Translations under genes and position numbers: made by a program
From: Acidimicrobiia bacterium
GTDB taxonomy: Bacteria > Actinomycetota > Acidimicrobiia > Acidimicrobiales > Poriferisodalaceae
Length of the DNA: 64,000 nt
Reading direction: 5' to 3'
NCBI GenBank assembly: GCA_022820925.1
Contig: JAJEEO010000015.1
Coordinates: 1-64,000 of the forward strand
In this document: positions 1 through 64,000 of the stretch, piece by piece
Position numbering within the stretch: the stretch's first letter is position 1
Layout: each line of letters begins with the position of its first letter
The notes under the pieces: generated by a model
Told to the model about the DNA's origin: nothing
The model's database searches: none
Seen by the model: only the letters and a program-made list of their open reading frames with translations

Positions 1-866
1 AGGCAATCGGGATCATGCGCGAGGTAGTCGCCCAGTGCGAGCGGCCGGTCATGCTGTACTCGATCGGCAAGGACTCCTCGGTGCTGCTGCACCTGGCCCG
101 CAAGGCGTTCTTCCCCGGCAGGATCCCGTTCCCGCTGCTGCACGTGGACACGACGTGGAAGTTCCGCGAGATGATCGTCTTCCGCCAGCGGATGGCCGAC
201 GAGATCGGCTTCGAGCTGATCGTGCACACCAACGCCGACGGCGTCGCACAGGGCATCAACCCCTTCGACCACGGGTCGAAGAACTACACCGACATCATGA
301 AGACCCAGGCGCTCCGCCAGGCGCTCGACGCTGGCCGGTTCGATGCGGCATTCGGCGGCGCCCGGCGCGACGAGGAGAAGTCGCGGTCCAAGGAGCGGGT
401 GTTCAGCTTCCGCGATGCCCATCATCGCTGGGACCCGAAGAACCAGCGGCCCGAGCTGTGGAATCTCTACAACGGCCGGGTCAATCAGGGCGAGTCGATC
501 CGGGTGTTCCCCATGAGCAACTGGACCGAGCTCGACGTGTGGCAGTACATCCACCTCGAGCAGATCCCGATCGTGCCGCTGTACTTCGCGGCCGAACGGC
601 CGGTTGTGGAGCGTGATGGCGTGCTGATCATGGTGGATGACGACCGGTTCGTTTTCGACGAGGGCGAAGTGGCCGAGCAGCGTCTGGTGCGGTTCCGCAC
701 GCTGGGCTGCTATCCGCTGTCGGGTGCCATCGAGTCCTCGGCCACCACGCTGCCGGAGATCATCGGCGAGATGCTGGTGGCCACCCGTTCCGAGCGGGAG
801 GGCCGGGTGATCGACTTCGACCAGTCGGGCTCCATGGAGCAGAAGAAGCGCGAGGGGTACTTCTGA
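1..866 (+). CDS. cysD: Sulfate adenylyltransferase subunit 2 (5' truncated by window edge)
   Basis: Translation [31 protein letters not shown]...; PP-loop SIGKDSS; reading frame is open to base 1, so the listed ATG at 15 is probably internal. Confidence 0.95.
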
Positions 867-2809
867 TGGCCGCTGAGCTGCCCGCTCGTGACGGCCTCGA
901 CGTGTCGGATGTCGAGGCGTACCTGGCCTCGCATCGACAGAAGGACCTGCTGCGCCTGCTGACCTGCGGCAGCGTCGACGACGGCAAGTCGACGCTGATC
1001 GGGCGGCTGCTGCACGACTCGCAGCTGATCTACGAGGACGTGCTCGCCAGCCTCGAAGCAGACTCGGCGGCCCACGGATCGGCGGGCGAGGGGGTCGACC
1101 TGGCGCTGCTCATGGACGGCCTGCGTGCCGAGCGCGAGCAGGGCATCACCATCGATGTGGCCTACCGCTACTTCTCCACGGCCCGCCGCACGTTCATCAT
1201 CGCCGACACGCCGGGGCACCCCCAGTACACCCGCAACATGGCGACGGGTGCGTCGACCTGCGATCTGGCGGTCATCCTGATCGACGCCCGCCACGGCGTG
1301 CTGGCACAGACCAAGCGCCACAGCTACATCGCCAGCCTGCTGGGCATCCGTCGGGTCGTCGTGGCGGTCAACAAGATGGATCTCGTCGGCTGGTCACAGG
1401 ATCGGTTCACCGAGATCTGCGAGGACTATCGCTCGTTCGCCAAGCCGCTCGGGTTCGGCGAGCCGTGCTTCCTGCCGATGTCCGCGCTGGCAGGCGACAA
1501 CGTCGTCGACGCCGGCGACAACCTGGGGTGGTTCGACGGTCCGCCACTGCTGGAGCACCTCGAGACGGTGGACATCGATGTCGGCGTCGACCTAGAGCAT
1601 TTCCGCATGCCGGTGCAGCTGGTCTCCCGGCCCGATGCGGACTTCCGCGGGTACGCGGGAACGATCGCGTCAGGAATCCTCCGGCCCGGTGACGAGGTGG
1701 TGGCACTGCCGTCGGGGCTCAGCTCGACGGTGGAGCGGATTGCGACCTTCGACGGCGACCTCGACGTAGCGGGGCCGGGGCGGGCGGTCACGGTGACGCT
1801 CGCCGACGACATTGACGTCAGCCGGGGCGACCTCCTGGTGACCCCGGGAGGCGAGCCGCAGCGAGCGCACGACCTCGACGCCATGGTGGTGTGGATGTCC
1901 GAAACCGGCGCCGAGCCCGGCAGCTCGTACCTGCTGCAGACGGCCAACACGGTTTCCAATTGCGCCATCCGGAGCCTCCGGTACCGGATCGACATCAATA
2001 CCGGCGCACACGAGCAGGCGCCGGGGCTCGGGCTGAACGACATCGGTCACTGTGTCATCACGTCAGACCGGGAGCTCGCGTTCGACCCCTACAGCGCCAA
2101 CCGGGCGACTGGATCGTTCGTGCTCGTCGACCGGCTCACCAACGCGACGGTGGCAGCAGGAATGATCATTGGAGCGGCGTCTGCGTGGGACCGCACGCCT
2201 GATGCGGCACTGGTTCGCCAGCGCTCGGAGATCAGCGATGCGGAACGGGCCATCCGTTTCGGCCAGCAGCCGTGCACCATCCTGCTGACGGGGCTCACGG
2301 CGGCCGGCAAGTCCACGCTTGCCACGGCGCTTGAGCGGGAGCTGTTCGACCGGGGCAAGGTGTCGATCCGTCTCGACGGCGAGAACGTTCGCATGGGCAT
2401 CTCCCGTGACCTGGGATTCAGCACCCAGGAACGCTCGGAGAACCTGCGACGGGTGTCGGAGGTGGCACGGCTTGTGAACGGCCAGGGACTGATTGCGATC
2501 GCTGCAATGGTGGCCCCCGACGGTGACGTGCGGCAGCGTGCCCGTGACCTCGTGGGTGCCGATCGCTACGTCGAGGTTTTCGTGGACACGCCCATCGAGG
2601 TCTGCCGCGAGCGTGACCCACACGGCCTCTATGCCATGGCCGACAGCGGCGAGATCCCCAGCTTCCCCGGTGTCTCCGCCGATTTCGACCGACCGACTGA
2701 GGCTGACCTGCGCGTCGACACCTCGACCCAAGACGTCGACGAGTGCATCGACGCCATCGTGCGCATGCTGACAGAGCGCGGTTTTCTGCGCGGCCCGAGC
2801 ACGCCATGA
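866..2809 (+). CDS. cysNC: Sulfate adenylyltransferase subunit 1 / adenylylsulfate kinase fusion
   Basis: GTPase motifs ([31 protein letters not shown]) plus C-terminal APS kinase P-loop GLTAAGKST; overlaps cysD stop. Confidence 0.95.
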
Positions 2810-3429
2810 GTGCGGGTGCCGGGAGCGAACCGGTCTCGCGCAACATCGTGCGCGCCGAAGGACAGGTCACCGGCGCCGACCGTGAGGCACACTTCGGCCA
2901 CCGTGCAGTGACGGTGTGGTTCACCGGGCTGTCCGGCAGCGGGAAGTCCACCCTCGCATTCGCCCTGGAAGCAGCGCTGCTGGAACGCGGCGTTGCCGCC
3001 TACGTACTCGACGGCGACAACGTGCGCTTCGGGCTCAACCGCGACCTCGGCTTCTCGCCCGAAGACCGCACGGAGAACATCCGCCGCATCGGCGAGGTGT
3101 GCCGCCTGTTCCAAGACGCCGGCGTCGTCGTACTGACGGCGTTCATCTCGCCATACGTGGCCGACCGCGAGCAAGTACGTGCCATCCACCCCGAAGGCGC
3201 CTTCATCGAGGTGTTCGTCGACACCCCGCTCGAAGTCTGCGAGACCCGCGACCCCAAGGGCCTCTACGTCAAGGCTCGCGCCGGCGAGATCCCCGACTTC
3301 AGCGGCATCTCCGCCCCCTACGAACCGCCGCCATCACCCGAGATCACCATCGACACCACCCAACCCCTACACGACTGCATAACCCAACTCCTCGCCACAC
3401 TCCCTCTGTCGGAACCAGGGAGCGGTTAG
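2806..3429 (+). CDS. cysC: Adenylylsulfate kinase (second, stand-alone copy)
   Basis: [45 protein letters not shown] overlap with cysNC stop. Confidence 0.93.
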
Positions 3430-4178
3430 TCCCAGGTGCCGAACTGGAAGGCTTCGGTGGGAAAGGCTTGCCAGTGCTGCCAGACCTGAGGGTCGCCGTC
3501 GGTGATCTCGACACCGACGTGGGGGCGGCCCCAGAGTGCGAGGAGCACTTGGATTGGCGGGCCTTCGATCGCCGCCGATGCAGGCGACTCGGACTCGGGC
3601 AGAGGCTCGATGGACACGCTGCCGACTTCGCCGCTGGCATCGACGAGCCGGGCGGCGAGCCCGCCGGGATCACGCTCGAGGACGCGGCGCATCGCTTGGA
3701 GGAAGAACTGGCAGGTGTAGTCGGCGGCGTCGAGTGCTTGTGCCGGCGTCATGGAGTGCTCATGGCTCAGGGCTGCCTCGACGTCAAGGCGGTGCATGCC
3801 GAGCTCAGAAGCAGCATGCCAGGCCCACAACCGCGGATTGCCCTCGCCGCCGGTCATCGAGAAATAGCAGCGCCGGTCGAGGTCGTGGGTGAGCTGATCG
3901 ATGGCTGAGTGGGCCCATGCTGCGAGTTCTGCCGTAGAGGTTCCGGCCGGCTTGCGGCCGGCGCGCTCGTAACCCCGTGCTCGGGACTCGGGGTCGTTGG
4001 GCGTCGAGGTGATCATCTCTTCCCACGCGATCCCGACTCGGCCGATGTGCGACGCCGCGTTGTGCACCGTCCAGCCAGGACAGTTCAAGACCGGCACCGC
4101 TTGTTCCTCGTCGCTGCGGCCGCAGATGTAGTCGATGGCGGACCGCGCCGCGGCGATTCGCTCCGAATGATCAAGCAT
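3426..4178 (-). CDS. Maleylpyruvate isomerase N-terminal (mycothiol-dependent, DinB-like) family protein
   Basis: [24 protein letters not shown], typical MDMPI N-terminal segment. Confidence 0.75.
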
Positions 4179-5073
4179 CGTCCAATCCCAACGTTCGCAT
4201 GCGTTCCTCGTAATCGGCCCAGCCCACCAATCCCCGGGCTTCGTCGAAGCTGACCCGGTACTCCCCCGCTTCGCCTCTGGCCGCCAGTTGGCTGGCCGAT
4301 TCCTGCATCGCGGCGATGCCGCTGAGCAGCAGCGTCACCGGATAGATCACGAGCGAGTAGCCCATCTCGCCCAGCGAGCCGGGATCCAGCCACGGTGTTT
4401 GGCCGTCCTCCACCAAGTTCGCTGTCTTGTGGCCCGGCACCTCTGCGCAGTAGCGCTCCATCTGCTCGACGGTTTCCGGCGCCTCGAGGAACGTGACGTC
4501 GGCGCCGGCGTCTGCAAACGCAGCGGCACGCCAGAGCGCTTCGTCAAAGCCATCGGTCGCACAGGCGTCGGTGCGGGCCATGATCAAGATGTCGAGGCTG
4601 TGTTCCTGCCGGACCCGGACACACGCCTGGATGCGCTGGATCGCCTCGTTGCGGTCCACCACTTCCTTGCCCATCGTGTGACCGCAGCGCTTCGGCCACA
4701 CCTGGTCCTCGATCATCACGCAGGCAAGCCCCGCTTGCGCGCAGCCCAGCAGCGTTCGCTCCGCGTTGACGGGATTGCCGTAACCCGTATCGGCATCGCC
4801 GATGATCGGAAGCGACGTCGCAGCGCACACGCTGCGGGCCTGATCGATCATCTCGCCGTAGCTGAGCAGGCCCACATCAGGCAGTCCGAGCCTGGCAGCA
4901 GCGACCGAGAATCCTCCGAGGAAGCCGGCCCCGAACCCTGCCGCTTCCACCAGTCGTGCCGACAGTCCGTCGAAACACCCCGGTGCCTGCACGACCGAAC
5001 CGGACTCCGACGCCGAGTGAAGCAGCGCCTGCAGTCCCTGCGCACCGCGGCCATGATTCGGGAACAGCGACAC
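4171..5073 (-). CDS. Isocitrate lyase/PEP mutase family protein
   Basis: GCFDGLSARLVEAAGFGAGFLGGFSVAAARLGLPDVG, GDADTGYGN, MIEDQVWPKRCGH. Confidence 0.88.
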   Translation of the reverse strand: MSLFPNHGRGAQGLQALLHSASESGSVVQAPGCFDGLSARLVEAAGFGAGFLGGFSVAAARLGLPDVGLLSYGEMIDQARSVCAATSLPIIGDADTGYGNPVNAERTLLGCAQAGLACVMIEDQVWPKRCGHTMGKEVVDRNEAIQRIQACVRVRQEHSLDILIMARTDACATDGFDEALWRAAAFADAGADVTFLEAPETVEQMERYCAEVPGHKTANLVEDGQTPWLDPGSLGEMGYSLVIYPVTLLLSGIAAMQESASQLAARGEAGEYRVSFDEARGLVGWADYEERMRTLGLDDA

Positions 5074-5277
5074 TGGGGACCAGCTCCTTCCGATGAGCGG
5101 CGCGGATATGCCCGCCGCAGTCTGTCAGGCTTGCGGGCGATGACGAAGTGGTCGGGCGGCCACGCCGTGGCGACTCTGCAATCGCTCCCGGCTACGGTGA
5201 CCGGCGTCGATCGGGCGAGCGGTCAAGAAGTGCTCCGGTCGACCTCGCAGGGTTGAGACGAACCGCTGGGGCACTAC

Positions 5278-6456
5278 ATGGCCAACTCCCCGATGAGCTC
5301 TGCGGCGCTGATCGATGCTGCGAACGAGCTCGCTCCGTTGCTGCGCGAGACCGCCCGCGAGGCGGAACTGGCCCGACGCCCGCTCGACCGGGTGATCGAC
5401 GCAGTCCGAGACAGCGGACTCTTCGCACTCATGGTTCCCAGGGCGTACGGCGGCCACGAAGCCGACCTCGACACCTATTTCGAGGTCACCCTGACGCTGT
5501 CTCGCGCCGACGCCTCGATGGGTTGGCTGATCTCGTTCTACATCGAGCACAACTTCTGGATGTGCGGCTATCCGGAGAGCTTCCAGAAGGAAGTCTTCGC
5601 CGAGCGCCAGTTCATCCTGGCCCCCGCCACGCTGAACGCAGGGGGCGGCAGGGCGACCCCCACCGAGGGCGGCTACCGGCTCGACGGTCAGTGGCAATGG
5701 GGAACCGGCATCGTCCATGCCGACTGGGTGCTGGTGGGCGCGATGGTCGACGAAGGCGGTGGGCGGGTGCTGCCGAACTTCTTCGCGGTGCCGCCCGAGG
5801 ACGTCGAGCCAGTCGACACCTGGTACGTGATGGGCCTGTGCGGCACCGGTTCGTGGGACATCCGCGTCGACGACGTCTTCGTGCCCGCCGATCGGGTCGT
5901 CTCGATGGTCGGACTGATGAACGCAGCCGGCGAGTCCACCCGGGTTCACGCAGGCGAGCTGTACCGCACGCCGCTGATTCCCGTGCTCGGCTTCGCTGCG
6001 GGGCTGCCCATGCTCGGCGCGGCCCAGATGGCGCTGGAGGAATACCGCTCCCAGACCAAGGCCAAGATCGCTGCGAAGCAGACCGCGATCGGCGGGCCCG
6101 AACGCGACCAGGGCAAGCCGGCGGTCGCCGCGAGGGCAGCGCTGTCGATCGACGCGGCCGAGCTCATGTTCCGCGACGTGCTCGCCGACGTGATGACCCA
6201 GCGCAACAGCGCATCCTTCGAGACCCGCAGCATCTGGCTGTCGCGACTGACCCACGCCGTCCATATGTGCCGTGACGCCGTGCGGGACATCTGCTCGGTC
6301 ACCGGCGCCGGCGGCAGCCGGCTGGACAACCCCATCCAGCGGGCGTTACGCGACATCTCGACCGGTTCCAACCACCTCATCTTCGACCGCGAGGTCCGCT
6401 ACGCCGACTACGGGCGCCTCTTGCTCGACCAGCCCACCAGCAGATTCCTGGTGTGA
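5278..6456 (+). CDS. Acyl-CoA dehydrogenase-like flavin-dependent oxidoreductase
   Basis: MVPRAYGGHEADLDTYFEVTLTLSRADASMGWLISFYIEHN; group D-like ACAD architecture. Confidence 0.82.
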   Translation: MANSPMSSAALIDAANELAPLLRETAREAELARRPLDRVIDAVRDSGLFALMVPRAYGGHEADLDTYFEVTLTLSRADASMGWLISFYIEHNFWMCGYPESFQKEVFAERQFILAPATLNAGGGRATPTEGGYRLDGQWQWGTGIVHADWVLVGAMVDEGGGRVLPNFFAVPPEDVEPVDTWYVMGLCGTGSWDIRVDDVFVPADRVVSMVGLMNAAGESTRVHAGELYRTPLIPVLGFAAGLPMLGAAQMALEEYRSQTKAKIAAKQTAIGGPERDQGKPAVAARAALSIDAAELMFRDVLADVMTQRNSASFETRSIWLSRLTHAVHMCRDAVRDICSVTGAGGSRLDNPIQRALRDISTGSNHLIFDREVRYADYGRLLLDQPTSRFLV

Positions 6457-6581
6457 GCCACCCGTCGGCCGCCCGGGGCCACGGGCGCCACTGCTGACCG
6501 CTCGGCCACGCATGGACAGTGCCCGGCGCGGTCTGTCAGGCTTGCGCCGACGGGAGCACGAGCGACCGAGGGGGACATTCC

Positions 6582-6998
6582 ATGTCGAACATCAACGACG
6601 TAGCCGCAGCGTTCTTCGATGCGTGCGAGACCGGCCAGGGCTGGGACGCCTGCGCCCAGTACTGCGCCGACGACGCAACGTTCGCTGCGCAGTCCGAGGC
6701 CATCGGCGATCTGACCGATCTCCGCTCGTACGCCGAGTGGATGAAGGGCACCTTGATGATCCTGCCCGACGCCACCTACGACCTGAAGTCGTGGGCCGTC
6801 GACAGCGAGCGCAGCAGCGTCCTGGCCTATGCCGTGTTCAACGGCACCCACACCGGCGAGGGCGGACCGGTGCCTCCGACTGGCAAGTCGGTCAGCTCGG
6901 ACTACGTGTACGACATGCGCTTCGAGGGCGACAAGATTTCCCACATGACCAAGATCTGGCACTCGGGCATCGCACTGCAGCAGCTCGGCTGGGCCTGA
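6582..6998 (+). CDS. SnoaL-like / NTF2-fold protein
   Basis: MSNINDVAAAFFDACETGQGWDACAQYCADDATF. Confidence 0.7.
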   Translation: MSNINDVAAAFFDACETGQGWDACAQYCADDATFAAQSEAIGDLTDLRSYAEWMKGTLMILPDATYDLKSWAVDSERSSVLAYAVFNGTHTGEGGPVPPTGKSVSSDYVYDMRFEGDKISHMTKIWHSGIALQQLGWA

Positions 6999-7087
6999 GC
7001 CCCGCCGGGCGACACAGCCGCCGCCTACAGGAACAGCTAGAGCATGGGAAGGTGCGCAGCACCGAGGGTCGTTGACGAGGAGACGCC

Positions 7088-7891
7088 GTGCCGGAAACCA
7101 GTTCGCCTTCGGGAAAGCTGATCGTCGAGAGGGACGGCCCGGTCACGACCGTGATCCTCAACCGTCCCGAGGTGCACAACGCCCTCGACCGGGAGATGTC
7201 CCAGGAGCTGAACGACGCTGTCCGTGAGATCAACGTAGACCGGGAGTGCCGGGTGATGGTGCTCACCGGTGCGGGCCACACGTTCTGCGCCGGCGACGAC
7301 ATCAAGGAGTTCAACGACTGGACGCCCGAGGACCCCCTCTGGCAGGCACGGCTCTACCAGGAGACGGTCTCGCTGATGGAGGACCTGATCCCGGTCACCG
7401 TCGCCGTCGTCGACGGGGTGTGCACCGGCGGCGGTCTCGAGCTGACCTTGGCTGCAGATTTCGTGCTGGCGACGCCGCGTTCTCGGTGGGGCATGCCGGA
7501 GATCAACTGGGACATCACCCCGGGATGGGGCGGCACCAGCAAGCTGGCCAAGCATGTGGGTCGTCGCAGGGCCAAGGAATGGAATCTGCTCGGCACGCTG
7601 TTCAGCGCCGAGAAGGCCGAGCGTCACAACCTGGTCAACCGACTCGTCGAGCCTGACGACATGGACGCGGAGCTGGACCGGCTGATCGAGATCATCCTGA
7701 GCAAGCACCCCCAGGCGATGCAGGTGACGAAGTACTTCGTCGACAGGGGTGCCGACCTCGACTACCAGAACGTGATGGCCTTCGAGGGAGCGCCGCAACT
7801 CGTGCCCTTCGGGGAGGGCACCCGAGCCTTCGTCGAGCGCGACAGCCGCAACGACCGCCGCCGGCTACTCAACGACTTCTGGTTCGACTGA
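7088..7891 (+). CDS. Enoyl-CoA hydratase/isomerase family protein
   Basis: NRPEVHNALDREM, GAGHTFCAGDDIKEF, GVCTGGGLELTLAADF. Confidence 0.93.
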   Translation: MPETSSPSGKLIVERDGPVTTVILNRPEVHNALDREMSQELNDAVREINVDRECRVMVLTGAGHTFCAGDDIKEFNDWTPEDPLWQARLYQETVSLMEDLIPVTVAVVDGVCTGGGLELTLAADFVLATPRSRWGMPEINWDITPGWGGTSKLAKHVGRRRAKEWNLLGTLFSAEKAERHNLVNRLVEPDDMDAELDRLIEIILSKHPQAMQVTKYFVDRGADLDYQNVMAFEGAPQLVPFGEGTRAFVERDSRNDRRRLLNDFWFD

Positions 7892-7955
7892 ACCGAGGCG
7901 AGCGAACCCAGCAGCAGCCTCGGCCGCGGTTGCCGATTCGGCGGATACTGAAGGT

Positions 7956-9194
7956 TCAGTGGCGGTGGCGGTGGTCGCCGTGGGAGTGGTCGTAGCGGTC
8001 GTGGTGCTGGCGCAGCAGGTCGGCCCCGTAGTCGCCGCCGTTGGGCGTGCGGACCAGCGTGTGGACGTGGTTGCGTGAGGGCACCAGGTTGTCGAACACC
8101 ACGCCCGGATGGTGGTCGAATTCGATCAGCACCACGGGGTTCTGCACCCGGTAGTAGAAGGGCCCGTCGTCGCCGGTCGCGCCCATCCATGAGAACCAAG
8201 TCTCGTCGAGGTGGTGAGCGACCTCGTCCATCCTGACCTGTGCGTGGCCGTCACGGGTCCATCCGACGTAGGTCGCCATGAGATTGAGCAGGATGCGCCG
8301 CTGGGCGTCGGACAGGTCGGTCGCTGCGACGCCCTCATTGGGAATGACGGCGTTGTCGAGGAAGGCGCCGCCCTGCATGCGGCCGTCGAATGGGTGCTGC
8401 AGCTCCGGCGGCAGGTCGTCGGGGTGGATCGAGGGCCGGAGGATGGCGCGGCCCTGCTGTTCGGCGTCGAGCGAGCGGATCAAGTCGAGCCCCGATCGTT
8501 CCTCGGCGGTGAAGACCTGGGTACCGGCATAAGGGCCGTCGTGGACATGGCAGGGCTCGGCTCCCATGAACGTCGGCGTCATCACCAGCTGATCGCCGAC
8601 GACTGCGCAGTTGACCACCAGGTGATGACCGTCGAGCTGCCAGCCCCAGGGCTCGTCGGGCCCGGGCTCGCCGAAGACGGTCACGAAGTACGGCCACTCC
8701 CCGTACTCGTCGGGGCTGCCGGAGATCTCGGCGATCAGCTCGTTCAGCCGCATGATGTCGCGCGCCTGGCCGTAGCCCCGGGCCGACAGCGTCTCCCGCA
8801 ACAGGTCGAGACCGAGCCGGCGACCGGCCGTGCCGAGCTCTTCGAGCATCACCCCGTGGCGGAAGAAATTCATGTGCACGTTGATCCAGGTGCGCCAGTC
8901 GTCGCTGTCGATGGGCTGGTGGGCGCGCTGGCGCTGCTCGCTCGTCAAGGCGCCGAGGAATGCCTGGGCGGCCTCGACGAGAGGCGCTGTGGACACGCCG
9001 GTCCGCGCGAGACCGAACAGGCCTTGGCGGACCGCGCCGTCGACCGTCACGCCCGTGAACGGCTCGTGGCCGTGCGCGATCCGCTCATCGACGAATGGCA
9101 CGAGCGGCGGAGCGATGTCGGTGACGCGTGAGCGTGCACTCATCGGAGGCATGTGACGCACCCCGAATTCGGTCCAGTGGCTCATGGATGCCAT
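7956..9194 (-). CDS. DUF3500 family protein
   Basis: GWQLDGHHLVVNCAVVGDQLVMTPTFMGAEP and HVHTLVRTPNGGDYG. Confidence 0.75.
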   Translation of the reverse strand: MASMSHWTEFGVRHMPPMSARSRVTDIAPPLVPFVDERIAHGHEPFTGVTVDGAVRQGLFGLARTGVSTAPLVEAAQAFLGALTSEQRQRAHQPIDSDDWRTWINVHMNFFRHGVMLEELGTAGRRLGLDLLRETLSARGYGQARDIMRLNELIAEISGSPDEYGEWPYFVTVFGEPGPDEPWGWQLDGHHLVVNCAVVGDQLVMTPTFMGAEPCHVHDGPYAGTQVFTAEERSGLDLIRSLDAEQQGRAILRPSIHPDDLPPELQHPFDGRMQGGAFLDNAVIPNEGVAATDLSDAQRRILLNLMATYVGWTRDGHAQVRMDEVAHHLDETWFSWMGATGDDGPFYYRVQNPVVLIEFDHHPGVVFDNLVPSRNHVHTLVRTPNGGDYGADLLRQHHDRYDHSHGDHRHRH

Positions 9195-9326
9195 CCTTTC
9201 AGGGCCAAGACGCCGGTGCGTTCAACCGCACTCGCATCGGTCAGCGGCGGCGAGCGTCGTGCGCTTCACTGAGGGGGCTCGCTTCGCACGACCCGTGCGA
9301 CTGCCCTGAACCGACAGCGAGGTGCC

Positions 9327-9740
9327 ATGCCTGCAATGCAGCCGACTGCCGACCAGTTCCGCGCCTTCCGCGATGACCCCCACGACGGGCCCATCGCGCA
9401 GGTCAACCTGCTGAAGTTCCGGGTCAAGGCCGCCTACGGGCCCGATGAGCCCGAGCACGCCAACGACGAGTCCGGCGTCGCCGCCTACCAGCGTTACGTC
9501 GATGCCTTCCGGGCCGCCGCAGCCGAGGTCGGCGGGAGCTGCCTGCTCTACGGCCACGCCGAGCGCTATTTCATCGGCCAGGGCGACTGGGACGCCGTGC
9601 TGATCATGCACTTCCCCAACCGGGCTGCGTTCATCGCGACCCTGAACCATGCCGACTACGCCGAGATGCACCGCCACCGCGCGGCCGGCCTGCTCTGCCA
9701 AGACCTGCTGACGACACAACCGGCCGTAGCAGCCGCCTAG
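9327..9740 (+). CDS. DUF1330-like dimeric alpha/beta barrel protein
   Basis: QVNLLKFR...YQRYVDAFRAAAAEVGGSCLLYGHAERYFIGQGDWDAVLIMHFPNRAAF. Confidence 0.75.
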   Translation: MPAMQPTADQFRAFRDDPHDGPIAQVNLLKFRVKAAYGPDEPEHANDESGVAAYQRYVDAFRAAAAEVGGSCLLYGHAERYFIGQGDWDAVLIMHFPNRAAFIATLNHADYAEMHRHRAAGLLCQDLLTTQPAVAAA

Positions 9741-9757
9741 CGCGTGCGAGAGCTGAC

Positions 9758-9880
9758 GTGAGTACGACCGCAAAACTCGTGCTAATGGCCCCGCCTGGGG
9801 CGCCGGCTGCAGGCGCCGAAGGCGACGCTGCCGCTGGGCAGCCAGGAATGCCCAGCTGCTGGCGCGGATCCCCTAGCTAA
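9758..9880 (+). pseudogene. Truncated duplicate of the 5' end of the D-2-hydroxyacid dehydrogenase at 15792
   Basis: GTG ORF VSTTAKLVLMAPPGAPAAGAEG... vs MSTTARFVLMAPPGAPAVPS...; 23 nt identical (9785-9807 = 15819-15841); stops after 40 codons. Confidence 0.7.
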
Positions 9881-10995
9881 TCGCTGCCGGGATCGCGGGG
9901 ACGATGGCGTCGTGCGACCGATCCGGCGATGGTGCGCAGCGGCGTCGCCGAGATCTCGACGACGGCACCGACAAGCTGAGCGGGTGCGCGGGCAGCTTCG
10001 ATGAGTCCACGGCCGAGCACCCCGCCAGCGCTGCGGCCGGAAGGTCGGCGCATCCATCCCAGCGCCACGAAGACGCCAAGCGACACGAGCGCGATGAGGG
10101 CCATGATCACGAGGACGACGATCCACCCGTCGTTGCGACCGATAAGCGGCAAATCCACGAAGTTCATGCCGAAGAACCCCGCGACCAGCGACAGCGGCAG
10201 CATGATCGCTGCGTAGATCGTGAGCACTCGGGTGACCTCGGTGGCCTGGCGCGCCTCGGCACCGCGGTACGCGTCCAGGCTCTCCGCCAGTGCGGTTCGG
10301 GCAGCCTCCACGCCCTGTGCGGCGCGTGATGCCGTGTCGAAGACATCGGAGAAGCGCCGTCGTCCGGCTTCGGTCACGACTGGGGATGAGGTGCGGCGCA
10401 GGATGTCGAGGGCTTCGCGCTGGGGGTGCACCGATTTGCGGAGCGCAGCCAGGTCGGCACGAACGGCGGTGATCTCGGCGAGGAACCCGGGAGCCGCCTT
10501 CAACGCAAGCTCGTTCAGCTCCTCGTTGCGATTGTCGAACACGTCGAGCACCGAAGTCAGGCGGCGGGTGGCGACATCGGCCAGCCGTGCCAGCGCTTCA
10601 TCGGGTCCGCCGCTCGCGAGCTCAGGCCGGCGTGAAGCTCCGTTCCACATGGCCTCGATGGAACGCGAGCGCGAGCCGTGGATCGTGACCAGGCAGCGCT
10701 TCGACAGGAAGCTGGCGATTTCGTAGCTCTCGATGCGCTCATCGCTCAGCGCGTGCAGCACGACATGCACTGTTTCGCCGAAGTCGTCGACCTTGGGAAG
10801 ATCGGTATCGGCGATTGCGTCGCGCACTGCCATGGCGTCGAGACCGAATCCGTCGGCGAACTCCAAGATGCGCTCGGTGTCGTCGGGGTCTGCGGTGATG
10901 TCGATCCATGCCCAGCCCTCGTTCGGCATCGCGTGGGGCTGCTCCAAGGGCTGCGCGACATCCTCCACTCCGAATTGGAGCGCCCGCAGGTTCAT
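9877..10995 (-). CDS. corA: CorA family Mg2+/Co2+ transporter
   Basis: C-terminal TM segment with GMN motif: LVAGFFGMNFVDLPLIG. Confidence 0.9.
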   Translation of the reverse strand: MNLRALQFGVEDVAQPLEQPHAMPNEGWAWIDITADPDDTERILEFADGFGLDAMAVRDAIADTDLPKVDDFGETVHVVLHALSDERIESYEIASFLSKRCLVTIHGSRSRSIEAMWNGASRRPELASGGPDEALARLADVATRRLTSVLDVFDNRNEELNELALKAAPGFLAEITAVRADLAALRKSVHPQREALDILRRTSSPVVTEAGRRRFSDVFDTASRAAQGVEAARTALAESLDAYRGAEARQATEVTRVLTIYAAIMLPLSLVAGFFGMNFVDLPLIGRNDGWIVVLVIMALIALVSLGVFVALGWMRRPSGRSAGGVLGRGLIEAARAPAQLVGAVVEISATPLRTIAGSVARRHRPRDPGSD

Positions 10996-11156
10996 GGCTC
11001 AGGCGCTCTCTCGATCACACAATCACTGTGCCACACGAACCTCCCGCCCCTGCTCGAACCGGGCGTCGGACATCACAGATCGCGGGGAAGATGCCATCCC
11101 TGTGCCCGCCCCGGGGCCGCGAAGACCGAAGCACTCACACACCTAAGGTCTCGAAT

Positions 11157-13310
11157 ATGAGAATCGCCGTCGTCTACAACCGCGACAGCCGCAATGTCAT
11201 CAACCTGTTCGGCATGCCGAACCAGGAGAAGATCGGCCTGAGAACGATCAAGCGCCTCAGCGATGCGTTGCGAGCCGGCGGCCACCAGGTCACGGCCCTC
11301 GAAGCCGACAAGGAGCTGATCTCCCAACTCGAGTCGTTCATGCCGCGCGTGGTCAAGGGCGAGCGCCCCGGCATGGTCTTCAACGTCTCCTACGGGCTGC
11401 AGGGACAGGCGCGCTACACCCACGTGCCCAGCATTTTGGAGATGATTGGCATCCCCTATGTGGCGTCTGGTCCGCTCGGGCATTCGCTGGCCCTCGACAA
11501 GGTCGTCACCAAGATGATCCTTCGCCAGCACGACATTCCCACACCCGATTTCGTAGTGCTCGAGACGCCCGAGTCGCCGGTTCCCGACGACCTTCGCTAC
11601 CCGATGATCGTCAAGCCCAAGAACGAGGCGGTGTCGTTCGGCCTTGCCGTGGTCGACGACGAGCAGGCACTGCGGGAATCCGCTGAGGTCATCTTCGAGC
11701 GGTTTCGCCAGCCGGTGCTTGCCGAGCAGTTCATCGAGGGCCGCGAGGTGAACGTCGGGATCCTGGGCAACGCCCCGCCCGAAGCCTTCCCGCCGGTGAT
11801 GCTGAGCTTTGGAACCGACGGCCCGCAGATCTACACCTACGAGGACAAGACCGGGCGCAGCGGGCGGACCATCGAGCCGCTGTGCCCCGCCCCGATCCCC
11901 GACGAACTCGCCCAGCACACCCAGGACATCGCTGTGCGGGCTTTCTCGGCCCTGGGGCTGTACGACTGCGCCCGTGTCGACCTGCGGGTGGACGACGACG
12001 ACAACGCCTATGTGCTCGAGGTCAACAGCCTGCCCAGCCTCGGCGAGCACGGCTCGTACCTCGTCGGCGCCGCCCATGTCGGGCTCGACTTCGCTGCGTT
12101 CGTGAATCGCCTCGTCGAGGTGGCGAGCGCCCGTTACTTCGGCACCCCCCAGCCCCCGCCGGTCGACGCGAAGACCGCCGATCCCTCCGAGCGGGTCTTC
12201 CAGTACGTCACCCAGCGCCGCGACCAGATGGAGCGATCGCTGCAGCAATGGGTGGAGCTGCCGAGCCGGACCGACGACCCGCTCGGCCTCGCACGGGCCG
12301 CCGACCGAGCCGGGCGGATCTTCGCCGACATCGGCATGCGGCCAGTGCCCGACCTCACCGACGAACCCGAGGCCTACATGTGGGAGACCGCCCGCGGCTT
12401 CGACGGCGGGACGCTGCTGATCGCCCACCTCGACGTGCCCGCCACCGGCGCCGCGCTGCGCCAGGGCTTCCGTCGCGACCCCGAGTGGCTCTACGGCGAG
12501 GGCATCGGCCGGTCGCGCGGCTCGCTGGTGATGCTCGAATACGCCCTGCGTTCCCTGCGCAGCATCCGCGCCCTGAGACGGGTTCCCCTCGGGGTGCTGC
12601 TGTACGCCGACGAGGGACAGGACGCCATCCAGAGCCACGCCCTCATCAGGCGGGCCGCCGAGCGCGCCGATCACGTGCTTGTCTGCCGCCCCGGCACGCT
12701 CGACAACGGCATCGTCACCCAGCGTCGAGGCAGCCGCCGCTACGAGCTCACCGTCGAGGGGGCGCGACTGAGCCCGGGACAAGTAGGGCGACGACGCACC
12801 GTGGCCAACTGGACGTTCGACAAGCTCGTCGCCATCGGCAAGCTGAACGCCCCGAACAAGCGGCTCTCGATCGCCGCACTCGACGTGCACACCGAACGGC
12901 ACGCGATGTTCGTGCCGCATCGCGTCGAGGCGTCGCTGATCATGTCGTATCTCGACCCTGCCCACGCAGACGAAGCCGAGCGGTCGATGCGATCGATCCT
13001 CGGGCGTGGCGGGCCGACGTGGCATCTCACCTTGCTCACCGACCGGCCGCCTATGGTTGACCGCCCGGCGAACCAGCAGGTCGTCGAGGCCCTGGAGAGC
13101 GCAGCCGCCACATGGGACATCCCGCTCGATCACGAGTCGTCAGGTTGGCCGTCGGTGGCGGGGCTCGTTCCCGAGCCGGCGTCCGTCGTCTGCGGGGTGG
13201 GCCCGGTGACACGGGACCGCGGCACGCCCGACGAGGCGGTGCAGCGCATCAGCCTCGTGCAGCGCACGCTGCTGCTCGCGGAGTACCTGGTCGGCCGGGC
13301 GAAGCGATGA
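11157..13310 (+). CDS. ATP-grasp (D-Ala-D-Ala ligase-like) protein fused to a degenerate M20-like peptidase domain
   Basis: ATP-grasp: YPMIVKPKNEAVSFG, EGREVNVGILG, DARVDLRVDDDDNAYVLEVNSLPSLGEHGSY-like C-terminus; M20-like: LIAHLDVPATG...GIGRSRGSLVMLEYAL; ATG at 11157 rather than ORF start 10908. Confidence 0.85.
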   Translation: MRIAVVYNRDSRNVINLFGMPNQEKIGLRTIKRLSDALRAGGHQVTALEADKELISQLESFMPRVVKGERPGMVFNVSYGLQGQARYTHVPSILEMIGIPYVASGPLGHSLALDKVVTKMILRQHDIPTPDFVVLETPESPVPDDLRYPMIVKPKNEAVSFGLAVVDDEQALRESAEVIFERFRQPVLAEQFIEGREVNVGILGNAPPEAFPPVMLSFGTDGPQIYTYEDKTGRSGRTIEPLCPAPIPDELAQHTQDIAVRAFSALGLYDCARVDLRVDDDDNAYVLEVNSLPSLGEHGSYLVGAAHVGLDFAAFVNRLVEVASARYFGTPQPPPVDAKTADPSERVFQYVTQRRDQMERSLQQWVELPSRTDDPLGLARAADRAGRIFADIGMRPVPDLTDEPEAYMWETARGFDGGTLLIAHLDVPATGAALRQGFRRDPEWLYGEGIGRSRGSLVMLEYALRSLRSIRALRRVPLGVLLYADEGQDAIQSHALIRRAAERADHVLVCRPGTLDNGIVTQRRGSRRYELTVEGARLSPGQVGRRRTVANWTFDKLVAIGKLNAPNKRLSIAALDVHTERHAMFVPHRVEASLIMSYLDPAHADEAERSMRSILGRGGPTWHLTLLTDRPPMVDRPANQQVVEALESAAATWDIPLDHESSGWPSVAGLVPEPASVVCGVGPVTRDRGTPDEAVQRISLVQRTLLLAEYLVGRAKR

Positions 13311-13314
13311 ACGG

Positions 13315-15030
13315 GTGAACGAGCACAGCGCCGACCGCGACGCCGAGCACACCACGGTGCCATCGCCGGGGCCGTCTGAGCCGCCGGTGGCCGACCGCCC
13401 CCGACGGCGGCCCAGCCGGCAGGTCAACACCGAGCTGCTCGAGCTCACCGACACGCGCATCCACGAGCCGCAGCGCATCGCCGCGTCCGAACACGGCATG
13501 GTTGCCACTGCGCACTATTCCGCCACCGCAGCGGGCGTCCAGATGCTCGAGCGCGGCGGCAACGCCATCGATGCCGCCGTCGCCGCCGCGCTCGCGTTGG
13601 GCGTGTGCGAGCCGGCGGCATCGGGACTCGGCGGCCAGACCATGATGGTCCTCCATCACAGCGCCACCGGCCGCACCATCGCCTTGGACGGCTCATCGAG
13701 AGCCCCCCACCGAGCGCTCGTCGAGAGCTTCGACAATCTCCGAGCGGATACCCGCAGGGGCCATCTCGCGACGACAGTGCCGAGCTCACCCGCCGTCTAC
13801 GCCCACGCGCTCGAGAACTACGGCACCCTCAAGCCCTCGACGGTGCTGGAACCCGCGATCGCGCTGGCCGAAGACGGCTACGAAGTCAGCCTCTTGCAGT
13901 ACCGGCTCTCACGCCGGGAGCGCAAGCACCTCGCGGCGCATTCGGCACGGCAGTTCTTCCTCCAGGACGGCCGCCGGGTGTACCGGGCCGGCTCGAGGAT
14001 CCTCCAGCCGGTGCTGGCCCGAACTCTGCGGCGCCTGAGCGATCACGGCTTCGAGGACTTCTACCTCGGCGAGATCGCCCGCCTGATCCATGACGACATG
14101 GAGGCCAATGGCGGGCTCGTCTTCGCAGACGACCTGGCGCAGATCCCCCACCCGATCGAGCGGCGACCGCTGTCGGTCAGCTTCGGACGCGACCGCGTGA
14201 TGACGATGCCGCTCCCCGGGGCCGGGCGCACGCTGATCGAGATGCTCAACATCCACCAGAGCCTCCCCCGCGAGCTCCAGGACATCGACTCGCCCCAGGG
14301 GGCGGTCTGCCTCGCCCAGACCATCCAGCAGGCGCTCATCGACCGAAACGACCGACCTCGCGACCCCAACCTGTACTCGCCGGCCTCCGACAAGCAGATG
14401 CTCAACCGCACCTACGCCCGGCGGCTTGCACGCGACATGGCACGGCGCTTCGGCCACGGTGAGACCACGCACTTGTCGGTCATGGACGCTCACGGCAACG
14501 TCGTCGCGCTGACGCAGTCGATCGAGAACGTGTACGGCTCGTGCGCTGCGTCGCCCGAACTCGGGTTTCTCTACAACAACTACATGAACGCGTTCGAGAG
14601 CGAAGACGTGTCCCATCCGTACTACCTGCGGCCCAATGCGGTCCCGTGGGCAAGCGTCGCGCCGTCGATCGTGTTCCGCTCCAAGGAGCCGTGGCTGGCG
14701 ATCGGCTCGCCCGGCAGCGAGCGCATCCCCCCGACGATCCTGCAGGTGCTGCTGCGCCTGCGACGGGCGACTCCGATGTCGGCCGTCGACGCGCCCCGCA
14801 TCCACTGCTCCATCGACGGAGTCGTCTCGGTAGAGGCCTCGCGCATCGCGACCGACGTGCTGCAGGCGCTCGCCGACGCGGGCTTCGAGATCAACCAGCG
14901 AGAGCCCTACTCGTTCTACATGGGCTGCGTCCAGCTCGTGATGAGGGACGGCGATCGGCTCATCGGCGTCGCCGACCCCCGGCGGGACGGTGCCGCCGCC
15001 GGCCCGATCGCTGCGCCGCACTCGACGTGA
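13315..15030 (+). CDS. Gamma-glutamyltranspeptidase family protein
   Basis: GGNAIDAAVAAALALGVCEPAASGLGG; nucleophile region ETTHLSVMDAHGNVVALTQSIENVYGS. Confidence 0.92.
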   Translation: MNEHSADRDAEHTTVPSPGPSEPPVADRPRRRPSRQVNTELLELTDTRIHEPQRIAASEHGMVATAHYSATAAGVQMLERGGNAIDAAVAAALALGVCEPAASGLGGQTMMVLHHSATGRTIALDGSSRAPHRALVESFDNLRADTRRGHLATTVPSSPAVYAHALENYGTLKPSTVLEPAIALAEDGYEVSLLQYRLSRRERKHLAAHSARQFFLQDGRRVYRAGSRILQPVLARTLRRLSDHGFEDFYLGEIARLIHDDMEANGGLVFADDLAQIPHPIERRPLSVSFGRDRVMTMPLPGAGRTLIEMLNIHQSLPRELQDIDSPQGAVCLAQTIQQALIDRNDRPRDPNLYSPASDKQMLNRTYARRLARDMARRFGHGETTHLSVMDAHGNVVALTQSIENVYGSCAASPELGFLYNNYMNAFESEDVSHPYYLRPNAVPWASVAPSIVFRSKEPWLAIGSPGSERIPPTILQVLLRLRRATPMSAVDAPRIHCSIDGVVSVEASRIATDVLQALADAGFEINQREPYSFYMGCVQLVMRDGDRLIGVADPRRDGAAAGPIAAPHST

Positions 15031-15722
15031 GCCGGCTTCCGATCGTCATCTCGGTGCCGCACGCCGGTTTGCGCGTGCCCGAGGAAGTCGCCGACAAGTG
15101 CGTGCTCTCGCCGCAGGAGATCGCCGAGGACGGAGACGGCGGGGCCGCAGAGATCTACTCGATCGCCGACGAGGTGGGTGCATTCGTCACCACCGATGTC
15201 GCCCGCGCCATCGTCGACATGAACCGGGCACGTGACGACCGGCGCCGCGACGGCGTCGTCAAGACCCACACCTGCTGGGACGTTCCCGTGTACCGCCTGC
15301 CGCTCGCGACACCCGAGATCGAGCAACTGCTGGATACCTATCACGCCCCCTACCACGAGCGGCTCACAGCCTTGGGGGCCAGCGGCCAGTGGCCGCTCGG
15401 CATCGACTGCCACACCATGGCCGCCAGCGGCCCTCCCGTCGGTCCCGACCCGGGCAGCGAACGCCCGTGGCTCTGCCTGAGCAACGGCGAGGGAACCTGC
15501 CCGCAGGAGTGGATCGAAGGCTTGGCGGCATGCTTCGCAGAGCTCATCGAGGGCCCGATCGGCATCAACGACCCGTTCCGTGGCGGCTACATCACGAGGT
15601 CCCATGCGGCCGAAATGCCATGGATACAACTCGAGCTGTCCAGAGCCCCGTTCCTGTCGCACGACGAGAAGCGGTCGATGGTCCTCTCGGCGTTCGACGC
15701 CTGGATCACGACGCATCTCTAG
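15027..15722 (+). CDS. N-formylglutamate amidohydrolase family protein
   Basis: VISVPHAGLRVPEEV, DMNRARDDRR, GIDCHTMA; GTG start overlapping the GGT stop. Confidence 0.85.
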   Translation: MSRLPIVISVPHAGLRVPEEVADKCVLSPQEIAEDGDGGAAEIYSIADEVGAFVTTDVARAIVDMNRARDDRRRDGVVKTHTCWDVPVYRLPLATPEIEQLLDTYHAPYHERLTALGASGQWPLGIDCHTMAASGPPVGPDPGSERPWLCLSNGEGTCPQEWIEGLAACFAELIEGPIGINDPFRGGYITRSHAAEMPWIQLELSRAPFLSHDEKRSMVLSAFDAWITTHL

Positions 15723-15791
15723 TCACCGGTCCCACGACATACCGTCTCGTGCATGCCAGTCGCCATCTCGACTGGCGAGGCATGATCTGAC

Positions 15792-16781
15792 ATGAGCACA
15801 ACCGCCAGATTCGTCTTGATGGCCCCGCCTGGGGCGCCGGCCGTGCCGAGCGTTGATGTGCTCGAGGGGTGGGCCGCCGCTCTTCGTTCTGAGCACGACG
15901 ATCTCGAGGTCGTCATCGCCGTGACCGACGAGGAAGTGCTCGGCCAGCTCGGCGATGCCGATGCCGCATACGGCGTGCTGCCGGCTGGCTGGCATGCGCC
16001 CCGGCTGCGCTGGCTGCAGGCTCCGATGGCCAACCCGCCGCTCGGCTATTTCACCCCCGAACTCGCCGCCCACCCCGTCGTGGTCACCAACATGCGCGGT
16101 GTGTACAACGACCACATCGCCACGCACGTGATGGCGTTCCTGCTCGCGTTCGCCCGCGGACTGCCGTACTACGCGCACCAACAGCGCGACCGGAAGTACC
16201 GCGGCGGGGTCGCCCCGGTCGTGCACCTCGCGGACTCGACGGTCCTGTTCATCGGCGCCGGCGGCGTCGCCCACCAGACTGCCCGCTACCTGCAGCCGTG
16301 GGGCCCGAGGGTCGTCGCCGTCGACGCTCGCCCCGAGACCACCTCCGGCGCGGCCATCGACGCCGTGTTCGGGGCCGAAGAACTCGAGGCCCAGCTCCCG
16401 CTGGCCGACGCAGTCGTGATGACCGTTCCCCACACCCCCGAGTCCGAGCGGATGCTGGGGCGGCGCCATTTCGAGCTGATGAAGCCCACGGCGGTATTCA
16501 TCAACATCGGCCGCGGCCAGACCGTCGTGCTCGACGATCTCGTCGATGCACTGGAAGCCGGTGAGCTCGCCGGTGCCGGTCTCGACGTGTTCGACCAGGA
16601 ACCGCTGCCGCCCGATCACCGCATCTGGGCCCTGCCCAACGTGCTCGTCACGCCGCACGTGGCGATGGTCGGGCCCGACATCGAGCAGCGCCGCTTCGAG
16701 CTCATCGCCGAGAACTGCCGGCGCCTGCTCGCCGGCGAGCCGCTGCGCTACGTCGTCGCCGACAAGGTGCTGGGATTTTGA
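15792..16781 (+). CDS. D-2-hydroxyacid dehydrogenase
   Basis: FIGAGGVAHQTARYLQPWGPRVVAVDA, NIGRGQTVVLDDLVDALEAGELAGAGLDVFDQEPLP. Confidence 0.93.
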   Translation: MSTTARFVLMAPPGAPAVPSVDVLEGWAAALRSEHDDLEVVIAVTDEEVLGQLGDADAAYGVLPAGWHAPRLRWLQAPMANPPLGYFTPELAAHPVVVTNMRGVYNDHIATHVMAFLLAFARGLPYYAHQQRDRKYRGGVAPVVHLADSTVLFIGAGGVAHQTARYLQPWGPRVVAVDARPETTSGAAIDAVFGAEELEAQLPLADAVVMTVPHTPESERMLGRRHFELMKPTAVFINIGRGQTVVLDDLVDALEAGELAGAGLDVFDQEPLPPDHRIWALPNVLVTPHVAMVGPDIEQRRFELIAENCRRLLAGEPLRYVVADKVLGF

Positions 16782-16833
16782 CCCCGCTCCCCCGCCGCAG
16801 CGAGCTTGCTGCTCGGCTCGTGGATCCCGGCCG

Positions 16834-18192
16834 ATGAGCCGGGGCGAGATGCATCTGAGCGCGTTCATCCAGGCGTCGCCGAACCATCAGATCAAGGGGA
16901 TGTGGAAGCACCCTGCCGACGAGACGTCGTGGGGGTACCGGACGCTGAGCTGGTGGCAGGACCTTGTGCGCACCCTGGAGCGGGGCTGCTTCGACGGGAT
17001 CTTCTTCGCCGATGTGCTGGGCACCTACGACGTGTACGGGGCGAGCCGCGAGGCTGCGTTGCGCGGCGCGGTCCAGATCCCCGGCATCGACCCCACGCTG
17101 CTGATCCCGGCGCTGGCGGCATGCACCGAGCACCTCGGCTTCGCCGTGACTTTCTCCACCAGCCACCACGCGCCGTACCACACGGCCCGGCTGTTCTCGA
17201 CCCTCGACCACCTCACGGGAGGCCGTGTCGGCTGGAACATCGTGACCTCGTACCTGTCCGACGCCGAACGTCAGGGGCTCGGCCAGATCCTCGCCCATGA
17301 CACCCGGTACGACCGGGCCGACGAGTACGTGGACGTCTGCCTCAAGCTGTGGGAGCAGAGCTGGGACGAAGGGGCGATCGTGCTCGATGCCGCCGCCGAC
17401 ACGTTCACCGACCCGGCCAAGGTGCACGAGATCGGCCATGACGGCGAGTGGTTCACGGTGGAAGGCCCGCATATGGTCGAGCCCTCGCCCCAGCGCACTC
17501 CGGTGCTGTACCAGGCGGGGAACTCGGCACGCGGCGTCGAGTTCGCAGCCAACACCGGCGAGGTCGTGTTCATGTCGGTGCCGGGCAACGACAAGGGCGC
17601 CGCAGTCGTGGCGTCGCTGCGCGAGCAGGCCGCAGCGGCCGGCCGTGATCCCGAGCACATCAAGGCATTGCAGGTGGCGCGGGTGGTGGTTGCCGAGACC
17701 GACGCCGAGGCCCGGGCGATGCGCGACGAGTGGTCACGGCTGTTCTCGGTCGACGGCTACCTGGCTCTGTACTGCGGCTGGACAGGCATCGACCTCGGCG
17801 GGCACCCGCCCGACACGCCGATCGACGACATCAAGGCGAATGCGATCCGCACCCAGGTCGAGCGCTGGAAGCTGGAGGATCCCGACAAGGTCTGGACTGT
17901 CGGCGATGTCGCCCGGCGGCTGTCTGACACTGCCGGCGGGCTCGGATTCGTGGGTTCGCCTACCACTGTCGCCGATCAGCTGGAGGCGTTCATGGAGACC
18001 ACCGGAGTCGACGGGTTCAACGTGACGACGGCACCCGTCCCCTGGGGTTTCTCCCAGATCGTCGACTTCCTCGTGCCCGAGCTCCAACGGCGCGGCCGGT
18101 TCCGCACCAGCTACGAGGGCACCACCTTCCGGGAGAACTTCTTCGGCGCGGGCCAACGTCACCTGCACCCCACTTACACCCGCCCCCGCTGA
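16834..18192 (+). CDS. LLM-class flavin-dependent monooxygenase, NtaA/SnaA/DszA family
   Basis: GRVGWNIVTSYLSDAERQGLGQ, HDTRYDRADEYVDVCLKLWEQSWDE. Confidence 0.9.
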   Translation: MSRGEMHLSAFIQASPNHQIKGMWKHPADETSWGYRTLSWWQDLVRTLERGCFDGIFFADVLGTYDVYGASREAALRGAVQIPGIDPTLLIPALAACTEHLGFAVTFSTSHHAPYHTARLFSTLDHLTGGRVGWNIVTSYLSDAERQGLGQILAHDTRYDRADEYVDVCLKLWEQSWDEGAIVLDAAADTFTDPAKVHEIGHDGEWFTVEGPHMVEPSPQRTPVLYQAGNSARGVEFAANTGEVVFMSVPGNDKGAAVVASLREQAAAAGRDPEHIKALQVARVVVAETDAEARAMRDEWSRLFSVDGYLALYCGWTGIDLGGHPPDTPIDDIKANAIRTQVERWKLEDPDKVWTVGDVARRLSDTAGGLGFVGSPTTVADQLEAFMETTGVDGFNVTTAPVPWGFSQIVDFLVPELQRRGRFRTSYEGTTFRENFFGAGQRHLHPTYTRPR

Positions 18193-18296
18193 CGCGACTA
18201 TGGGCACCGCCCCAGGTTCCGATTGGTGACCCCGTCCTCACGGAAAACGGCTACTGACCTCATCACACCCTGCGACATACTGATCCCGAACCGGCG

Positions 18297-18336
18297 TCCC
18301 GAACGGTAATGTTCCCCATCTGGGGTACATTCGGGA
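18297..18336. promoter_or_regulatory. Nested inverted repeats upstream of dinJ/relB-like antitoxin (candidate operator)
   Basis: Outer TCCCGAA (18297-18303)/TTCGGGA (18330-18336); inner GTTCCCCA-TC-TGGGGTAC (18311-18328). Confidence 0.6.
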
Positions 18337-18357
18337 CACGGCGCAGGAGATCGCACC

Positions 18358-18612
18358 ATGGCCAAGACCGAGACGATCCGTGCTCGCGTTGAACCGGATC
18401 TGAAGATGCAAGCCGAGCGCGTCCTTCGCGAACTCGGATTGTCGGCTACCGAAGCGATCACGTTGTTCTATAGGCAAGTAGTGCTGCGGCAAGGCGTCCC
18501 GTTCGACGTCAGCATCCCGAATGCCGAGACGGTCGAAGCGCTGCGCCAGGCCCGAGAACCCGACGAACTGACCGAATACTCAAGTCTCGACGAACTCAAG
18601 ACCACGCGGTAG
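18358..18612 (+). CDS. RelB/DinJ family type II antitoxin
   Basis: ARVEPDLKMQAERVLRELGLSATEAITLFYRQVVLRQGVPFDVSIPNAET. Confidence 0.9.
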   Translation: MAKTETIRARVEPDLKMQAERVLRELGLSATEAITLFYRQVVLRQGVPFDVSIPNAETVEALRQAREPDELTEYSSLDELKTTR

Positions 18613-18618
18613 CCCGCA

Positions 18619-18722
18619 GTGATCCTGCGGACCACAAGTCGCTTCGAGAAAGACCTCAAGCGCGCCAAGAGGACGCTCTGGTGCTCGTCCGAACAGGCAC
18701 CCACAGCGATCTCTTCGGCTAG
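18619..18722 (+). pseudogene. YafQ/RelE-type toxin remnant with internal deletion and frameshift
   Basis: N-terminus LRTTSRFEKDLKRAKR in one frame; C-terminus EDALVLVRTGTHSDLFG* in another (18669-18722); middle of toxin absent. Confidence 0.85.
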
Positions 18723-18824
18723 TCACAGGACTACAACGGCCCAATCCGGCTACTTTCGCCTATCCAATTGCCGTGGAGTCACGGAGTCCAGCGGACCGAT
18801 CACGACACGACTCGAGGTCAGCCC

Positions 18825-19490
18825 ATGACACCTGCCACCGAACCGTCGAACGACTCGGCCCGCGTCAGAGCGCTCGTGGTTGAAGCTGTCGCCCAAGCAG
18901 CCGAACTCATTGCAGACCCAGCCACAGCCGAGCGGTGGGACCAGCCTTCGGCTCTTGACGGCATGACGGTCGGGGCACTCTCGGCCCACCTCGTACGTGC
19001 CGCCGGCGCCACGATCGCCTACCTCGACCGCACCCCGCCCGCACGGCGCCCAGACGGCGGCCTACTCACCGCGGTCACCTACTTCCACGCCGCGGTCGAC
19101 TCCCCCATTCACGACCGGATCAAGGACGTCTCGGCCACGGAGTCGGCCATCGGTCACGAGGCCACCGTGGCCAAATGCCGCCAACTGGCCGCCGACCTCG
19201 AAACACGGCTGGCCGAGGAACCCGACGACCGTCTCGTGGCCGCGCTGGGAGGGCGGCTGCTCACCCTCGACGACTTCTGCCGCACCAGGCTGATCGAGGT
19301 GCTCCTGCATCTCGACGATCTCGCCGTCAGCACCGGCCAGCCCCGCCCAACCACCGACCCAGAGGGCGCGGCCATCATCATCGAGATTTGCATCAACATC
19401 GCCCGGGATCGCAATGGCGACTGGGGCGTCCTCTACGCCCTGACCCGAGCCGAACGCTCCAGCGGCACCCCAGTCTTCCCCGTCTTCTAG
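18825..19490 (+). CDS. Maleylpyruvate isomerase N-terminal family protein
   Basis: WDQPSALDGMTVGALSAHLVRAAGATIAYLD; ATG at 18825. Confidence 0.75.
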   Translation: MTPATEPSNDSARVRALVVEAVAQAAELIADPATAERWDQPSALDGMTVGALSAHLVRAAGATIAYLDRTPPARRPDGGLLTAVTYFHAAVDSPIHDRIKDVSATESAIGHEATVAKCRQLAADLETRLAEEPDDRLVAALGGRLLTLDDFCRTRLIEVLLHLDDLAVSTGQPRPTTDPEGAAIIIEICINIARDRNGDWGVLYALTRAERSSGTPVFPVF

Positions 19491-19605
19491 CGAGAGCTGA
19501 GCTTCCGTCCAGAACGGCAGATCTGTTGGCCTCAGGCGACGTCGAGGAACTCCGTCTGACCAATCGACTTGCCCTTCACGCGTCTCATCGACAGACAGCC
19601 GCACT

Positions 19606-19641
19606 GTTGACGCGAACCAACATGAGTTGTATCGTGTCAAC
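19606..19641. promoter_or_regulatory. Inverted-repeat operator/promoter of HicA-like module
   Basis: GTTGACGCGA (19606-19615) and TCGTGTCAAC (19632-19641), 9/10 complementary, abutting the ATG at 19642; TTGACG and TATCGT spaced 17 nt. Confidence 0.65.
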
Positions 19642-19890
19642 ATGCCGAGGGCGCGGCACCCAAAGAAGGAGGTCGAAGCCGCATTGACCGAACTCGAAGA
19701 CGCAGGCTGGACGGTCATCCCGACGGCATCGGGGCATCGTTGGGATGTTGCCCGCTGCGCCGAGTCCGGGCGGTCAGGCTGCCAGATCTCTATATGGTCG
19801 ACGCCACGCAGCCCCGACAACCACGCCCGCCAGCTGTGGCGAGCACTGGACCGATGCAACCACGTTCCCGAACATGACAGCGATGCATGA
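19642..19890 (+). CDS. HicA-like small protein (putative toxin)
   Basis: MPRARHPKKEVEAALTELEDAGWTVIPTASGHRWDVARC...SIWSTPRSPDNHARQLWRALDRC; GWTV...SGHRW resembles HicA catalytic region. Confidence 0.65.
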   Translation: MPRARHPKKEVEAALTELEDAGWTVIPTASGHRWDVARCAESGRSGCQISIWSTPRSPDNHARQLWRALDRCNHVPEHDSDA

Positions 19891-20432
19891 CGATGACCAC
19901 ACACACCTTCACCCTGATCATCGACGGCCCCGACCTCCAAGAAGACGAACTTGTCGACGAAGTGTTCGAGGCTGGCTGCGACGATGCCCTGGTCGGCCGA
20001 GCCGACGGCATTCAGTTCGCCGACTTTGACCGAGACGCCGACACGCTCCAAGACGCCGTGCTGTCCGCCGTCGCCGAACTCGAGTCCATTGACGGCGTTG
20101 CCGTCGTTCGTCTCGCGGATGCCGGACTGCTGTCTATGGCCGACATCGCAGCCCGCACCGGCCGAACCCGCGAGAGCGTGCGACTCCTCATCGCAGGCGA
20201 GCGCGGCCCTGGCGGCTTCCCACCCCCCGTCACCGATCCCCGCAGCCGCTACCGGCTCTGGCGCAGCGACGAAGTCGCAGCCTGGCTCCGAAAAAATCTC
20301 AACGCGCTCCTCAACGATGCTGCCGAAGACCATGTCCGAGCGGCCATCAACGCAAGCCTCGAACTCCGCCACCACCGGATCCACCTCAACGACGCAGAGC
20401 GCTCGGACCTTCGAACCCTCATCGACAGCTAG
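19887..20432 (+). CDS. HTH-domain partner protein (putative antitoxin/regulator)
   Basis: FEAGCDDALVGRADGIQFADFDRDA + MADIAARTGRTRESVRLLIAGERGPGGFPPPV...YRLWRSDEVAAWL; ATGA overlap with upstream gene. Confidence 0.65.
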   Translation: MTMTTHTFTLIIDGPDLQEDELVDEVFEAGCDDALVGRADGIQFADFDRDADTLQDAVLSAVAELESIDGVAVVRLADAGLLSMADIAARTGRTRESVRLLIAGERGPGGFPPPVTDPRSRYRLWRSDEVAAWLRKNLNALLNDAAEDHVRAAINASLELRHHRIHLNDAERSDLRTLIDS

Positions 20433-20576
20433 CCAACCATCAAAGCGGCCAGCGGACTGCGATACACCAATTGCCACACCACGGCCGTGTGCTCGCCTAC
20501 CCGGGAATGCCTGCTGACCGGGGACTTCGCTGGGAGCGCCGCTCTAGCATTCGATCGTCGATCAGATTTGCGACGC

Positions 20577-21749
20577 ATGAACGTCAGCGAAGAAATCCCC
20601 ACTGAGCTTCAGGCTGCTTCGGAGTCCGCGCTCGAGTGGATCAACGCAACGCAAGAAGCGCACTTCGAAATCACCGGGGTCATCGACGCCGAAAACACCG
20701 TGGCACGAGCGCGAGCAGGGTCCTTCGAATTGGGCTTGGTGCTGTGCGACGGCGACGTCTGTGCCCGTGAGCAGGTGGTGGTCGAACGATCAGCCGAGGG
20801 CTTTCGAGTGTCGGCCGCCGACGTTGACGATCCGCTGATCCCGCCGCTGCTCGACCCACCGATCGGGGTACGCAGCGGGTGGCTCAACGCCCAACTCGAC
20901 AAGCACAAGTTTGTCGTGTTGGTGTTCTACCGCGGCTTGTGGTGACCTCCATGCCGCCGCGAGTTGCGCGGCTTCGGCAAATCGGGAGTGATCGAGGAGA
21001 TCCGGGCGGCTGGAGGCGAGATCTTTGCCGTCACCAGTGAGCCCCAGAGTCTTGCGAGCGAAGCGCAGGAAACATGGGAACTGGAATACCAGGCGGTGGG
21101 CGACCCGCACCACGAGATCCTCGACGACTGCCGTGAGAATGACCGGTTCGACCTCTATATCGGCGACACCGGCGTGCTCGAGCGACACTGGTCGTCGCAC
21201 CCGAACGGCATCTTCCAGGCCGGAATTCTGGCCCTCAGCGAGGACGGACGGGTGCTGTACCGGTGGCGCTGTCGCCCCACTCATCAGAATCGCGGTGGCG
21301 CCTCCGGTCGAGTCACCGCGTCGCATCTGTGGTCTCGAGTCCAAGACGGATTAGCCAGCGGCACCGACGCCGCATGGGATACCGATCCCCCGCTCGACGC
21401 CCCAGAGGCCTTCTGGCCGTACTTCGTGGCTCAGCTGTTCGCCCATGGATGGTTCGTCAAGCCGAAGCGATTCCCGCTCGGCCGACCCGACGACAAGCCG
21501 TCCGCTCGCATCTCCGCGATGAAGCCACGACTCATCGGCTTCGCGGCGGCCTGGGCCGTCTGCTTCGTGCTCCTGCCAGCCCGCCGAGTCCTGCTCGCGC
21601 TGATCGGCTACGCCGTAGCCATCACACCGGCTGTCCGCAGGGTGAACCGCGAGTTCCAGCACGTTCCCGCTGGCCGCATGCCCGAGCCCGGCGGGCGAAG
21701 CCTCGGCACCGAGCCCCTGACGCCTCACCCTCAACAGGCGAACCGCTGA
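20577..21749 (+). CDS. Candidate selenoprotein: redoxin/AhpC-TSA-like protein with in-frame TGA (Sec) in UPPC motif
   Basis: ...KHKFVVLVFYRGLW-TGA-PPCRRELRGFGKSG...; TGA at 20943-20945; both halves in the same frame; hairpin 20953-20972 follows. Confidence 0.7.
20953..20972 (+). promoter_or_regulatory. Candidate bacterial SECIS hairpin
   Basis: GCCGCCGC-GAGTT-GCGCGGC: 7 bp stem with one bulged C, 5-nt loop beginning with G, loop starts 15 nt after TGA. Confidence 0.45.
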
Positions 21750-21768
21750 GACGAGAGGGCGGGCTGGG

Positions 21769-22932
21769 TTACTCGAAGGTGCGCCTGGCTGTTTCCCAAG
21801 CGTTGATCTTGTCCCAGTCGTACTCCACGCCGAGCCCTGGGCCGATGGGCACCGCGACGCAGCCGTCGGCGCCCACATCGTCGAGGCCGTCGCCATAGCC
21901 GTCGGCGTAGATCGGCGGCTGCAGGCAGTTCTGCGATGTGTCGGGATTGACCAGGCCGAGCTCGTAGAACAGCGTGTTGGGAATGGCCGACATGCAGTGT
22001 CGGTGCATCGGGCCGGCCGTGTGGAGCTGAACCTCCATGCCGATCGCGTCGCAGAAGTGGGCCAGCTTCATCGTGCCGGTGATGCCGCCGTCCAGCTCGG
22101 GATCGACGTGCAGGATGTCGGTGCCACGGGCCAGCACGAAGTCGGCCTTCTGCTCGAATCCCCGGATGTGCTCGGCGATGAGCATCGGCGTGCGGACGAA
22201 CTCTCGCAGGCGCTGGTGAGCGGCGGCGCTCGAGGAGGCATCGCGGTAGGGGTCTTCGTACCAGAAGAACCCCAGGTCGTCGCACGCCCGACCGACTTCC
22301 ACGGCATCCATGAATGACCCCAGGGACGATGCGGGGTCGTTCATCAGCTTCATCGAGGGCCCGACACGATCGCGAACCGCGGTCATGATGCCGATCTCGT
22401 TGGCCACGCTGCCGTCGAAGAAGCCGTGAATCTTGTACGCAGGCAAGCCGCGCTGCTGACATTCCTCCGCGAAGTCTGCGTACTTCTCGATGCTGTCGAG
22501 GCCACCGGGCGTCTGCTGGCCCGGAGTCGTGCTCGCATATGTCGGCAGCCGCTCGCGGTACCCGCCCAGCAACTGGCTGATGGAGGCGCCGTACTTCTTG
22601 CCCGCGAGATCCCACAGGGCGGTGTCGAGTGCTGCGATGCCGAGCTTGTCGAAGTGCCGGAATTGGATTTTGAGGAGTTCGAAGATCCGTTCGCGCTGGG
22701 ATGGGTCCCTGCCGATCAGCAGCGGCGCCATGTCGCAGACCTGCGCCATGGCGTGCTCGGTTGCGCCGTAGTGGGGTGCGTAGCTGCCCGTGAGCCCGTC
22801 GTCGGTCTCGATCGACACCACGAACTTCGAGACGCTCGTCTCCGCCCCAGGCGAGTAGGTCCAGATCGTCGGACCGACGTCACGGAGTTGATACGTGTAT
22901 GCCTGAACGACGATGCGGCTGATCTTGCTCAT
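21769..22932 (-). CDS. Mandelate racemase/muconate lactonizing enzyme (enolase superfamily)
   Basis: ALDTALWDLAGKKYGASISQLLGGYRERLPTYAS, KIHGFFDGS, LMNDPASS, IAEHIRGFEQKADFV. Confidence 0.9.
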   Translation of the reverse strand: MSKISRIVVQAYTYQLRDVGPTIWTYSPGAETSVSKFVVSIETDDGLTGSYAPHYGATEHAMAQVCDMAPLLIGRDPSQRERIFELLKIQFRHFDKLGIAALDTALWDLAGKKYGASISQLLGGYRERLPTYASTTPGQQTPGGLDSIEKYADFAEECQQRGLPAYKIHGFFDGSVANEIGIMTAVRDRVGPSMKLMNDPASSLGSFMDAVEVGRACDDLGFFWYEDPYRDASSSAAAHQRLREFVRTPMLIAEHIRGFEQKADFVLARGTDILHVDPELDGGITGTMKLAHFCDAIGMEVQLHTAGPMHRHCMSAIPNTLFYELGLVNPDTSQNCLQPPIYADGYGDGLDDVGADGCVAVPIGPGLGVEYDWDKINAWETARRTFE

Positions 22933-23720
22933 GGTTCACCTCGGTGAGATTCCTGTTGCAGCAGGCGGCGAGCCGCTTCGACGACTACGCCGACTGCTCG
23001 CTCCTCGGTCGCAGCGATGCGGGCCTCGTCGACGACGGCCTCGGACTCGGTGCGCTGGGCGATCACCCCGGCCACGCACCCAGCCCGCCAGCCATTGGCC
23101 GCGCACATCGTGAACAGCGTGGCCGACTCCATCTCGTAGTTGAGCACCCCGATCCGGCGCCACTCGGCCAGGCTGCCCCGCAGCCACCCGACGACATCGC
23201 CGGCCACCGTGTCGTAGCGCTCCTGGCCGGGATAGAAGGTGTCGCTCGATGCCGTGATCCCCACCTGGTGAGAAGCGTCGAGGGCGACTGCAGCATCGAC
23301 CAGGGCTCGGGTGCACTCGAATGAGGAGGCCGCCGGGTACTCCAGCGGGGCGAAGTGCCGGCTCGCACCGTCGAGGCGGACCGCCGCTTGGGTGATGACC
23401 AGGTCACCGATCCGCAGATCGGCCTGGATCGACCCGGTGGTGCCGACCCGCAGGAACGTCCGCACGCCGAGCTGGGCCAACTCCTCGACCGCGACCGAGG
23501 TGGACGGCCCGCCGACGCCGGTCGAGCAGACCACCACTGGCTGGCCGTCGATCGACGCTCGACAGGTCGTGAACTCCCGCACGGAGGCCAAGTGCGCCGG
23601 CTCGTCCATCGTCTCGGCGATCCGCGCCACCCGGGCAGGGTCGCCAGGCACGATCGCCAGCGTGGCCCCACCCAGATCGGCGGCGGTCACGCCCAGGTGC
23701 ATCACCCGCTCGTCATTCAT
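22929..23720 (-). CDS. Uridine/purine nucleoside phosphorylase family
   Basis: AIVPGDPARVARIAETMDEP, CSTGVGGPSTSVAVEELAQLGVRTFLRVGTTG, NYEMESATLFTM. Confidence 0.92.
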   Translation of the reverse strand: MNDERVMHLGVTAADLGGATLAIVPGDPARVARIAETMDEPAHLASVREFTTCRASIDGQPVVVCSTGVGGPSTSVAVEELAQLGVRTFLRVGTTGSIQADLRIGDLVITQAAVRLDGASRHFAPLEYPAASSFECTRALVDAAVALDASHQVGITASSDTFYPGQERYDTVAGDVVGWLRGSLAEWRRIGVLNYEMESATLFTMCAANGWRAGCVAGVIAQRTESEAVVDEARIAATEERAVGVVVEAARRLLQQESHRGEP

Positions 23721-23845
23721 CGCCCGACCCTATGTCTCAGCCGCACACGACACCGGCGCTGCTCGATCTTGCGCACTCGATCCGTGCCACGCTTGCGGAG
23801 TAGGCATAGGTTCATCGCACGAGCAGCACAGGAGCGTTCCGTTCA

Positions 23846-24481
23846 ATGTCACTGACCCAGTACCGGATTGACCGCGACGGCGCAGACCGTCTCCTCTTCC
23901 TCATGCACGGCTACACGGCCGAGCAGCACCACCTCGCGTCCTATGTGCCGCTGGTCGACCCCGGCGAACGCTTCACCGCGATCGCGCCACGGGGACCGAT
24001 CGACATGCCCGACGGCGACGGCGCAGGCTGGTGGTCGATCGACCTTGAGACGTTCGAACAAGACATCTCGCAGTTCATGCCTTCGCTCGAGATGCTCGAG
24101 TCGTTCATCGCTGACGAGGCCGGCAAGGCCGGCGTGCCGCTCGAGCGCTGCATCGTGGGCGGGTTCAGCCAGGGCGGCTACCTGTCGCTGGCGCTTGCCG
24201 GCAGGGCTGGTGCACCCCGCTACGCCGGCGTGTGGGCCATCTGCTGCGGCCTGCCGAGCGCACCCGGGCTCGACCTCGACCTGTCCGGCGGCGACGGCCG
24301 ACCGGCGCTGTTCCAGTGGGGCACCCGCGACATCTTCATCGGCCAGGAGCAGCCCAAAGAGGTGATCGCAGCCCTGGGCGACGGCGGGTGGAACCTGCGG
24401 CACCACGCCTACGACATGGCTCACAGCCAGACCATCGAAATGATGATCGACGCCCGCGAATGGCTCGCTGGCGTCCTCTGA
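23846..24481 (+). CDS. Carboxylesterase/phospholipase (alpha/beta hydrolase)
   Basis: LFLMHGYTAEQHHLASYVPLV, GGFSQGGYLSLALAGRAGA. Confidence 0.9.
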   Translation: MSLTQYRIDRDGADRLLFLMHGYTAEQHHLASYVPLVDPGERFTAIAPRGPIDMPDGDGAGWWSIDLETFEQDISQFMPSLEMLESFIADEAGKAGVPLERCIVGGFSQGGYLSLALAGRAGAPRYAGVWAICCGLPSAPGLDLDLSGGDGRPALFQWGTRDIFIGQEQPKEVIAALGDGGWNLRHHAYDMAHSQTIEMMIDAREWLAGVL

Positions 24482-24567
24482 GCCCGCCAGCGCAACACTT
24501 AAGGCAAATGGCGTTTAGCTAAACGTTCGGCGCAAGCGTTGAGGTAGGCGCTCGGGCCTGAGGTCCG

Positions 24568-25251
24568 CTAGTCGATACGGACGGTGAATTCGAGGCCTCC
24601 CGTGAAGGGCAGGGTCATCGTGCGGAGCTTGTTGGCGGGATCGTTGAGGAACTCGAAGTAGGGCTCGTAGCCCTGAGCGGACGCGATCGTGTTGTCCGTG
24701 ACGACGACGGCGCCGGGACGCAGGGCTGGGGCGACCAGCTCCAGCGCGTCGAGGGCGACATGCCAGATGTCGACGAGCAAGAAATCGACTGGTCCCCCGC
24801 AGTCGACCAGCGTTTCACGCAGATCGCCCTCCCGAAGCTCGATCCACGGGGCGAGACCCGCCTGGGCAAAGTTGGCCCGGGCGATGGCAGCCTTGGCCGG
24901 TTCGTACTCGGTGGCGATCACCACGCCATCGTCATGGCCGTTGTCGCGCACGGCGGCAGCCAGGTACAGGGTGGACACACCGTGTGACGTGCCCGCTTCG
25001 ACAACACGGCGAGCGCCGAGCGCACGGCAGACCTGGTAGCAGAACGTCGCCTTGTCACGATCGAGCGCGACGAGCTTGTCGCTATAGAAACGGCGCATAT
25101 TGTCGTCGAAGCCACGCTGGCTTCGGTCCCGGCCACTCAAACGCCTTTGCTCCGCAGTGAACGCCGACGTCTCAGCAACTTGCTCGTCGCTCTGAGCGTG
25201 CAGCCGATCGAGCATCTCCTCAAGCACAGGATCATGCAGCGGTGATGTCAT
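24568..25251 (-). CDS. Class I SAM-dependent O-methyltransferase
   Basis: RRVVEAGTSHGVSTLYLAAAVRDN, VDFLLVDIWHVALDALELVAPALRPGAVVVTDN. Confidence 0.85.
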   Translation of the reverse strand: MTSPLHDPVLEEMLDRLHAQSDEQVAETSAFTAEQRRLSGRDRSQRGFDDNMRRFYSDKLVALDRDKATFCYQVCRALGARRVVEAGTSHGVSTLYLAAAVRDNGHDDGVVIATEYEPAKAAIARANFAQAGLAPWIELREGDLRETLVDCGGPVDFLLVDIWHVALDALELVAPALRPGAVVVTDNTIASAQGYEPYFEFLNDPANKLRTMTLPFTGGLEFTVRID

Positions 25252-25311
25252 GCGGTTCCTCTTACAGCAGCCGGAGCACGGCGGCCGGGTTCATCGGCTT
25301 CCGGCCGGTGG

Positions 25312-25629
25312 TCACAGATCTAGGACGGCTCGCAGTCCGTCGTCGATGGCATCGATCAGGGCTTGGGGCAGCCGGCCCGCACGCTCCTCCAGCCATGTGC
25401 GTTCGACCAGCTCCAGTCCGAGCGGCACGGCAACGGAGTCGGAGGGCAGACCGGTTACCGCGGCGTCGAGCAGGACGTTGCCGGCGAGACCTGCCCGATC
25501 GAGATTCGTGGTCAGCGGCACGGCATGGGTTTGCCAGACGTCGACGTCCAGAACATCCTCAGACGACACGACCACGCACGGCCGACGCTTGTCGAGATCC
25601 ATCCAGTACACCCCGCCACGCACTACCAC
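25312..25629 (-). CDS. PemK/MazF-type endoribonuclease toxin
   Basis: VRGGVYWMDLDKRRPCVVVSSEDVLDVDVWQTHAVPLTTNLDRAGLAGNVLL; GTG start overlapping antitoxin stop. Confidence 0.85.
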   Translation of the reverse strand: MVVRGGVYWMDLDKRRPCVVVSSEDVLDVDVWQTHAVPLTTNLDRAGLAGNVLLDAAVTGLPSDSVAVPLGLELVERTWLEERAGRLPQALIDAIDDGLRAVLDL

Positions 25630-25853
25630 GGCGCAGATCGCTCCATCCGCTCGGCAATTGCCAAGGCGTCCGCAGGCGTCAATCCCTCCGAAGCGGCCAG
25701 CGCCGCATCCGCAACCAGTTGATCGGCGAACGACATCGTCGACTTGGCCGCGTGGCGCCGGAGCTGGTCGGTCACCCACCTCGAGAACGGCACGTGCAAG
25801 CTCTCAATAATCGGCACAACGTCATCAGGCACGCTGATGGTCTTGTTGGGCAT
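25623..25853 (-). CDS. MazE-type/ribbon-helix-helix-like antitoxin
   Basis: MPNKTISVPDDVVPIIESLHVPFSRWVTDQLRRHA; immediately upstream of and overlapping MazF-like toxin. Confidence 0.75.
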   Translation of the reverse strand: MPNKTISVPDDVVPIIESLHVPFSRWVTDQLRRHAAKSTMSFADQLVADAALAASEGLTPADALAIAERMERSAPW

Positions 25854-25872
25854 GTACGTATTATACGTACAT
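25852..25872. promoter_or_regulatory. Perfect palindromic operator overlapping the antitoxin start codon and -10 box
   Basis: ATGTACGTAT-T-ATACGTACAT (10-bp arms); minus strand contains TATAAT ending 6 nt before the ATG. Confidence 0.8.
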
Positions 25873-25914
25873 ATTCAGGTCAAGGCTCGGCTGCACGGTG
25901 CCGGCTGGTTTGGC

Positions 25915-27093
25915 TCAGCGGAGCGGGACGGATGCGGGGTTGTAGTTGAGCAGTTCGGGGCGGAAGGTGCCCTGGGTGGGCAGGTCAGGGTCCTGCAGAG
26001 CGCGGCCCTCCTCCACCGACCACAAGGCGACGTTGTTGCCCCGCTCGCAGCGCACGTTCTGGTAGATCTCCAACGCCTCTTCGACGGTGCTCGACGCCTC
26101 CAGCGAGCGGGCCAGCACCACCGCGTCCTCGACGGCCATGGACGCCCCCTGGCCCAGGAACGGTGTCATGGGATGCGCAGCGTCACCCAGGATCGCGACC
26201 CGCCCCGACGTCCACACGTCGAGCGGTTCGCGGTCGTACAGGCCCCACTTGAACAGCGCATCGTCGGGCACAGCACGGATCAGGTCCAGCAGGTGGGGCG
26301 CGAAGTCGGCGTAGGCATCGAGGAATTGCTGGGCCGTCGCTGGGATCGACCAGCCCTCCTCCTCCCACGTGTCGGTGTGCCCGCAGCCGATGAGGTTCAT
26401 CAGCTCACCGCCCCGCAGCGAGTAATAGAGCAGGTAGCGGCCGGGCCCACGGTGCATGGCGAGCTCCCGCTCACGCGTGATTGCGGGGGCAGCCTCACCA
26501 GGCAGCACCGCGCGGAATGCCACCTGACCGTTGAATCGCGCCGGCGGCCCTCCGAATACGAACGAGCGCACCGCCGAACCGTTGCCGTCGGCGCCGATCA
26601 CGAGCGGAGCGGTGTCGGTCGCGCCGTTGGCGAAGCGGACCGTGACGCCGTCAGCATCCTGGTCGAGCGCAACGAACTCGTGCGCTGCGTGCACTGCGGC
26701 CGGGTCGTTGTCGCGCACTGCTGCGAGCAGCACGCTGTGCAAGTCGCCTCGGTGGACAGCCAACAACGGCAGCCCGAAATTCTCTTCGAGCCACGCGTTG
26801 GGCAGGCCCGCGATGACCTCGCCGGTGGCGTAGTCGCAGGCGTGCACCGCTGCAGGGCAGCTCGACACCGCCGCGACCGCATCGTTCACACCTAGGTCGA
26901 TCAGACCATTGCGCCCGTTGGGCTGCATGACGATGCCTGCGCCGATCTCGCGCAGCTCGCTCGCCCGCTCATACACCGTCACCGCAATATCCCGGCGCTG
27001 CAACGCCAGCGCGAGCGACAGCCCGCCGATCCCACCGCCGACGACAACAATCCGATCAACAGTCACGGCGTCCATTCTGGCGACAAGACCCAA
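25915..27093 (-). CDS. FAD-dependent aromatic monooxygenase (salicylate/6-hydroxynicotinate hydroxylase-like)
   Basis: IVVVGGGIGGLSLALALQRRDIAVTVYERASELREIGAGI, GRVAILGDAAHPMTPFLGQGASMAVEDA. Confidence 0.9.
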   Translation of the reverse strand: MGLVARMDAVTVDRIVVVGGGIGGLSLALALQRRDIAVTVYERASELREIGAGIVMQPNGRNGLIDLGVNDAVAAVSSCPAAVHACDYATGEVIAGLPNAWLEENFGLPLLAVHRGDLHSVLLAAVRDNDPAAVHAAHEFVALDQDADGVTVRFANGATDTAPLVIGADGNGSAVRSFVFGGPPARFNGQVAFRAVLPGEAAPAITRERELAMHRGPGRYLLYYSLRGGELMNLIGCGHTDTWEEEGWSIPATAQQFLDAYADFAPHLLDLIRAVPDDALFKWGLYDREPLDVWTSGRVAILGDAAHPMTPFLGQGASMAVEDAVVLARSLEASSTVEEALEIYQNVRCERGNNVALWSVEEGRALQDPDLPTQGTFRPELLNYNPASVPLR

Positions 27094-27204
27094 CCGCCGG
27101 AATGACGCTCGATGCGTCTCGAAGGACTGCCGGACGGTGCCCTGTTAGTTTCCGGAGAGCGGAGTGCATCCCGCCATGCGTTACCGGGGGGAAGGGGGGA
27201 CGCC

Positions 27205-28338
27205 ATGTCGGATTCGTCCGAGTTGGATCCGCGGGGAACCAGGGCGGCGCTCGACGAGGCCAGCCATGCGCCCGGCGCGATCTATGCCAGCCCGGAGATC
27301 TTCCGCCGCGAGGTGGACGAGTACTTCAAGCGCGAGTGGCTGTATGTGGGACGGGTCGAGGAGCTGGCCGAACCGGGTGACTTCATGGCGCTGCGCCTGG
27401 TCGGCGAGCCGGTGCTGCTCTCACGAGATCGCGACGGTGAGCTGCACGCCAACTACAACATGTGCGTCCACCGGGGCGTCGAGGTTGCGTACGGATCGGG
27501 CAATCTCAAGGCCTTCAGCTGCCCGTACCACGGCTGGGTTTACGGTCTCGACGGCCAGCTGAAGGGCGCCGCCTACATGGCCGACACGAAGGACTTCGAC
27601 GTCGCCGACTGCGCCCTGACCCCGCTACGACTCGGTGTGTGGCGGGGCAACATGTTCATCAACTTCGACCCCGACGCCAAGCCGCTGGCCGATGCGATGG
27701 CGGTGCTCGACGAGGAGTTCGCATTCCTCGGGTGGGAAAAGTGCCGCCTGGGCAACAAGATCGACATCGACCTGGCGTGCAACTGGAAGTTCGTGCACGA
27801 GAACCTGATGGACTTCTACCACGTCGGTGTGCTGCACGCGGGAAGCTTCGGCGCCAACTTCAGCTTCGAGCCCGACCACGTCAACATCAAGCCCGACGGC
27901 GGTCTCTCGATCTTCTACAACGCCGGCCCGCCAACCCCCGGGGCCGAGCCGCTGCTCGGCAAGATGCCATGGCTGGAGGACCGGCCGCACAGCTTTGCCT
28001 GCACTGCGTTCAGGGCGCCCAACCTGACGTTCTTCGGCCGCATCGACTGCATCCGTCCGATGATCGCGTGGCCGATCGACGAGGGCCACACCCGGGTGGT
28101 CATCTACCACCTGTTCCCCGAGGAGTTCTTCGACCGGCCCGACTTCGACGAGACGCTGAAAATCTACCACGACTACCAGATCCTGGTGCTCGAAGAGGAT
28201 CGACTGATGATCGAGTCGATGCAGCAGGCGATGAGCTCGCCCGCCTACCGGCCCGGGCGCATGAGCACCCTGGAGAAGGGCATTCACAACTACCTCAACG
28301 GCTACCTGGACCGCATTGTCGACGGGGCGACCCCATGA
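27205..28338 (+). CDS. Rieske-type aromatic ring-hydroxylating oxygenase alpha subunit
   Basis: Rieske CVHRGVEVAYGSGNLKAFSCPYHGW; Fe site region NLMDFYHVGVLH. Confidence 0.92.
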   Translation: MSDSSELDPRGTRAALDEASHAPGAIYASPEIFRREVDEYFKREWLYVGRVEELAEPGDFMALRLVGEPVLLSRDRDGELHANYNMCVHRGVEVAYGSGNLKAFSCPYHGWVYGLDGQLKGAAYMADTKDFDVADCALTPLRLGVWRGNMFINFDPDAKPLADAMAVLDEEFAFLGWEKCRLGNKIDIDLACNWKFVHENLMDFYHVGVLHAGSFGANFSFEPDHVNIKPDGGLSIFYNAGPPTPGAEPLLGKMPWLEDRPHSFACTAFRAPNLTFFGRIDCIRPMIAWPIDEGHTRVVIYHLFPEEFFDRPDFDETLKIYHDYQILVLEEDRLMIESMQQAMSSPAYRPGRMSTLEKGIHNYLNGYLDRIVDGATP

Positions 28339-29360
28339 CCGCGACGGTTGCGGGCGCAGCCGACGTGCTGATGCGCGACTACATGGCGTTGGAGCCGGGC
28401 GAGACCGTCGTGATCACCGCCGACACCGACAGCGACCCCGAGGTGTGGCAGGCGATACACCGAGCATCTCTGCTCGCCGGCGCCAATTCATCGGTGATGC
28501 TGATCCCGCCGCTGCCGTATCAGGGCCGCCTCGCTGATCCGTACCTCACGCCGGCGGTCTCGGCCGCGGCGCTGGCCGCCGATGTGTGGATCGACCTCAC
28601 GTTCCCCTACCTCGCCGGCTCGGAACTGCACGATCAGGCGATGGAGGGCGGGCACATCCGCTACCTGCTGGGTGCCGACCTCAACGCCGGGGGCCTGCTG
28701 AGGCTGTTCGGGCGCGTCGATCTCGACCGCTACTTCGCCGTGCACCATGCCTTCGACGCGCTGGTGAACGACGCTGAGGGCAAGCCCGTGCGCATCACCG
28801 ACGGCGGCGGCACCGACGTGAGCTTCACGCTCGGGGAGCGCGGATTCTCCAAGCCGAGGCGAGCCGACAAGCCGGGCACGGTGCTGGTGCCCGGGCAGTG
28901 CACCCTGTTTCCCGAGGTCGAATCGGTGAAGGGGCGCATCGAGATCGGCGCCATCTTCCACGAGTACTACACCTCGCTCGCCGCCCCCATGACGCTCGAG
29001 ATCGACGGCCGCATCCGCTCGGTGACGGGCGGCGGCAACGAGCGAACCGTCGCCGACCGGGCGCTGCGGCGAGCGGGCTCCGACGGCAACTACGGCTACG
29101 TCATCCACTTCACCCACGGCATCCATCCCACGGCCCGGGTCACCGGCAGCTCGTTTATCGAGGACACCCGTACCCAGGGAAACAACGCCATCGGCATGGG
29201 CATGCCGTGGTGGGATCCCGGCGGCGGCGAGAACCACCCCGACGCGGTGCTGTTCATGCACACCATCGACATCGACGGGCAGCGTGTCGTCGAGGACGGC
29301 GCCATCGTGGGTCCTGAGTCGCTGGTGGCCCTGGCGGCCGACCTGCAACCGGTCGTCTGA
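28335..29360 (+). CDS. M29 aminopeptidase-fold / 2,5-dihydroxypyridine dioxygenase (NicX)-like protein
   Basis: ADVLMRDYMALEPGETVVITADTDSD...GNYGYVIHFTHGIHPTARVTGSSFIEDTRTQGNNAIGMGMPWW. Confidence 0.7.
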   Translation: MTATVAGAADVLMRDYMALEPGETVVITADTDSDPEVWQAIHRASLLAGANSSVMLIPPLPYQGRLADPYLTPAVSAAALAADVWIDLTFPYLAGSELHDQAMEGGHIRYLLGADLNAGGLLRLFGRVDLDRYFAVHHAFDALVNDAEGKPVRITDGGGTDVSFTLGERGFSKPRRADKPGTVLVPGQCTLFPEVESVKGRIEIGAIFHEYYTSLAAPMTLEIDGRIRSVTGGGNERTVADRALRRAGSDGNYGYVIHFTHGIHPTARVTGSSFIEDTRTQGNNAIGMGMPWWDPGGGENHPDAVLFMHTIDIDGQRVVEDGAIVGPESLVALAADLQPVV

Positions 29361-29366
29361 GCCGCT

Positions 29367-30227
29367 ATGAAACCCGCACCGTTCTCGTTTGTCGCTCCCG
29401 AGTCGCTCGGCGAGGTGGTTCGGACCTTGGCCGAGCACGGCGACGACGCCCAGATCCTCGCCGGCGGCCAGAGCCTGGTTCCGCTCATGAACCTCCGGCT
29501 GGCTCGACCCGAGGTGGTCGTGTCGATCAACCGCTGTCACGAGCTCGACTACATCCGGCTTGCGGACGACCGCCTCGTCATCGGTGCGCTCGTGCGCCAG
29601 ATCGACGCCGAGACCAGCCCCCTGGTCCAAGCCGAGTGCCCGCTGCTGGCCAAGGCGCTCCCCCACGTCGGGCTGCCCGCCACGCGCAACCGCGGCACCG
29701 TCTGCGGCAGCCTGGCCCACTGCGACCCGCTGGCCGAACTGCCAGCGGTGGCGCTCGCGTTGGAGGCCGAGGTGGTGCTCACGAACGTCGCCGGCGAGCG
29801 TCGGGTGCCGGCTCACGACTTCTTCGTCGCCGAGATGACCACCTGCATCGAGCCGGGCGAGGTTGTCTCAGCGGTCACGTTCGCCCGACAGGACCCAGGC
29901 GAGCGAAGCGCCGTAGGGGAAGTCTCGAACGGGGGCCACGTGTTCCCGGTGGGCGGGGTGGCGCTGCGGTGGGCAAGCTCGGACGGCATCTGCACGATGG
30001 CACGGATCGCGGCGTTCGGCGTCGGGTCGGTGGCCCAGCGTCTGGGCGACGCCGAGCGTGCGCTGGTCGGCTCCGACGTCGGCCCAGCGGCAATCGCAGC
30101 CGCCGTCGCGGCAGCTCGTAGTGAGGTCGACCCGACCGGTGACATCCACGCCGACGCCGACTACCGGCGACACCTCGTCGGCGTTCTCCTCGAACGCGGC
30201 CTGCTGGAGGGGAGCGTCCATGACTGA
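29367..30227 (+). CDS. Molybdopterin dehydrogenase FAD-binding subunit (CoxM-like)
   Basis: ILAGGQSLVPLMNLRLARPEVVVSINR, TRNRGTVCGSLAHCDPLAELPA. Confidence 0.92.
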   Translation: MKPAPFSFVAPESLGEVVRTLAEHGDDAQILAGGQSLVPLMNLRLARPEVVVSINRCHELDYIRLADDRLVIGALVRQIDAETSPLVQAECPLLAKALPHVGLPATRNRGTVCGSLAHCDPLAELPAVALALEAEVVLTNVAGERRVPAHDFFVAEMTTCIEPGEVVSAVTFARQDPGERSAVGEVSNGGHVFPVGGVALRWASSDGICTMARIAAFGVGSVAQRLGDAERALVGSDVGPAAIAAAVAAARSEVDPTGDIHADADYRRHLVGVLLERGLLEGSVHD

Positions 30228-30708
30228 CGAAGTCGAGGTGACGGTCACCGTCAACGGGCGCACCCGCCAGTCCCGGGTGGAGCCTCGGCGGCTGCTCGTC
30301 GACTACCTGCGCCACGATCTCGGCCTGACGGGCGCCCACATCGGCTGCGAGCAAGGGGTGTGCGGCGCATGCACGGTGCTGCTCGACGGCCGCACCGCCC
30401 GCAGCTGCCTGCATTTCGCTGTGACGGTCGACGGATCCGACATCCGCACCGTCGAAGATCTCGCAGACCTCGACGAGCTGCATCCGATCCAGGAAATGTT
30501 CCATCAGAAGCATGCGCTGCAGTGCGGCTTCTGCACGCCGGGCTTCCTGCTCACGGCAGTCGAGCTGCTCGAGCGCACCGCCGACCCCGACGAGGCCACC
30601 ATCCGGGAGGCGCTGATGAACAACGTCTGTCGCTGCACCGGCTACGCCAACATCGTGGATGCGGTGGCCGAGGCCGCGGTGGAGCTGCGACGGGGGCACG
30701 GAGCATGA
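30220..30708 (+). CDS. 2Fe-2S subunit of xanthine dehydrogenase family (CoxS-like)
   Basis: GCEQGVCGACTVLLDG, CGFCTPGFLLTAVELLE, CRCTGYANIVDAV. Confidence 0.94.
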   Translation: MTDEVEVTVTVNGRTRQSRVEPRRLLVDYLRHDLGLTGAHIGCEQGVCGACTVLLDGRTARSCLHFAVTVDGSDIRTVEDLADLDELHPIQEMFHQKHALQCGFCTPGFLLTAVELLERTADPDEATIREALMNNVCRCTGYANIVDAVAEAAVELRRGHGA

Positions 30709-33068
30709 GCAGCGACACCCAAGGCGCGGTCGGGCAGAGCGTCCTGCGCCGGGAAGACGACTACCTGCTGCGAGGCCAGGGCCGCTTCGTCGACGACCTG
30801 CCCACGCCGCTCAACACCCTGCACCTTGCCTTCGTGCTCAGCCCCTATGCCCACGCCCGGATCACTTCGATCGACACGAGCGCGGCCCTCGCCCTCGACG
30901 GCGTGGTCGACGTGCTCACCGGAGCGGATCTTGCAGCCATGGTGAAGCCGATCGCCGCCCAGATCGAGCTGCCCGGCTACAGCTTCAACACCCGCGACGT
31001 GCTGGCAGTGGACGAGGTGCGGTTCGCGGGCGAGGCGGTGGCTGTGGTGGTGGCCGAGAGCCAGTATCTCGCCGAAGACGGCATCGAGCTGGTGGAGGTC
31101 GACTACGAGCCGCTGCCCGCGGTCACTGACATTCACGAGGCCACTGATCCCGCCGCCCCGCAGGTCAACCCGACGGTGCCGGGCAACGTCTATTTCGAAG
31201 GCAGATTCGCTACCGAGGGAGTCGCCGCCGGCTTCGATACAGCCGCCCATGTCATCTCCGAGGACTTCAACTCGAACCGCGTGACCGCTGTGCCGATCGA
31301 GCCCCGCGGGTGCCTTGCCGTGCCCGAGCAGCCGGCCAACCTGGTCTTCTACTCCTCGACTCAGATACACCACCTGCTGCGGACGGCCTTGGCCGAGTTC
31401 CTCGACGTTGCAGAGTCGAACCTGCGGGTCGTGGTGCCCGACGTCGGCGGCGGTTTCGGCATCAAGGCCGCTCTCTACCCCGAAGAGTTCGTCTGCGCCG
31501 CGCTCGCGCTGCGCCTGCGCCGGCCCGTCAAGTGGATCCAGGACCGCTACGGCGCCCTGCTCACCGACGTGCACGCCCGCGACAACCACTACCGGGTGGA
31601 GGCCGCGATCGACGACGACGGCATCGTGCTCGCGCTGCGGGCCGAGATTCGCACCAACGGCGGCGCCTACTCGGCGCTGCCCTTCGGGTGCACCCTCGAG
31701 ACCACCGGCGGCGCCCGCATGATCGTCGGGCCGTACCGGATCACCGAGTACGAGTACACGGCCACCGCCGTCGCAACCCACACTGCGCCCGTGCTGGCCT
31801 ACCGGGGCGTGGCCCAGCCGGTCTGCTTCATGGCGATCGAGGGCATCATGGACCGCATTGCCCGCCGGCTCGGGCTCGATCCAGCCGAGGTTCGGCTGCG
31901 CAACATGGTGCCCACCGCCGAGCTGCCGTGGACCAACATCGTCGGCGTCCGCTACGACACGGGCAGCTTCGTCGAGTCGCTCGAGATGGCGATGGAGATG
32001 GCCAACTACGACGAGTTCCGTGCCAGCCAGGCGCAGGGCCGACTCGTCGACGGCAAGTACCGGGGCATCGGCATCTGCAGCTTCACCGAGGTGAGCGGCA
32101 CGGGCGCCCCGGGCTGGCGTGCCCGTGGGCTGACCCGCCTGCCCGGGTTCGACAGCGGCACGGTGAAGGTGGAGCCCACCGGCAAGGTGACCGCCTTCGT
32201 GAGCCACGCCCATTCGGGCCAGGGCCACTTCACGACCTTCGCGCAGGTCGTCGCCGACGCGCTCGGGGCCCGGCTGGAAGATGTGACGGTCGTCGAGGGT
32301 GACACCGCCGCTGGGCCCTACGGCACGAACACCTTTGCCAGCCGCAGCGCAGTCACGGGCGGCGGAGCACTGATTCGTGCGTCGGAAAAGGCCAGGCTCA
32401 AGTTGGCGCGCATCGCCGCGTTCATGCTCGAGTCGACACCCGAAGACATCGTGGTCTCCGATGGCCGGATGCACGTCGCCGGCGTGCCGAGCCGAGCGCT
32501 CTCATTCCAAGAGGTCGCCGAGACGGCCTATGCGATGAACACCAGCGACCTGCCCGAGGGCGAGAGCTTCGGCATCGAGGAGACCGACTTCTACGACCCG
32601 CCCTTGGTCACCATGGCCAACGCCACCCACATCGCGCAGGTGGCCGTCGATGCCGCAGACGGCACCGTCGACATCGAGGGCTACGTCGTCGTGCACGACT
32701 GCGGCCGCGTCATCAACCCGATGATCGTCGACGGCCAGGTGATGGGCGGTGTGGCCCAAGGCATCGGCGAAGCGCTCATGGAGGAGTTCGTCTACGACCC
32801 CGACGGCGGGGTCCGCACGGCGACGCTGATGGACTATCTCCTGCCGAGCTCGGTGGACGTGCCCAACTACCAGATCGCTCACATCGAGTCGCCGTCGATC
32901 GACACCGTCGGCGGGTTCAAGGGCGTGGGTGAAGGCGGGCTGATCGGCGCAGTGGCCGCGCTCGTCAACGCCGTCGCCGACGCGCTGTCCGATCTCGACG
33001 TCAACGTCAACACCAAGCCGCTGCGGCCCGCGCTGCTGTCACGCCTCATCCGAGAAGCCGGCGGCTGA
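30705..33068 (+). CDS. Xanthine dehydrogenase family molybdopterin-binding subunit (CoxL-like)
   Basis: VVPDVGGGFGIKAALYPEE, AYRGVAQPVCFMAIEG, GFKGVGEGGLIGAVAALVNA. Confidence 0.93.
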   Translation: MSSDTQGAVGQSVLRREDDYLLRGQGRFVDDLPTPLNTLHLAFVLSPYAHARITSIDTSAALALDGVVDVLTGADLAAMVKPIAAQIELPGYSFNTRDVLAVDEVRFAGEAVAVVVAESQYLAEDGIELVEVDYEPLPAVTDIHEATDPAAPQVNPTVPGNVYFEGRFATEGVAAGFDTAAHVISEDFNSNRVTAVPIEPRGCLAVPEQPANLVFYSSTQIHHLLRTALAEFLDVAESNLRVVVPDVGGGFGIKAALYPEEFVCAALALRLRRPVKWIQDRYGALLTDVHARDNHYRVEAAIDDDGIVLALRAEIRTNGGAYSALPFGCTLETTGGARMIVGPYRITEYEYTATAVATHTAPVLAYRGVAQPVCFMAIEGIMDRIARRLGLDPAEVRLRNMVPTAELPWTNIVGVRYDTGSFVESLEMAMEMANYDEFRASQAQGRLVDGKYRGIGICSFTEVSGTGAPGWRARGLTRLPGFDSGTVKVEPTGKVTAFVSHAHSGQGHFTTFAQVVADALGARLEDVTVVEGDTAAGPYGTNTFASRSAVTGGGALIRASEKARLKLARIAAFMLESTPEDIVVSDGRMHVAGVPSRALSFQEVAETAYAMNTSDLPEGESFGIEETDFYDPPLVTMANATHIAQVAVDAADGTVDIEGYVVVHDCGRVINPMIVDGQVMGGVAQGIGEALMEEFVYDPDGGVRTATLMDYLLPSSVDVPNYQIAHIESPSIDTVGGFKGVGEGGLIGAVAALVNAVADALSDLDVNVNTKPLRPALLSRLIREAGG

Positions 33069-33099
33069 TTCTCCGTCGCCGCGCTGCTGATTGCTGCGG

Positions 33100-34506
33100 C
33101 TAGAAGGTGCGGTAGTACTCGCGTTGTTCCCAGTCGGTCACGGCTGCCCCGAATCGTGCCCATTCGGATCGCTTGAGGGTGACGAAGTAGTCGACGATCT
33201 CGTCGCCGAGCGTGTTGCGGTAGAAGCCGCTGCGGTCGAACGCGTCGATGGCATCGCCGAGTGTGCGGGGCAGCAGGGGCCCGGCCTCGGCCTCATACGG
33301 CGTCTCGCTGGGGGGCGGCGCTTCGAGCTTCGATTCGATGCCGTCGAGCCCCGAGAGGATCTGCGATGCAAGGTAGAGGTAGGGGTTCGCGGCGGGGTCG
33401 CCGGCGCGGTTCTCGATCCTGGTCGCGGGCCCCGGGGGCTCGTCGATGACGCGCAGCATGGCGCCCCGGTGTTGGCGGCTCCACACGATCCGATCAGGAG
33501 CGATGCTGTAGGGCCGGTAGCGCTTGTAGCCGGTGACTGTCGGCGTAGTGAGCAGGCAGGACTCGGGGGCGTGGTCGAGGAGCCCCCCGAGGTAGTGCAT
33601 CGCCATCTCCGAGAGCGTTTCGCCGGCCACTGTCGGGGCGAACAGGTTGCGGCCGTCGCCGACGCTGAGGACCGACTGATGGAGGTGCCAGCCGGCCGTG
33701 AAGGTGTCGTCGCCTGCTGGCCTGGACATGAACGTTGCATGCAGGCCCTGTCGCCTCGCTATCTGCTTGACAGCAGCACGGATCAGGACTGCTTGATCTG
33801 CCAGCTCGATGCCGTCGGCGGGAGCGAAGGTGAGCTCGACCTGGCTCGGTCCGTGCTCGGCCTCGATGGTCCTGGGCGGCAGGCCCAGCGCCGTGAGGTG
33901 GCGTTGGATTGGCTCGAGCAGCGGTTCGATCCGGTCGGAGTAGTCCTCAGCCAGCAGGTCCCAACCCGGGTGGACGCGTTGATGGTCGCCGGAGGACTCA
34001 TCGACGCGGTAGAGGTGGAATTCGATCTCGAGGCCGGCCCGCAGCCGCAGCCCTCGATCCGTCAGCTTCTGGTGCGCCTGGGCACAGATGCGGCGCGTCG
34101 ACAGCTCGATCGGAGCGCCCTCGACGCTGTGCAGGTCACTGAGCATCCACCCGGTCCCGTCCAGCCACGGCAGTACACGGAATGTGGCGGGGTCGGGGAC
34201 CATGACCATGTCGCGCGCCCCCATGACCGAGGCGAGCGTCGGGCCGCCGTCGGGCTCCCAGAGGCTGAACGCGTAGTGCTGGCCAGTGTCCTTGGTGAGC
34301 AGCGAAGCCGGAAACGCGACGCCATGGCGCAGCGCATGCGGCACCTGCGCCGCGTCGAGCACCTTGCCGTGCAACCGTCCGTGCTGGTCGGCGAACGAGA
34401 CCCGAACGCTGCGCAGCCCCTTGTCACGGACCTGGTCCTCGACCGCCGCCGCAGCGTCGGCCCAGTCGGCGTCCCAGCGATCTTCAGGCATCGAGGTGCC
34501 GGGCAT
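33100..34506 (-). CDS. Glutamine synthetase family protein (possible gamma-glutamyl-amine ligase)
   Basis: EIEFHLYRVDE, EAEHGPSQVELTFAP, TAGWHLHQSVLS, RIENRAGDPAANPYLYLASQI. Confidence 0.88.
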   Translation of the reverse strand: MPGTSMPEDRWDADWADAAAAVEDQVRDKGLRSVRVSFADQHGRLHGKVLDAAQVPHALRHGVAFPASLLTKDTGQHYAFSLWEPDGGPTLASVMGARDMVMVPDPATFRVLPWLDGTGWMLSDLHSVEGAPIELSTRRICAQAHQKLTDRGLRLRAGLEIEFHLYRVDESSGDHQRVHPGWDLLAEDYSDRIEPLLEPIQRHLTALGLPPRTIEAEHGPSQVELTFAPADGIELADQAVLIRAAVKQIARRQGLHATFMSRPAGDDTFTAGWHLHQSVLSVGDGRNLFAPTVAGETLSEMAMHYLGGLLDHAPESCLLTTPTVTGYKRYRPYSIAPDRIVWSRQHRGAMLRVIDEPPGPATRIENRAGDPAANPYLYLASQILSGLDGIESKLEAPPPSETPYEAEAGPLLPRTLGDAIDAFDRSGFYRNTLGDEIVDYFVTLKRSEWARFGAAVTDWEQREYYRTF

Positions 34507-34509
34507 CTT

Positions 34510-35847
34510 CTAATCCGCCAGCGCGGGCGCCCACCCTGAGGCCTCGCGTCGTCTGGTCTCGAGTTCGCGCCAAGCAGCGTCGAAGTCGTCGCCGGTGGTG
34601 ACGCCGTCGATGGCGCCAGGACCACGGAGCCCGCCGGGGTCGGCCGCACCGATGAGCGTGTCCGCGTCGGGCCGGCGGAGAGCGGCCAGGTACATGCGTC
34701 GATGGGTGCGGATGCCGACATCGGTGGGGCTGAGGTGCTCGGCGGTGCGGTCGAGGATCGGGCCGGGCGACTCGACCGCCCACTGATCGTGAACGTTGAT
34801 GTCGGCGCCCATGCCGGTGTAGGTGCGCTCGCGCTGCTCGACCGGATCGAACCCCCAATTGTTCGATCGGTCGGCAATCGGGCGGTACTCCGGCAGGGTC
34901 ACCTGGCTGACGCGCTGCTCGCGCATGACCTCGGCATCGACAGGGTCGCCGTAGCTGACGAACATCGAATACCAGTAGCAGCGGTGATCATCGATGGGGA
35001 CATGCCATTGGAAGATGCTCATCTCCCGGCTCATCGCGATCGTGATGGCGTTGGGGAAGATGCAGTTCGAGATCCGAACGTGGGTGAACTCGTCCCGGTA
35101 GCGGCGCAGCGTCCGGAATCGGAAGCCGAACGGCGTGGGTTCGACCGTGATGTCCGGCGCAGAGGCTTCCCGCATCAGCTCGGCGACGGTCACGTCTGTG
35201 TCCGCGATGGTGTCGCGGAACTGCAGCCCATAGGTGCCGTCTTCTGCGCCGAGGAAGCGATGCAAGAACGCGGCATGCGCCGGGTCTATGCCGACCTCGT
35301 GGGCCTGCAGCCAGTTGCACCCCCACATGCCCTTGAACGCGAATACCTGCGGGCCCGGCGCCACGAAGCAGTCCAAGCCGGGCAGCTCGGGCGGATCGCC
35401 CTCGCCCAGGAAGGCCCACACGATGCCGTTGCGCTCCAGTACCGGGTAGTGGACTTGGCACACCCTCGTGTGGAACGTCGACCCCGGCGGCTCTGCCGGA
35501 GTTTCGAGGCATGCACCGGTCACATCGAAGAGCCAACCATGGAACGGGCAGCGCAGACCGCCGTCCTCCACCCGGCCAAAGGACAGATCGACGCCACGGT
35601 GCGGGCACCGGCGCCCGATCATGCCCAGCCGGCCCCGGTCGTCCCGAAACAGCACGAGGTCCTCCCCCAGCAGGCGAACCGGCACCACCGGCCGGTCGCT
35701 GTCGAGTTCCTCGGTGAGAGCCGCCGGCTGCCAGTACCGGCGCAGCACGTCGCCACCGGGAGTTCCCGGGCCGCTCTCGGTCAAGAGTTGATTCTCATCG
35801 GCACTCACCATGCGAGCCTCCCCCAGCCGTGCGTTACGACGACTCAC
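34510..35847 (-). CDS. Rieske 2Fe-2S aromatic ring-hydroxylating oxygenase
   Basis: RRCPHRGVDLSFGRVEDGGLRCPFHGWLFD. Confidence 0.92.
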   Translation of the reverse strand: MSRRNARLGEARMVSADENQLLTESGPGTPGGDVLRRYWQPAALTEELDSDRPVVPVRLLGEDLVLFRDDRGRLGMIGRRCPHRGVDLSFGRVEDGGLRCPFHGWLFDVTGACLETPAEPPGSTFHTRVCQVHYPVLERNGIVWAFLGEGDPPELPGLDCFVAPGPQVFAFKGMWGCNWLQAHEVGIDPAHAAFLHRFLGAEDGTYGLQFRDTIADTDVTVAELMREASAPDITVEPTPFGFRFRTLRRYRDEFTHVRISNCIFPNAITIAMSREMSIFQWHVPIDDHRCYWYSMFVSYGDPVDAEVMREQRVSQVTLPEYRPIADRSNNWGFDPVEQRERTYTGMGADINVHDQWAVESPGPILDRTAEHLSPTDVGIRTHRRMYLAALRRPDADTLIGAADPGGLRGPGAIDGVTTGDDFDAAWRELETRRREASGWAPALAD

Positions 35848-35916
35848 CGTCGACTATCAGGCGATGCTAAGAGGCTGAGCCGAAGGGCGAAGCCGTGGCC
35901 CGAGCGGTGCAGTCAG

Positions 35917-37035
35917 CTAGAGGCCGAGGGCGACGGCGGCGCGCTCGGTCTGGGCGTCGGTGTCGCCGTGGCTCAGGCAGAACGCCCTGGCGCGCCTGGT
36001 GTAGAGCTGCAGGTCGTACTCGGTCGTGTAGCCGATCGCTCCGTGAACGGTGTGGGCGGCATGGACCATGTCGACCATCACCTCGTTCGCGAAGACCTTG
36101 GTGCCGGCGACCTCGAGGGTCGCGTCGCGTCCCTGGTCGAGCAGCCAGGCGGTCTCTGCGACCAGGAGCCGGCAGGCGTCGGTGTTGATGCGCATGTCGG
36201 CCAACCGGTGGGCCACCGCCTGGTAGCTGCCGATCACCCGCCCGAACTGCTGGCGGTTCGATGCGTACTCCGACCCGAGCCGGATCATCCCCTCGCAGCA
36301 GCCGACCGCTTCAGCAGTGGCGAGAACGGCGGCCGCGTCCAATCCGGCGTCGATTGCCTGCTGCGCGGCGCGTCCGCGGGCCAGCACGCCGCCTGCGGGC
36401 ACGGAAACGTTGTCGAACTCAACGTGGAACAGCGGGTCGCCGCCCGTTGCGCCATGGCGAGCCCACCTCACACCCGCGGCGTCGCGGTCGACGGCGACGA
36501 CCGCAGCTTCGCCGTCTGATGCTCTCAGCGACACGAGCAGCACCTGCGCCACGGACGCGCACGGGACCATCGCCTTCGCGCCCGAGATCGTGGCACCGGC
36601 GTCCGTCTCGGTGAGGACGCTCGCGGGGGCGGATCGTTCGTCGCGCCCGGCCGCGTCGGCCAGCGCTGGCGTGATCACTGCGTCGCTGGTCGCGAGCGTG
36701 CTCAACATGCTGCGCGTCAGCGCTGTCGGCTCCACGGCTTGGAGAAAGGCGGCCGCAAAGCCCGCCGTGGCGACCAGCGGCGTCGATGCGGCGGCCCGTC
36801 CGAGCTCCTCGCCGAGCAGGCAGAGATCAACGAGCCCTGCACCGCCCCCGCCGATGTCTTCGGGCAGCGCAAGCGCGGTCCAGCCGAGCTCAGCCATCTG
36901 AGCCCAGATCTCGGCGTTGACGCCGTCGGCACTCGCCTCGACCTCTCGCACCATGTCGGGATCGAGCGTGTCGGCCAAAAGGCGCCGGGCGCCGTCTCGG
37001 ATCATCTCCTGGGTGTCGCTGAGCATGAGATCCAT
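35917..37035 (-). CDS. Acyl-CoA dehydrogenase
   Basis: LALPEDIGGGGAGLVDLCLLGEELGRA, RQQFGRVIGSYQAVAHRLADM, HGAIGYTTEYDLQLYTRRA. Confidence 0.92.
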   Translation of the reverse strand: MDLMLSDTQEMIRDGARRLLADTLDPDMVREVEASADGVNAEIWAQMAELGWTALALPEDIGGGGAGLVDLCLLGEELGRAAASTPLVATAGFAAAFLQAVEPTALTRSMLSTLATSDAVITPALADAAGRDERSAPASVLTETDAGATISGAKAMVPCASVAQVLLVSLRASDGEAAVVAVDRDAAGVRWARHGATGGDPLFHVEFDNVSVPAGGVLARGRAAQQAIDAGLDAAAVLATAEAVGCCEGMIRLGSEYASNRQQFGRVIGSYQAVAHRLADMRINTDACRLLVAETAWLLDQGRDATLEVAGTKVFANEVMVDMVHAAHTVHGAIGYTTEYDLQLYTRRARAFCLSHGDTDAQTERAAVALGL

Positions 37036-37046
37036 CGCAGTCGCTC

Positions 37047-38222
37047 CTACCGGGGCAGGCCGAGGCCGCGCTGGGCAATGATGTTCCGCTGGATCTCGTT
37101 GGTGCCCATGGCGATCGGCTGCGGGATGCTGTGAACCCAGTGATCGTTCATGAGCCCGTCGAGCGGAGCGAGACCGTCACCGGTCGTGAGCTGTCCCCTG
37201 GCGCCCACGATATCGAGACCGATATTGCCGATCAGGATGTTGAGCTCCGACGAGAAGACCTTGCTCACGGCCGGGTCGACGTCGTTCGCGACGCCCGCCG
37301 CCATGGCAGAGACGATGCGGTAGCACAACAGCCGCGCTGCCCGGTACCGGGCCTGCAGCCGTACCAACCCCGACCGCACCGACGGACGCAGGGCCAGCGG
37401 CTGGCCGTTCTCGTCCTTCGTGGTTGTCGCGTACTCGATCAGAGCGTCGAGCAGCACCTTCACCCGCGCATGAAGCGCAGCCCCCACCCGCTCATGAGCC
37501 AGTGTGGAAATCGCGACTCGCCAACCGTCACCACGCGGACCCACCAAGCAGTCGTAGGGCACCTCGACATCGTCGAAGAAGACCTCGTTGAACTCCTTGG
37601 GGCCGCCCATCGAGTCGATCGGCCGAACCGTGATCCCAGGCGTGTTCATGTCGACCAACAGCATCGACAGACCCTGGTGCTTGCGCTCGCCCGGATCTGT
37701 TCGGCACAGCAACAGGCACCAGTCGGCTGCAGTCGCGTAGCTGGTCCAGATCTTCTGACCGTTCACCAGGAAGCACCCGTCAGCGTCGGTCGCCTTCGTG
37801 GACAGCGCTGCCAGATCGGAGCCGGCCTCGGGCTCGGAGAAGCCCTGGCACCACATGACCTCACCCCCAGCCATCGGCTTGAGGAACCGCTCCTGCTGGT
37901 CGGCAGTGCCGAAGTCCATCAGCATCGGGCCGATGTAGTTGAGGCTCATGTACTGCGGCCCACGGGGCTCGCCGGCCGCCCACATCTCCTCGCGCACCAC
38001 CATCTGGCGCCACACGTCGGCGTCGACGCCCCCGTGCTCGACCGGCCACGACATCGTCAGCCAATCCCGCTCCGCCAGCTTCATGCAGAACTCCCGGGTG
38101 AACGGGTAGATGCGGTCGTCGTCGTGAAACAGGCCCTTCCACCACTCAGGCAGCTCTGCGTCCATGAACGCCCGCAGCTCCGCCCGAAATTGCTCCGCCT
38201 CAGCCGGGAACTCGAACTCCAT
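37047..38222 (-). CDS. Acyl-CoA dehydrogenase
   Basis: WCQGFSEPEAGSDLAALSTKATDADGCFLVNGQKIWTSYA; likely start MEFEFPAEAEQ at 38222. Confidence 0.93.
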   Translation of the reverse strand: MEFEFPAEAEQFRAELRAFMDAELPEWWKGLFHDDDRIYPFTREFCMKLAERDWLTMSWPVEHGGVDADVWRQMVVREEMWAAGEPRGPQYMSLNYIGPMLMDFGTADQQERFLKPMAGGEVMWCQGFSEPEAGSDLAALSTKATDADGCFLVNGQKIWTSYATAADWCLLLCRTDPGERKHQGLSMLLVDMNTPGITVRPIDSMGGPKEFNEVFFDDVEVPYDCLVGPRGDGWRVAISTLAHERVGAALHARVKVLLDALIEYATTTKDENGQPLALRPSVRSGLVRLQARYRAARLLCYRIVSAMAAGVANDVDPAVSKVFSSELNILIGNIGLDIVGARGQLTTGDGLAPLDGLMNDHWVHSIPQPIAMGTNEIQRNIIAQRGLGLPR

Positions 38223-38468
38223 CCCCCACCTCCTCAGCGAAGAACGCCGGCAGCGGAGACCGACGCCGTACGACGACGTACGGTATTGCGGCACCGAGCT
38301 CACTGCGAGTTGTGCAGGGGCCGTCAGCACACCAGCGGTCACCCTGAGCTGATCCGACTCAGATCACGGCGGACCAACCGCCTTTGGCGCTTGTACGCGT
38401 CCAGACGATTGGTAGCTTCGGCAGCGAAGCGGACCGGCCAGCAATGGCAGGCCAGAGTGGGGGACGCG

Positions 38469-39311
38469 ATGCCGAAGCACCTGACCGACGCCCAGATCGG
38501 CCACTACCGCGAACGGGGCTATATCTCACCGGTCGATCTTCTGACCGAGAGCGAGGCCGCCGAGGCGCGGGCGAAGCTCGAGGCCTATGAGGCCCGCAGC
38601 GGCGGCCCACTCGGCGGCGCTCAGCGTGCGGGCGGTCATCTGCTGTGGACGTGGCTCGATGAACTCATGCGCCACGAGACCCTGCTCGACGCGGTCGAGG
38701 ACCTGATCGGCCCGGACATCCTGTGCTGGAATTCGATCTTCTGGATCAAGGAGGCGGGTTCGCCCAGCTACGTCGGCTGGCACCAGGACCTCGAGTACTG
38801 GGGGCTCGACAACGACGAACTCGTCAGCGCGTGGATCGCGCTCTCACCCGCTTCCGAAGAGGCCGGTGCGATGTCGGTACTGCCCGGAAGCCACCGAGAA
38901 CTGCTCTCCCACGACGAGACCTACCACGCAGACAACATGTTGACGCGGGGCCAGGAGCTCAAGATCGACGTCTCCGAGCGAGAGGTCGCGTCGATGGCAC
39001 TCGAGCCAGGCCAGATGTCGATGCACAACGTTCGGCTCGCACATGGATCGGGGCCGAACACCACCGATGACCGTCGCATCGGTGTGTCGCTGCAGTACAT
39101 GCCGACCCGGACCAAGCAGCGCCTCGTCGACTGGGACTTCGCCACCCTCGTCCGCGGCACCGACGACTACGGACACTTCGAGCTGACCCCGCGACCGCAG
39201 CGAGACTTCGATCCGGTCGCCGTCGAGTTCCACCAGCGAGCCGGCGTCGCACTGCGCGAACTGCTCTACCAGGGTGCCGAGCGTCCGCCCGAACGGGCCC
39301 CGACGCTGTAG
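38469..39311 (+). CDS. Phytanoyl-CoA dioxygenase (PhyH) family protein
   Basis: GWHQDLEYWGLDNDELVSAWIALSPASEEAGAMSVLPGSHR...HGSGPNTTDDRRIGVSLQYMPT; ATG at 38469. Confidence 0.9.
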   Translation: MPKHLTDAQIGHYRERGYISPVDLLTESEAAEARAKLEAYEARSGGPLGGAQRAGGHLLWTWLDELMRHETLLDAVEDLIGPDILCWNSIFWIKEAGSPSYVGWHQDLEYWGLDNDELVSAWIALSPASEEAGAMSVLPGSHRELLSHDETYHADNMLTRGQELKIDVSEREVASMALEPGQMSMHNVRLAHGSGPNTTDDRRIGVSLQYMPTRTKQRLVDWDFATLVRGTDDYGHFELTPRPQRDFDPVAVEFHQRAGVALRELLYQGAERPPERAPTL

Positions 39312-39329
39312 CTGCGCCCTGATGGTTCG

Positions 39330-39345
39330 TGTCGGAGGGGGGACT
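39330..39345 (+). repeat. Direct repeat of tRNA-Leu 3' end (candidate att site, distal)
   Basis: TGTCGGAGGGGGGACT identical to 43625-43640; ATGGTTC also shared just outside with a 4-nt gap. Confidence 0.7.
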
Positions 39346-39635
39346 GTCTTTCCGCAGGTCAACGGTGAGGTTGAGTCTCTGGTTCCCCCTAGTTCCCCCA
39401 GTTCAAGTTCCCGCGCCGAGTGGCTCGGCTCGCCATACAGACCGCAGGCGAACGGCAAAGTCTGTGAGTATCGGGTTGCGGGCGCCATCGAGGCCGGTCT
39501 GACCCAGGCCAAAGTCTGACTTCGTGTCTTTCGTTCGATCTGTCGGCCGGCTGAAGTGACGTCCGATCGGGCGGGAGCTCGGCCGCGAGAGCCAGGACAG
39601 CCCGGGTCGGCCGATGTCTGCATAGTGAATCGATT

Positions 39636-39664
39636 CATAGCCACATAGCTATCTTCTGGCTATG
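39636..39664. promoter_or_regulatory. Operator-like inverted repeat overlapping abiEi-like start codon
   Basis: CATAGCC (39636-39642)/GGCTATG (39658-39664) plus internal ATAGCTAT; TATCTT box ends 6 nt before the ATG. Confidence 0.65.
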
Positions 39665-40246
39665 ATTTCATACATAGTCCCAACAGCCATTCCGATCGCG
39701 TTTACGCACGCCCAGGCCCGTGACCTCGGGATCTCGAACCGCGACCTCGCAAAGCTGACCACACAGGGCGACCTGCAACGCATTGCGCGCGGCATCTACG
39801 CCCGCTCCGGACACGGTGTCGACCCAGACCTTCTCGAGCTAGCCCTGCGCAGCCCTCACACGACTCTCTGCCTCACGACCGCCCTCGCTCACCACGACCT
39901 CACCGACGAGATCCCCCACACAATCGACGCCGCCTTGCCGCGTCACCACTGGCAGCCGAAGACACGGGCTCCGGTGACCTGGCATCGGTTCGACCGCGAC
40001 ACCTTCCACATCGGACGCGACGATCTTCACCTCGCCGACACGATCACCATTGCCATCTACAGTCCGGCGCGCTCGATCATCGACGCCTACCGCCTCCGTC
40101 ATCGACTCGGCATCGACCTCGCACACACAGCCCTACGCCGCTGGCTCAGCCGACGCGGCAGCCATCCCTCCGAGCTCCTCGAGGTTGCCAGATCGTTCCC
40201 GCGCGCCATGCCAGCACTTCGCGCCGCAATCGAAACCCTTCGATGA
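39662..40246 (+). CDS. AbiEi-type antitoxin/transcriptional regulator (type IV TA)
   Basis: FTHAQARDLGISNRDLAKLTTQGDLQRIARGIYARSG; ATGA overlap with AbiEii-like gene. Confidence 0.85.
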   Translation: MISYIVPTAIPIAFTHAQARDLGISNRDLAKLTTQGDLQRIARGIYARSGHGVDPDLLELALRSPHTTLCLTTALAHHDLTDEIPHTIDAALPRHHWQPKTRAPVTWHRFDRDTFHIGRDDLHLADTITIAIYSPARSIIDAYRLRHRLGIDLAHTALRRWLSRRGSHPSELLEVARSFPRAMPALRAAIETLR

Positions 40247-41094
40247 GCCCCCAGCCGAGCCGAGACACGACCGCGGGCGCCGCCTATCTCGACCTCCAGG
40301 CCGCCGCCCGCGCCACTGGTCGACCAGTTGACGAACTCTTCCAGCTCTACGCGCTCGAAGGCTTCCTCCGCCGCCTGGTCGAATCCGACCACGCCGCAAC
40401 GTTCGTCCTCAAAGGCGGTGTCCTGCTTGCCGCGTATACCGAGAGACGACCGACCCGCGACATCGACCTAGCCGGAACCGACGTCGATGGCGACCTCACC
40501 GCCATCGCAAGCATCGTCGCCGACATCGTGAACGTGAGTTTCGATGACGGCCTCGACCAGCTGGCCATCGCCAAGGTGGAGGAGATCCGCGACGACGCGT
40601 CCTATCCAGGAATCCGCGCAACGGTCACCGGAAAGCTGGACCGGGCGAGGCTCCGCTTCCACGTCGACATCAGCATCGGTGACCCGCTGTGGCCCGAACC
40701 AGACCTCGTCGAGCTTCCCCAACTCCTCGACGCCGAGCCAATCCCTGTCCGCGCCTACTCCGCCGAGCTGATCCTGGCCGAGAAGATCGTCACTGCAATC
40801 CAGCGCGGGACAGCATCAACGCGCTGGCGTGACTTCGTCGACATCGCTTCACTCGCCAAGGCCCAGCTCGACATGACCCACCTCAGCGCATCACTACAGA
40901 TGGTCGCGGACCATCGACAAGTGAGCATCCGCCCGTTGGCCGATGTCCTCGACGGCTACGCCGACCTGGCACAGAGCAGATGGTCGGCCTGGCGCAATCG
41001 CCAAGCCCTCCACAGCACCCCAGAGCAATTCGCTGACCTCCTCAACCAGGTCATCACGTTCGCCGATCCACTCCTGCAGCCCTTCACCGACTGA
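40243..41094 (+). CDS. AbiEii-type nucleotidyltransferase toxin (type IV TA)
   Basis: FVLKGGVLLAAYTERRPTRDIDLAG; AELILAEKIVTAIQRGTASTRWRDFVDI. Confidence 0.88.
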   Translation: MSPQPSRDTTAGAAYLDLQAAARATGRPVDELFQLYALEGFLRRLVESDHAATFVLKGGVLLAAYTERRPTRDIDLAGTDVDGDLTAIASIVADIVNVSFDDGLDQLAIAKVEEIRDDASYPGIRATVTGKLDRARLRFHVDISIGDPLWPEPDLVELPQLLDAEPIPVRAYSAELILAEKIVTAIQRGTASTRWRDFVDIASLAKAQLDMTHLSASLQMVADHRQVSIRPLADVLDGYADLAQSRWSAWRNRQALHSTPEQFADLLNQVITFADPLLQPFTD

Positions 41095-41474
41095 CGGTCT
41101 CCGGGATAGGGCGACACCGCCATCAGCAACCCACGCCAGCCGCAACCTGAATTCGTCCAGCGGCAATGAGTCAGCAGCCGCTAGCAAGTCTGTTAGCAAA
41201 CGGCCCCCGCACCTCGCTAAGTGACCGGCGACCTGCGGAAACGCAGCCCCCACAGGGTGACGGTGGTGCGTGTCGCACTTCCCCATCGAACAACATCACC
41301 TAGCGCGATTACGGTGAACTCACCTAGTGGGCCCGGTCACCGTAGAGCTGACGGGGACCCGTGATACCGCCTTCGACCAGTCGCCCGCGGTGAGCGTCAG
41401 ATAGATCAGTTACGCGGCAGCGTTGGCCGCAGACTGCTCGGCAGCCACCTTCGCTTAACGCTCCTAGGGGCCGT

Positions 41475-42596
41475 TTACAAACCGCGCGCTGCTGTGTTTC
41501 GTTTGCTGCGGATTTCCTGGCAGATGGTCTTTGGCATAACTTGGTCCCACCTGCTTGCCATCTCAGGATCGGCCTTCCTGTCGCGTCGACTGTCGCAGTT
41601 GCACAGAGGAGCATCCAGGCCGTCGAGTTCAGCTTGCAAGCCCCGGGCCATGTCGCGCATCGCCCGGTGATGTCTCTTGCTGCGCGAGTTCGGCCCCGCA
41701 GAAGCATCGTGCCGCTTTTGTTGAGTTTCGTAGTCTCTGCGCAGCCGCCTCCACGCAATCTGACGCTGGACATCAGCGTCGTCCCAGTAGCGATCCATGC
41801 GGTCACACAGACCGAGCCAGTGCATTGCGCCGCCTTCGCTTCGGGAGAGCACCGCTTGAGCCGTCTGGTCCAATGCAGACGGCTTGCAAATCAGCCACGG
41901 GGTCGACACGATGCCGGGCTCGCCGGCAAGCGCTAGCGCGGAGAACCTGACTTCTCCGATCTGTTCCGTCTCCACGCTCACGTCTCCGGTGTCCATCTCA
42001 GGGACCCCGCAAATCATGATGCGCGGACTCAACGGCATCATGAACAGCACAGGCGCTTCAGGCTTAGGGCCGCCCCAGCGGGGCGCATGAAACACGGGAA
42101 CAGCGTTCAGCCCGATGGGCTCATCTGCCGGCAGAACCGTGACGACGAGCCCGCAGTCATGGTAGGCCTGCGCCTCCTCCCATCGTCCCTGGATCCTGGC
42201 TGCCGTGTCGGGGCTCGCCACACCGTTCTGAATGTCAGCGATCTGTTGAATGAGCACTGTCAGCGCGCGCGCATGATGCAGCACTGCCAGCTCTATCAAC
42301 GATGAGAAGCTGCGCGGCTCGGACACCATCCTCTCCATGGCATCGAAGTCATCGCCGTTCGAGGCGAGCAGTCTCTCTATCTCGTCAATGGTGTGGGCGG
42401 CGGCGTTCTCCGCAGGATGCCAGCTGTCCTCGAGATCCTGTGGCCACAGATCCACAACAGAATGCAGCGTCCTCGCTTTCGCCGACACTTCAGCACTGTC
42501 ACGGTGATACAAGCACACCACCCCGACCTTGCCGTCCTCAGCCCAGCGTTTGATCAGAGACCTGCTGATGTAGTGCTGACGCTGTGTTCCGGACAT
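41475..42596 (-). CDS. DUF4238 family protein
   Basis: QRQHYISRSLIKRWAEDGKVGVVCLYHR...LVVTVLPADEPIGLNAVPVF. Confidence 0.75.
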   Translation of the reverse strand: MSGTQRQHYISRSLIKRWAEDGKVGVVCLYHRDSAEVSAKARTLHSVVDLWPQDLEDSWHPAENAAAHTIDEIERLLASNGDDFDAMERMVSEPRSFSSLIELAVLHHARALTVLIQQIADIQNGVASPDTAARIQGRWEEAQAYHDCGLVVTVLPADEPIGLNAVPVFHAPRWGGPKPEAPVLFMMPLSPRIMICGVPEMDTGDVSVETEQIGEVRFSALALAGEPGIVSTPWLICKPSALDQTAQAVLSRSEGGAMHWLGLCDRMDRYWDDADVQRQIAWRRLRRDYETQQKRHDASAGPNSRSKRHHRAMRDMARGLQAELDGLDAPLCNCDSRRDRKADPEMASRWDQVMPKTICQEIRSKRNTAARGL

Positions 42597-42675
42597 CGCG
42601 CGAACCTAGTGGCCTGTCTGAATCGCCCCGGGTCTTGTGGAGGCTCTGGGGGTCCCTGACTTCGGTGGAGGCGGG

Positions 42676-43200
42676 TTAGGGCTGTTCGTCGAGCAGTTCG
42701 GCCAGATCGTCTTGGACACCCAGCTCGGCTGCCCATTGGTGCATGTAGCTGACGTCGAGATCGTTGATGGCAGCGATTTCGACGCAGTCCCGCCATTGGA
42801 TCTCAGAGCGCGACTCCAAGCGCCACCGGAGCTTGGCCAACACGACGTCTTCGGGCGCGGCGATCCATGTCTCGATTCCGAGAACTTCAGCGCGGACTCG
42901 CCGAGCAATGCGGGACTGGGTGAACGCGTCTTCCGACGGAACGGCGAAGATGTCGACCTTGCCGCCGCTTTGGGGATGAAGGACGTTGAAGTTGCCTCCG
43001 GAGGTGACCGCCCGGCGGGCCTCTGACTCCGGGAAGTAGACCTCGCTTCCCCGAAGCGCTTCGAGCACCGCCTCGCCTGAATCGGGCACCAGCAGGACCA
43101 CGATGTCCACATCGCGAGTCATCCGGGGCGTCCCCCACGCCGCCGCGGCTGTTGAGCCGACCACGACGTAGTCCAGGCCAGCAGACTCAAGGGCACGCAC
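42676..43200 (-). CDS. Nucleotidyltransferase-fold protein (AbiEii/DUF6036-like)
   Basis: GLDYVVVGSTAAAAWGTPRMTRDVDIVVLL...PEDVVLAKLRWRLESRSEIQWRDCVEI. Confidence 0.8.
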   Translation of the reverse strand: MRALESAGLDYVVVGSTAAAAWGTPRMTRDVDIVVLLVPDSGEAVLEALRGSEVYFPESEARRAVTSGGNFNVLHPQSGGKVDIFAVPSEDAFTQSRIARRVRAEVLGIETWIAAPEDVVLAKLRWRLESRSEIQWRDCVEIAAINDLDVSYMHQWAAELGVQDDLAELLDEQP

Positions 43201-43229
43201 CGTGCACTCCAGCGCGGCTGTGAGATCGA

Positions 43230-43568
43230 TCAGGGTTCGATTCCCACCGACTCAGGCCAGACTTCGCCGGCGAGCTCAGGGCCATAGCGGGCAACGACAA
43301 GACCCAAGAAGACCTCGCTGTCGTCGTAATCGGGGTGGCGCATTCGCACCGACCTCTCCTCCATGACCGCACCCTCCACGTTGAGCTGACGCCATTCCTC
43401 AAGCCGCTGCGGAACTGTGCGGGCACGGACGGCGTCCATCTGACGCCGCCAAACGTGATCAGGCGTGTCCGCCGGACGTCCAGAGGGATTGCGGCGCACC
43501 GTCACAACCCGAATCGTACTGAACCCCTGTGACAGCCATCCTGTCCCGCAAAACCCAGAGAACACCAA
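43230..43568 (-). CDS. Hypothetical protein, possible antitoxin partner of the downstream nucleotidyltransferase
   Basis: Short ORF directly upstream on the same strand; start uncertain (internal MDAVRARTV... possible). Confidence 0.5.
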   Translation of the reverse strand: MVFSGFCGTGWLSQGFSTIRVVTVRRNPSGRPADTPDHVWRRQMDAVRARTVPQRLEEWRQLNVEGAVMEERSVRMRHPDYDDSEVFLGLVVARYGPELAGEVWPESVGIEP

Positions 43569-43624
43569 CTTGCTCTGACCAGTGCATTTGGGAACTTCTG
43601 GGAATCCCTGACATGGTTCCTGGG

Positions 43625-43640
43625 TGTCGGAGGGGGGACT
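43625..43640 (+). repeat. Direct repeat, tRNA-proximal copy (candidate att site)
   Basis: TGTCGGAGGGGGGACT = 39330-39345. Confidence 0.7.
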
Positions 43641-43708
43641 TGAACCCCCACACCCTTTCGGGCACTAGATCCTTAATCTAGCGCGTCTGCCAATTCCGCC
43701 ACTCCGAC
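43625..43708 (-). tRNA. tRNA-Leu, anticodon read as AAG; CCA not encoded
   Basis: GTCGGAG-TGGCGGAATTGGCAGACGCG-CTAGA-TTAAGGA-TCTAG-long variable arm TGCCCGAAAGGGTGT-GGGGGTTCAAGTCCCCC-CTCCGAC; loop TTAAGGA puts AAG at 34-36. Confidence 0.93.
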
Positions 43709-43798
43709 TGAGAGCCCGAAAACCGGCCGGTGGGCAGCCATTTCGGGGCGCATCAGCATAGCGCTGCCGGGCAATTTCTTCGGCAGATTCGGAAACGC

Positions 43799-44635
43799 TC
43801 AGGCCTCGTCGATCGCCGTCGCGAGCGCGTCCAGGCGGCCCGGGTCGAGCTCGCCCCGCCACGACCACACGACGATGTCGACGCCGGCATCGAAGAACTC
43901 CTGCGCACCGGCCACAGCCCCCACGACGTCTCCGGCCTCCAAGCTGAGGTGGATCGACCGGTCGATCTCCGCCTGGTCGCGGCCGACACGCTCGCAGTGG
44001 GCCTGCAGCACCCCGTCGAGTTCCTGCCATGCGGCGACGTCGTCTGGGAAGAGCATGTCCCACTGGTCGGCATACTTCGCCGCAGTTCGCAGGGTTCGCA
44101 CTCGGCCCGACCCGCCGATGACTATCGGGATGCGGTCCTGCACCGACTTGGGCTCGCACCACGCATCGGTCAGCTCGAAGAAGCGGCCCTTGTGCGTGGT
44201 CGTCGACTCGGTGAGCAGCTTGACGATCACCTCCATGCCCTCTTCGAGCCGGTCGGAGCGGTCGCGCAGCGGACCGAGGTCGATGCCGTACGCATCGCTC
44301 TCCATGAAGTTCCAGCCAGCACCCATCCCCAGCTCGAAGCGCCCGTTGGAGATGTGGTCGAGCGTGGCTGCCATGTTGGCCGTCACCGCCGGGTGACGGT
44401 GGTGCATGCCGTTGACCATGGCGCCGATGCGGATCCGCTCGGTCGCCTGGGCCAGCGCCGCCAGCATCGTCCAGCCTTCGAGGTTCGGGCCGTCGTAGGG
44501 CGGTGCCAGCGGGTAGAAGTGGTCCCAGTTCCACGCCGACTCGATGACCTCCATCTCGTCAGCGAGCTGCCACAGCGTCAGGTATTCCGGCCAGGCAGCA
44601 TGGTGCGGCGGGGTCTTGATCGCGTGTCGTCCCAT
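43799..44635 (-). CDS. LLM-class F420-dependent oxidoreductase
   Basis: TERIRIGAMVNGMHHRHPAVTANMAATLDHISNGRFELGMGAGWN. Confidence 0.92.
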   Translation of the reverse strand: MGRHAIKTPPHHAAWPEYLTLWQLADEMEVIESAWNWDHFYPLAPPYDGPNLEGWTMLAALAQATERIRIGAMVNGMHHRHPAVTANMAATLDHISNGRFELGMGAGWNFMESDAYGIDLGPLRDRSDRLEEGMEVIVKLLTESTTTHKGRFFELTDAWCEPKSVQDRIPIVIGGSGRVRTLRTAAKYADQWDMLFPDDVAAWQELDGVLQAHCERVGRDQAEIDRSIHLSLEAGDVVGAVAGAQEFFDAGVDIVVWSWRGELDPGRLDALATAIDEA

Positions 44636-44696
44636 CGGGGCTCCTTGTCGCAGGCGCTTCGCACAATAGGGGCGCGGTGGCCCCGGCACCGAAGGC

Positions 44697-44927
44697 TCAG
44701 GCGAGCAAGAGGCCGAGTATCAGCGTGGTGAAGCCGAACGAGACAGCCACCACCACTGTGATGCGGCTCAGGTTCTTCTCGGCGACTGTCGAGCCCGCAG
44801 CGGTGGAGCCCACGGTGCCGCCGAACATGTCCGACACCCCGCCGCCGCGGCCGCTGTGCAGCAGCACCAGGCCGATCAGACCGAATGCCGACAGCAGGTG
44901 TATCGCCCCGATGATCCACACCATCAC
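44697..44927 (-). CDS. secG: Preprotein translocase subunit SecG
   Basis: IHLLSAFGLIGLVLLHSGRGGGVSDMFGG. Confidence 0.92.
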   Translation of the reverse strand: MMVWIIGAIHLLSAFGLIGLVLLHSGRGGGVSDMFGGTVGSTAAGSTVAEKNLSRITVVVAVSFGFTTLILGLLLA

Positions 44928-44988
44928 GCGCTTGAGGCTACCGGCGCCTCACGCCCGCCCCGAAGGAGCTGCCGGATCGAGCAGGTCG

Positions 44989-46587
44989 CTACGGCGTGAT
45001 CGGGTGGGTGATCGGGGTGCTGCCCTTGGCGCCGGGCACCCAGCCCTCGATGATGGCGCTGAAGCCGCCCGCTCCCCCGCCGGCCCGAACGACCATCGGC
45101 GACCACGGCGGGAGCTTGCGCAAGCCGCCGCTGGCGGCACCCTCGGCCGAGCCGAATACATGCCCGCCGTCGACCGAGCCGTCCTGGTTGCCCCCGACCT
45201 CAGCGCCCCGGAGCTGCTGCACGAAGCCCTCGGGCAAGCCCTCCTCGATGCCGCCGGCGCCGCACACCGCGAAGTCCAGATCTAACTGCAGCAGCGGATC
45301 CAGCTCGTCGTAGAAGCGCTGCTTTGTCCAACCCGAATCGGCGAACGTCGACATGTGCTCGGGCGTCATCACCACCATCGCCTCGGTGGGCAGCTTGCGA
45401 TTGCCGACGCACATCAGCTGTTGGGCAAGCGTGCGGATGAGCGAGCCGGGCGTGCGGGAGACCTGGTCGATGCAGCCGATCGGGCCGTGCCCGGCGAACA
45501 GCGTCACCGTGTCCTGGCCGGGCTCGAAGCCCCGGGTGACCGACAGCGGCGGCCAGCCGTCGGGCAGCCCCTCCTCGTCCTCGGCAAAGCACCAGCCGAC
45601 CTTGGAGGGCGACCCGAGCGCCGAGCGGTCGATGCCGCCGATGCCCGGCTTGCCGCCGCCCACATTGCGGATCACGAGCTGCAGGGCCCGCCCGATCGTG
45701 GAGTTGGCCCGGTTGCCCTGGCCGAGCGCGTTCTTGTCGGTGTTCATGCCGATGCGCTGGCGGATCGGGCCGTTCACGATCACGATCGGCCCCGAGAACC
45801 ACAACGTGCACAGCAGCCCGTGCATGTTGAACGTGTCAGTGCACGCCGCCTCGACGGCAGCCAGCACGACTGGCAGGTACTCGGGCTTGCAGCCGGCCAT
45901 CACTGCATTGACTGCCACCTTCTCCACCGTGCACTCGGCCAGCGTCGGCGGCACCACGGCCACGATCTCGTCAGGCGCACGCGTCGTTCCCGCCAGCATG
46001 GCGGCCACCCGCGCCTCGGTGGGCGGCACCACCGGCAGCCCGTCAGACCAGCCGCGGTCATACGCCGCCTCGACGGGATCCTCCGCCGATGCCAGCTCCA
46101 CCTTGCGGCTTGCGAACGACGTGGCGCCGAAACGCAGCGCCAGCTCGTCGGCCAGCAGCGGGTCCACCGACATCGAACCGCAGCCCGGTCGCATATCTGG
46201 CAGGCCAGTTCCCAGGTCTTCGGCGCCGCTGAGCGCTTCCCAGCTCGTGCGATCCCAGCCCACGGTGCGGGCCAACTCTCGGCCGTCCATCACTGCCATG
46301 AGCGTCGGCACGGTCTCGATCTCGTGGTGCCACGACACGGCCAGGTCATGGTCATGGACGATCTCCGCTGACTGCCCGCCGAGCGCAGCCATGAACTCGG
46401 GGTCGTCCTGGGTGAACACCGTCAGGCGAGTACCGCTGCGCACGGCATGGTCAACGAGCTCGGCGAGCACTGGCTCGACGTCGCGGCAGGTGGGGCAATC
46501 TCGCTTGACGAATGCCACCAGCCCGTCGGCCAGGCTCGGCTGGCCGGGGCCGGACACTCCCGTCGGTGATTCGTTCCTTGCAGGCAC
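44989..46587 (-). CDS. Thioredoxin-fold N-terminal domain fused to large conserved domain of unknown function
   Basis: N-terminal CPTC motif (FVKRDCPTCRDVEPVLAEL), MRPGCGSMSVDP segment, then YDRGWSDGLPVVPPTEARV... domain. Confidence 0.7.
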   Translation of the reverse strand: MPARNESPTGVSGPGQPSLADGLVAFVKRDCPTCRDVEPVLAELVDHAVRSGTRLTVFTQDDPEFMAALGGQSAEIVHDHDLAVSWHHEIETVPTLMAVMDGRELARTVGWDRTSWEALSGAEDLGTGLPDMRPGCGSMSVDPLLADELALRFGATSFASRKVELASAEDPVEAAYDRGWSDGLPVVPPTEARVAAMLAGTTRAPDEIVAVVPPTLAECTVEKVAVNAVMAGCKPEYLPVVLAAVEAACTDTFNMHGLLCTLWFSGPIVIVNGPIRQRIGMNTDKNALGQGNRANSTIGRALQLVIRNVGGGKPGIGGIDRSALGSPSKVGWCFAEDEEGLPDGWPPLSVTRGFEPGQDTVTLFAGHGPIGCIDQVSRTPGSLIRTLAQQLMCVGNRKLPTEAMVVMTPEHMSTFADSGWTKQRFYDELDPLLQLDLDFAVCGAGGIEEGLPEGFVQQLRGAEVGGNQDGSVDGGHVFGSAEGAASGGLRKLPPWSPMVVRAGGGAGGFSAIIEGWVPGAKGSTPITHPITP

Positions 46588-46673
46588 GTCGCGACTCTAG
46601 GTCCGAGCGGCAGCAGCAATCTCAGGGGCGGCCGCCGGGTCGCCTCGGCCGGCGGATGCGTTGAAGTCCGCTG

Positions 46674-47684
46674 CTACAAGGGATGTGCCTCGAACTGCTC
46701 GGAGGCGGTGGCGTAGGCCTGCAGCGCCACGGCCGGTCGGCGTCGCGGGTCGAGCAGGTTGCTGCCCATGGCATCGAGGTCGGCCGATGCCGGCATGACG
46801 ATCTCCACACGCTCGCACTCCGTCAGGCTCAGGCGTTCGCACTCGGTTGTCATCCGGCTGACGATGCGCAACGCGCTCCAGGCGAGTGTTGTCGCTCCGA
46901 AGTCCATCGCCGCGGCAATCGGCATCGCCCATGGCCGTGTCCCGGACGGCACTGCGGCGATGCCCATCGGGGAGCTCACCACCACGAGGTCGTACTGCTC
47001 ACCCTGGAGCACATCGAGGTTGTCCGAGGAGTGAACACCGGCATCGATATAGGACGTTCCGTCGATCTCGACGGGCTCGAACACCGCCGGCACAGCGCAC
47101 GATGCAGCCACAGCCTGCTCGGGTGTCGCAGGACCCGTCTTGGAGAACACCACCCGCTGGCCGGTGTCGAGCTCGACGACGGGCACTCGCAGCTCGACGC
47201 CCGCCGGCCACTCGCTCCCGAAGAGCGCACGGACAATGTCTGCGACGTGCGATGTCGGCACCTTGCCCTTGGGCAGCATCGAGGCCATCGCTGTACCCGG
47301 CGACACGCTCCCCGGCACCAGCATTCCGAGCATCCCGACATGCGGTGCCATGGGTGCGCCGATTGCGGCAGTGGCCTGGCGCTTCGGGCCGCGCCGGGCC
47401 CGTGCCGCGCCGAGCAGCCGCTCGCCGTCGGGGCTGAGCGGCTGACGTGTCTCGCGGCGGAACAGATCGCTGGGGCTGAGCCCGGCAGCCACCAGCGCGC
47501 CAGAGATCGAACCGGCCGAGGTGCCGACGATCAGGTCGACCTCGCGCGCGTCTATCCCCCATGCGTCCTCGAGCGCCTTGAGCACGCCGGCATGGAACGC
47601 GCCGCCGACGATCCCGCCGGAGCCCATGACCAGCGCGACACGGCGACCGGTCCGGCCGCGCTTGCCGGCAGCACTCTCGCCCAT
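46674..47684 (-). CDS. Patatin-like phospholipase
   Basis: LVMGSGGIVGGAFHAGVLKAL, GTSAGSISGALVAAGL, DAGVHSSDNL. Confidence 0.9.
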   Translation of the reverse strand: MGESAAGKRGRTGRRVALVMGSGGIVGGAFHAGVLKALEDAWGIDAREVDLIVGTSAGSISGALVAAGLSPSDLFRRETRQPLSPDGERLLGAARARRGPKRQATAAIGAPMAPHVGMLGMLVPGSVSPGTAMASMLPKGKVPTSHVADIVRALFGSEWPAGVELRVPVVELDTGQRVVFSKTGPATPEQAVAASCAVPAVFEPVEIDGTSYIDAGVHSSDNLDVLQGEQYDLVVVSSPMGIAAVPSGTRPWAMPIAAAMDFGATTLAWSALRIVSRMTTECERLSLTECERVEIVMPASADLDAMGSNLLDPRRRPAVALQAYATASEQFEAHPL

Positions 47685-47724
47685 GAGCCTCGAAGCGCTC
47701 CGACTCGGCCTCGAAGAACCGCAG

Positions 47725-48867
47725 CTAGCCCTCGACGTCGCTGTGCTCGAGCATCCAGCCGATCATCGAAGGAATCGAGCGCTTCCGAGCGCCATTGCCC
47801 ACGATCAGCCCGACGTGGCCGGCGGGCAGCTTCATCTCGGTGGCGTCGTCGGAGCCGACCATCTCATCGAGGCCGTAGGTGGACTCGGGCGGCACGATGT
47901 GGTCGCGCTCGGCGATCACGTTCAGGAACGGCGCGGTGATGTCGGCAAGGTCCAGCTTGCGGCCGCCCAGCATCAGGTCGCCGGTCACGAATCCGTTGCC
48001 CTCGTTGAACATCTCGACGGTCTGGACCATCGTGGCGCCCGGGAACGGGATGTGATTGCGGGTCCACGACGTCATGGCCTGGTACGAGCTGAGGAACTTG
48101 TCGTCGTCAAGGTGCTCCCAGAAGTCCATGACCGTGCTGAGATCCGACGTCGGCGTCAGCAGCGTGAACGAGGCCCGCACGGCCTCGGCGGGCACGTTGC
48201 CGGTGTGGTCCATCAGGTGCGCCGGGTCGATGCCGCCCTCGCCGACACCGGTCATGACCGTGGGCATCTTGGTGAAGTCCACCGGGGTCGCCATCACCAC
48301 AAGGTTGCGGATCGGATCCTCGGGATGGCCGGCCGCATACAGCAGCGACAGCAGGCCGCCGTAGCAGTAGCCGAACACCGTGACGCCGTTGTCGCCGCCC
48401 ATCTGGTTGACCTTGGCCACCGCCTGGGGCAGCAGCTCGTCGCAGTAGGTCTCGAGGGTGTTGTTGGCCTCTTCCTCGTCGGGCACGCCCCAGTCGAGCA
48501 GGAAGACGTCGAAGCCCTCGGCCACGAGCCGCTCGATGAAGCTGTTGCCCGGCTGCAGGTCCAAGATGAACGAGCGGCTGACGAGGCTCATCACCAGCAG
48601 CAGCGGCGGGCGGACGGTCGGGCTCTCGCTGCGGTAGCGGTACAGCACCGCCTTGCCGTTGCTCCACACGGCGTCGCGGGGCGTCTGGCCGACCGGGGCA
48701 CGGTCGATGCCCATGACGTGGCGAGTGAGGTTCCACCAGCGCCGCATGCCGGTCTCCCACATCTCGGCGTAAGGGCCGAACAGGTTGGGCAGCTCGGCGT
48801 CGCGCTCGGGCGACTCGCCGCTGGTGCCGGACGCGGACTTGGGCTTGATCGTCGTGGTTGCAGACAT
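47725..48867 (-). CDS. phaC: Class III-like poly(3-hydroxyalkanoate) synthase
   Basis: PPLLLVMSLVSRSFILDLQPGNSFIERLVAEGFDVFLLDWG; lipase-like box GYCYGG; AERDHIVPPES; LPAGHVGLIVG. Confidence 0.9.
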   Translation of the reverse strand: MSATTTIKPKSASGTSGESPERDAELPNLFGPYAEMWETGMRRWWNLTRHVMGIDRAPVGQTPRDAVWSNGKAVLYRYRSESPTVRPPLLLVMSLVSRSFILDLQPGNSFIERLVAEGFDVFLLDWGVPDEEEANNTLETYCDELLPQAVAKVNQMGGDNGVTVFGYCYGGLLSLLYAAGHPEDPIRNLVVMATPVDFTKMPTVMTGVGEGGIDPAHLMDHTGNVPAEAVRASFTLLTPTSDLSTVMDFWEHLDDDKFLSSYQAMTSWTRNHIPFPGATMVQTVEMFNEGNGFVTGDLMLGGRKLDLADITAPFLNVIAERDHIVPPESTYGLDEMVGSDDATEMKLPAGHVGLIVGNGARKRSIPSMIGWMLEHSDVEG

Positions 48868-48896
48868 GGATGTTCTTTCGATGAGAGGGGGGTCGG

Positions 48897-49289
48897 TCAG
48901 GAAACTTCGACGGCGGCGGCAGGCCTCTTGGCAGCCGGCTTCTTCGCAGTGGTCTTCTTCCGGGCCGGCTGTGCCGAGCCGTTGGTGGCCGGCTCGTCGC
49001 CGGCGGGAGCAACCGCGGCCACCTCGAAGACGAGGTTCTTTAGGCCCTTCAGCTCCCGATCCACCGCAGCGACCTGCTGGCGCAGCTTGCGAACATCAGT
49101 GGCCGCCGGCAGGTTCCAGAAGTGCAGCCACCGCCGGCTGGCACGCTCGAATTCGGCGGTCAGCGCGCTGGTGACCTTGGCGCTCGCCGCCATGAAGTCG
49201 CGGAAGCCGTCCGAGGCTGCGAATTGCTGGAGTCCGGGCGCTACGGCCTTCTCCCATTCGTTGTAGATCTCACGCCATTGCTTGGCCAT
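48897..49289 (-). CDS. PHA granule-associated (PhaE/phasin-like) protein with Lys/Ala-rich tail
   Basis: MAKQWREIYNEWEKAVAPGLQQFA...RKKTTAKKPAAKRPAAAVEVS; RBS GGAGG; adjacent to phaC. Confidence 0.7.
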   Translation of the reverse strand: MAKQWREIYNEWEKAVAPGLQQFAASDGFRDFMAASAKVTSALTAEFERASRRWLHFWNLPAATDVRKLRQQVAAVDRELKGLKNLVFEVAAVAPAGDEPATNGSAQPARKKTTAKKPAAKRPAAAVEVS

Positions 49290-49407
49290 GTGTGTTTCCT
49301 CCGGAATAAAGGGGGGTGTCCGGGTTGCTGTCACGGGGTCCGGCGGCGCACGAGACGCCTGCCGGTGCGAATTGAACAGCCGCTGAGACAGATGCCTCCG
49401 CCGCTCA

Positions 49408-49427
49408 ATTGCATGACGCTATGCAAT
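49408..49427. promoter_or_regulatory. Candidate MarR-family operator palindrome
   Basis: ATTGCAT-GACGCT-ATGCAAT, perfect 7-bp arms, between divergent phasin-like/phaC and marR-like genes. Confidence 0.7.
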
Positions 49428-49542
49428 CATATACAGGTTAACGCCCTGAAACAAGACAGTTTCGCCTAGAACAATTGTGTGACACGCTGCAATGACCTGC
49501 GGGCAGCAGGCGGGCGGATCGGCTAGGCTATGAAGACAGCCG

Positions 49543-50151
49543 ATGAATATGATCGATCTGGACCAGCAGGGTGCGGGAGACCCAGCGCAGTCCCTTGACA
49601 GCGGCACTCGCCGCACGCTCGGACTGCCTCGTGTTCGTGACGCGCGACCTCACAGCGATCCCCCGTCCACCGATTGGGGTGACGACTGGGACCTCGATCA
49701 CAAGGTCGCCGCGCTGTGGCGCACAGCTCGACTGGGACCCACCGTCGAGCGCCTGCGCCGCCACGTCCTCGGCGGCGGATCGCAGTCCATCGAGCCGGGC
49801 CAGTTCCGTGCGCTCGACGCCGTCGCCGGCAACGGGCCCGCAACCATCCGCACGCTCGCCGACATCATGGACGTGGAGCCCAGCACCGTCACCCGTGCGG
49901 TCACCAGGCTCGAGACAGACGGACTCGTCTACAAGCAACGAGCCGAGCGCGACCACCGGGAGGTGCTGGTGGAGCTGACCGATCTCGGAGCGGCCCGCCA
50001 CCAGTACTTCGTGGACCGCGCCTATCGCATCTACGAGGAGATCTTCACGGTCTTCGACACCGGCGAGCGTGAGGTTCTTGCAGACTTGCTCGAACGCATG
50101 CTCGTGTCGACCGACGCCGCGCTCGCACGGCTCGACGCCCGGGCGCTGTAG
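49543..50151 (+). CDS. MarR family transcriptional regulator
   Basis: ATIRTLADIMDVEPSTVTRAVTRLETDGLVYKQRAERDHREVLVELTDLG. Confidence 0.92.
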   Translation: MNMIDLDQQGAGDPAQSLDSGTRRTLGLPRVRDARPHSDPPSTDWGDDWDLDHKVAALWRTARLGPTVERLRRHVLGGGSQSIEPGQFRALDAVAGNGPATIRTLADIMDVEPSTVTRAVTRLETDGLVYKQRAERDHREVLVELTDLGAARHQYFVDRAYRIYEEIFTVFDTGEREVLADLLERMLVSTDAALARLDARAL

Positions 50152-50194
50152 CGCCGGATCTCAGCACCAAGTCTCCAGGAAGATCTCCCACCGA

Positions 50195-51424
50195 ATGGCC
50201 ACCGCCCCCACCGACGCTCACACAGGCAGCCCCCCGCCGGCCTCGCGCAGGCCGAGGTCGCCGCTGCGCGCCGGCTGCCGGGCGGCGGGGTCGGTAGCCG
50301 AGTGGATCCGGGGACACAACGAGGACGACCTGCCCGCGGTGCGCCAGACACCCTCCGCCGCGTGGAAGTGGATGATCGACGAGTGGGCGCTGCAGTTCGA
50401 GCTGGCGACGGCCCGCATGCGGATCCCCGACGGCCCGTTCCGGCAGCGGCTGCGCTCGGAGCTGGCCGAGGCCCACCGGCTCTATGCGGACTGCGGCTGG
50501 CTGGACGACCCCGCCGCCTACCACCGCACTCCCCCACCGCTCGACTCCGGCGTGGACGTGCGCGCCACCTCTGCCGGCGACGCCGACTTCTGGCACGTCC
50601 GCTTCCGCAGCGAATTCGAGCCGTGGCCCGGCGAGCCCGGCCGCGACCGCTGGATGAACTACCGGCCGGTTCGCACCACCCACGCGTGGATGCTGGAGCA
50701 CGCCGACCGGCCCCGCCCGTGGGTGGTGGCCGTCAACGGCTACCGCACCGGCGAGGCCGAGCTGGACATGTGGATGCTGTACGCGCACCGCCTCCACCGG
50801 CGCTGGGGGCTCAACGTGATCGCCGTCGTGCTCCCGCTGCACGGCCCCCGGGCCATCGGCATGAGCGGCTCGCGAGTCATCCACGCCGGTGCCATGAACA
50901 CCGTGTTCACCGTGGCGCAGGGTGCGTGGGACATCCGCCGGGTGATCGGCTGGGTGCGCGACCAGCACGAAGCGCCTGCCGTCGCGGTGTCAGGCGTCTC
51001 GCTGGGCGGCTACATGGCAGCCATGACCGCCGCGCTCGAAGACGACCTGGCGGCCGTGATCGCCGGGGTCCCCGAGAGCGACCTGGCGCGCGGCACCCGC
51101 CGGCAGGTCGAACCGCTGCTGCCCCCGTTCTACGAGCAGTGGGGACTGTCGTGGGAGCCGTACGAGCAGATCCTTTCGGTGGTGTCGCCGCTGTCGCTGC
51201 CGTGCCTGGTGCCCCGCGAGCGCCGCTACATCTATGCCGGCCTGCTCGACCGCTGGGTGCGTCCCGGCAACATCAAGACGCTGTGGGAGCACTGGGAGCG
51301 TCCCGACATGCTGTGGTACCAGGGCTCGCACCTGTCCTACCCCTTCGAGCGCGACGTCACCCGCTATGTCGATCGGGCAGCGCTCGAGACGTTCGGCCGC
51401 CAGCCGGCGTCGCCGCCGCGCTGA
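50195..51424 (+). CDS. Alpha/beta hydrolase
   Basis: VVAVNGYRTGEAELDMW, VAVSGVSLGGYMAAMTAAL. Confidence 0.8.
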   Translation: MATAPTDAHTGSPPPASRRPRSPLRAGCRAAGSVAEWIRGHNEDDLPAVRQTPSAAWKWMIDEWALQFELATARMRIPDGPFRQRLRSELAEAHRLYADCGWLDDPAAYHRTPPPLDSGVDVRATSAGDADFWHVRFRSEFEPWPGEPGRDRWMNYRPVRTTHAWMLEHADRPRPWVVAVNGYRTGEAELDMWMLYAHRLHRRWGLNVIAVVLPLHGPRAIGMSGSRVIHAGAMNTVFTVAQGAWDIRRVIGWVRDQHEAPAVAVSGVSLGGYMAAMTAALEDDLAAVIAGVPESDLARGTRRQVEPLLPPFYEQWGLSWEPYEQILSVVSPLSLPCLVPRERRYIYAGLLDRWVRPGNIKTLWEHWERPDMLWYQGSHLSYPFERDVTRYVDRAALETFGRQPASPPR

Positions 51425-51448
51425 GCACATCTCGCGCGCTGAGGGCTG

Positions 51449-53062
51449 CTAGACGCGATCCGGCTGTCCCAGCACGGCCAGCCGGTGCCGCACGACCTTG
51501 CCGGTCGTCGTCATCGGCAGCGCATCCACAAAGTGGATGTCGCGGGGAACCATGAAGCTCGGCAGCCGCTCAGCGACCCACGAACGCAATTCGTCCGGAT
51601 CGACCCGACGGCGAGGGCGCACGACGACAAACGCGGCGACGCGCTGACCGAACTCGGGGTCGTCCACGCCCACCACGGCCGCCACCTCGACGCCCGGATG
51701 GCGGCCCAGCACCTCTTCCACACCGGAGGGGAAGACGTTCTCGCCGCCGGTCACGATCATGTCGTTGGCACGGCCCGAGATGTGCAGCCGACCGTCGGCA
51801 TCGAGACTGCCGATGTCTCCAGTGGCCATGAGCGTGCCCGCGCGTTCACCGTCGCTGCCGTCGGTGTAGCCGAGGAACTGCGCTGTGCTGGCGAGGTGCA
51901 CCCAGCCGAAAGTGCCCCGCGGCGCCGGCATCCCGTCGTCGTCGAGAATCGTGAGCATGACGCCGTCGGGCGGCCGACCCACGGTGCCGGGAGCAGCCCG
52001 CAGATCGGCAGGGTCGGCAATGGTGCCGATGGCGGTCTCCGTCGAGCCGTAGATGTTGTAGAGGCAGTCGCCGTAACGGTCCATCCACTCCCGGGCCAGA
52101 TCGCCTGAGAGCACGTTGCCGCTGCTGAGCACCATGCGGGGTTGCTGCATCTGGGGTGGTTCGATCGGCAGATCGAGCATGCGACGCAGCATCAAGGGCA
52201 CCACCACGAGCGCGTCGTACCGCCGCTCGCACATCAGCCGGACAACTTCCTCGGCGTCGAAGCGCTGGCGCATCTCGATCGTGCTGGCGGCAGCCAGGCC
52301 GACGACGAGCTGGCTGAGACCCCATGCGTGGAACAGCGGCGAAGCGATGAAATAGCGATCGCCGAGGCGATAGGGAACTCGCCGCAGCATGCCGGTCCCG
52401 CCGACGCGAGTCGTCTTCAGGGGCCGGACAGCGCTCTTGGGCGCGCCGGTGGTGCCCGAGGTGAGCAGCACGAGCTTGGGTCGCCGCGTCGGCGGCGAGC
52501 ACGGCAGGCCCTCGGCCGCGATGCGGGACATGGAGTTCTTGCCGTCGCCGTCCGCCGTGAAGATGGCGGCCGAAGTGCCCGCCTGCTCGATGACGTCAGC
52601 GAACTCGTCGTCGGCGACGATGGCCGCAATGCCGTCGCGGGCACACACCTCGGCGAGATTCGAGGCCGGCAGCGCGGTCGACAGCAACACCATGTCGCAG
52701 CCGGCGCGTTCCGCGGCCACGAGGGCCGTCACGAACCAGCGGTGATTGCGGCACAGGATGCCGACCGCTCCGAGGTTGCCGTCGGGCCTCGTAGCCGCGG
52801 ATCGCAGCCTCGCTCCCACGCTCGTCGCAGCGCGGTCGAGCGCGCGGTAGTCGAGGGAACCAGCATCGTCGACGATCGCCGTGCGCCCGCCGAAGCGCAG
52901 CGCAGCGGCCGTCACTGCTGCGGCGCTGCCCGTGCCCCACCTGATGGACGCCCACCACCGCGCCGTGTTCAGCGCAACGTCGGCAGCGCCCATGCGCAGG
53001 GCCACATTCCACAGGTGGTCGCCGGCGGCGAACGTGCCATGGGAACGGATCGCTGTGCGCAC
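51449..53062 (-). CDS. AMP-dependent acyl-CoA synthetase/ligase
   Basis: VLLTSGTTGAPKSAV, NIYGSTE, ATGDIGSLDADGRLHISGRANDMIVTGGENVFPSGVEE. Confidence 0.94.
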   Translation of the reverse strand: MRTAIRSHGTFAAGDHLWNVALRMGAADVALNTARWWASIRWGTGSAAAVTAAALRFGGRTAIVDDAGSLDYRALDRAATSVGARLRSAATRPDGNLGAVGILCRNHRWFVTALVAAERAGCDMVLLSTALPASNLAEVCARDGIAAIVADDEFADVIEQAGTSAAIFTADGDGKNSMSRIAAEGLPCSPPTRRPKLVLLTSGTTGAPKSAVRPLKTTRVGGTGMLRRVPYRLGDRYFIASPLFHAWGLSQLVVGLAAASTIEMRQRFDAEEVVRLMCERRYDALVVVPLMLRRMLDLPIEPPQMQQPRMVLSSGNVLSGDLAREWMDRYGDCLYNIYGSTETAIGTIADPADLRAAPGTVGRPPDGVMLTILDDDGMPAPRGTFGWVHLASTAQFLGYTDGSDGERAGTLMATGDIGSLDADGRLHISGRANDMIVTGGENVFPSGVEEVLGRHPGVEVAAVVGVDDPEFGQRVAAFVVVRPRRRVDPDELRSWVAERLPSFMVPRDIHFVDALPMTTTGKVVRHRLAVLGQPDRV

Positions 53063-53067
53063 TGTGC

Positions 53068-53457
53068 TCAGGACTCGCCGGTGCCGAAGCTGCGGTACAC
53101 GCCCAGCAGGGCTGCCTTCTGCTCGTCGGTGAGATTGGGATCGGCCTGGACCGCCTCGACGACGGTGGGCACATCCTCGCGGTCCATCAGGCCCGCATAC
53201 GACAGCAAGGTGGCGGCTCGCACGTTCAGCGCCTCGGCCAGTGCCTTGAGCACCCGGACGGACGGCTCGTGCAGCCCCCGCTCGATCTGGCTGAGGTACG
53301 GATTGGACAGGCGCGCCATCTTGGCAAGCTGGCGCTGGCTCAGCTCCATCAGCTCACGCTGAGCCCGGATGAAGTCGCCGAGCTGGTCAAAGCCCGGGAA
53401 TGCGCTCGCCGACGGCTGATCGTCCGCGTCTGCGGCGTCAGCGTCGGAAGCGGCCAT
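53068..53457 (-). CDS. XRE family HTH transcriptional regulator
   Basis: LGDFIRAQRELMELSQRQLAKMARLSNPYLSQIERGLHEPSVRVLKALAEAL; start 53457 overlaps the upstream phasin stop. Confidence 0.9.
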   Translation of the reverse strand: MAASDADAADADDQPSASAFPGFDQLGDFIRAQRELMELSQRQLAKMARLSNPYLSQIERGLHEPSVRVLKALAEALNVRAATLLSYAGLMDREDVPTVVEAVQADPNLTDEQKAALLGVYRSFGTGES

Positions 53458-53756
53458 CAGGCCTGGGCGTCCTCGCTGGCCCGCTCCCACGCCGCAGCGA
53501 TGCGAGCGGCGCAGTCCTTGTTGGCCTCGTGAACCCGGCCCAGGAAGCCGAAGTAGGTGTCGATCATCTCGGTCGGCTTGGGCAGGTACTCCGCGAACGG
53601 ACCGGCGACTGCGGGCACGGCAGCGAGCCATGCTTCGGCGACACGCTCGTTCATCGAGACGAACTGCTCCTGGGCAGTCTTCATCTGTTCGAGGGTGCGA
53701 TCCTGCACTTCGCGGATGGAATCGAGAACGGCCATTGGGCTTGCTCCGGTACTCAT
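53457..53756 (-). CDS. Phasin-like protein
   Basis: MSTGASPMAVLDSIREVQDRTLEQMKTAQEQFVSMNERVAEAWLAAVP...; operonic with XRE regulator. Confidence 0.65.
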   Translation of the reverse strand: MSTGASPMAVLDSIREVQDRTLEQMKTAQEQFVSMNERVAEAWLAAVPAVAGPFAEYLPKPTEMIDTYFGFLGRVHEANKDCAARIAAAWERASEDAQA

Positions 53757-53889
53757 GAGGGGGAAGCGCCGGAGGGGGGTCGCCGGCGCTGTTAGAAATA
53801 GTACCCACTTCGGGAACAACTTGCAACTCATGCCGATACGGAATTGCTGCCGGGGTGGGAGCGGGGCATGGCGCCCGTGCTTCAAACAG

Positions 53890-53933
53890 ATGTGGCGCCT
53901 TTGTTGAACGGTGGATCGGACTTGGCGCCACAT
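53890..53933. repeat. Inverted repeat with 24-nt loop between tpiA and the PHA operon
   Basis: ATGTGGCGCC (53890-53899)/GGCGCCACAT (53924-53933), perfect 10-bp arms. Confidence 0.75.
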
Positions 53934-53999
53934 AACTGCGCGCGGGTACCACGCCCCGCCCCCACCCCTCGGGCGCTTGGTTCTTCGCCGTTGTTGTGG

Positions 54000-54767
54000 T
54001 TAGAGGGCGGCTTGGACGATTCTTGCGAATTGGGTTGGGTCGAGGGAGGCGCCGCCTACGAGGGCGCCGTCTATGTCGGGCTGGGCCAGGAGCTCTTGGG
54101 CGTTGGCGGGCTTGACGCTTCCGCCGTACTGGATGCGGAGGTGCTGGCCAGTGCCTCGGCGGATGTCGTCGACTACCTGGCGGACGGTGGCACACATGTC
54201 CTGGGCGTCTTGGGGTGAGGCGTTTCGGCCGGTGCCGATCGCCCAGACGGGCTCGTAGGCGACGACCAGGGTCTCGAAGTGGGCTCTGGTGAGCTTGGCG
54301 AGGCTTCCCTGCAGCTGGGTGGTGACCACCTCGGCGGCCCTGCCGGCTTCTCGGTCGTCGAGGGTCTCGCCTACGCAGACGATGGGGGCCATGCCTGCTT
54401 TCGCCACGGCCGCTGCTTTGGCAGCGACGAACTCGTCGGTCTCGCCGAATAGGGCCCGACGCTCGCTGTGGCCGACGATGACGTAGCTCACGTCCAGCTT
54501 GGCCAGCATTGCGGGCGAGACCTCGCCGGTGAACGCGCCGTGCGACTGGTCGTGGCAGTTCTGGGCGCCCAGCTTGAACTCGAGGCGGTCGGCGTCGATG
54601 ACGGTCTGGCAGCTCCGCAGGTCGACGAAGGGCGGGTGCAGGCTGACCTCTACTCGGTCGTAGCGGTGCCGGGCCAGCTCGTAGCTGAGCTTCTGGCAGA
54701 CCTGGATGGCCTCGAGATGGTTGAGGTGCATCTTCCAGTTGCCCGAGACCAGTGGCGTTCGGCTCAT
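54000..54767 (-). CDS. tpiA: Triosephosphate isomerase
   Basis: SGNWKMHLNHLEA, YVIVGHSERRALFGETDE, VVAYEPVWAIGTG, IQYGGSVKPANA. Confidence 0.97.
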   Translation of the reverse strand: MSRTPLVSGNWKMHLNHLEAIQVCQKLSYELARHRYDRVEVSLHPPFVDLRSCQTVIDADRLEFKLGAQNCHDQSHGAFTGEVSPAMLAKLDVSYVIVGHSERRALFGETDEFVAAKAAAVAKAGMAPIVCVGETLDDREAGRAAEVVTTQLQGSLAKLTRAHFETLVVAYEPVWAIGTGRNASPQDAQDMCATVRQVVDDIRRGTGQHLRIQYGGSVKPANAQELLAQPDIDGALVGGASLDPTQFARIVQAAL

Positions 54768-54771
54768 CGTC
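54740..54771. repeat. 32-bp direct repeat copy 1 (tpiA start region)
   Basis: TGCCCGAGACCAGTGGCGTTCGGCTCATCGTC. Confidence 0.95.
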
Positions 54772-54838
54772 TGCCCCCATCCCTGATTGGCCCGCCGAGA
54801 CGGCGGGTCGTGCCCGAGACCAGTGGCGTTCGGCTCAT
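54764..54838 (-). CDS. 24-aa leader ORF upstream of tpiA formed by start-region duplication
   Basis: MSRTPLVSGTTRRLGGPIRDGGRR*, stop TGA overlaps tpiA ATG (ATGA). Confidence 0.5.
   Translation of the reverse strand: MSRTPLVSGTTRRLGGPIRDGGRR
54791..54807. promoter_or_regulatory. Hairpin in tpiA leader
   Basis: CCCGCCG-AGA-CGGCGGG, perfect 7-bp stem between the two repeats; no T-tract. Confidence 0.55.
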
Positions 54839-54842
54839 CGTC
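54811..54842. repeat. 32-bp direct repeat copy 2
   Basis: Identical to 54740-54771. Confidence 0.95.
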
Positions 54843-54858
54843 GCTCTCCCCTGCTGGC

Positions 54859-56049
54859 TCAGCGCTGTGGCGAGTCTCGCAGCGCAGCGAGGCCGGGCAG
54901 GTCGCCGTGCTCGATCAGCTCGAGCCCCGCCCCTCCCCCAGTCGAGATGTGATCCATGTAGGGCGCCAGACCGAATTGGGCCACGGCTGCCGCGCTGTCG
55001 CCGCCGCCGACCACGGCGAACGCTCGGGAATCCGCCATCGACTGCGCAACTGCACGAGTGCCGGCGGCGAAGCGCTCATCCTCGAACAGGCCCATCGGGC
55101 CGTTCCAGAAGACAGTTCGGGCATCTGCAATCACGTCATCGAACTCGGCCGCTGAGCCGGGGCCGATATCGAGGCCGCGGCACCCATCGGGAATGCTGCG
55201 ACCCATCTGGCGCACGGTGCCGCCGGCATCCAGCGCGGTGATGTCGCTGGGCAGCACGATCCTCGTGCCGCCCTCCAGCAGCCGCTCGCAGGTCTCGATG
55301 AAGTCGGGCTCGCACAGCGAGTCGCCGACCTGGTGACCCTTCGCAGCCAGGAACGTGAAGCACATGCCTCCGCCGATGACCAGCGTGTCGACAACGCCCG
55401 TGAGCGCCTCGACGACGCCGAGCTTGTCGCTGATCTTGGCCCCTCCGAGCACCGCCACGAACGGCCGCCGGGCATCGGTGCGCAGGCCGCCGAGCACGTC
55501 GACCTCGCGGGCCAGCAGCCGGCCGGCTGCGCTCGGCAGGCGCCGCGGCGGGCCCACGATGGACGCGTGGGCCCGGTGGCTGGCACCGAAGGCGTCATTC
55601 ACATAGCCGTCGAAGGGGGCTCGCTGGGATCCGTTGCCGAAGCGCACCACGATCTCACCCGCAACGAGGGCATCGGCGAACACAGCGTCGTTCGCTGTCT
55701 CGCCCGCATGGAAACGCAGGTTCTCCACCAGCGCCACGCCCGGCGCGGAGGCGGCCAGCCGTTCGGCCACCGGAGCGAGCGAGAAGCGCTCGTCGGGAGT
55801 GCCCGCAGGCCTGCCCAGGTGCGAGCACGCCGTGACGGCCGCACCTCGTTCGGCCAGCCACGACAGCGTCGGCAGTGCCGCACGGATGCGCAGGTCGTCG
55901 GCGATCTCACAGCGACCGTCGGGCCCCTCGCGCAGCGGCACGTTGAAGTCGCAGCGCACCAGGATGCGGCGACGGTCGAGCCCGCCGAGTTGCTGTTCGA
56001 GATCTTCCAGCGTCGGCAGCGCGCCGCCGTCGCTCGCCTGCCGGCTCAT
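54859..56049 (-). CDS. pgk: Phosphoglycerate kinase
   Basis: RILVRCDFNVPLREG, CSHLGRPAG, VAVLGGAKISDKLGVVEAL; start 56049 overlaps gap stop. Confidence 0.97.
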   Translation of the reverse strand: MSRQASDGGALPTLEDLEQQLGGLDRRRILVRCDFNVPLREGPDGRCEIADDLRIRAALPTLSWLAERGAAVTACSHLGRPAGTPDERFSLAPVAERLAASAPGVALVENLRFHAGETANDAVFADALVAGEIVVRFGNGSQRAPFDGYVNDAFGASHRAHASIVGPPRRLPSAAGRLLAREVDVLGGLRTDARRPFVAVLGGAKISDKLGVVEALTGVVDTLVIGGGMCFTFLAAKGHQVGDSLCEPDFIETCERLLEGGTRIVLPSDITALDAGGTVRQMGRSIPDGCRGLDIGPGSAAEFDDVIADARTVFWNGPMGLFEDERFAAGTRAVAQSMADSRAFAVVGGGDSAAAVAQFGLAPYMDHISTGGGAGLELIEHGDLPGLAALRDSPQR

Positions 56050-57050
56050 CGATTGCAGGTGATGTCCACGAGGTCGACGAGCCGGTTCGAGTAGCCCCAC
56101 TCGTTGTCGTACCAGCCGAGGACCTTCACCATGTTGCCCATCACCATCGTCAGCCCGGCGTCGAACACGCAGCTCGCCGGGTTGCCGACGATGTCCGCGC
56201 TGACCAGCGGATCGGTGGAGTAGTCGAGCACGCTCGCCAGCGGCCCGTCGGCAGCCGCCTGGGCAAAGGCTGCGTTGACCTCGTCGGTGCTGGGGCTTGC
56301 ATCCAGCACTGCGGTGAAGTCGGTGATGGAACCGTCCGGGATGGGCACGCGCAGCGACGTGCCGTCGAGCTTTCCGGCCATGGCCTGCAGCACCAGCCCG
56401 GTCGCCCGCGCTGCGCCGGTCGAGGTGGGGATGATGTTGACGGCCGCAGCCCGCGCACGGCGCAGGTCGCCATGGGGGCCGTCCACCAGCGACTGGTCGC
56501 CGGTGTAGGCGTGGATGGTGGTCATCAGCCCTTGCTGAACGCCGAATGCCTGGTCCAGCACCTGCACCATCGGCACGAAGCAATTCGTCGTGCAGCTTGC
56601 GTTCGAGATCACCTTGTGGTTGTCAGGGTCGAAATCGGCGTCGTTCACGCCGACGACGAACGTGGCATCCGCACCCGATGCCGGAGCGGAGACAATCACG
56701 AGCGGAGCGCCGGCGTCGAGGTGCATCGCCGCCTTGTCGCGGGAGGTGAAGATGCCGGTGGACTCCACCACCACGTCGACGCCGTAGTCAGCCCAGGGCA
56801 GGTCGGCAGGGTTGCGCTCGGACAGCACGGGCAGCACCGTGCCATCGATCGAGATGCCCCCGTCGGTTGCGGCGATGTCGTGGGGCAGGTTGCCCAGCAC
56901 CGAGTCGTACTTGAGCAGGTGGGCCATCGTGGCGGTGTCGCCCAGGTCGTTGACCGCCACGATCTCGATGTCGCTGCCGGGGCGGTCGGTCGCCCGGTAG
57001 AAGTTGCGCCCGATCCGGCCGAAGCCGTTGACGCCCACACGCACGCTCAT
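56046..57050 (-). CDS. gap: Glyceraldehyde-3-phosphate dehydrogenase
   Basis: VGVNGFGRIGRNFYRA, ISNASCTTNCFVPMVQVLD, WYDNEWGYSNRLVDLV. Confidence 0.98.
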   Translation of the reverse strand: MSVRVGVNGFGRIGRNFYRATDRPGSDIEIVAVNDLGDTATMAHLLKYDSVLGNLPHDIAATDGGISIDGTVLPVLSERNPADLPWADYGVDVVVESTGIFTSRDKAAMHLDAGAPLVIVSAPASGADATFVVGVNDADFDPDNHKVISNASCTTNCFVPMVQVLDQAFGVQQGLMTTIHAYTGDQSLVDGPHGDLRRARAAAVNIIPTSTGAARATGLVLQAMAGKLDGTSLRVPIPDGSITDFTAVLDASPSTDEVNAAFAQAAADGPLASVLDYSTDPLVSADIVGNPASCVFDAGLTMVMGNMVKVLGWYDNEWGYSNRLVDLVDITCNR

Positions 57051-57137
57051 TTGCTGCTGTCCTCTTCGTCCCGCGAGCCCGCCGGGCTGGCTGCCCCGAC
57101 TCGATCTGTCGCTAGCTGTCTAGCGGGAGAACAGCGC

Positions 57138-58064
57138 TCAGCGGGCGATGTCGCGGTGGCGGCAGTGAAGGTCGTGGCCCCGCTCGGCGAGCAGACGGGT
57201 CACCTGCTCGGCTAACGCCACACTGCGGTGCCGGCCGCCGGTGCAGCCCAGTGCGATCGTGAGGTACGACTTGCCTTCGGACCGGTAGGACGGCAGCAGC
57301 GATTCGAGCATGGGCATGAGGTGCTCGAGGAATGCTGCGGTCGCCCCCTGGCCGAGCACCCAGTCACGCACGCCCGGGTGCAGACCGGTGTACGGACGCA
57401 ATTCGGGCACCCAGTGCGGATTTGGCAGGAACCGGCAGTCGAACACCAGATCGGCCTCGCGCGGCACGCCGTGCTTGTAGCCGAATGACATGACCGCCGT
57501 GCGCATGCCGGGATCGTCGCCGGTCGCGCCGAACTCGTCGTGCACTCGGTCTCGCAGCTCGTGAACGTTCAGATCGCCCGTGTCGATCACCACATCGGCC
57601 GTGTCGCGCACATCAGCCAGCAACTCGCGCTCCAGCTCGATGGCGTCGATGACCGATTCCGCTACGGGCTCGGCATTCGGGGGCGCCGCGGCATCGGCCC
57701 CAGCTTCGGCCAGGTTCGGCAGGTCGCCGGTGTGCAGCGGGTGCCGCCGGCGTGTGTCGTCGTATCGTCGCACGAGTACCTCAGTCGGGGCATCGAGGTA
57801 GACGACGCGCACGGCGGCATTTCGCTCGCGCAGCTGTTCGATCGCTGTCACCAGATCCTCCCGGTACTCCCGGGTTCCTGCTACCAGCGCCACGCGACGC
57901 AGCCGCGCACCGGGCCGAGCCACCATGTCGGCCACGTCGCCGATCAAGTGCGGCGGCAGGTTGTCGATGACAAACCAGCCCAGATCTTCGAGCGCGTCTG
58001 CAGCAGTCGAGCGGCCGGCGCCCGACAATCCCGCAACAATCGCGAACTCAGGCCCCCCAGCCAT
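57138..58064 (-). CDS. rapZ: RNase adapter/nucleotide-binding protein RapZ
   Basis: IVAGLSGAGRSTAADALEDLGWFVIDNLPP, SFGYKHGVPREADLVFDCRFLPNPHW, GCTGGRHRSVALAEQ. Confidence 0.96.
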   Translation of the reverse strand: MAGGPEFAIVAGLSGAGRSTAADALEDLGWFVIDNLPPHLIGDVADMVARPGARLRRVALVAGTREYREDLVTAIEQLRERNAAVRVVYLDAPTEVLVRRYDDTRRRHPLHTGDLPNLAEAGADAAAPPNAEPVAESVIDAIELERELLADVRDTADVVIDTGDLNVHELRDRVHDEFGATGDDPGMRTAVMSFGYKHGVPREADLVFDCRFLPNPHWVPELRPYTGLHPGVRDWVLGQGATAAFLEHLMPMLESLLPSYRSEGKSYLTIALGCTGGRHRSVALAEQVTRLLAERGHDLHCRHRDIAR

Positions 58065-58094
58065 GCCGCCGAGGGTACGGGCGAGGCGCCCGAC

Positions 58095-59969
58095 TCAGGA
58101 GCCGGTCGATACCTCCCCCGGGTGGGTGGCGGCAAACACCGCATCAGCCACTGCATCGGGCAGCCAGCTCAGCGCTTGCAGGTCGTCGAGCGTCGCCGAC
58201 TTGACAGCGCCGACGCTGCCGAACTCGCGCACCAAGCGGGCCCGCCGCTTGTCCCCGAGACCTGAGATTCCGTCGAGCACACCGCGCTTGAGGGCCTTGC
58301 TGCGCAGCTTGCGGTGGTACGAGACGGCAAAGCGGTGACTCTCGTCGCGCACCCGCTGCAGCAGGTACAGCGCTTCGGACTGCCGGGGAATGCGCACCGG
58401 TTCCGAGCGCCCGGGCACGAACACCTCCTCGAACTGCTTCGCCAGCGCGCACACCGGAATCTGGGAACCCAGCCCCAGCTCGTCCAGCACGCCCGCCGCC
58501 ACGCCCAGCTGGCCCTTGCCGCCGTCCACCACCAGCAGCTGGGGCGGGTAGGCGAAGCGGCCCTGCTCGGAGGCGGGCAGATCGCGCTCGGCGAGGTAGT
58601 TCTGCAGCCGCCGCCGCAGCACCTCGTCCATCGCCGCGTAATCGTCGTTGCCCTCGACGTTGCGAACCCGGAAGTGCCGGTACTCGCTGCGACGCGGCAG
58701 ACCGTCCTCGAGCACCACCATCGAGCCCACGTAGTTGGTGCCCTGGAGGTGGCTCATGTCGTAGCACTCGATGCGCAGCGGCGGCGTCGGCAGCTCCAAG
58801 TGCTCGGCCAGCTCGTTCAGCGCGCGGGCCCGGCTGTTGTGATCGGCCCCCCGGCGCAGACGGTGCCGTGCCAGCGACTCCCGTGCGTTGTGGCTCGCGG
58901 TCTCCATCAGCGCCCGCTTGTCGCCGCGCTGGGGGACGCGCAGCGTCACACGCGAACCCCGCTGAGAGCTCAGCCATTCCTCGTACACCCCCACCTCTGG
59001 CGGGAGCGTCGGCACGAGCACCACCTTGGGCCAGCCCAGCGGATTCTCGTCGTGATACAGCTCGGAGAGCACACGCGCAACGAGCTGCGGGCCGTCCAGT
59101 TCCTCCACCTTGTCCACGACGAAACCACGCTGGCCCATCACCCGCCCCTTGCGCACGAAGAACAGCTGCACGGCGGCTTCGAGTTCGTCGTCGCCGATGC
59201 CGATGACATCAAAGTCTTCGTTGCGCGTCCCGGCGATCTGCTGCTTCTCGATCGCCCGCTTGACGCTGGCGAGACGGTCGCGCAACCGGGCAGCCAGCTC
59301 GAACTCGAGCTCGGTCGACGCATCGGCCATGCGCTGGGTGAGATCGTTCACCACCTCGTCGGTATGGCCTTCGAGGAAACGCACCAGCTCGCGCACCAGG
59401 CGGTCGTAGTCGTCCCGGCTGATCTCCCCCACGCATGGGCCGGCGCACTGCTCGATGTGGTACAGCAGGCAGGGCCGGCCGAGGCGCTCGTGCGTCGCGA
59501 GCTTGCTGTCGCTGCACGTGCGGATCGGAAAGGTGCGCAGCAGCAGGTCGAGTGTCTCGCGGATCGCATAGGCGTGCCCGTAGGGCCCGAAGTACCGGTT
59601 GCCGCGCTTGCGCCGCCCCCGTATCACCATCGCCCGTGGCCATTCGTCTGCCAGCGTCACCGCCAGGAACGGGTACGACTTGTCGTCACGCAGCCGGACA
59701 TTGAACCTGGGTTGATGCCGCTGTATGAGGCTGTACTCGAGCATCAGCGCTTCGACCTCGGTGGACACCTCGATCCACTCCACCGAGGCGGCCGTGGCCA
59801 TCATCTGGGCGGTGCGATGGTGCAGACCAGCGGGGTCGCCGAAATAGCTGTTCAGCCGAGACCTCAGGCTCTTGGCCTTGCCCACGTAGATGATGCGGCC
59901 GTCCGAATCCAGGAACTGGTAGCTCCCCGGTGCATCCGGTACCGATCCCCCTTCAGGACGCAGGCCCAC
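58095..59969 (-). CDS. uvrC: Excinuclease ABC subunit C
   Basis: PGSYQFLDSDGRIIYVGKAKSLRSRLNSYF, RIECYDMSHLQGTNYVGSMVVLEDG, LLVVDGGKGQLGVA. Confidence 0.97.
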   Translation of the reverse strand: MGLRPEGGSVPDAPGSYQFLDSDGRIIYVGKAKSLRSRLNSYFGDPAGLHHRTAQMMATAASVEWIEVSTEVEALMLEYSLIQRHQPRFNVRLRDDKSYPFLAVTLADEWPRAMVIRGRRKRGNRYFGPYGHAYAIRETLDLLLRTFPIRTCSDSKLATHERLGRPCLLYHIEQCAGPCVGEISRDDYDRLVRELVRFLEGHTDEVVNDLTQRMADASTELEFELAARLRDRLASVKRAIEKQQIAGTRNEDFDVIGIGDDELEAAVQLFFVRKGRVMGQRGFVVDKVEELDGPQLVARVLSELYHDENPLGWPKVVLVPTLPPEVGVYEEWLSSQRGSRVTLRVPQRGDKRALMETASHNARESLARHRLRRGADHNSRARALNELAEHLELPTPPLRIECYDMSHLQGTNYVGSMVVLEDGLPRRSEYRHFRVRNVEGNDDYAAMDEVLRRRLQNYLAERDLPASEQGRFAYPPQLLVVDGGKGQLGVAAGVLDELGLGSQIPVCALAKQFEEVFVPGRSEPVRIPRQSEALYLLQRVRDESHRFAVSYHRKLRSKALKRGVLDGISGLGDKRRARLVREFGSVGAVKSATLDDLQALSWLPDAVADAVFAATHPGEVSTGS

Positions 59970-60144
59970 ACTCGCAGACTAAGAGGCTGCGCCGACAGGC
60001 AGGCCCGATAGGTGGATACGGCGAGGGCGTGTAGTAAGTTTCGCCGTCGAAAGGTCCGATCTTGAGCTGCCCGTTCTGGCATGCCTCGGGATCGGCATGA
60101 TGCGGTCATCCCGCATCTCGTAGCTGCGCAGGAGGCTGCACAAT

Positions 60145-60480
60145 ATGGAACTCGCACAGGAGCGGGACTCAGGCACCAACGTCATCAGTCCCGCGGGCCG
60201 GGTTGATGGATCAAATTCCGCCGACTTCCACGAAGCGCTCGCAGCAGCCATCGCTGACGACGACAGCCGTGTCATCCTCGACATGGGCGGGATCGACTAC
60301 ATCAGCAGCGCCGGGCTGCGCGTCTTGCTGCTGGTCGCCCAGCGCCTCGGCGGCAGCTCGACACCCTTCGCCGTCTGCTCCCTTGCCGCATCGGTCGACG
60401 AAGTGTTCCGCATCAGCGGTTTCAATCAGATCATCACGGTGTACGGGACGCTCGACGAGGCGAAGGCGCAACTGGCCTAG
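60145..60480 (+). CDS. STAS-domain anti-sigma factor antagonist
   Basis: VISPAGRVDGSNSADFHEALAAAI...VILDMGGIDYISSAGLRVLLLVAQRL. Confidence 0.92.
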   Translation: MELAQERDSGTNVISPAGRVDGSNSADFHEALAAAIADDDSRVILDMGGIDYISSAGLRVLLLVAQRLGGSSTPFAVCSLAASVDEVFRISGFNQIITVYGTLDEAKAQLA

Positions 60481-60488
60481 CTGCGCCG

Positions 60489-61661
60489 ATGTCCGAACCC
60501 TGGCGCATCCTCGTCGTCGACGACGAGCCCGACCTCGAACCGCTCGTCCTGCAGCGGATGAGGCGTCAGATCCGCGGCGGCAAGTACCAGTTCGAGTTCG
60601 CCGGCAACGGCTTGGAGGCACTCGAGAAGCTGCGTGCTGACGACACGATCGACTTGGTCCTGTCTGACATCAACATGCCCCAAATGGACGGACTCACGCT
60701 GCTGTCGCAGCTCAGCTCGCTGGATCAAGACCTGCGCGCGGTGATCATCTCGGCGTACGGCGACATGGGCAACATCCGCACGGCGATGAACCGCGGTGCA
60801 TTCGACTTCGTCACCAAGCCAGTCGACTTCGACGATCTGCAGATCACGATCGACCGCACCGTCGAGCATCTCCGGCAGTGGCGGGAGGCGACGGCCTCGC
60901 GGGACAAGCTGGTGACGCTCCAGAACGAGCTCGACATCGCCACCAACGTCCAGCAGTCGATCCTGCCGTCGGACTTCCCGGCAACGGCGAAGTACGAGAT
61001 CAACGCCAACATGGTGCCGGCGCGCAATGTCGGCGGCGATTTCTACGACTATGTCGGCGTTCCGGAAGACCGGATGTTCGCGACTGTCGCCGACGTCTCC
61101 GACAAGGGCATCCCGGCAGCGCTGTTCATGATGTCGAGCCGGACAGCCCTCAAGGGCGCCGCCATCGGTACCGGATCACCGCGTGAGGCACTCATCGAGG
61201 CGAACCGGGTGCTCCAGGCCGACAACCCGACCTTCATGTTCGTGACGGTCATCATGGCGGTGTACGACCCCCACAGCGGCGAGGTCACCTATTCGAGCGC
61301 CGGCCACGACCCGCCGGTGGTGGTCCGGGCCGACGGCAGCGCCGAGCAATTGCCCGCCACCGGGGGTATCGCCTTGGGCGTCGCGCCCGAGGAGCTCTTC
61401 ACGGCCAACCTCAGCGAGCACACGTTCTCGCTGGGACTCGGCGAGACGCTCATTCTCTACACCGACGGCGTCAGCGAGGCAATGAACGTGGACCACGAGG
61501 AGTTCGGTCTTGCCCGGCTCCTCGAACTCTTCGTCGGCAGCCCGCCCCAGAACGCTGACGCGGCCATGACCGCGATCTTCGATGCGGTCCACGAGTTCGC
61601 AGGGGAAGCCCCTGCCTCCGATGACATCACCTGTCTGGCCCTGCACCGGAATGCCTCATGA
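60489..61661 (+). CDS. REC + PP2C (SpoIIE/RsbU-type) serine phosphatase
   Basis: LVVDDEPDLEP, LVLSDINMPQMDG, TKPVDFDDL; NVGGDFYDYVGVPEDRMFATVADVSDKGIPAALFM. Confidence 0.94.
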   Translation: MSEPWRILVVDDEPDLEPLVLQRMRRQIRGGKYQFEFAGNGLEALEKLRADDTIDLVLSDINMPQMDGLTLLSQLSSLDQDLRAVIISAYGDMGNIRTAMNRGAFDFVTKPVDFDDLQITIDRTVEHLRQWREATASRDKLVTLQNELDIATNVQQSILPSDFPATAKYEINANMVPARNVGGDFYDYVGVPEDRMFATVADVSDKGIPAALFMMSSRTALKGAAIGTGSPREALIEANRVLQADNPTFMFVTVIMAVYDPHSGEVTYSSAGHDPPVVVRADGSAEQLPATGGIALGVAPEELFTANLSEHTFSLGLGETLILYTDGVSEAMNVDHEEFGLARLLELFVGSPPQNADAAMTAIFDAVHEFAGEAPASDDITCLALHRNAS

Positions 61662-61752
61662 ACAGCTTCACGCTCTGCGGCGCCCATCTGGCGATTGACC
61701 CGCTCGTGTGCGCCGGACTGTGCCGCAGGACTCCCACTACGGAGCACCGCCC

Positions 61753-62181
61753 ATGCGACGTTCGCTGAACATCAATCCGGTGCCGGGCGCGGCCGCCGCC
61801 GAGGCGCTGCCGCGCATCGTGGCGTTTGTCGAGGAGATGGCCGAGCTGGACGACTGGGCGCCCGACCTCGTGCTGCGGTCGAATCTCATCCTGGAGGAGC
61901 TGATCCTCAACACGCTGACTCATGGTCGCACGAGCGGTCTCAGCGACATCGAGATCACGCTGGAGAGCGGCGTGAACTCGGTCACGATCACCGTGGTGGA
62001 CGACGGCGCCGCATTCGACCCGCTCAATGACAAGCCCTCGCCGGATACCGAGCTGCCGCTCCAAGAGCGGTCGATCGGTGGCCTCGGTCTCCACTTGGTG
62101 CGCACCATGGCAGAAGACCTGGAGTACAAGCACGCCGACGGCAAGAATCACCTCACGCTGGTCGCTCGGGCTGGTGCCTGA
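61753..62181 (+). CDS. HATPase/anti-sigma kinase (RsbW-like)
   Basis: LILEELILNTLTHG, VTITVVDDGAAFDPL, GGLGLHLVRTMAEDLEY. Confidence 0.9.
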   Translation: MRRSLNINPVPGAAAAEALPRIVAFVEEMAELDDWAPDLVLRSNLILEELILNTLTHGRTSGLSDIEITLESGVNSVTITVVDDGAAFDPLNDKPSPDTELPLQERSIGGLGLHLVRTMAEDLEYKHADGKNHLTLVARAGA

Positions 62182-63529
62182 CGGCTCTCGACAGCGCACG
62201 CGCCTGCGCCTGTCGGCCAGACAGCGCGCCGGCATCTCGACAGCCGTGCTCGGGGTGACCGTTGCGATGGCCGTTGCCTCGTGCACCGGGTCGGGCACAG
62301 GCCCGATCAGCGACGGCGGCAGCAGCTCCGGCGGCGATTTCGCCGCTCCGGCAGCGCCGACCGTGCCTCAGGGGGGCAGCACCGAGACCGGCGTGTTCAG
62401 CGATCGCGTGGTGTTCGGGCAATCGGCTGCACTGAGCGGTCCCGCCGCGGAACTCGGCGTCGGCATGCGCTTGGGCATCCTGGCGGCGTTCGAGGAGGCC
62501 AACCGGGCCGGGGGTGTCAACGGGCGGTTGCTCGAGCTGAGGTCCCTCGACGACTCATACGAGCCCGAAGCCGCCATTGCCAACACGGCAGAGCTCATTG
62601 ACAGCGACGAAATCTTTGCGCTGATCGGCGCCGTGGGAACACCGACATCCCGATCCGCAACTCCTGTGGCGGCCGCTGCCGACATTCCTTATGTGGCGCC
62701 GTTCACGGGCGCCGGGTTCCTGCGAAATGACGACTGGACCAACATCGTCAACCTCCGTGCCTCCTACGCCCAAGAGACCGAAGAGATGGTGGAACGCCTG
62801 ACCGTCGACTTGGGCATCGAGCGCATCGCCGTGCTGTTCCAGGACGATTCGTTCGGCCGTGCCGGGTACTTCGGCGCACTCGCCGCACTTGAACGGCGCG
62901 GCATGGAACCTGTCGCGATCGGCTTCTACCCGCGCAACACCACCGCCATCAAGACAGCGCTGCTGGATCTGAAGGCCGGCAATCCCGAGGCGGTGATCAT
63001 GGTCGGCGCGTACGAGCCCGTCGGCACCTTCATCTCGTGGTCGCGCAACACCGGTTTCGACCCGGTCTTCATCACGCTGTCGTTCGTCGGCGCGAATGCG
63101 CTCGCCAACCAGCTGGGCGCAGTCGGCGAGGGCGTTCTCGTCACCCAGGTCGTGCCGTTCCCGTTCGACGACTCCAATCCCGTCGTGGCGGCCTACCGGG
63201 CCGCCCTGGAGCATCTGGGCAGCGTGCACGCCGACTTCGATCACGTGGATCCCGACCCGGTTCCCGGCTTCGTGTCGCTGGAGGGCTACATCGCAGGCCG
63301 GCTCGCCATCGCCGGCCTGGAGCAATGCGGCGCCTCAGTGACGCGCCAGTGCTTCTTGGACTCGATCTTGGGTGCCGATGATCTCGACGTCGACGGTTTC
63401 GTGCTGAACTTCGGCGACGGCGCGAGCATCACCGAGGACAACCAAGGCTCTGACGCTGTCTTTGTCACCCAGATCGGATCCGACGCCACCTACCGCCCGC
63501 TTGACACGCTGACGAGCACAGATCCATGA
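62174..63529 (+). CDS. LivK-type ABC transporter substrate-binding lipoprotein
   Basis: Lipobox AVASC; FGQSAALSGPAAELGVGMRLGILAAFEEANRAGGVNGRLLELRSLDDSYEPEAA. Confidence 0.9.
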   Translation: MPDGSRQRTRLRLSARQRAGISTAVLGVTVAMAVASCTGSGTGPISDGGSSSGGDFAAPAAPTVPQGGSTETGVFSDRVVFGQSAALSGPAAELGVGMRLGILAAFEEANRAGGVNGRLLELRSLDDSYEPEAAIANTAELIDSDEIFALIGAVGTPTSRSATPVAAAADIPYVAPFTGAGFLRNDDWTNIVNLRASYAQETEEMVERLTVDLGIERIAVLFQDDSFGRAGYFGALAALERRGMEPVAIGFYPRNTTAIKTALLDLKAGNPEAVIMVGAYEPVGTFISWSRNTGFDPVFITLSFVGANALANQLGAVGEGVLVTQVVPFPFDDSNPVVAAYRAALEHLGSVHADFDHVDPDPVPGFVSLEGYIAGRLAIAGLEQCGASVTRQCFLDSILGADDLDVDGFVLNFGDGASITEDNQGSDAVFVTQIGSDATYRPLDTLTSTDP

Positions 63530-64000
63530 CCGAGACAGCGTCCACAGAAGAGGCACCGCCGGGCAGCGAAGCAGGCGACGAACTCGCACCGGCCGCCGAG
63601 ACCGGCCACGCCGATGGGAGTGCGTCCGGGGGCGACGCCTCTCGGGGCCACGGCGAGCTGGAGCACCCCAAGCCATCTCTGCATCTGCGCATCTCGACGC
63701 AGATGTATGCGGGCATCGCCGTGCCGCTGCTGCTGGTGCTGGCCGCGAGCGTGATCGCGTGGATCTCGTTCACCCGGGTCGGCGAGGCGGAGCAGGAAGT
63801 CACCGAAGGGGCCATCCCCGAACTCGACGCTGCATTCGGGGTCGCGGAGTCCAGCAACCGGCTTGTGGCCGGCGGGCCGGCACTGGTGTCCTCCACCCCG
63901 GAGGACTTCACCGACGTCGTCGCGGGCATCGCGGCTGCGCGGTCAGAGTTCGAGACCCAGCTGGAGTTGCTGTGGAATCGTGGCACGGGCTCGATGTGGC
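63526..64000 (+). CDS. Membrane sensor protein N-terminus (probable histidine kinase/sensor; truncated by window end)
   Basis: Open frame from ATG 63526 (ATGA overlap) to the window end: ...LHLRISTQMYAGIAVPLLLVLAASVIAWISFTRVGEAEQEVTEGAIPELDAAFGVAESSNRLV; absent from the ORF track. Confidence 0.7.
   Translation, partial: MTETASTEEAPPGSEAGDELAPAAETGHADGSASGGDASRGHGELEHPKPSLHLRISTQMYAGIAVPLLLVLAASVIAWISFTRVGEAEQEVTEGAIPELDAAFGVAESSNRLVAGGPALVSSTPEDFTDVVAGIAAARSEFETQLELLWNRGTGSMW

Follow-up and report, generated by a model that had tools for sequence, protein, structure and literature searches.

The window analysed here, a stretch of 64,000 nucleotides from an Acidimicrobiia genome of 3.28 Mb (G000), harbors three adjacent genes, named A, B and C in the following, which constitute one tightly coupled unit encoding three soluble proteins. 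The balance tips slightly towards A-B-C being a dedicated, translationally coupled and horizontally spread operon for the formation of an amide-linked amino acid (or beta-amino acid) conjugate. The features of the unit are:

11157..13310 (+), gene A, ATG start: ATP-grasp amide ligase (residues ~1-330) and degenerate M20-fold domain (~345-717), assigned with Pfam/NCBIfam, an alignment of 17 relatives, AlphaFold and Foldseek
12189..13307 (+), M20-like domain of gene A, characterised by alignment to 1cg2 and family alignments
13315..15030 (+), gene B, GTG start: GGT-family Ntn hydrolase, nucleophile Thr384
15027..15722 (+), gene C, GTG start: N-formylglutamate amidohydrolase-family (PF05013) zinc hydrolase, motifs intact

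Genes A and B are separated by 4 nt, and the stop codon of B and the start codon of C overlap by 4 nt; both arrangements recur in relatives. The tight packing of three genes between 11157 and 15722, with a short gap and a stop/start overlap, had been noted in the initial annotation and was confirmed in all details.

Conservation and distribution of the unit

A scan of 84,980 species genomes for A yielded 31 loci, to which a phylum-wise sampling added more. Loci were testable (n = 33) if the contig was long enough around A, and B and C were sought in the surrounding DNA with HMMs. All three genes were found together in 31 of the 33 testable loci, which cover at least four phyla and two divergent clades. 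The unit is present in Acidimicrobiia (Actinomycetota), Acidobacteriota, Alphaproteobacteria and one gammaproteobacterium, and additionally in the phylum of a Phycisphaerales MAG and in the phylum of locus L020. Across phyla, including the deep clade L071/L074, the genes either lie a few nucleotides apart or overlap by 4 nt, and the unit also persists in loci with a strongly diverged M20 domain. A survey for co-occurrence of the three families had been proposed beforehand as the test that could refute a dedicated unit; given the 31 of 33 loci and the joint presence and absence of the genes, refutation by a non-conserved neighborhood fails. Exceptions are L012, in which C is missing, and L021, in which a kinase-like gene follows A and neither B nor C is present. 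Since B and C were lost separately in these two loci, the three genes need not act strictly in series. The gene order in L014 is A-C-B'-B, including a second GGT.

The pairwise distances of the two domains of A and those of B and C are correlated (r = 0.69-0.88, deep outgroup pair L071/L074 removed), and none of 2000 permutations gave a correlation as high, in keeping with co-inheritance of the genes. Within the genus of the window, A is encoded in five out of 11 genomes (G000, G002, G003, G007 and G009); precisely these genomes, and not one of the remaining six, contain an FGase-family gene. Of 133 genomes in the phylum of L020, five encode a B-type GGT (620-922 bits), every one adjoining A. 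Another GGT (459 bits) lies close to a distantly related ATP-grasp (L081), and no remaining GGT exceeds 297 bits. Copies of A that include the M20 half are rare: approximately 2 in 199 genomes for the phylum to which L012 belongs (Acidobacteria by title), 1 in 247 for that of the window and 2 in 299 for that of the alphaproteobacterium L017, while two further phyla reach 7 in 133 and 7 in 199. Seed genomes and some copies that are only partial contribute to these numbers. The operon is patchily distributed within the genus. The ATP-grasp tree places Acidimicrobiia, Alphaproteobacteria and a first Acidobacteriota pair in a group with 96% support that excludes a second Acidobacteriota pair, a mixture of phyla that suggests transfer between them.

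Two irregular copies were observed. Gene B of L003 contains an in-frame TAG (12320-12322) directly after GETTHL, which is either a sequencing error or the mark of a pseudogene. In G050 (CP070718.1; L026, L028, L070), gene A is broken into three fragments that partly overlap in sequence and lie far apart on the chromosome; a split A in this "complete" Phycisphaerales MAG chromosome suggests a chimeric assembly.

No exporter, uptake system, regulator or precursor gene was found to travel with the unit in the flanks of the relatives surveyed. The initial annotation had listed a divergent corA as the only attached transport or regulatory gene; its negative part holds, and corA turned out to be a neighbor at the genus level only, being near A solely inside the genus of the window and 2.4 kb away in L025. 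Both corA and the D-2-hydroxyacid dehydrogenase gene downstream of C are missing from the flanks of A outside the genus, the latter even in the close relatives L003, L004 and L025, and both were rejected as members of the unit. A scan for genes recurring beyond A-B-C returned only neighbors from the same lineage or spurious overlapping ORFs. PADLOC gave no match to anti-phage defence systems. Full-length A was not found in phage sequences, which contain partial matches to Ddl-like ATP-grasps only, nor was a complete A found on plasmids, where 52 partial ATP-grasp matches were obtained.

Several lineage-restricted gene arrangements are mentioned here for completeness. A small kinase-like gene is located after C in L020 (13420-14157) and L077 (4805-5524 (-)), both from one phylum, to which L021, with such a gene after A (2664-3374), belongs as well. 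In the Acidobacteriota loci L012 (3096-9001) and L023 (2432-8800), a Lar_N/DUF362-like gene is found upstream of A, together with genes that resemble HyuA/HyuB by eye, possibly pointing to 5-oxoproline or hydantoin chemistry. The operon adjoins genes for RLAN-RimK, GCS2 and a C39 peptidase in L071. Unusual ATP-grasp architectures, the first three from related ATP-grasps, include an NAD synthase-ATP-grasp fusion (L073, 6842-8635), an ATP-grasp-SET fusion beside a GNAT gene (L072, 6509-7999), a 7TM_transglut-ATP-grasp fusion (L089, 5677-7965) and a GNAT gene with two tandem ATP-grasps (L090, 5317-8102).

Gene A: an ATP-grasp ligase fused to a degenerate M20 domain

Gene A belongs to the ATP-grasp amide ligase superfamily, and amide formation is its predicted reaction. 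Residues 123-322 match Dala_Dala_lig_C in Pfam (1.1e-34), and K153, E190, D275, E288 and N290 are invariant in the alignment of 17 relatives. D-Ala-D-Ala ligases (Ddl) are the top structural matches of the N-terminal half in Foldseek. The scores against the Ddl models (152.3 and 177 bits) are below the cut-offs of TIGR01205 (245.65) and PRK01372 (243), and most relatives encode a separate short Ddl-like ATP-grasp besides A; A therefore differs from the housekeeping Ddl. AlphaFold modelled A with moderate quality (pLDDT 73, pTM 0.53).

The C-terminal half matches Peptidase_M20 at residues 421-711 (2.1e-4 in Pfam), which is sub-threshold by itself and is backed by NCBIfam M20 matches of about 1e-17. 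Carboxypeptidase G2 (CPG2, 1cg2) ranked first in Foldseek (E 3.2e-19, TMt 0.70), followed by a poly-aspartate hydrolase and carnosinases. We take the zinc ligands of CPG2 to be H112, D141, E176, E200 and H385, with Glu175 as catalytic base. H424, D426 and E486 of A correspond to CPG2 positions H112, D114 and Glu175 and are kept. In A and its relatives, D141 is replaced by R, T or S, E176 by G and E200 by R according to the 1cg2 alignment, with H385 lying outside the aligned region; no member, not even the divergent L071 or L074, retains more than two of the five zinc ligands. As metal ligands are missing in all relatives, the M20 domain is regarded as a conserved pseudo-peptidase, and its degenerate fold makes a functional peptidase unlikely. 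Of the proposed ATP-grasp fused to a peptidase-like domain, the fusion and the M20 fold could be verified, while the wording "peptidase-like" could not be upheld. The M20 half strongly conserves the blocks SR, DEG, RRG, PHR and RPP as well as a C-terminal SVAGLVP...CG.GP block, from which we infer that a binding or structural role may have been retained.

Gene B: a GGT-family protein with an altered binding site

The classification of B as a GGT-fold Ntn enzyme with the TTHxSV motif proved correct. The protein matches G_glu_transpept in Pfam (1.4e-111) and carries TTHLSV at residues 384-389, within a GETTHLSV motif (382-389) that contains the autoprocessing Thr nucleophile and is near-invariant among B proteins. 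In E. coli GGT, R114 and D433 hold the alpha-carboxylate and the alpha-amino group of the gamma-glutamyl moiety. The position of R114 is occupied by Ser in B (DGSSRA; Thr in L024) and that of D433 almost always by Ala (LYNNYMxAF), both residues being replaced in every member; further changes are Q430 to Tyr and S462 to Ala. A canonical GGT from a related genome (L091), used as control, retains R114 and D433. A signal peptide or hydrophobic N-terminus was not found in any B and is present in this control. B also scores below the TIGR00066 cut-off. The loss of the gamma-glutamyl-binding Arg and Asp and the lack of a signal peptide make canonical glutathione chemistry unlikely, and B most likely is a cytoplasmic Ntn hydrolase or transferase with a specificity different from that of GGT. 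Several other uncharacterised GGT paralogues are devoid of R114 and D433 as well, so that the loss does not indicate a single specific substrate.

Gene C: an FGase-family protein distinct from HutG

C is an NFGAH-family hydrolase, as previously assigned (FGase, PF05013, 4.2e-40, 138.7 bits). The motifs PHAG, DxD (DGD), NR and DCHTM are invariant or nearly so in relatives. The AlphaFold model (pLDDT 88) matches the NFGAH structure 2q7s (TM 0.79) and also 2odf; a poly-gamma-glutamate hydrolase, PghL, resembles the same two structures (PMC6506827). No FGase-family protein other than C is encoded in G000, a genome that has urocanase and a hut cluster. An identity of C as HutG was contradicted by a score of 66 bits compared to a cut-off of 278.75, by G048, which encodes A-B-C and lacks urocanase, by the FGase-free congeners and by the location outside the hut cluster. 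This cluster (L105, G000:C9:12000-28000, 3885-11119) comprises hutH, an IclR regulator, hutU, a hutF-like amidohydrolase gene and hutI and contains no FGase; a peptide-deformylase-family gene within it (8014-8580) might encode a non-orthologous N-formylglutamate deformylase.

A related gene cluster in rhizobia

All ten plasmid matches listed out of the 52 to the ATP-grasp of A are rhizobial. The closest plasmid relatives by identity, among the matches listed, are located in one rhizobial cluster (44.5% for the ATP-grasp of A, 40.6% for B). This cluster on the Bradyrhizobium plasmid pBb323S2b (L111, 6528-10047) encodes a KamA-like radical SAM protein, annotated as lysine 2,3-aminomutase, a GGT, a 7TM_transglut protein and an ATP-grasp. 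Judging by gene order and annotation, bll8232 to bll8229 of strain USDA110 probably are the counterparts of this cluster, with bll8229 as the ATP-grasp. In USDA110, bll8232, bll8231 and bll8230 are among the genes differentially expressed in soybean nodule development (PMC8632152), and bll8229 was detected in bacteroid proteomics (PMC6320959). Further rhizobial plasmids (L112 to L115, around 9001) carry short ATP-grasp relatives of A; a radical SAM gene similar to that of L111 is found in L114, and panD is close by in L112 and L114.

Proposed function and alternatives

For the formation of a conjugate by A-B-C, the following course of reactions is proposed. A would use ATP to turn the carboxylate of one amino acid into an acyl phosphate and would then couple it to an amine, a step deduced from the fold and the conserved ATP-grasp residues. 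The M20 domain, devoid of the catalytic zinc pair, probably holds or positions the acceptor, or dimerises the enzyme. B would cleave itself at Thr384 and, in the cytoplasm, remove or transfer an acyl group other than the canonical free L-gamma-glutamyl, and C, as an intact zinc amidohydrolase, might strip an N-formyl or N-acyl group or trim a glutamyl-type amide. The overall logic may be to conjugate first and to trim or deprotect afterwards, with chemistry, order and direction all being predictions. A dedicated pathway for a glutamyl or acyl-amino-acid conjugate had been suggested in the initial annotation; the dedicated unit is borne out by the conserved neighborhood, while "glutamyl" is doubtful, as B lacks both residues that hold the gamma-glutamyl moiety in canonical GGTs. 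The missing exporter, regulator and precursor gene, which are often expected with a secreted metabolite, argue against biosynthesis.

Unlikely, with some points in its favor, is a recycling or catabolic role, in which an acylated or glutamyl compound, taken up from the environment or a host, is broken down by B and C, with A re-ligating or trapping one of the products. Hydrolases account for two of the three proteins, the M20 and NFGAH families act mainly in catabolism, and the close relatives are sponge MAGs, presumably from a setting rich in host-derived amino compounds. However, A surpasses the other two proteins in conservation and is the sole one retained when they are lost (L021), no uptake system is encoded beside the unit, and the M20 domain, the one clearly degradative-looking part of A, has no metal site. 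Tagging of proteins or peptides in the manner of amidoligases, with A adding an amino acid and B and C removing it, appears rather unlikely. It would fit the RLAN-RimK, GCS2 and C39 peptidase genes next to the operon in L071, the related ATP-grasps fused to 7TM_transglut (L089) or adjoining it in rhizobia, and the small kinase-like gene after the operon (L020, L077) or after A (L021). Yet none of these associations extends beyond a single lineage, a conserved small substrate protein does not accompany the operon, and the ATP-grasp is nearest to D-Ala-D-Ala ligases rather than to RimK, TTL or Pup ligase.

Ordinary metabolism, i.e. a gamma-glutamyl cycle with A as GshB or Ddl and B as GGT, or histidine degradation with C as HutG, is very improbable. 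The family names point in this direction, as does the fact that C is the only FGase in a genome with urocanase and an FGase-less hut cluster. These points are outweighed by the low scores of A (152 vs 246 bits for Ddl) and C (66 vs 279 bits for HutG), the absence of the gamma-glutamyl-binding Arg and Asp and of a signal peptide in B, the six congeneric genomes without any FGase, the urocanase-free G048 with A-B-C, and the peptide-deformylase-family gene in the hut cluster itself. The glutathione route and a Ddl identity of A were rejected on the basis of model scores and residues, and the earlier view that A-B-C does not serve ordinary glutathione metabolism stands. That three unrelated genes were transferred together by accident is hardly credible: the operon does look horizontally mobile, being patchy in the genus and mixed in phyla in the tree, but the gene order and the minimal spacing persist from phylum to phylum, down to the deep clade L071/L074, the A, B and C types are present or absent jointly, and the same ATP-grasp and GGT types are paired independently in rhizobia.

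Habitat and significance

The nearest named relatives of the window genome are Acidimicrobiia MAGs of the jk18x... and p16x... series. The jk18x series was obtained from Caribbean Ircinia sponges (PMC9531527), which makes a sponge-associated origin of the window genome likely; the source bacterium is a probable sponge symbiont. It may be speculated, as a distinctly doubtful extension, that A-B-C and the rhizobial cluster produce kindred amide metabolites not described so far, which might contain a beta-amino acid and would aid life with eukaryotic hosts (sponges and legumes), the dead M20 domain serving as acceptor-binding domain of the ligase.

A-B-C is a small, portable and deeply conserved operon of uncultured and host-associated bacteria, whose three enzyme families can be named with confidence. 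Routine annotation misnames both the GGT subfamily and the FGase subfamily that the operon defines, and gene A supplies a ligase with a fused M20 pseudoenzyme. As the unit consists of only three genes for soluble proteins, heterologous expression offers a direct way to look for its product, and the link to a nodule-expressed rhizobial cluster provides a cultivable and genetically tractable entry point.

Comparison with known systems

The pairing of an ATP-grasp ligase with hydrolases is of a known kind. Iyer et al. reportedly predicted amidoligase operons in 2009, in which ATP-grasp ligases are linked with peptidases of unrelated folds; such operons and A-B-C have in common a conserved neighborhood of an ATP-grasp and unrelated hydrolases. 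A description of the A-B-C trio was not found in the literature searched, a search that did not extend to this 2009 survey.

On the level of the single proteins, Ddl and A have the ATP-grasp fold and the nucleotide- and Mg-binding residues in common, whereas only A possesses a fused M20 domain, and the N-T-x-P-G of Ddl is N-S-L-P-S in A. With carboxypeptidase G2 and the M20 metallopeptidases, A shares the fold and a weak sequence similarity but not the two-zinc site. The Ntn fold, the Thr nucleophile and TTHxSV are common to gamma-glutamyltransferase (T03) and B, while the equivalents of R114, D433, Q430 and S462 and the signal peptide are missing in B. C belongs to the same PF05013 family as HutG and has the same fold, in contrast to which it attains neither the equivalog score nor a linkage to hut genes. 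The closest parallel on plasmids, the rhizobial L111 cluster, encodes a GGT resembling B (DGHSRAP, GDTTHLSV...LGFLYNNY) and differs from A-B-C in having neither M20 nor FGase and in containing a radical-SAM aminomutase-like gene and a 7TM protein instead.

Follow-up and report, generated by a model that had tools for sequence, protein, structure and literature searches.

A recombinase-less cargo islet between two att-like repeats at the 3' end of a tRNA-Leu gene in an acidimicrobial genome

The window, a 64,000-nucleotide stretch of DNA from an Acidimicrobiia bacterium analysed here as a whole, carries an islet of about 4.3 kb inserted at the 3' end of a tRNA-Leu gene. We consider it likely, with a probability of roughly 70%, that this insertion was site-specific and was made by a large serine recombinase that has since been lost, leaving CIME-like cargo flanked by att sites. 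Among congeners, the same position is either empty, with a single copy of the repeated core, or occupied by other cargo. Fragments or intact genes of serine recombinases lie at the tRNA in relatives, and one congener retains a relic of such a gene. We infer that such a recombinase brought in the window islet, which would be what is left of a larger, decayed element.

The initial annotation described an islet bracketed by TGTCGGAGGGGGGACT, present in the same orientation at the tRNA-Leu 3' end (43625-43640) and at 39330-39345. Both copies are where they were reported to be, and the exact repeat proves to be one base longer. This 17-bp core, GTGTCGGAGGGGGGACT, occupies positions 39329-39345 and 43624-43640 in the same orientation. 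No further exact copy occurs in the 3.28-Mb genome (n = 2 in total), and the next best match has two mismatches. By chance, an exact core is expected ~0.001 times per genome and ~2e-6 times per 10 kb beside the tRNA. A shared ATGGTTC motif just outside the repeat, after a 4-nt gap, had also been proposed; the motif is indeed present, but it rises only weakly above chance (P ~0.01, anchored-alignment null). The features of the region are as follows.

38469..39311, + strand: PhyH family gene, conserved left flank (Pfam PhyH 4.8e-28; orthologues with 92-98% amino acid identity in seven congeners)
39329..39345, + strand: attR-type copy of the 17-bp core, PhyH side (left flank identical to the G008 empty site)
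39346..39404, + strand: element-side arm adjoining the PhyH-side core, a probable attP half (conserved in part among congeners whose cargo differs)
39662..40246, + strand: AbiEi-like antitoxin/regulator (Pfam AbiEi_4 8.6e-7; PADLOC AbiEi 2.1e-51)
40243..41094, + strand: AbiEii-like nucleotidyltransferase toxin (Pfam AbiEii 2.4e-34; PADLOC 4.8e-77)
41475..42596, - strand: DUF4238 protein (Pfam DUF4238 9.8e-8, N-terminal part only)
42676..43200, - strand: nucleotidyltransferase-like gene, second in a two-gene module (sub-threshold, weak DUF6036/AbiEii similarity)
43230..43568, - strand: small gene, the immediately upstream partner of the nucleotidyltransferase (travels with it in G007, G003 and G219)
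43623..43708, - strand: tRNA-Leu(AAG), intact attachment gene (ARAGORN)
43624..43640, + strand: attL-type copy of the 17-bp core, within the tRNA-Leu 3' end (exact repeat)
43799..44689, - strand: LLM-class F420-dependent oxidoreductase gene forming the conserved right flank (its orthologues adjoin the tRNA in congeners)

The genes between the two cores are thus those for AbiEi, AbiEii, the DUF4238 protein and the nucleotidyltransferase with its small neighbour, and the gene families previously proposed for this cargo are upheld by Pfam and PADLOC, with a sub-threshold match for the nucleotidyltransferase. The small partner gene matched no family among Pfam, NCBIfam and PADLOC. As predicted from their sequences, these genes are cargo of the selfish or defence type, comprising an AbiE operon, a module of a nucleotidyltransferase and a small partner, and a DUF4238 gene. 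Adjacent AbiEi and AbiEii genes are present, the AbiEii start overlapping the AbiEi end by 4 bp, and this bicistronic arrangement and the matches to both families are shared with the AbiE type IV toxin-antitoxin/abortive infection system, such that the predicted pair fits a type IV toxin-antitoxin operon (PMC3985639). The islet also differs in composition, with a GC content of 63.1% compared with 64.6-69.7% for all same-size segments outside it. Any present mobility or defence activity of the islet is putative.

The nucleotidyltransferase and the small gene are a separate mobile pair. Copies of the nucleotidyltransferase are found in the G007 islet (94% identity), elsewhere in G003 (95%) and in a genome of another family, where the nucleotidyltransferase and small partner proteins are 81% and 71% identical, respectively. 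At the DNA level, the pair is 96% identical to that of the G007 islet, and the similarity has sharp edges. The arrangement of a small gene followed immediately by a DUF6036-like nucleotidyltransferase is found again at loci L242 (G003, contig C87), L243 (G219), L247 and L249, suggesting a two-gene module that is spread across families of the order. Separately, an inverted, 82% identical copy of the core plus its arm lies at 41224-41251, between AbiEii and DUF4238, within a 290-bp segment that is bracketed by 16-bp inverted ends (41192-41207 and 41467-41482). Given these internal features, the islet may be composite.

The genus sample comprised eleven genomes, and the congeners are different species whose marker loci are roughly 71-97% identical. 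Two of them, G008 and G004, lack the cargo and carry a single copy of the repeat, as expected from the earlier suggestion of site-specific integration at the tRNA 3' end, and neither keeps both repeats. G008 is collinear with the window over 28.0-46.6 kb apart from the islet. Its PhyH stop codon is followed by 20 bp and then by the tRNA, with one core copy, and when the window flanks are joined at the 17-bp core, they are identical to this G008 PhyH-tRNA junction through the tRNA end. The G004 contig ends inside PhyH. Given the divergence between these species, G008 could have lost an islet rather than never having had one. The concatenated congener tree mixes markers with conflicting signal and gives no polarity to gain and loss at this site.

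Other congeners carry different insertions at the same position. Between PhyH and the tRNA, G001, G003, G006 and G007 have islets of 0.8-4.2 kb that are likewise integrase-less, and their cargo differs from that of the window. Core remnants beside PhyH are found in all four, in more or less decayed form, being degenerate in G001 and G003.

G001 islet, 2.1 kb: leucine-rich-repeat protein
G003 islet, 0.8 kb: PIN toxin
G006 islet, ~4.2 kb: RES toxin and a PIN-gene fragment (two contigs joined by a 132-bp exact overlap)
G007 islet, ~3.4 kb: leucine-rich-repeat protein and the nucleotidyltransferase/small gene pair of the window (two contigs, 141-bp exact overlap)

The variable cargo that had been anticipated at this tRNA therefore exists, and the cargo genes are not conserved and syntenic among relatives; together with the single-core empty sites, this variability supports site-specific integration at the tRNA 3' end as first proposed. 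For G002, G005 and G009, the PhyH side of the site was not resolved. Islets bounded by a second core were also found in another genus: in G013, an exact second core 1.0 kb downstream of the tRNA encloses a beta-propeller (PD40) protein gene, and in G021, a second core with one mismatch, 0.56 kb downstream, encloses an acetyltransferase. From the empty and filled alleles across congeners and this other genus, the tRNA therefore anchors an insertion hotspot that is rich in toxin-antitoxin genes. In the neighbourhood, the order of the two acyl-CoA dehydrogenase genes and PhyH (window 35917-39311) differs in congeners (L049, L152 and L156), and dehydrogenase fragments lie within the G001 and G006 islets.

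These observations leave very little room for reading the second core as an old fragment of a tRNA or a chance repeat, with genes between PhyH and the tRNA turning over in the ordinary way. This view is strongly disfavoured: G010 does have an additional LLM gene in the PhyH-tRNA interval and no second core, indicating that gene gain here does not always depend on the repeat, but chance is not expected to yield 17 matches out of 17, the flank of the PhyH-side core equals the G008 empty site, and core remnants occupy the same place in congeners.

The target gene is widely shared, with a close homologue of the tRNA-Leu in all 39 family genomes searched (39/39), full-length in most. All family tRNA-Leu loci scanned have the anticodon AAG, and recombinase-bearing relatives outside the family have GAG. 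An A34 is unusual in a bacterial leucine tRNA.

Evidence on the enzyme comes from what lies against this tRNA in relatives. Within the family, decayed 3' ends of large serine recombinase genes abut tRNA-Leu in G018, G020 and G012. The fragments in G018 and G020 are next to the tRNA, with a Zn_ribbon_recom match of 2.5e-11 in G020, and their reading frame ends inside the tRNA gene (GGT/TGT GTC GGA GGG GGG ACT TGA, encoding ...VGGGT and stop). Profile searches of named genomes recovered intact genes of ~549 amino acids with Resolvase, Recombinase and zinc ribbon domains in Acidimicrobiia and more distant relatives in Frankiaceae and Streptosporangium. The intact genes likewise run into the 3' part of the tRNA, here a tRNA-Leu(GAG) of other actinobacterial genomes outside the family, and end there in VGGGT and stop. 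Within the genus, G005 carries a 64-bp relic of the recombinase 3' end, GRIRVSAGPDACTSECVGGGT and stop, that abuts the same tRNA. This relic is 81% identical over 21 amino acids and is 92% identical in DNA to locus L189, and a probable type IV restriction enzyme is encoded nearby.

Neither the full-length recombinase nor PF07508 has a match in the window genome, and no trace of the recombinase was found inside the islet, where the tRNA-side flank, CATGGTTCCTGG, is unlike the recombinase 3' end. The description of the islet as integrase-less holds, as there is no integrase or transposase ORF inside, and searches of its ORFs against Pfam, NCBIfam and PADLOC gave no recombinase, relaxase or transfer families. 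A search of phages for the recombinase gave no match, and a search of plasmids gave two records at 34-36%. The small serine resolvases of the genus (most frames ~245-315 amino acids) were set aside as irrelevant; none is at the tRNA, and they have only weak N-terminal similarity to the full-length recombinase. At L221 in G058, a serine-recombinase gene abuts a 3' half of tRNA-Leu, with ~10 kb, phage-like genes included, separating it from the intact tRNA; this locus is apparently two elements stacked at one tRNA.

The most likely candidate for the original enzyme is a large serine recombinase from a tRNA-Leu-targeting family. Its gene would have occupied the tRNA-side end of the element, ending within the core, with the VGGGT codons and the stop supplied by the tRNA. 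Insertion would have rebuilt the tRNA on one side, with the core now at 43624-43640, and would have left the old tRNA 3' end beside PhyH, with the core at 39329-39345. Loss of the recombinase gene would then have trapped the cargo between two att sites. The resulting islet would not be self-mobile, and its excision or mobilisation might follow if an element with a matching recombinase entered the cell, as for a CIME.

Because tyrosine integrases are encoded elsewhere in the window genome, an enzyme other than a serine recombinase could have made the insertion. Such an integrase might have been lost later or might act in trans from another locus. It is mostly tyrosine integrases that use tRNA 3' ends (PMC5704250; PMC3218068), the window genome encodes a P4-like integrase at C10:200046 and another at C2:90667, and for a serine recombinase an identity block of 17 bp is long, unless the tRNA has to be rebuilt. 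However, searches of 29 loci found no tyrosine integrase matching the seed set next to this tRNA, no tRNA lies within the 14-16 kb examined around the C10 and C2 integrases, and the recombinase ends that do abut this tRNA, in G018, G020, G012 and the congener G005, are those of serine recombinases. We therefore regard a tyrosine integrase as an unlikely agent.

We assign a similarly low likelihood to homologous recombination with the tRNA-Leu region of a relative, whereby the islet was brought in or the tRNA side replaced, and the second core arrived with the donor flank. The tRNA-side flank of the islet resembles the flank of the G004 empty site (TTCCTGG plus core, P ~0.01), the nearest congeners have a PhyH that is 94-95% identical yet an LLM gene only ~84% identical, and the modules are mosaic, as seen in the sharp-edged nucleotidyltransferase pair. 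Against this, the G008 empty site corresponds to the flanks joined exactly at the core, islets with core repeats also occur in another genus, and the flank similarity is weak. Because of the G004-like flank and the unequal PhyH and LLM similarities, the tRNA side may have undergone homologous exchange at a later time.

The arm beside the PhyH-side core, ACTGTCTTTCCGCAGG, is partly common to G000, G001, G006 and G007. In spans that include the core, it matches G007 at 84% over 67 bp, G001 at 79% over 76 bp and G006 at 90% over 30 bp. It is conceivable, though we think it improbable, that the recombinase-less islets of the genus are more than products of decay, being passenger modules that share an attP arm, carry exchangeable toxin-antitoxin or defence cargo and depend on visiting serine-recombinase elements for mobilisation in trans at a single tRNA, in the manner of satellite-like cassettes. 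Repeats of the tRNA core with an arm, GTGTCGGAGGGGGGACTTGAACTCACCTCCCC and variants, also occur without the tRNA at L225 and L227-L230 (G059 and G061). Their interpretation as tandem arrays of recombinase-less modules was rejected, as many lie beside IS481-like transposases and there is no tRNA.

Elements that combine att-flanked cargo with the lack of recombination or transfer genes are known as CIMEs, and those at the tRNA-Lys(CTT) of Streptococcus agalactiae and in S. salivarius have, like the islet, direct att repeats at the 3' end of the target gene (PMC5704250; PMC7563491). The islet has two 17-bp cores where empty sites have one, it carries no integration or transfer genes of its own, its size is within the range of 1.2-13 kb, and such islets are frequent at one hotspot. 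It differs in that its host is actinobacterial and its probable parental recombinase is a serine enzyme. Descent from an ICE or IME and accretion-mobilisation are further features of CIMEs, which the islet matches in structure; at this tRNA, a recombinase relic lies in G005 and recombinase fragments lie in G018 and G020, and none is seen in the window islet. The islet is best read as a CIME-like remnant, att-flanked and recombinase-less, of a kind already known. A composite transposon or IS-borne islet was rejected given that no transposase ORF is present and the ends are a direct repeat derived from the tRNA. A PICI-like phage satellite was likewise rejected, with no integrase and no phage-derived replication or packaging genes among the islet ORFs in searches of Pfam, NCBIfam and PADLOC.

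A second comparison concerns the actinomycete ICEs (AICEs) of Mycobacterium, which use serine recombinases to enter a single tRNA-Leu gene; the survey describing them calls serine-recombinase integration into tRNA genes rare and records no AICE in the acidimicrobial subclass (PMC3218068). These elements and the islet have in common an actinobacterial host, a tRNA-Leu target and a serine recombinase, here a candidate (PMC3218068). In contrast, the islet has neither a recombinase nor AICE genes, and the window genome lacks a serine-recombinase gene that ends at the tRNA. The recombinases are likened by type and target.

Relative to what could be guessed from the sequence alone, the analysis adds an empty site, a congener hotspot with both empty and filled alleles, and a recombinase family. 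With their defined attB, the intact recombinases suggest themselves as candidate integration tools for actinobacteria that are poorly tractable. The hotspot is tied to a family of serine recombinases whose target is the 3' end of tRNA-Leu genes, a choice that the literature calls rare for such enzymes, and toxin-antitoxin cargo can persist at such an att-bounded site after the recombinase has been lost.
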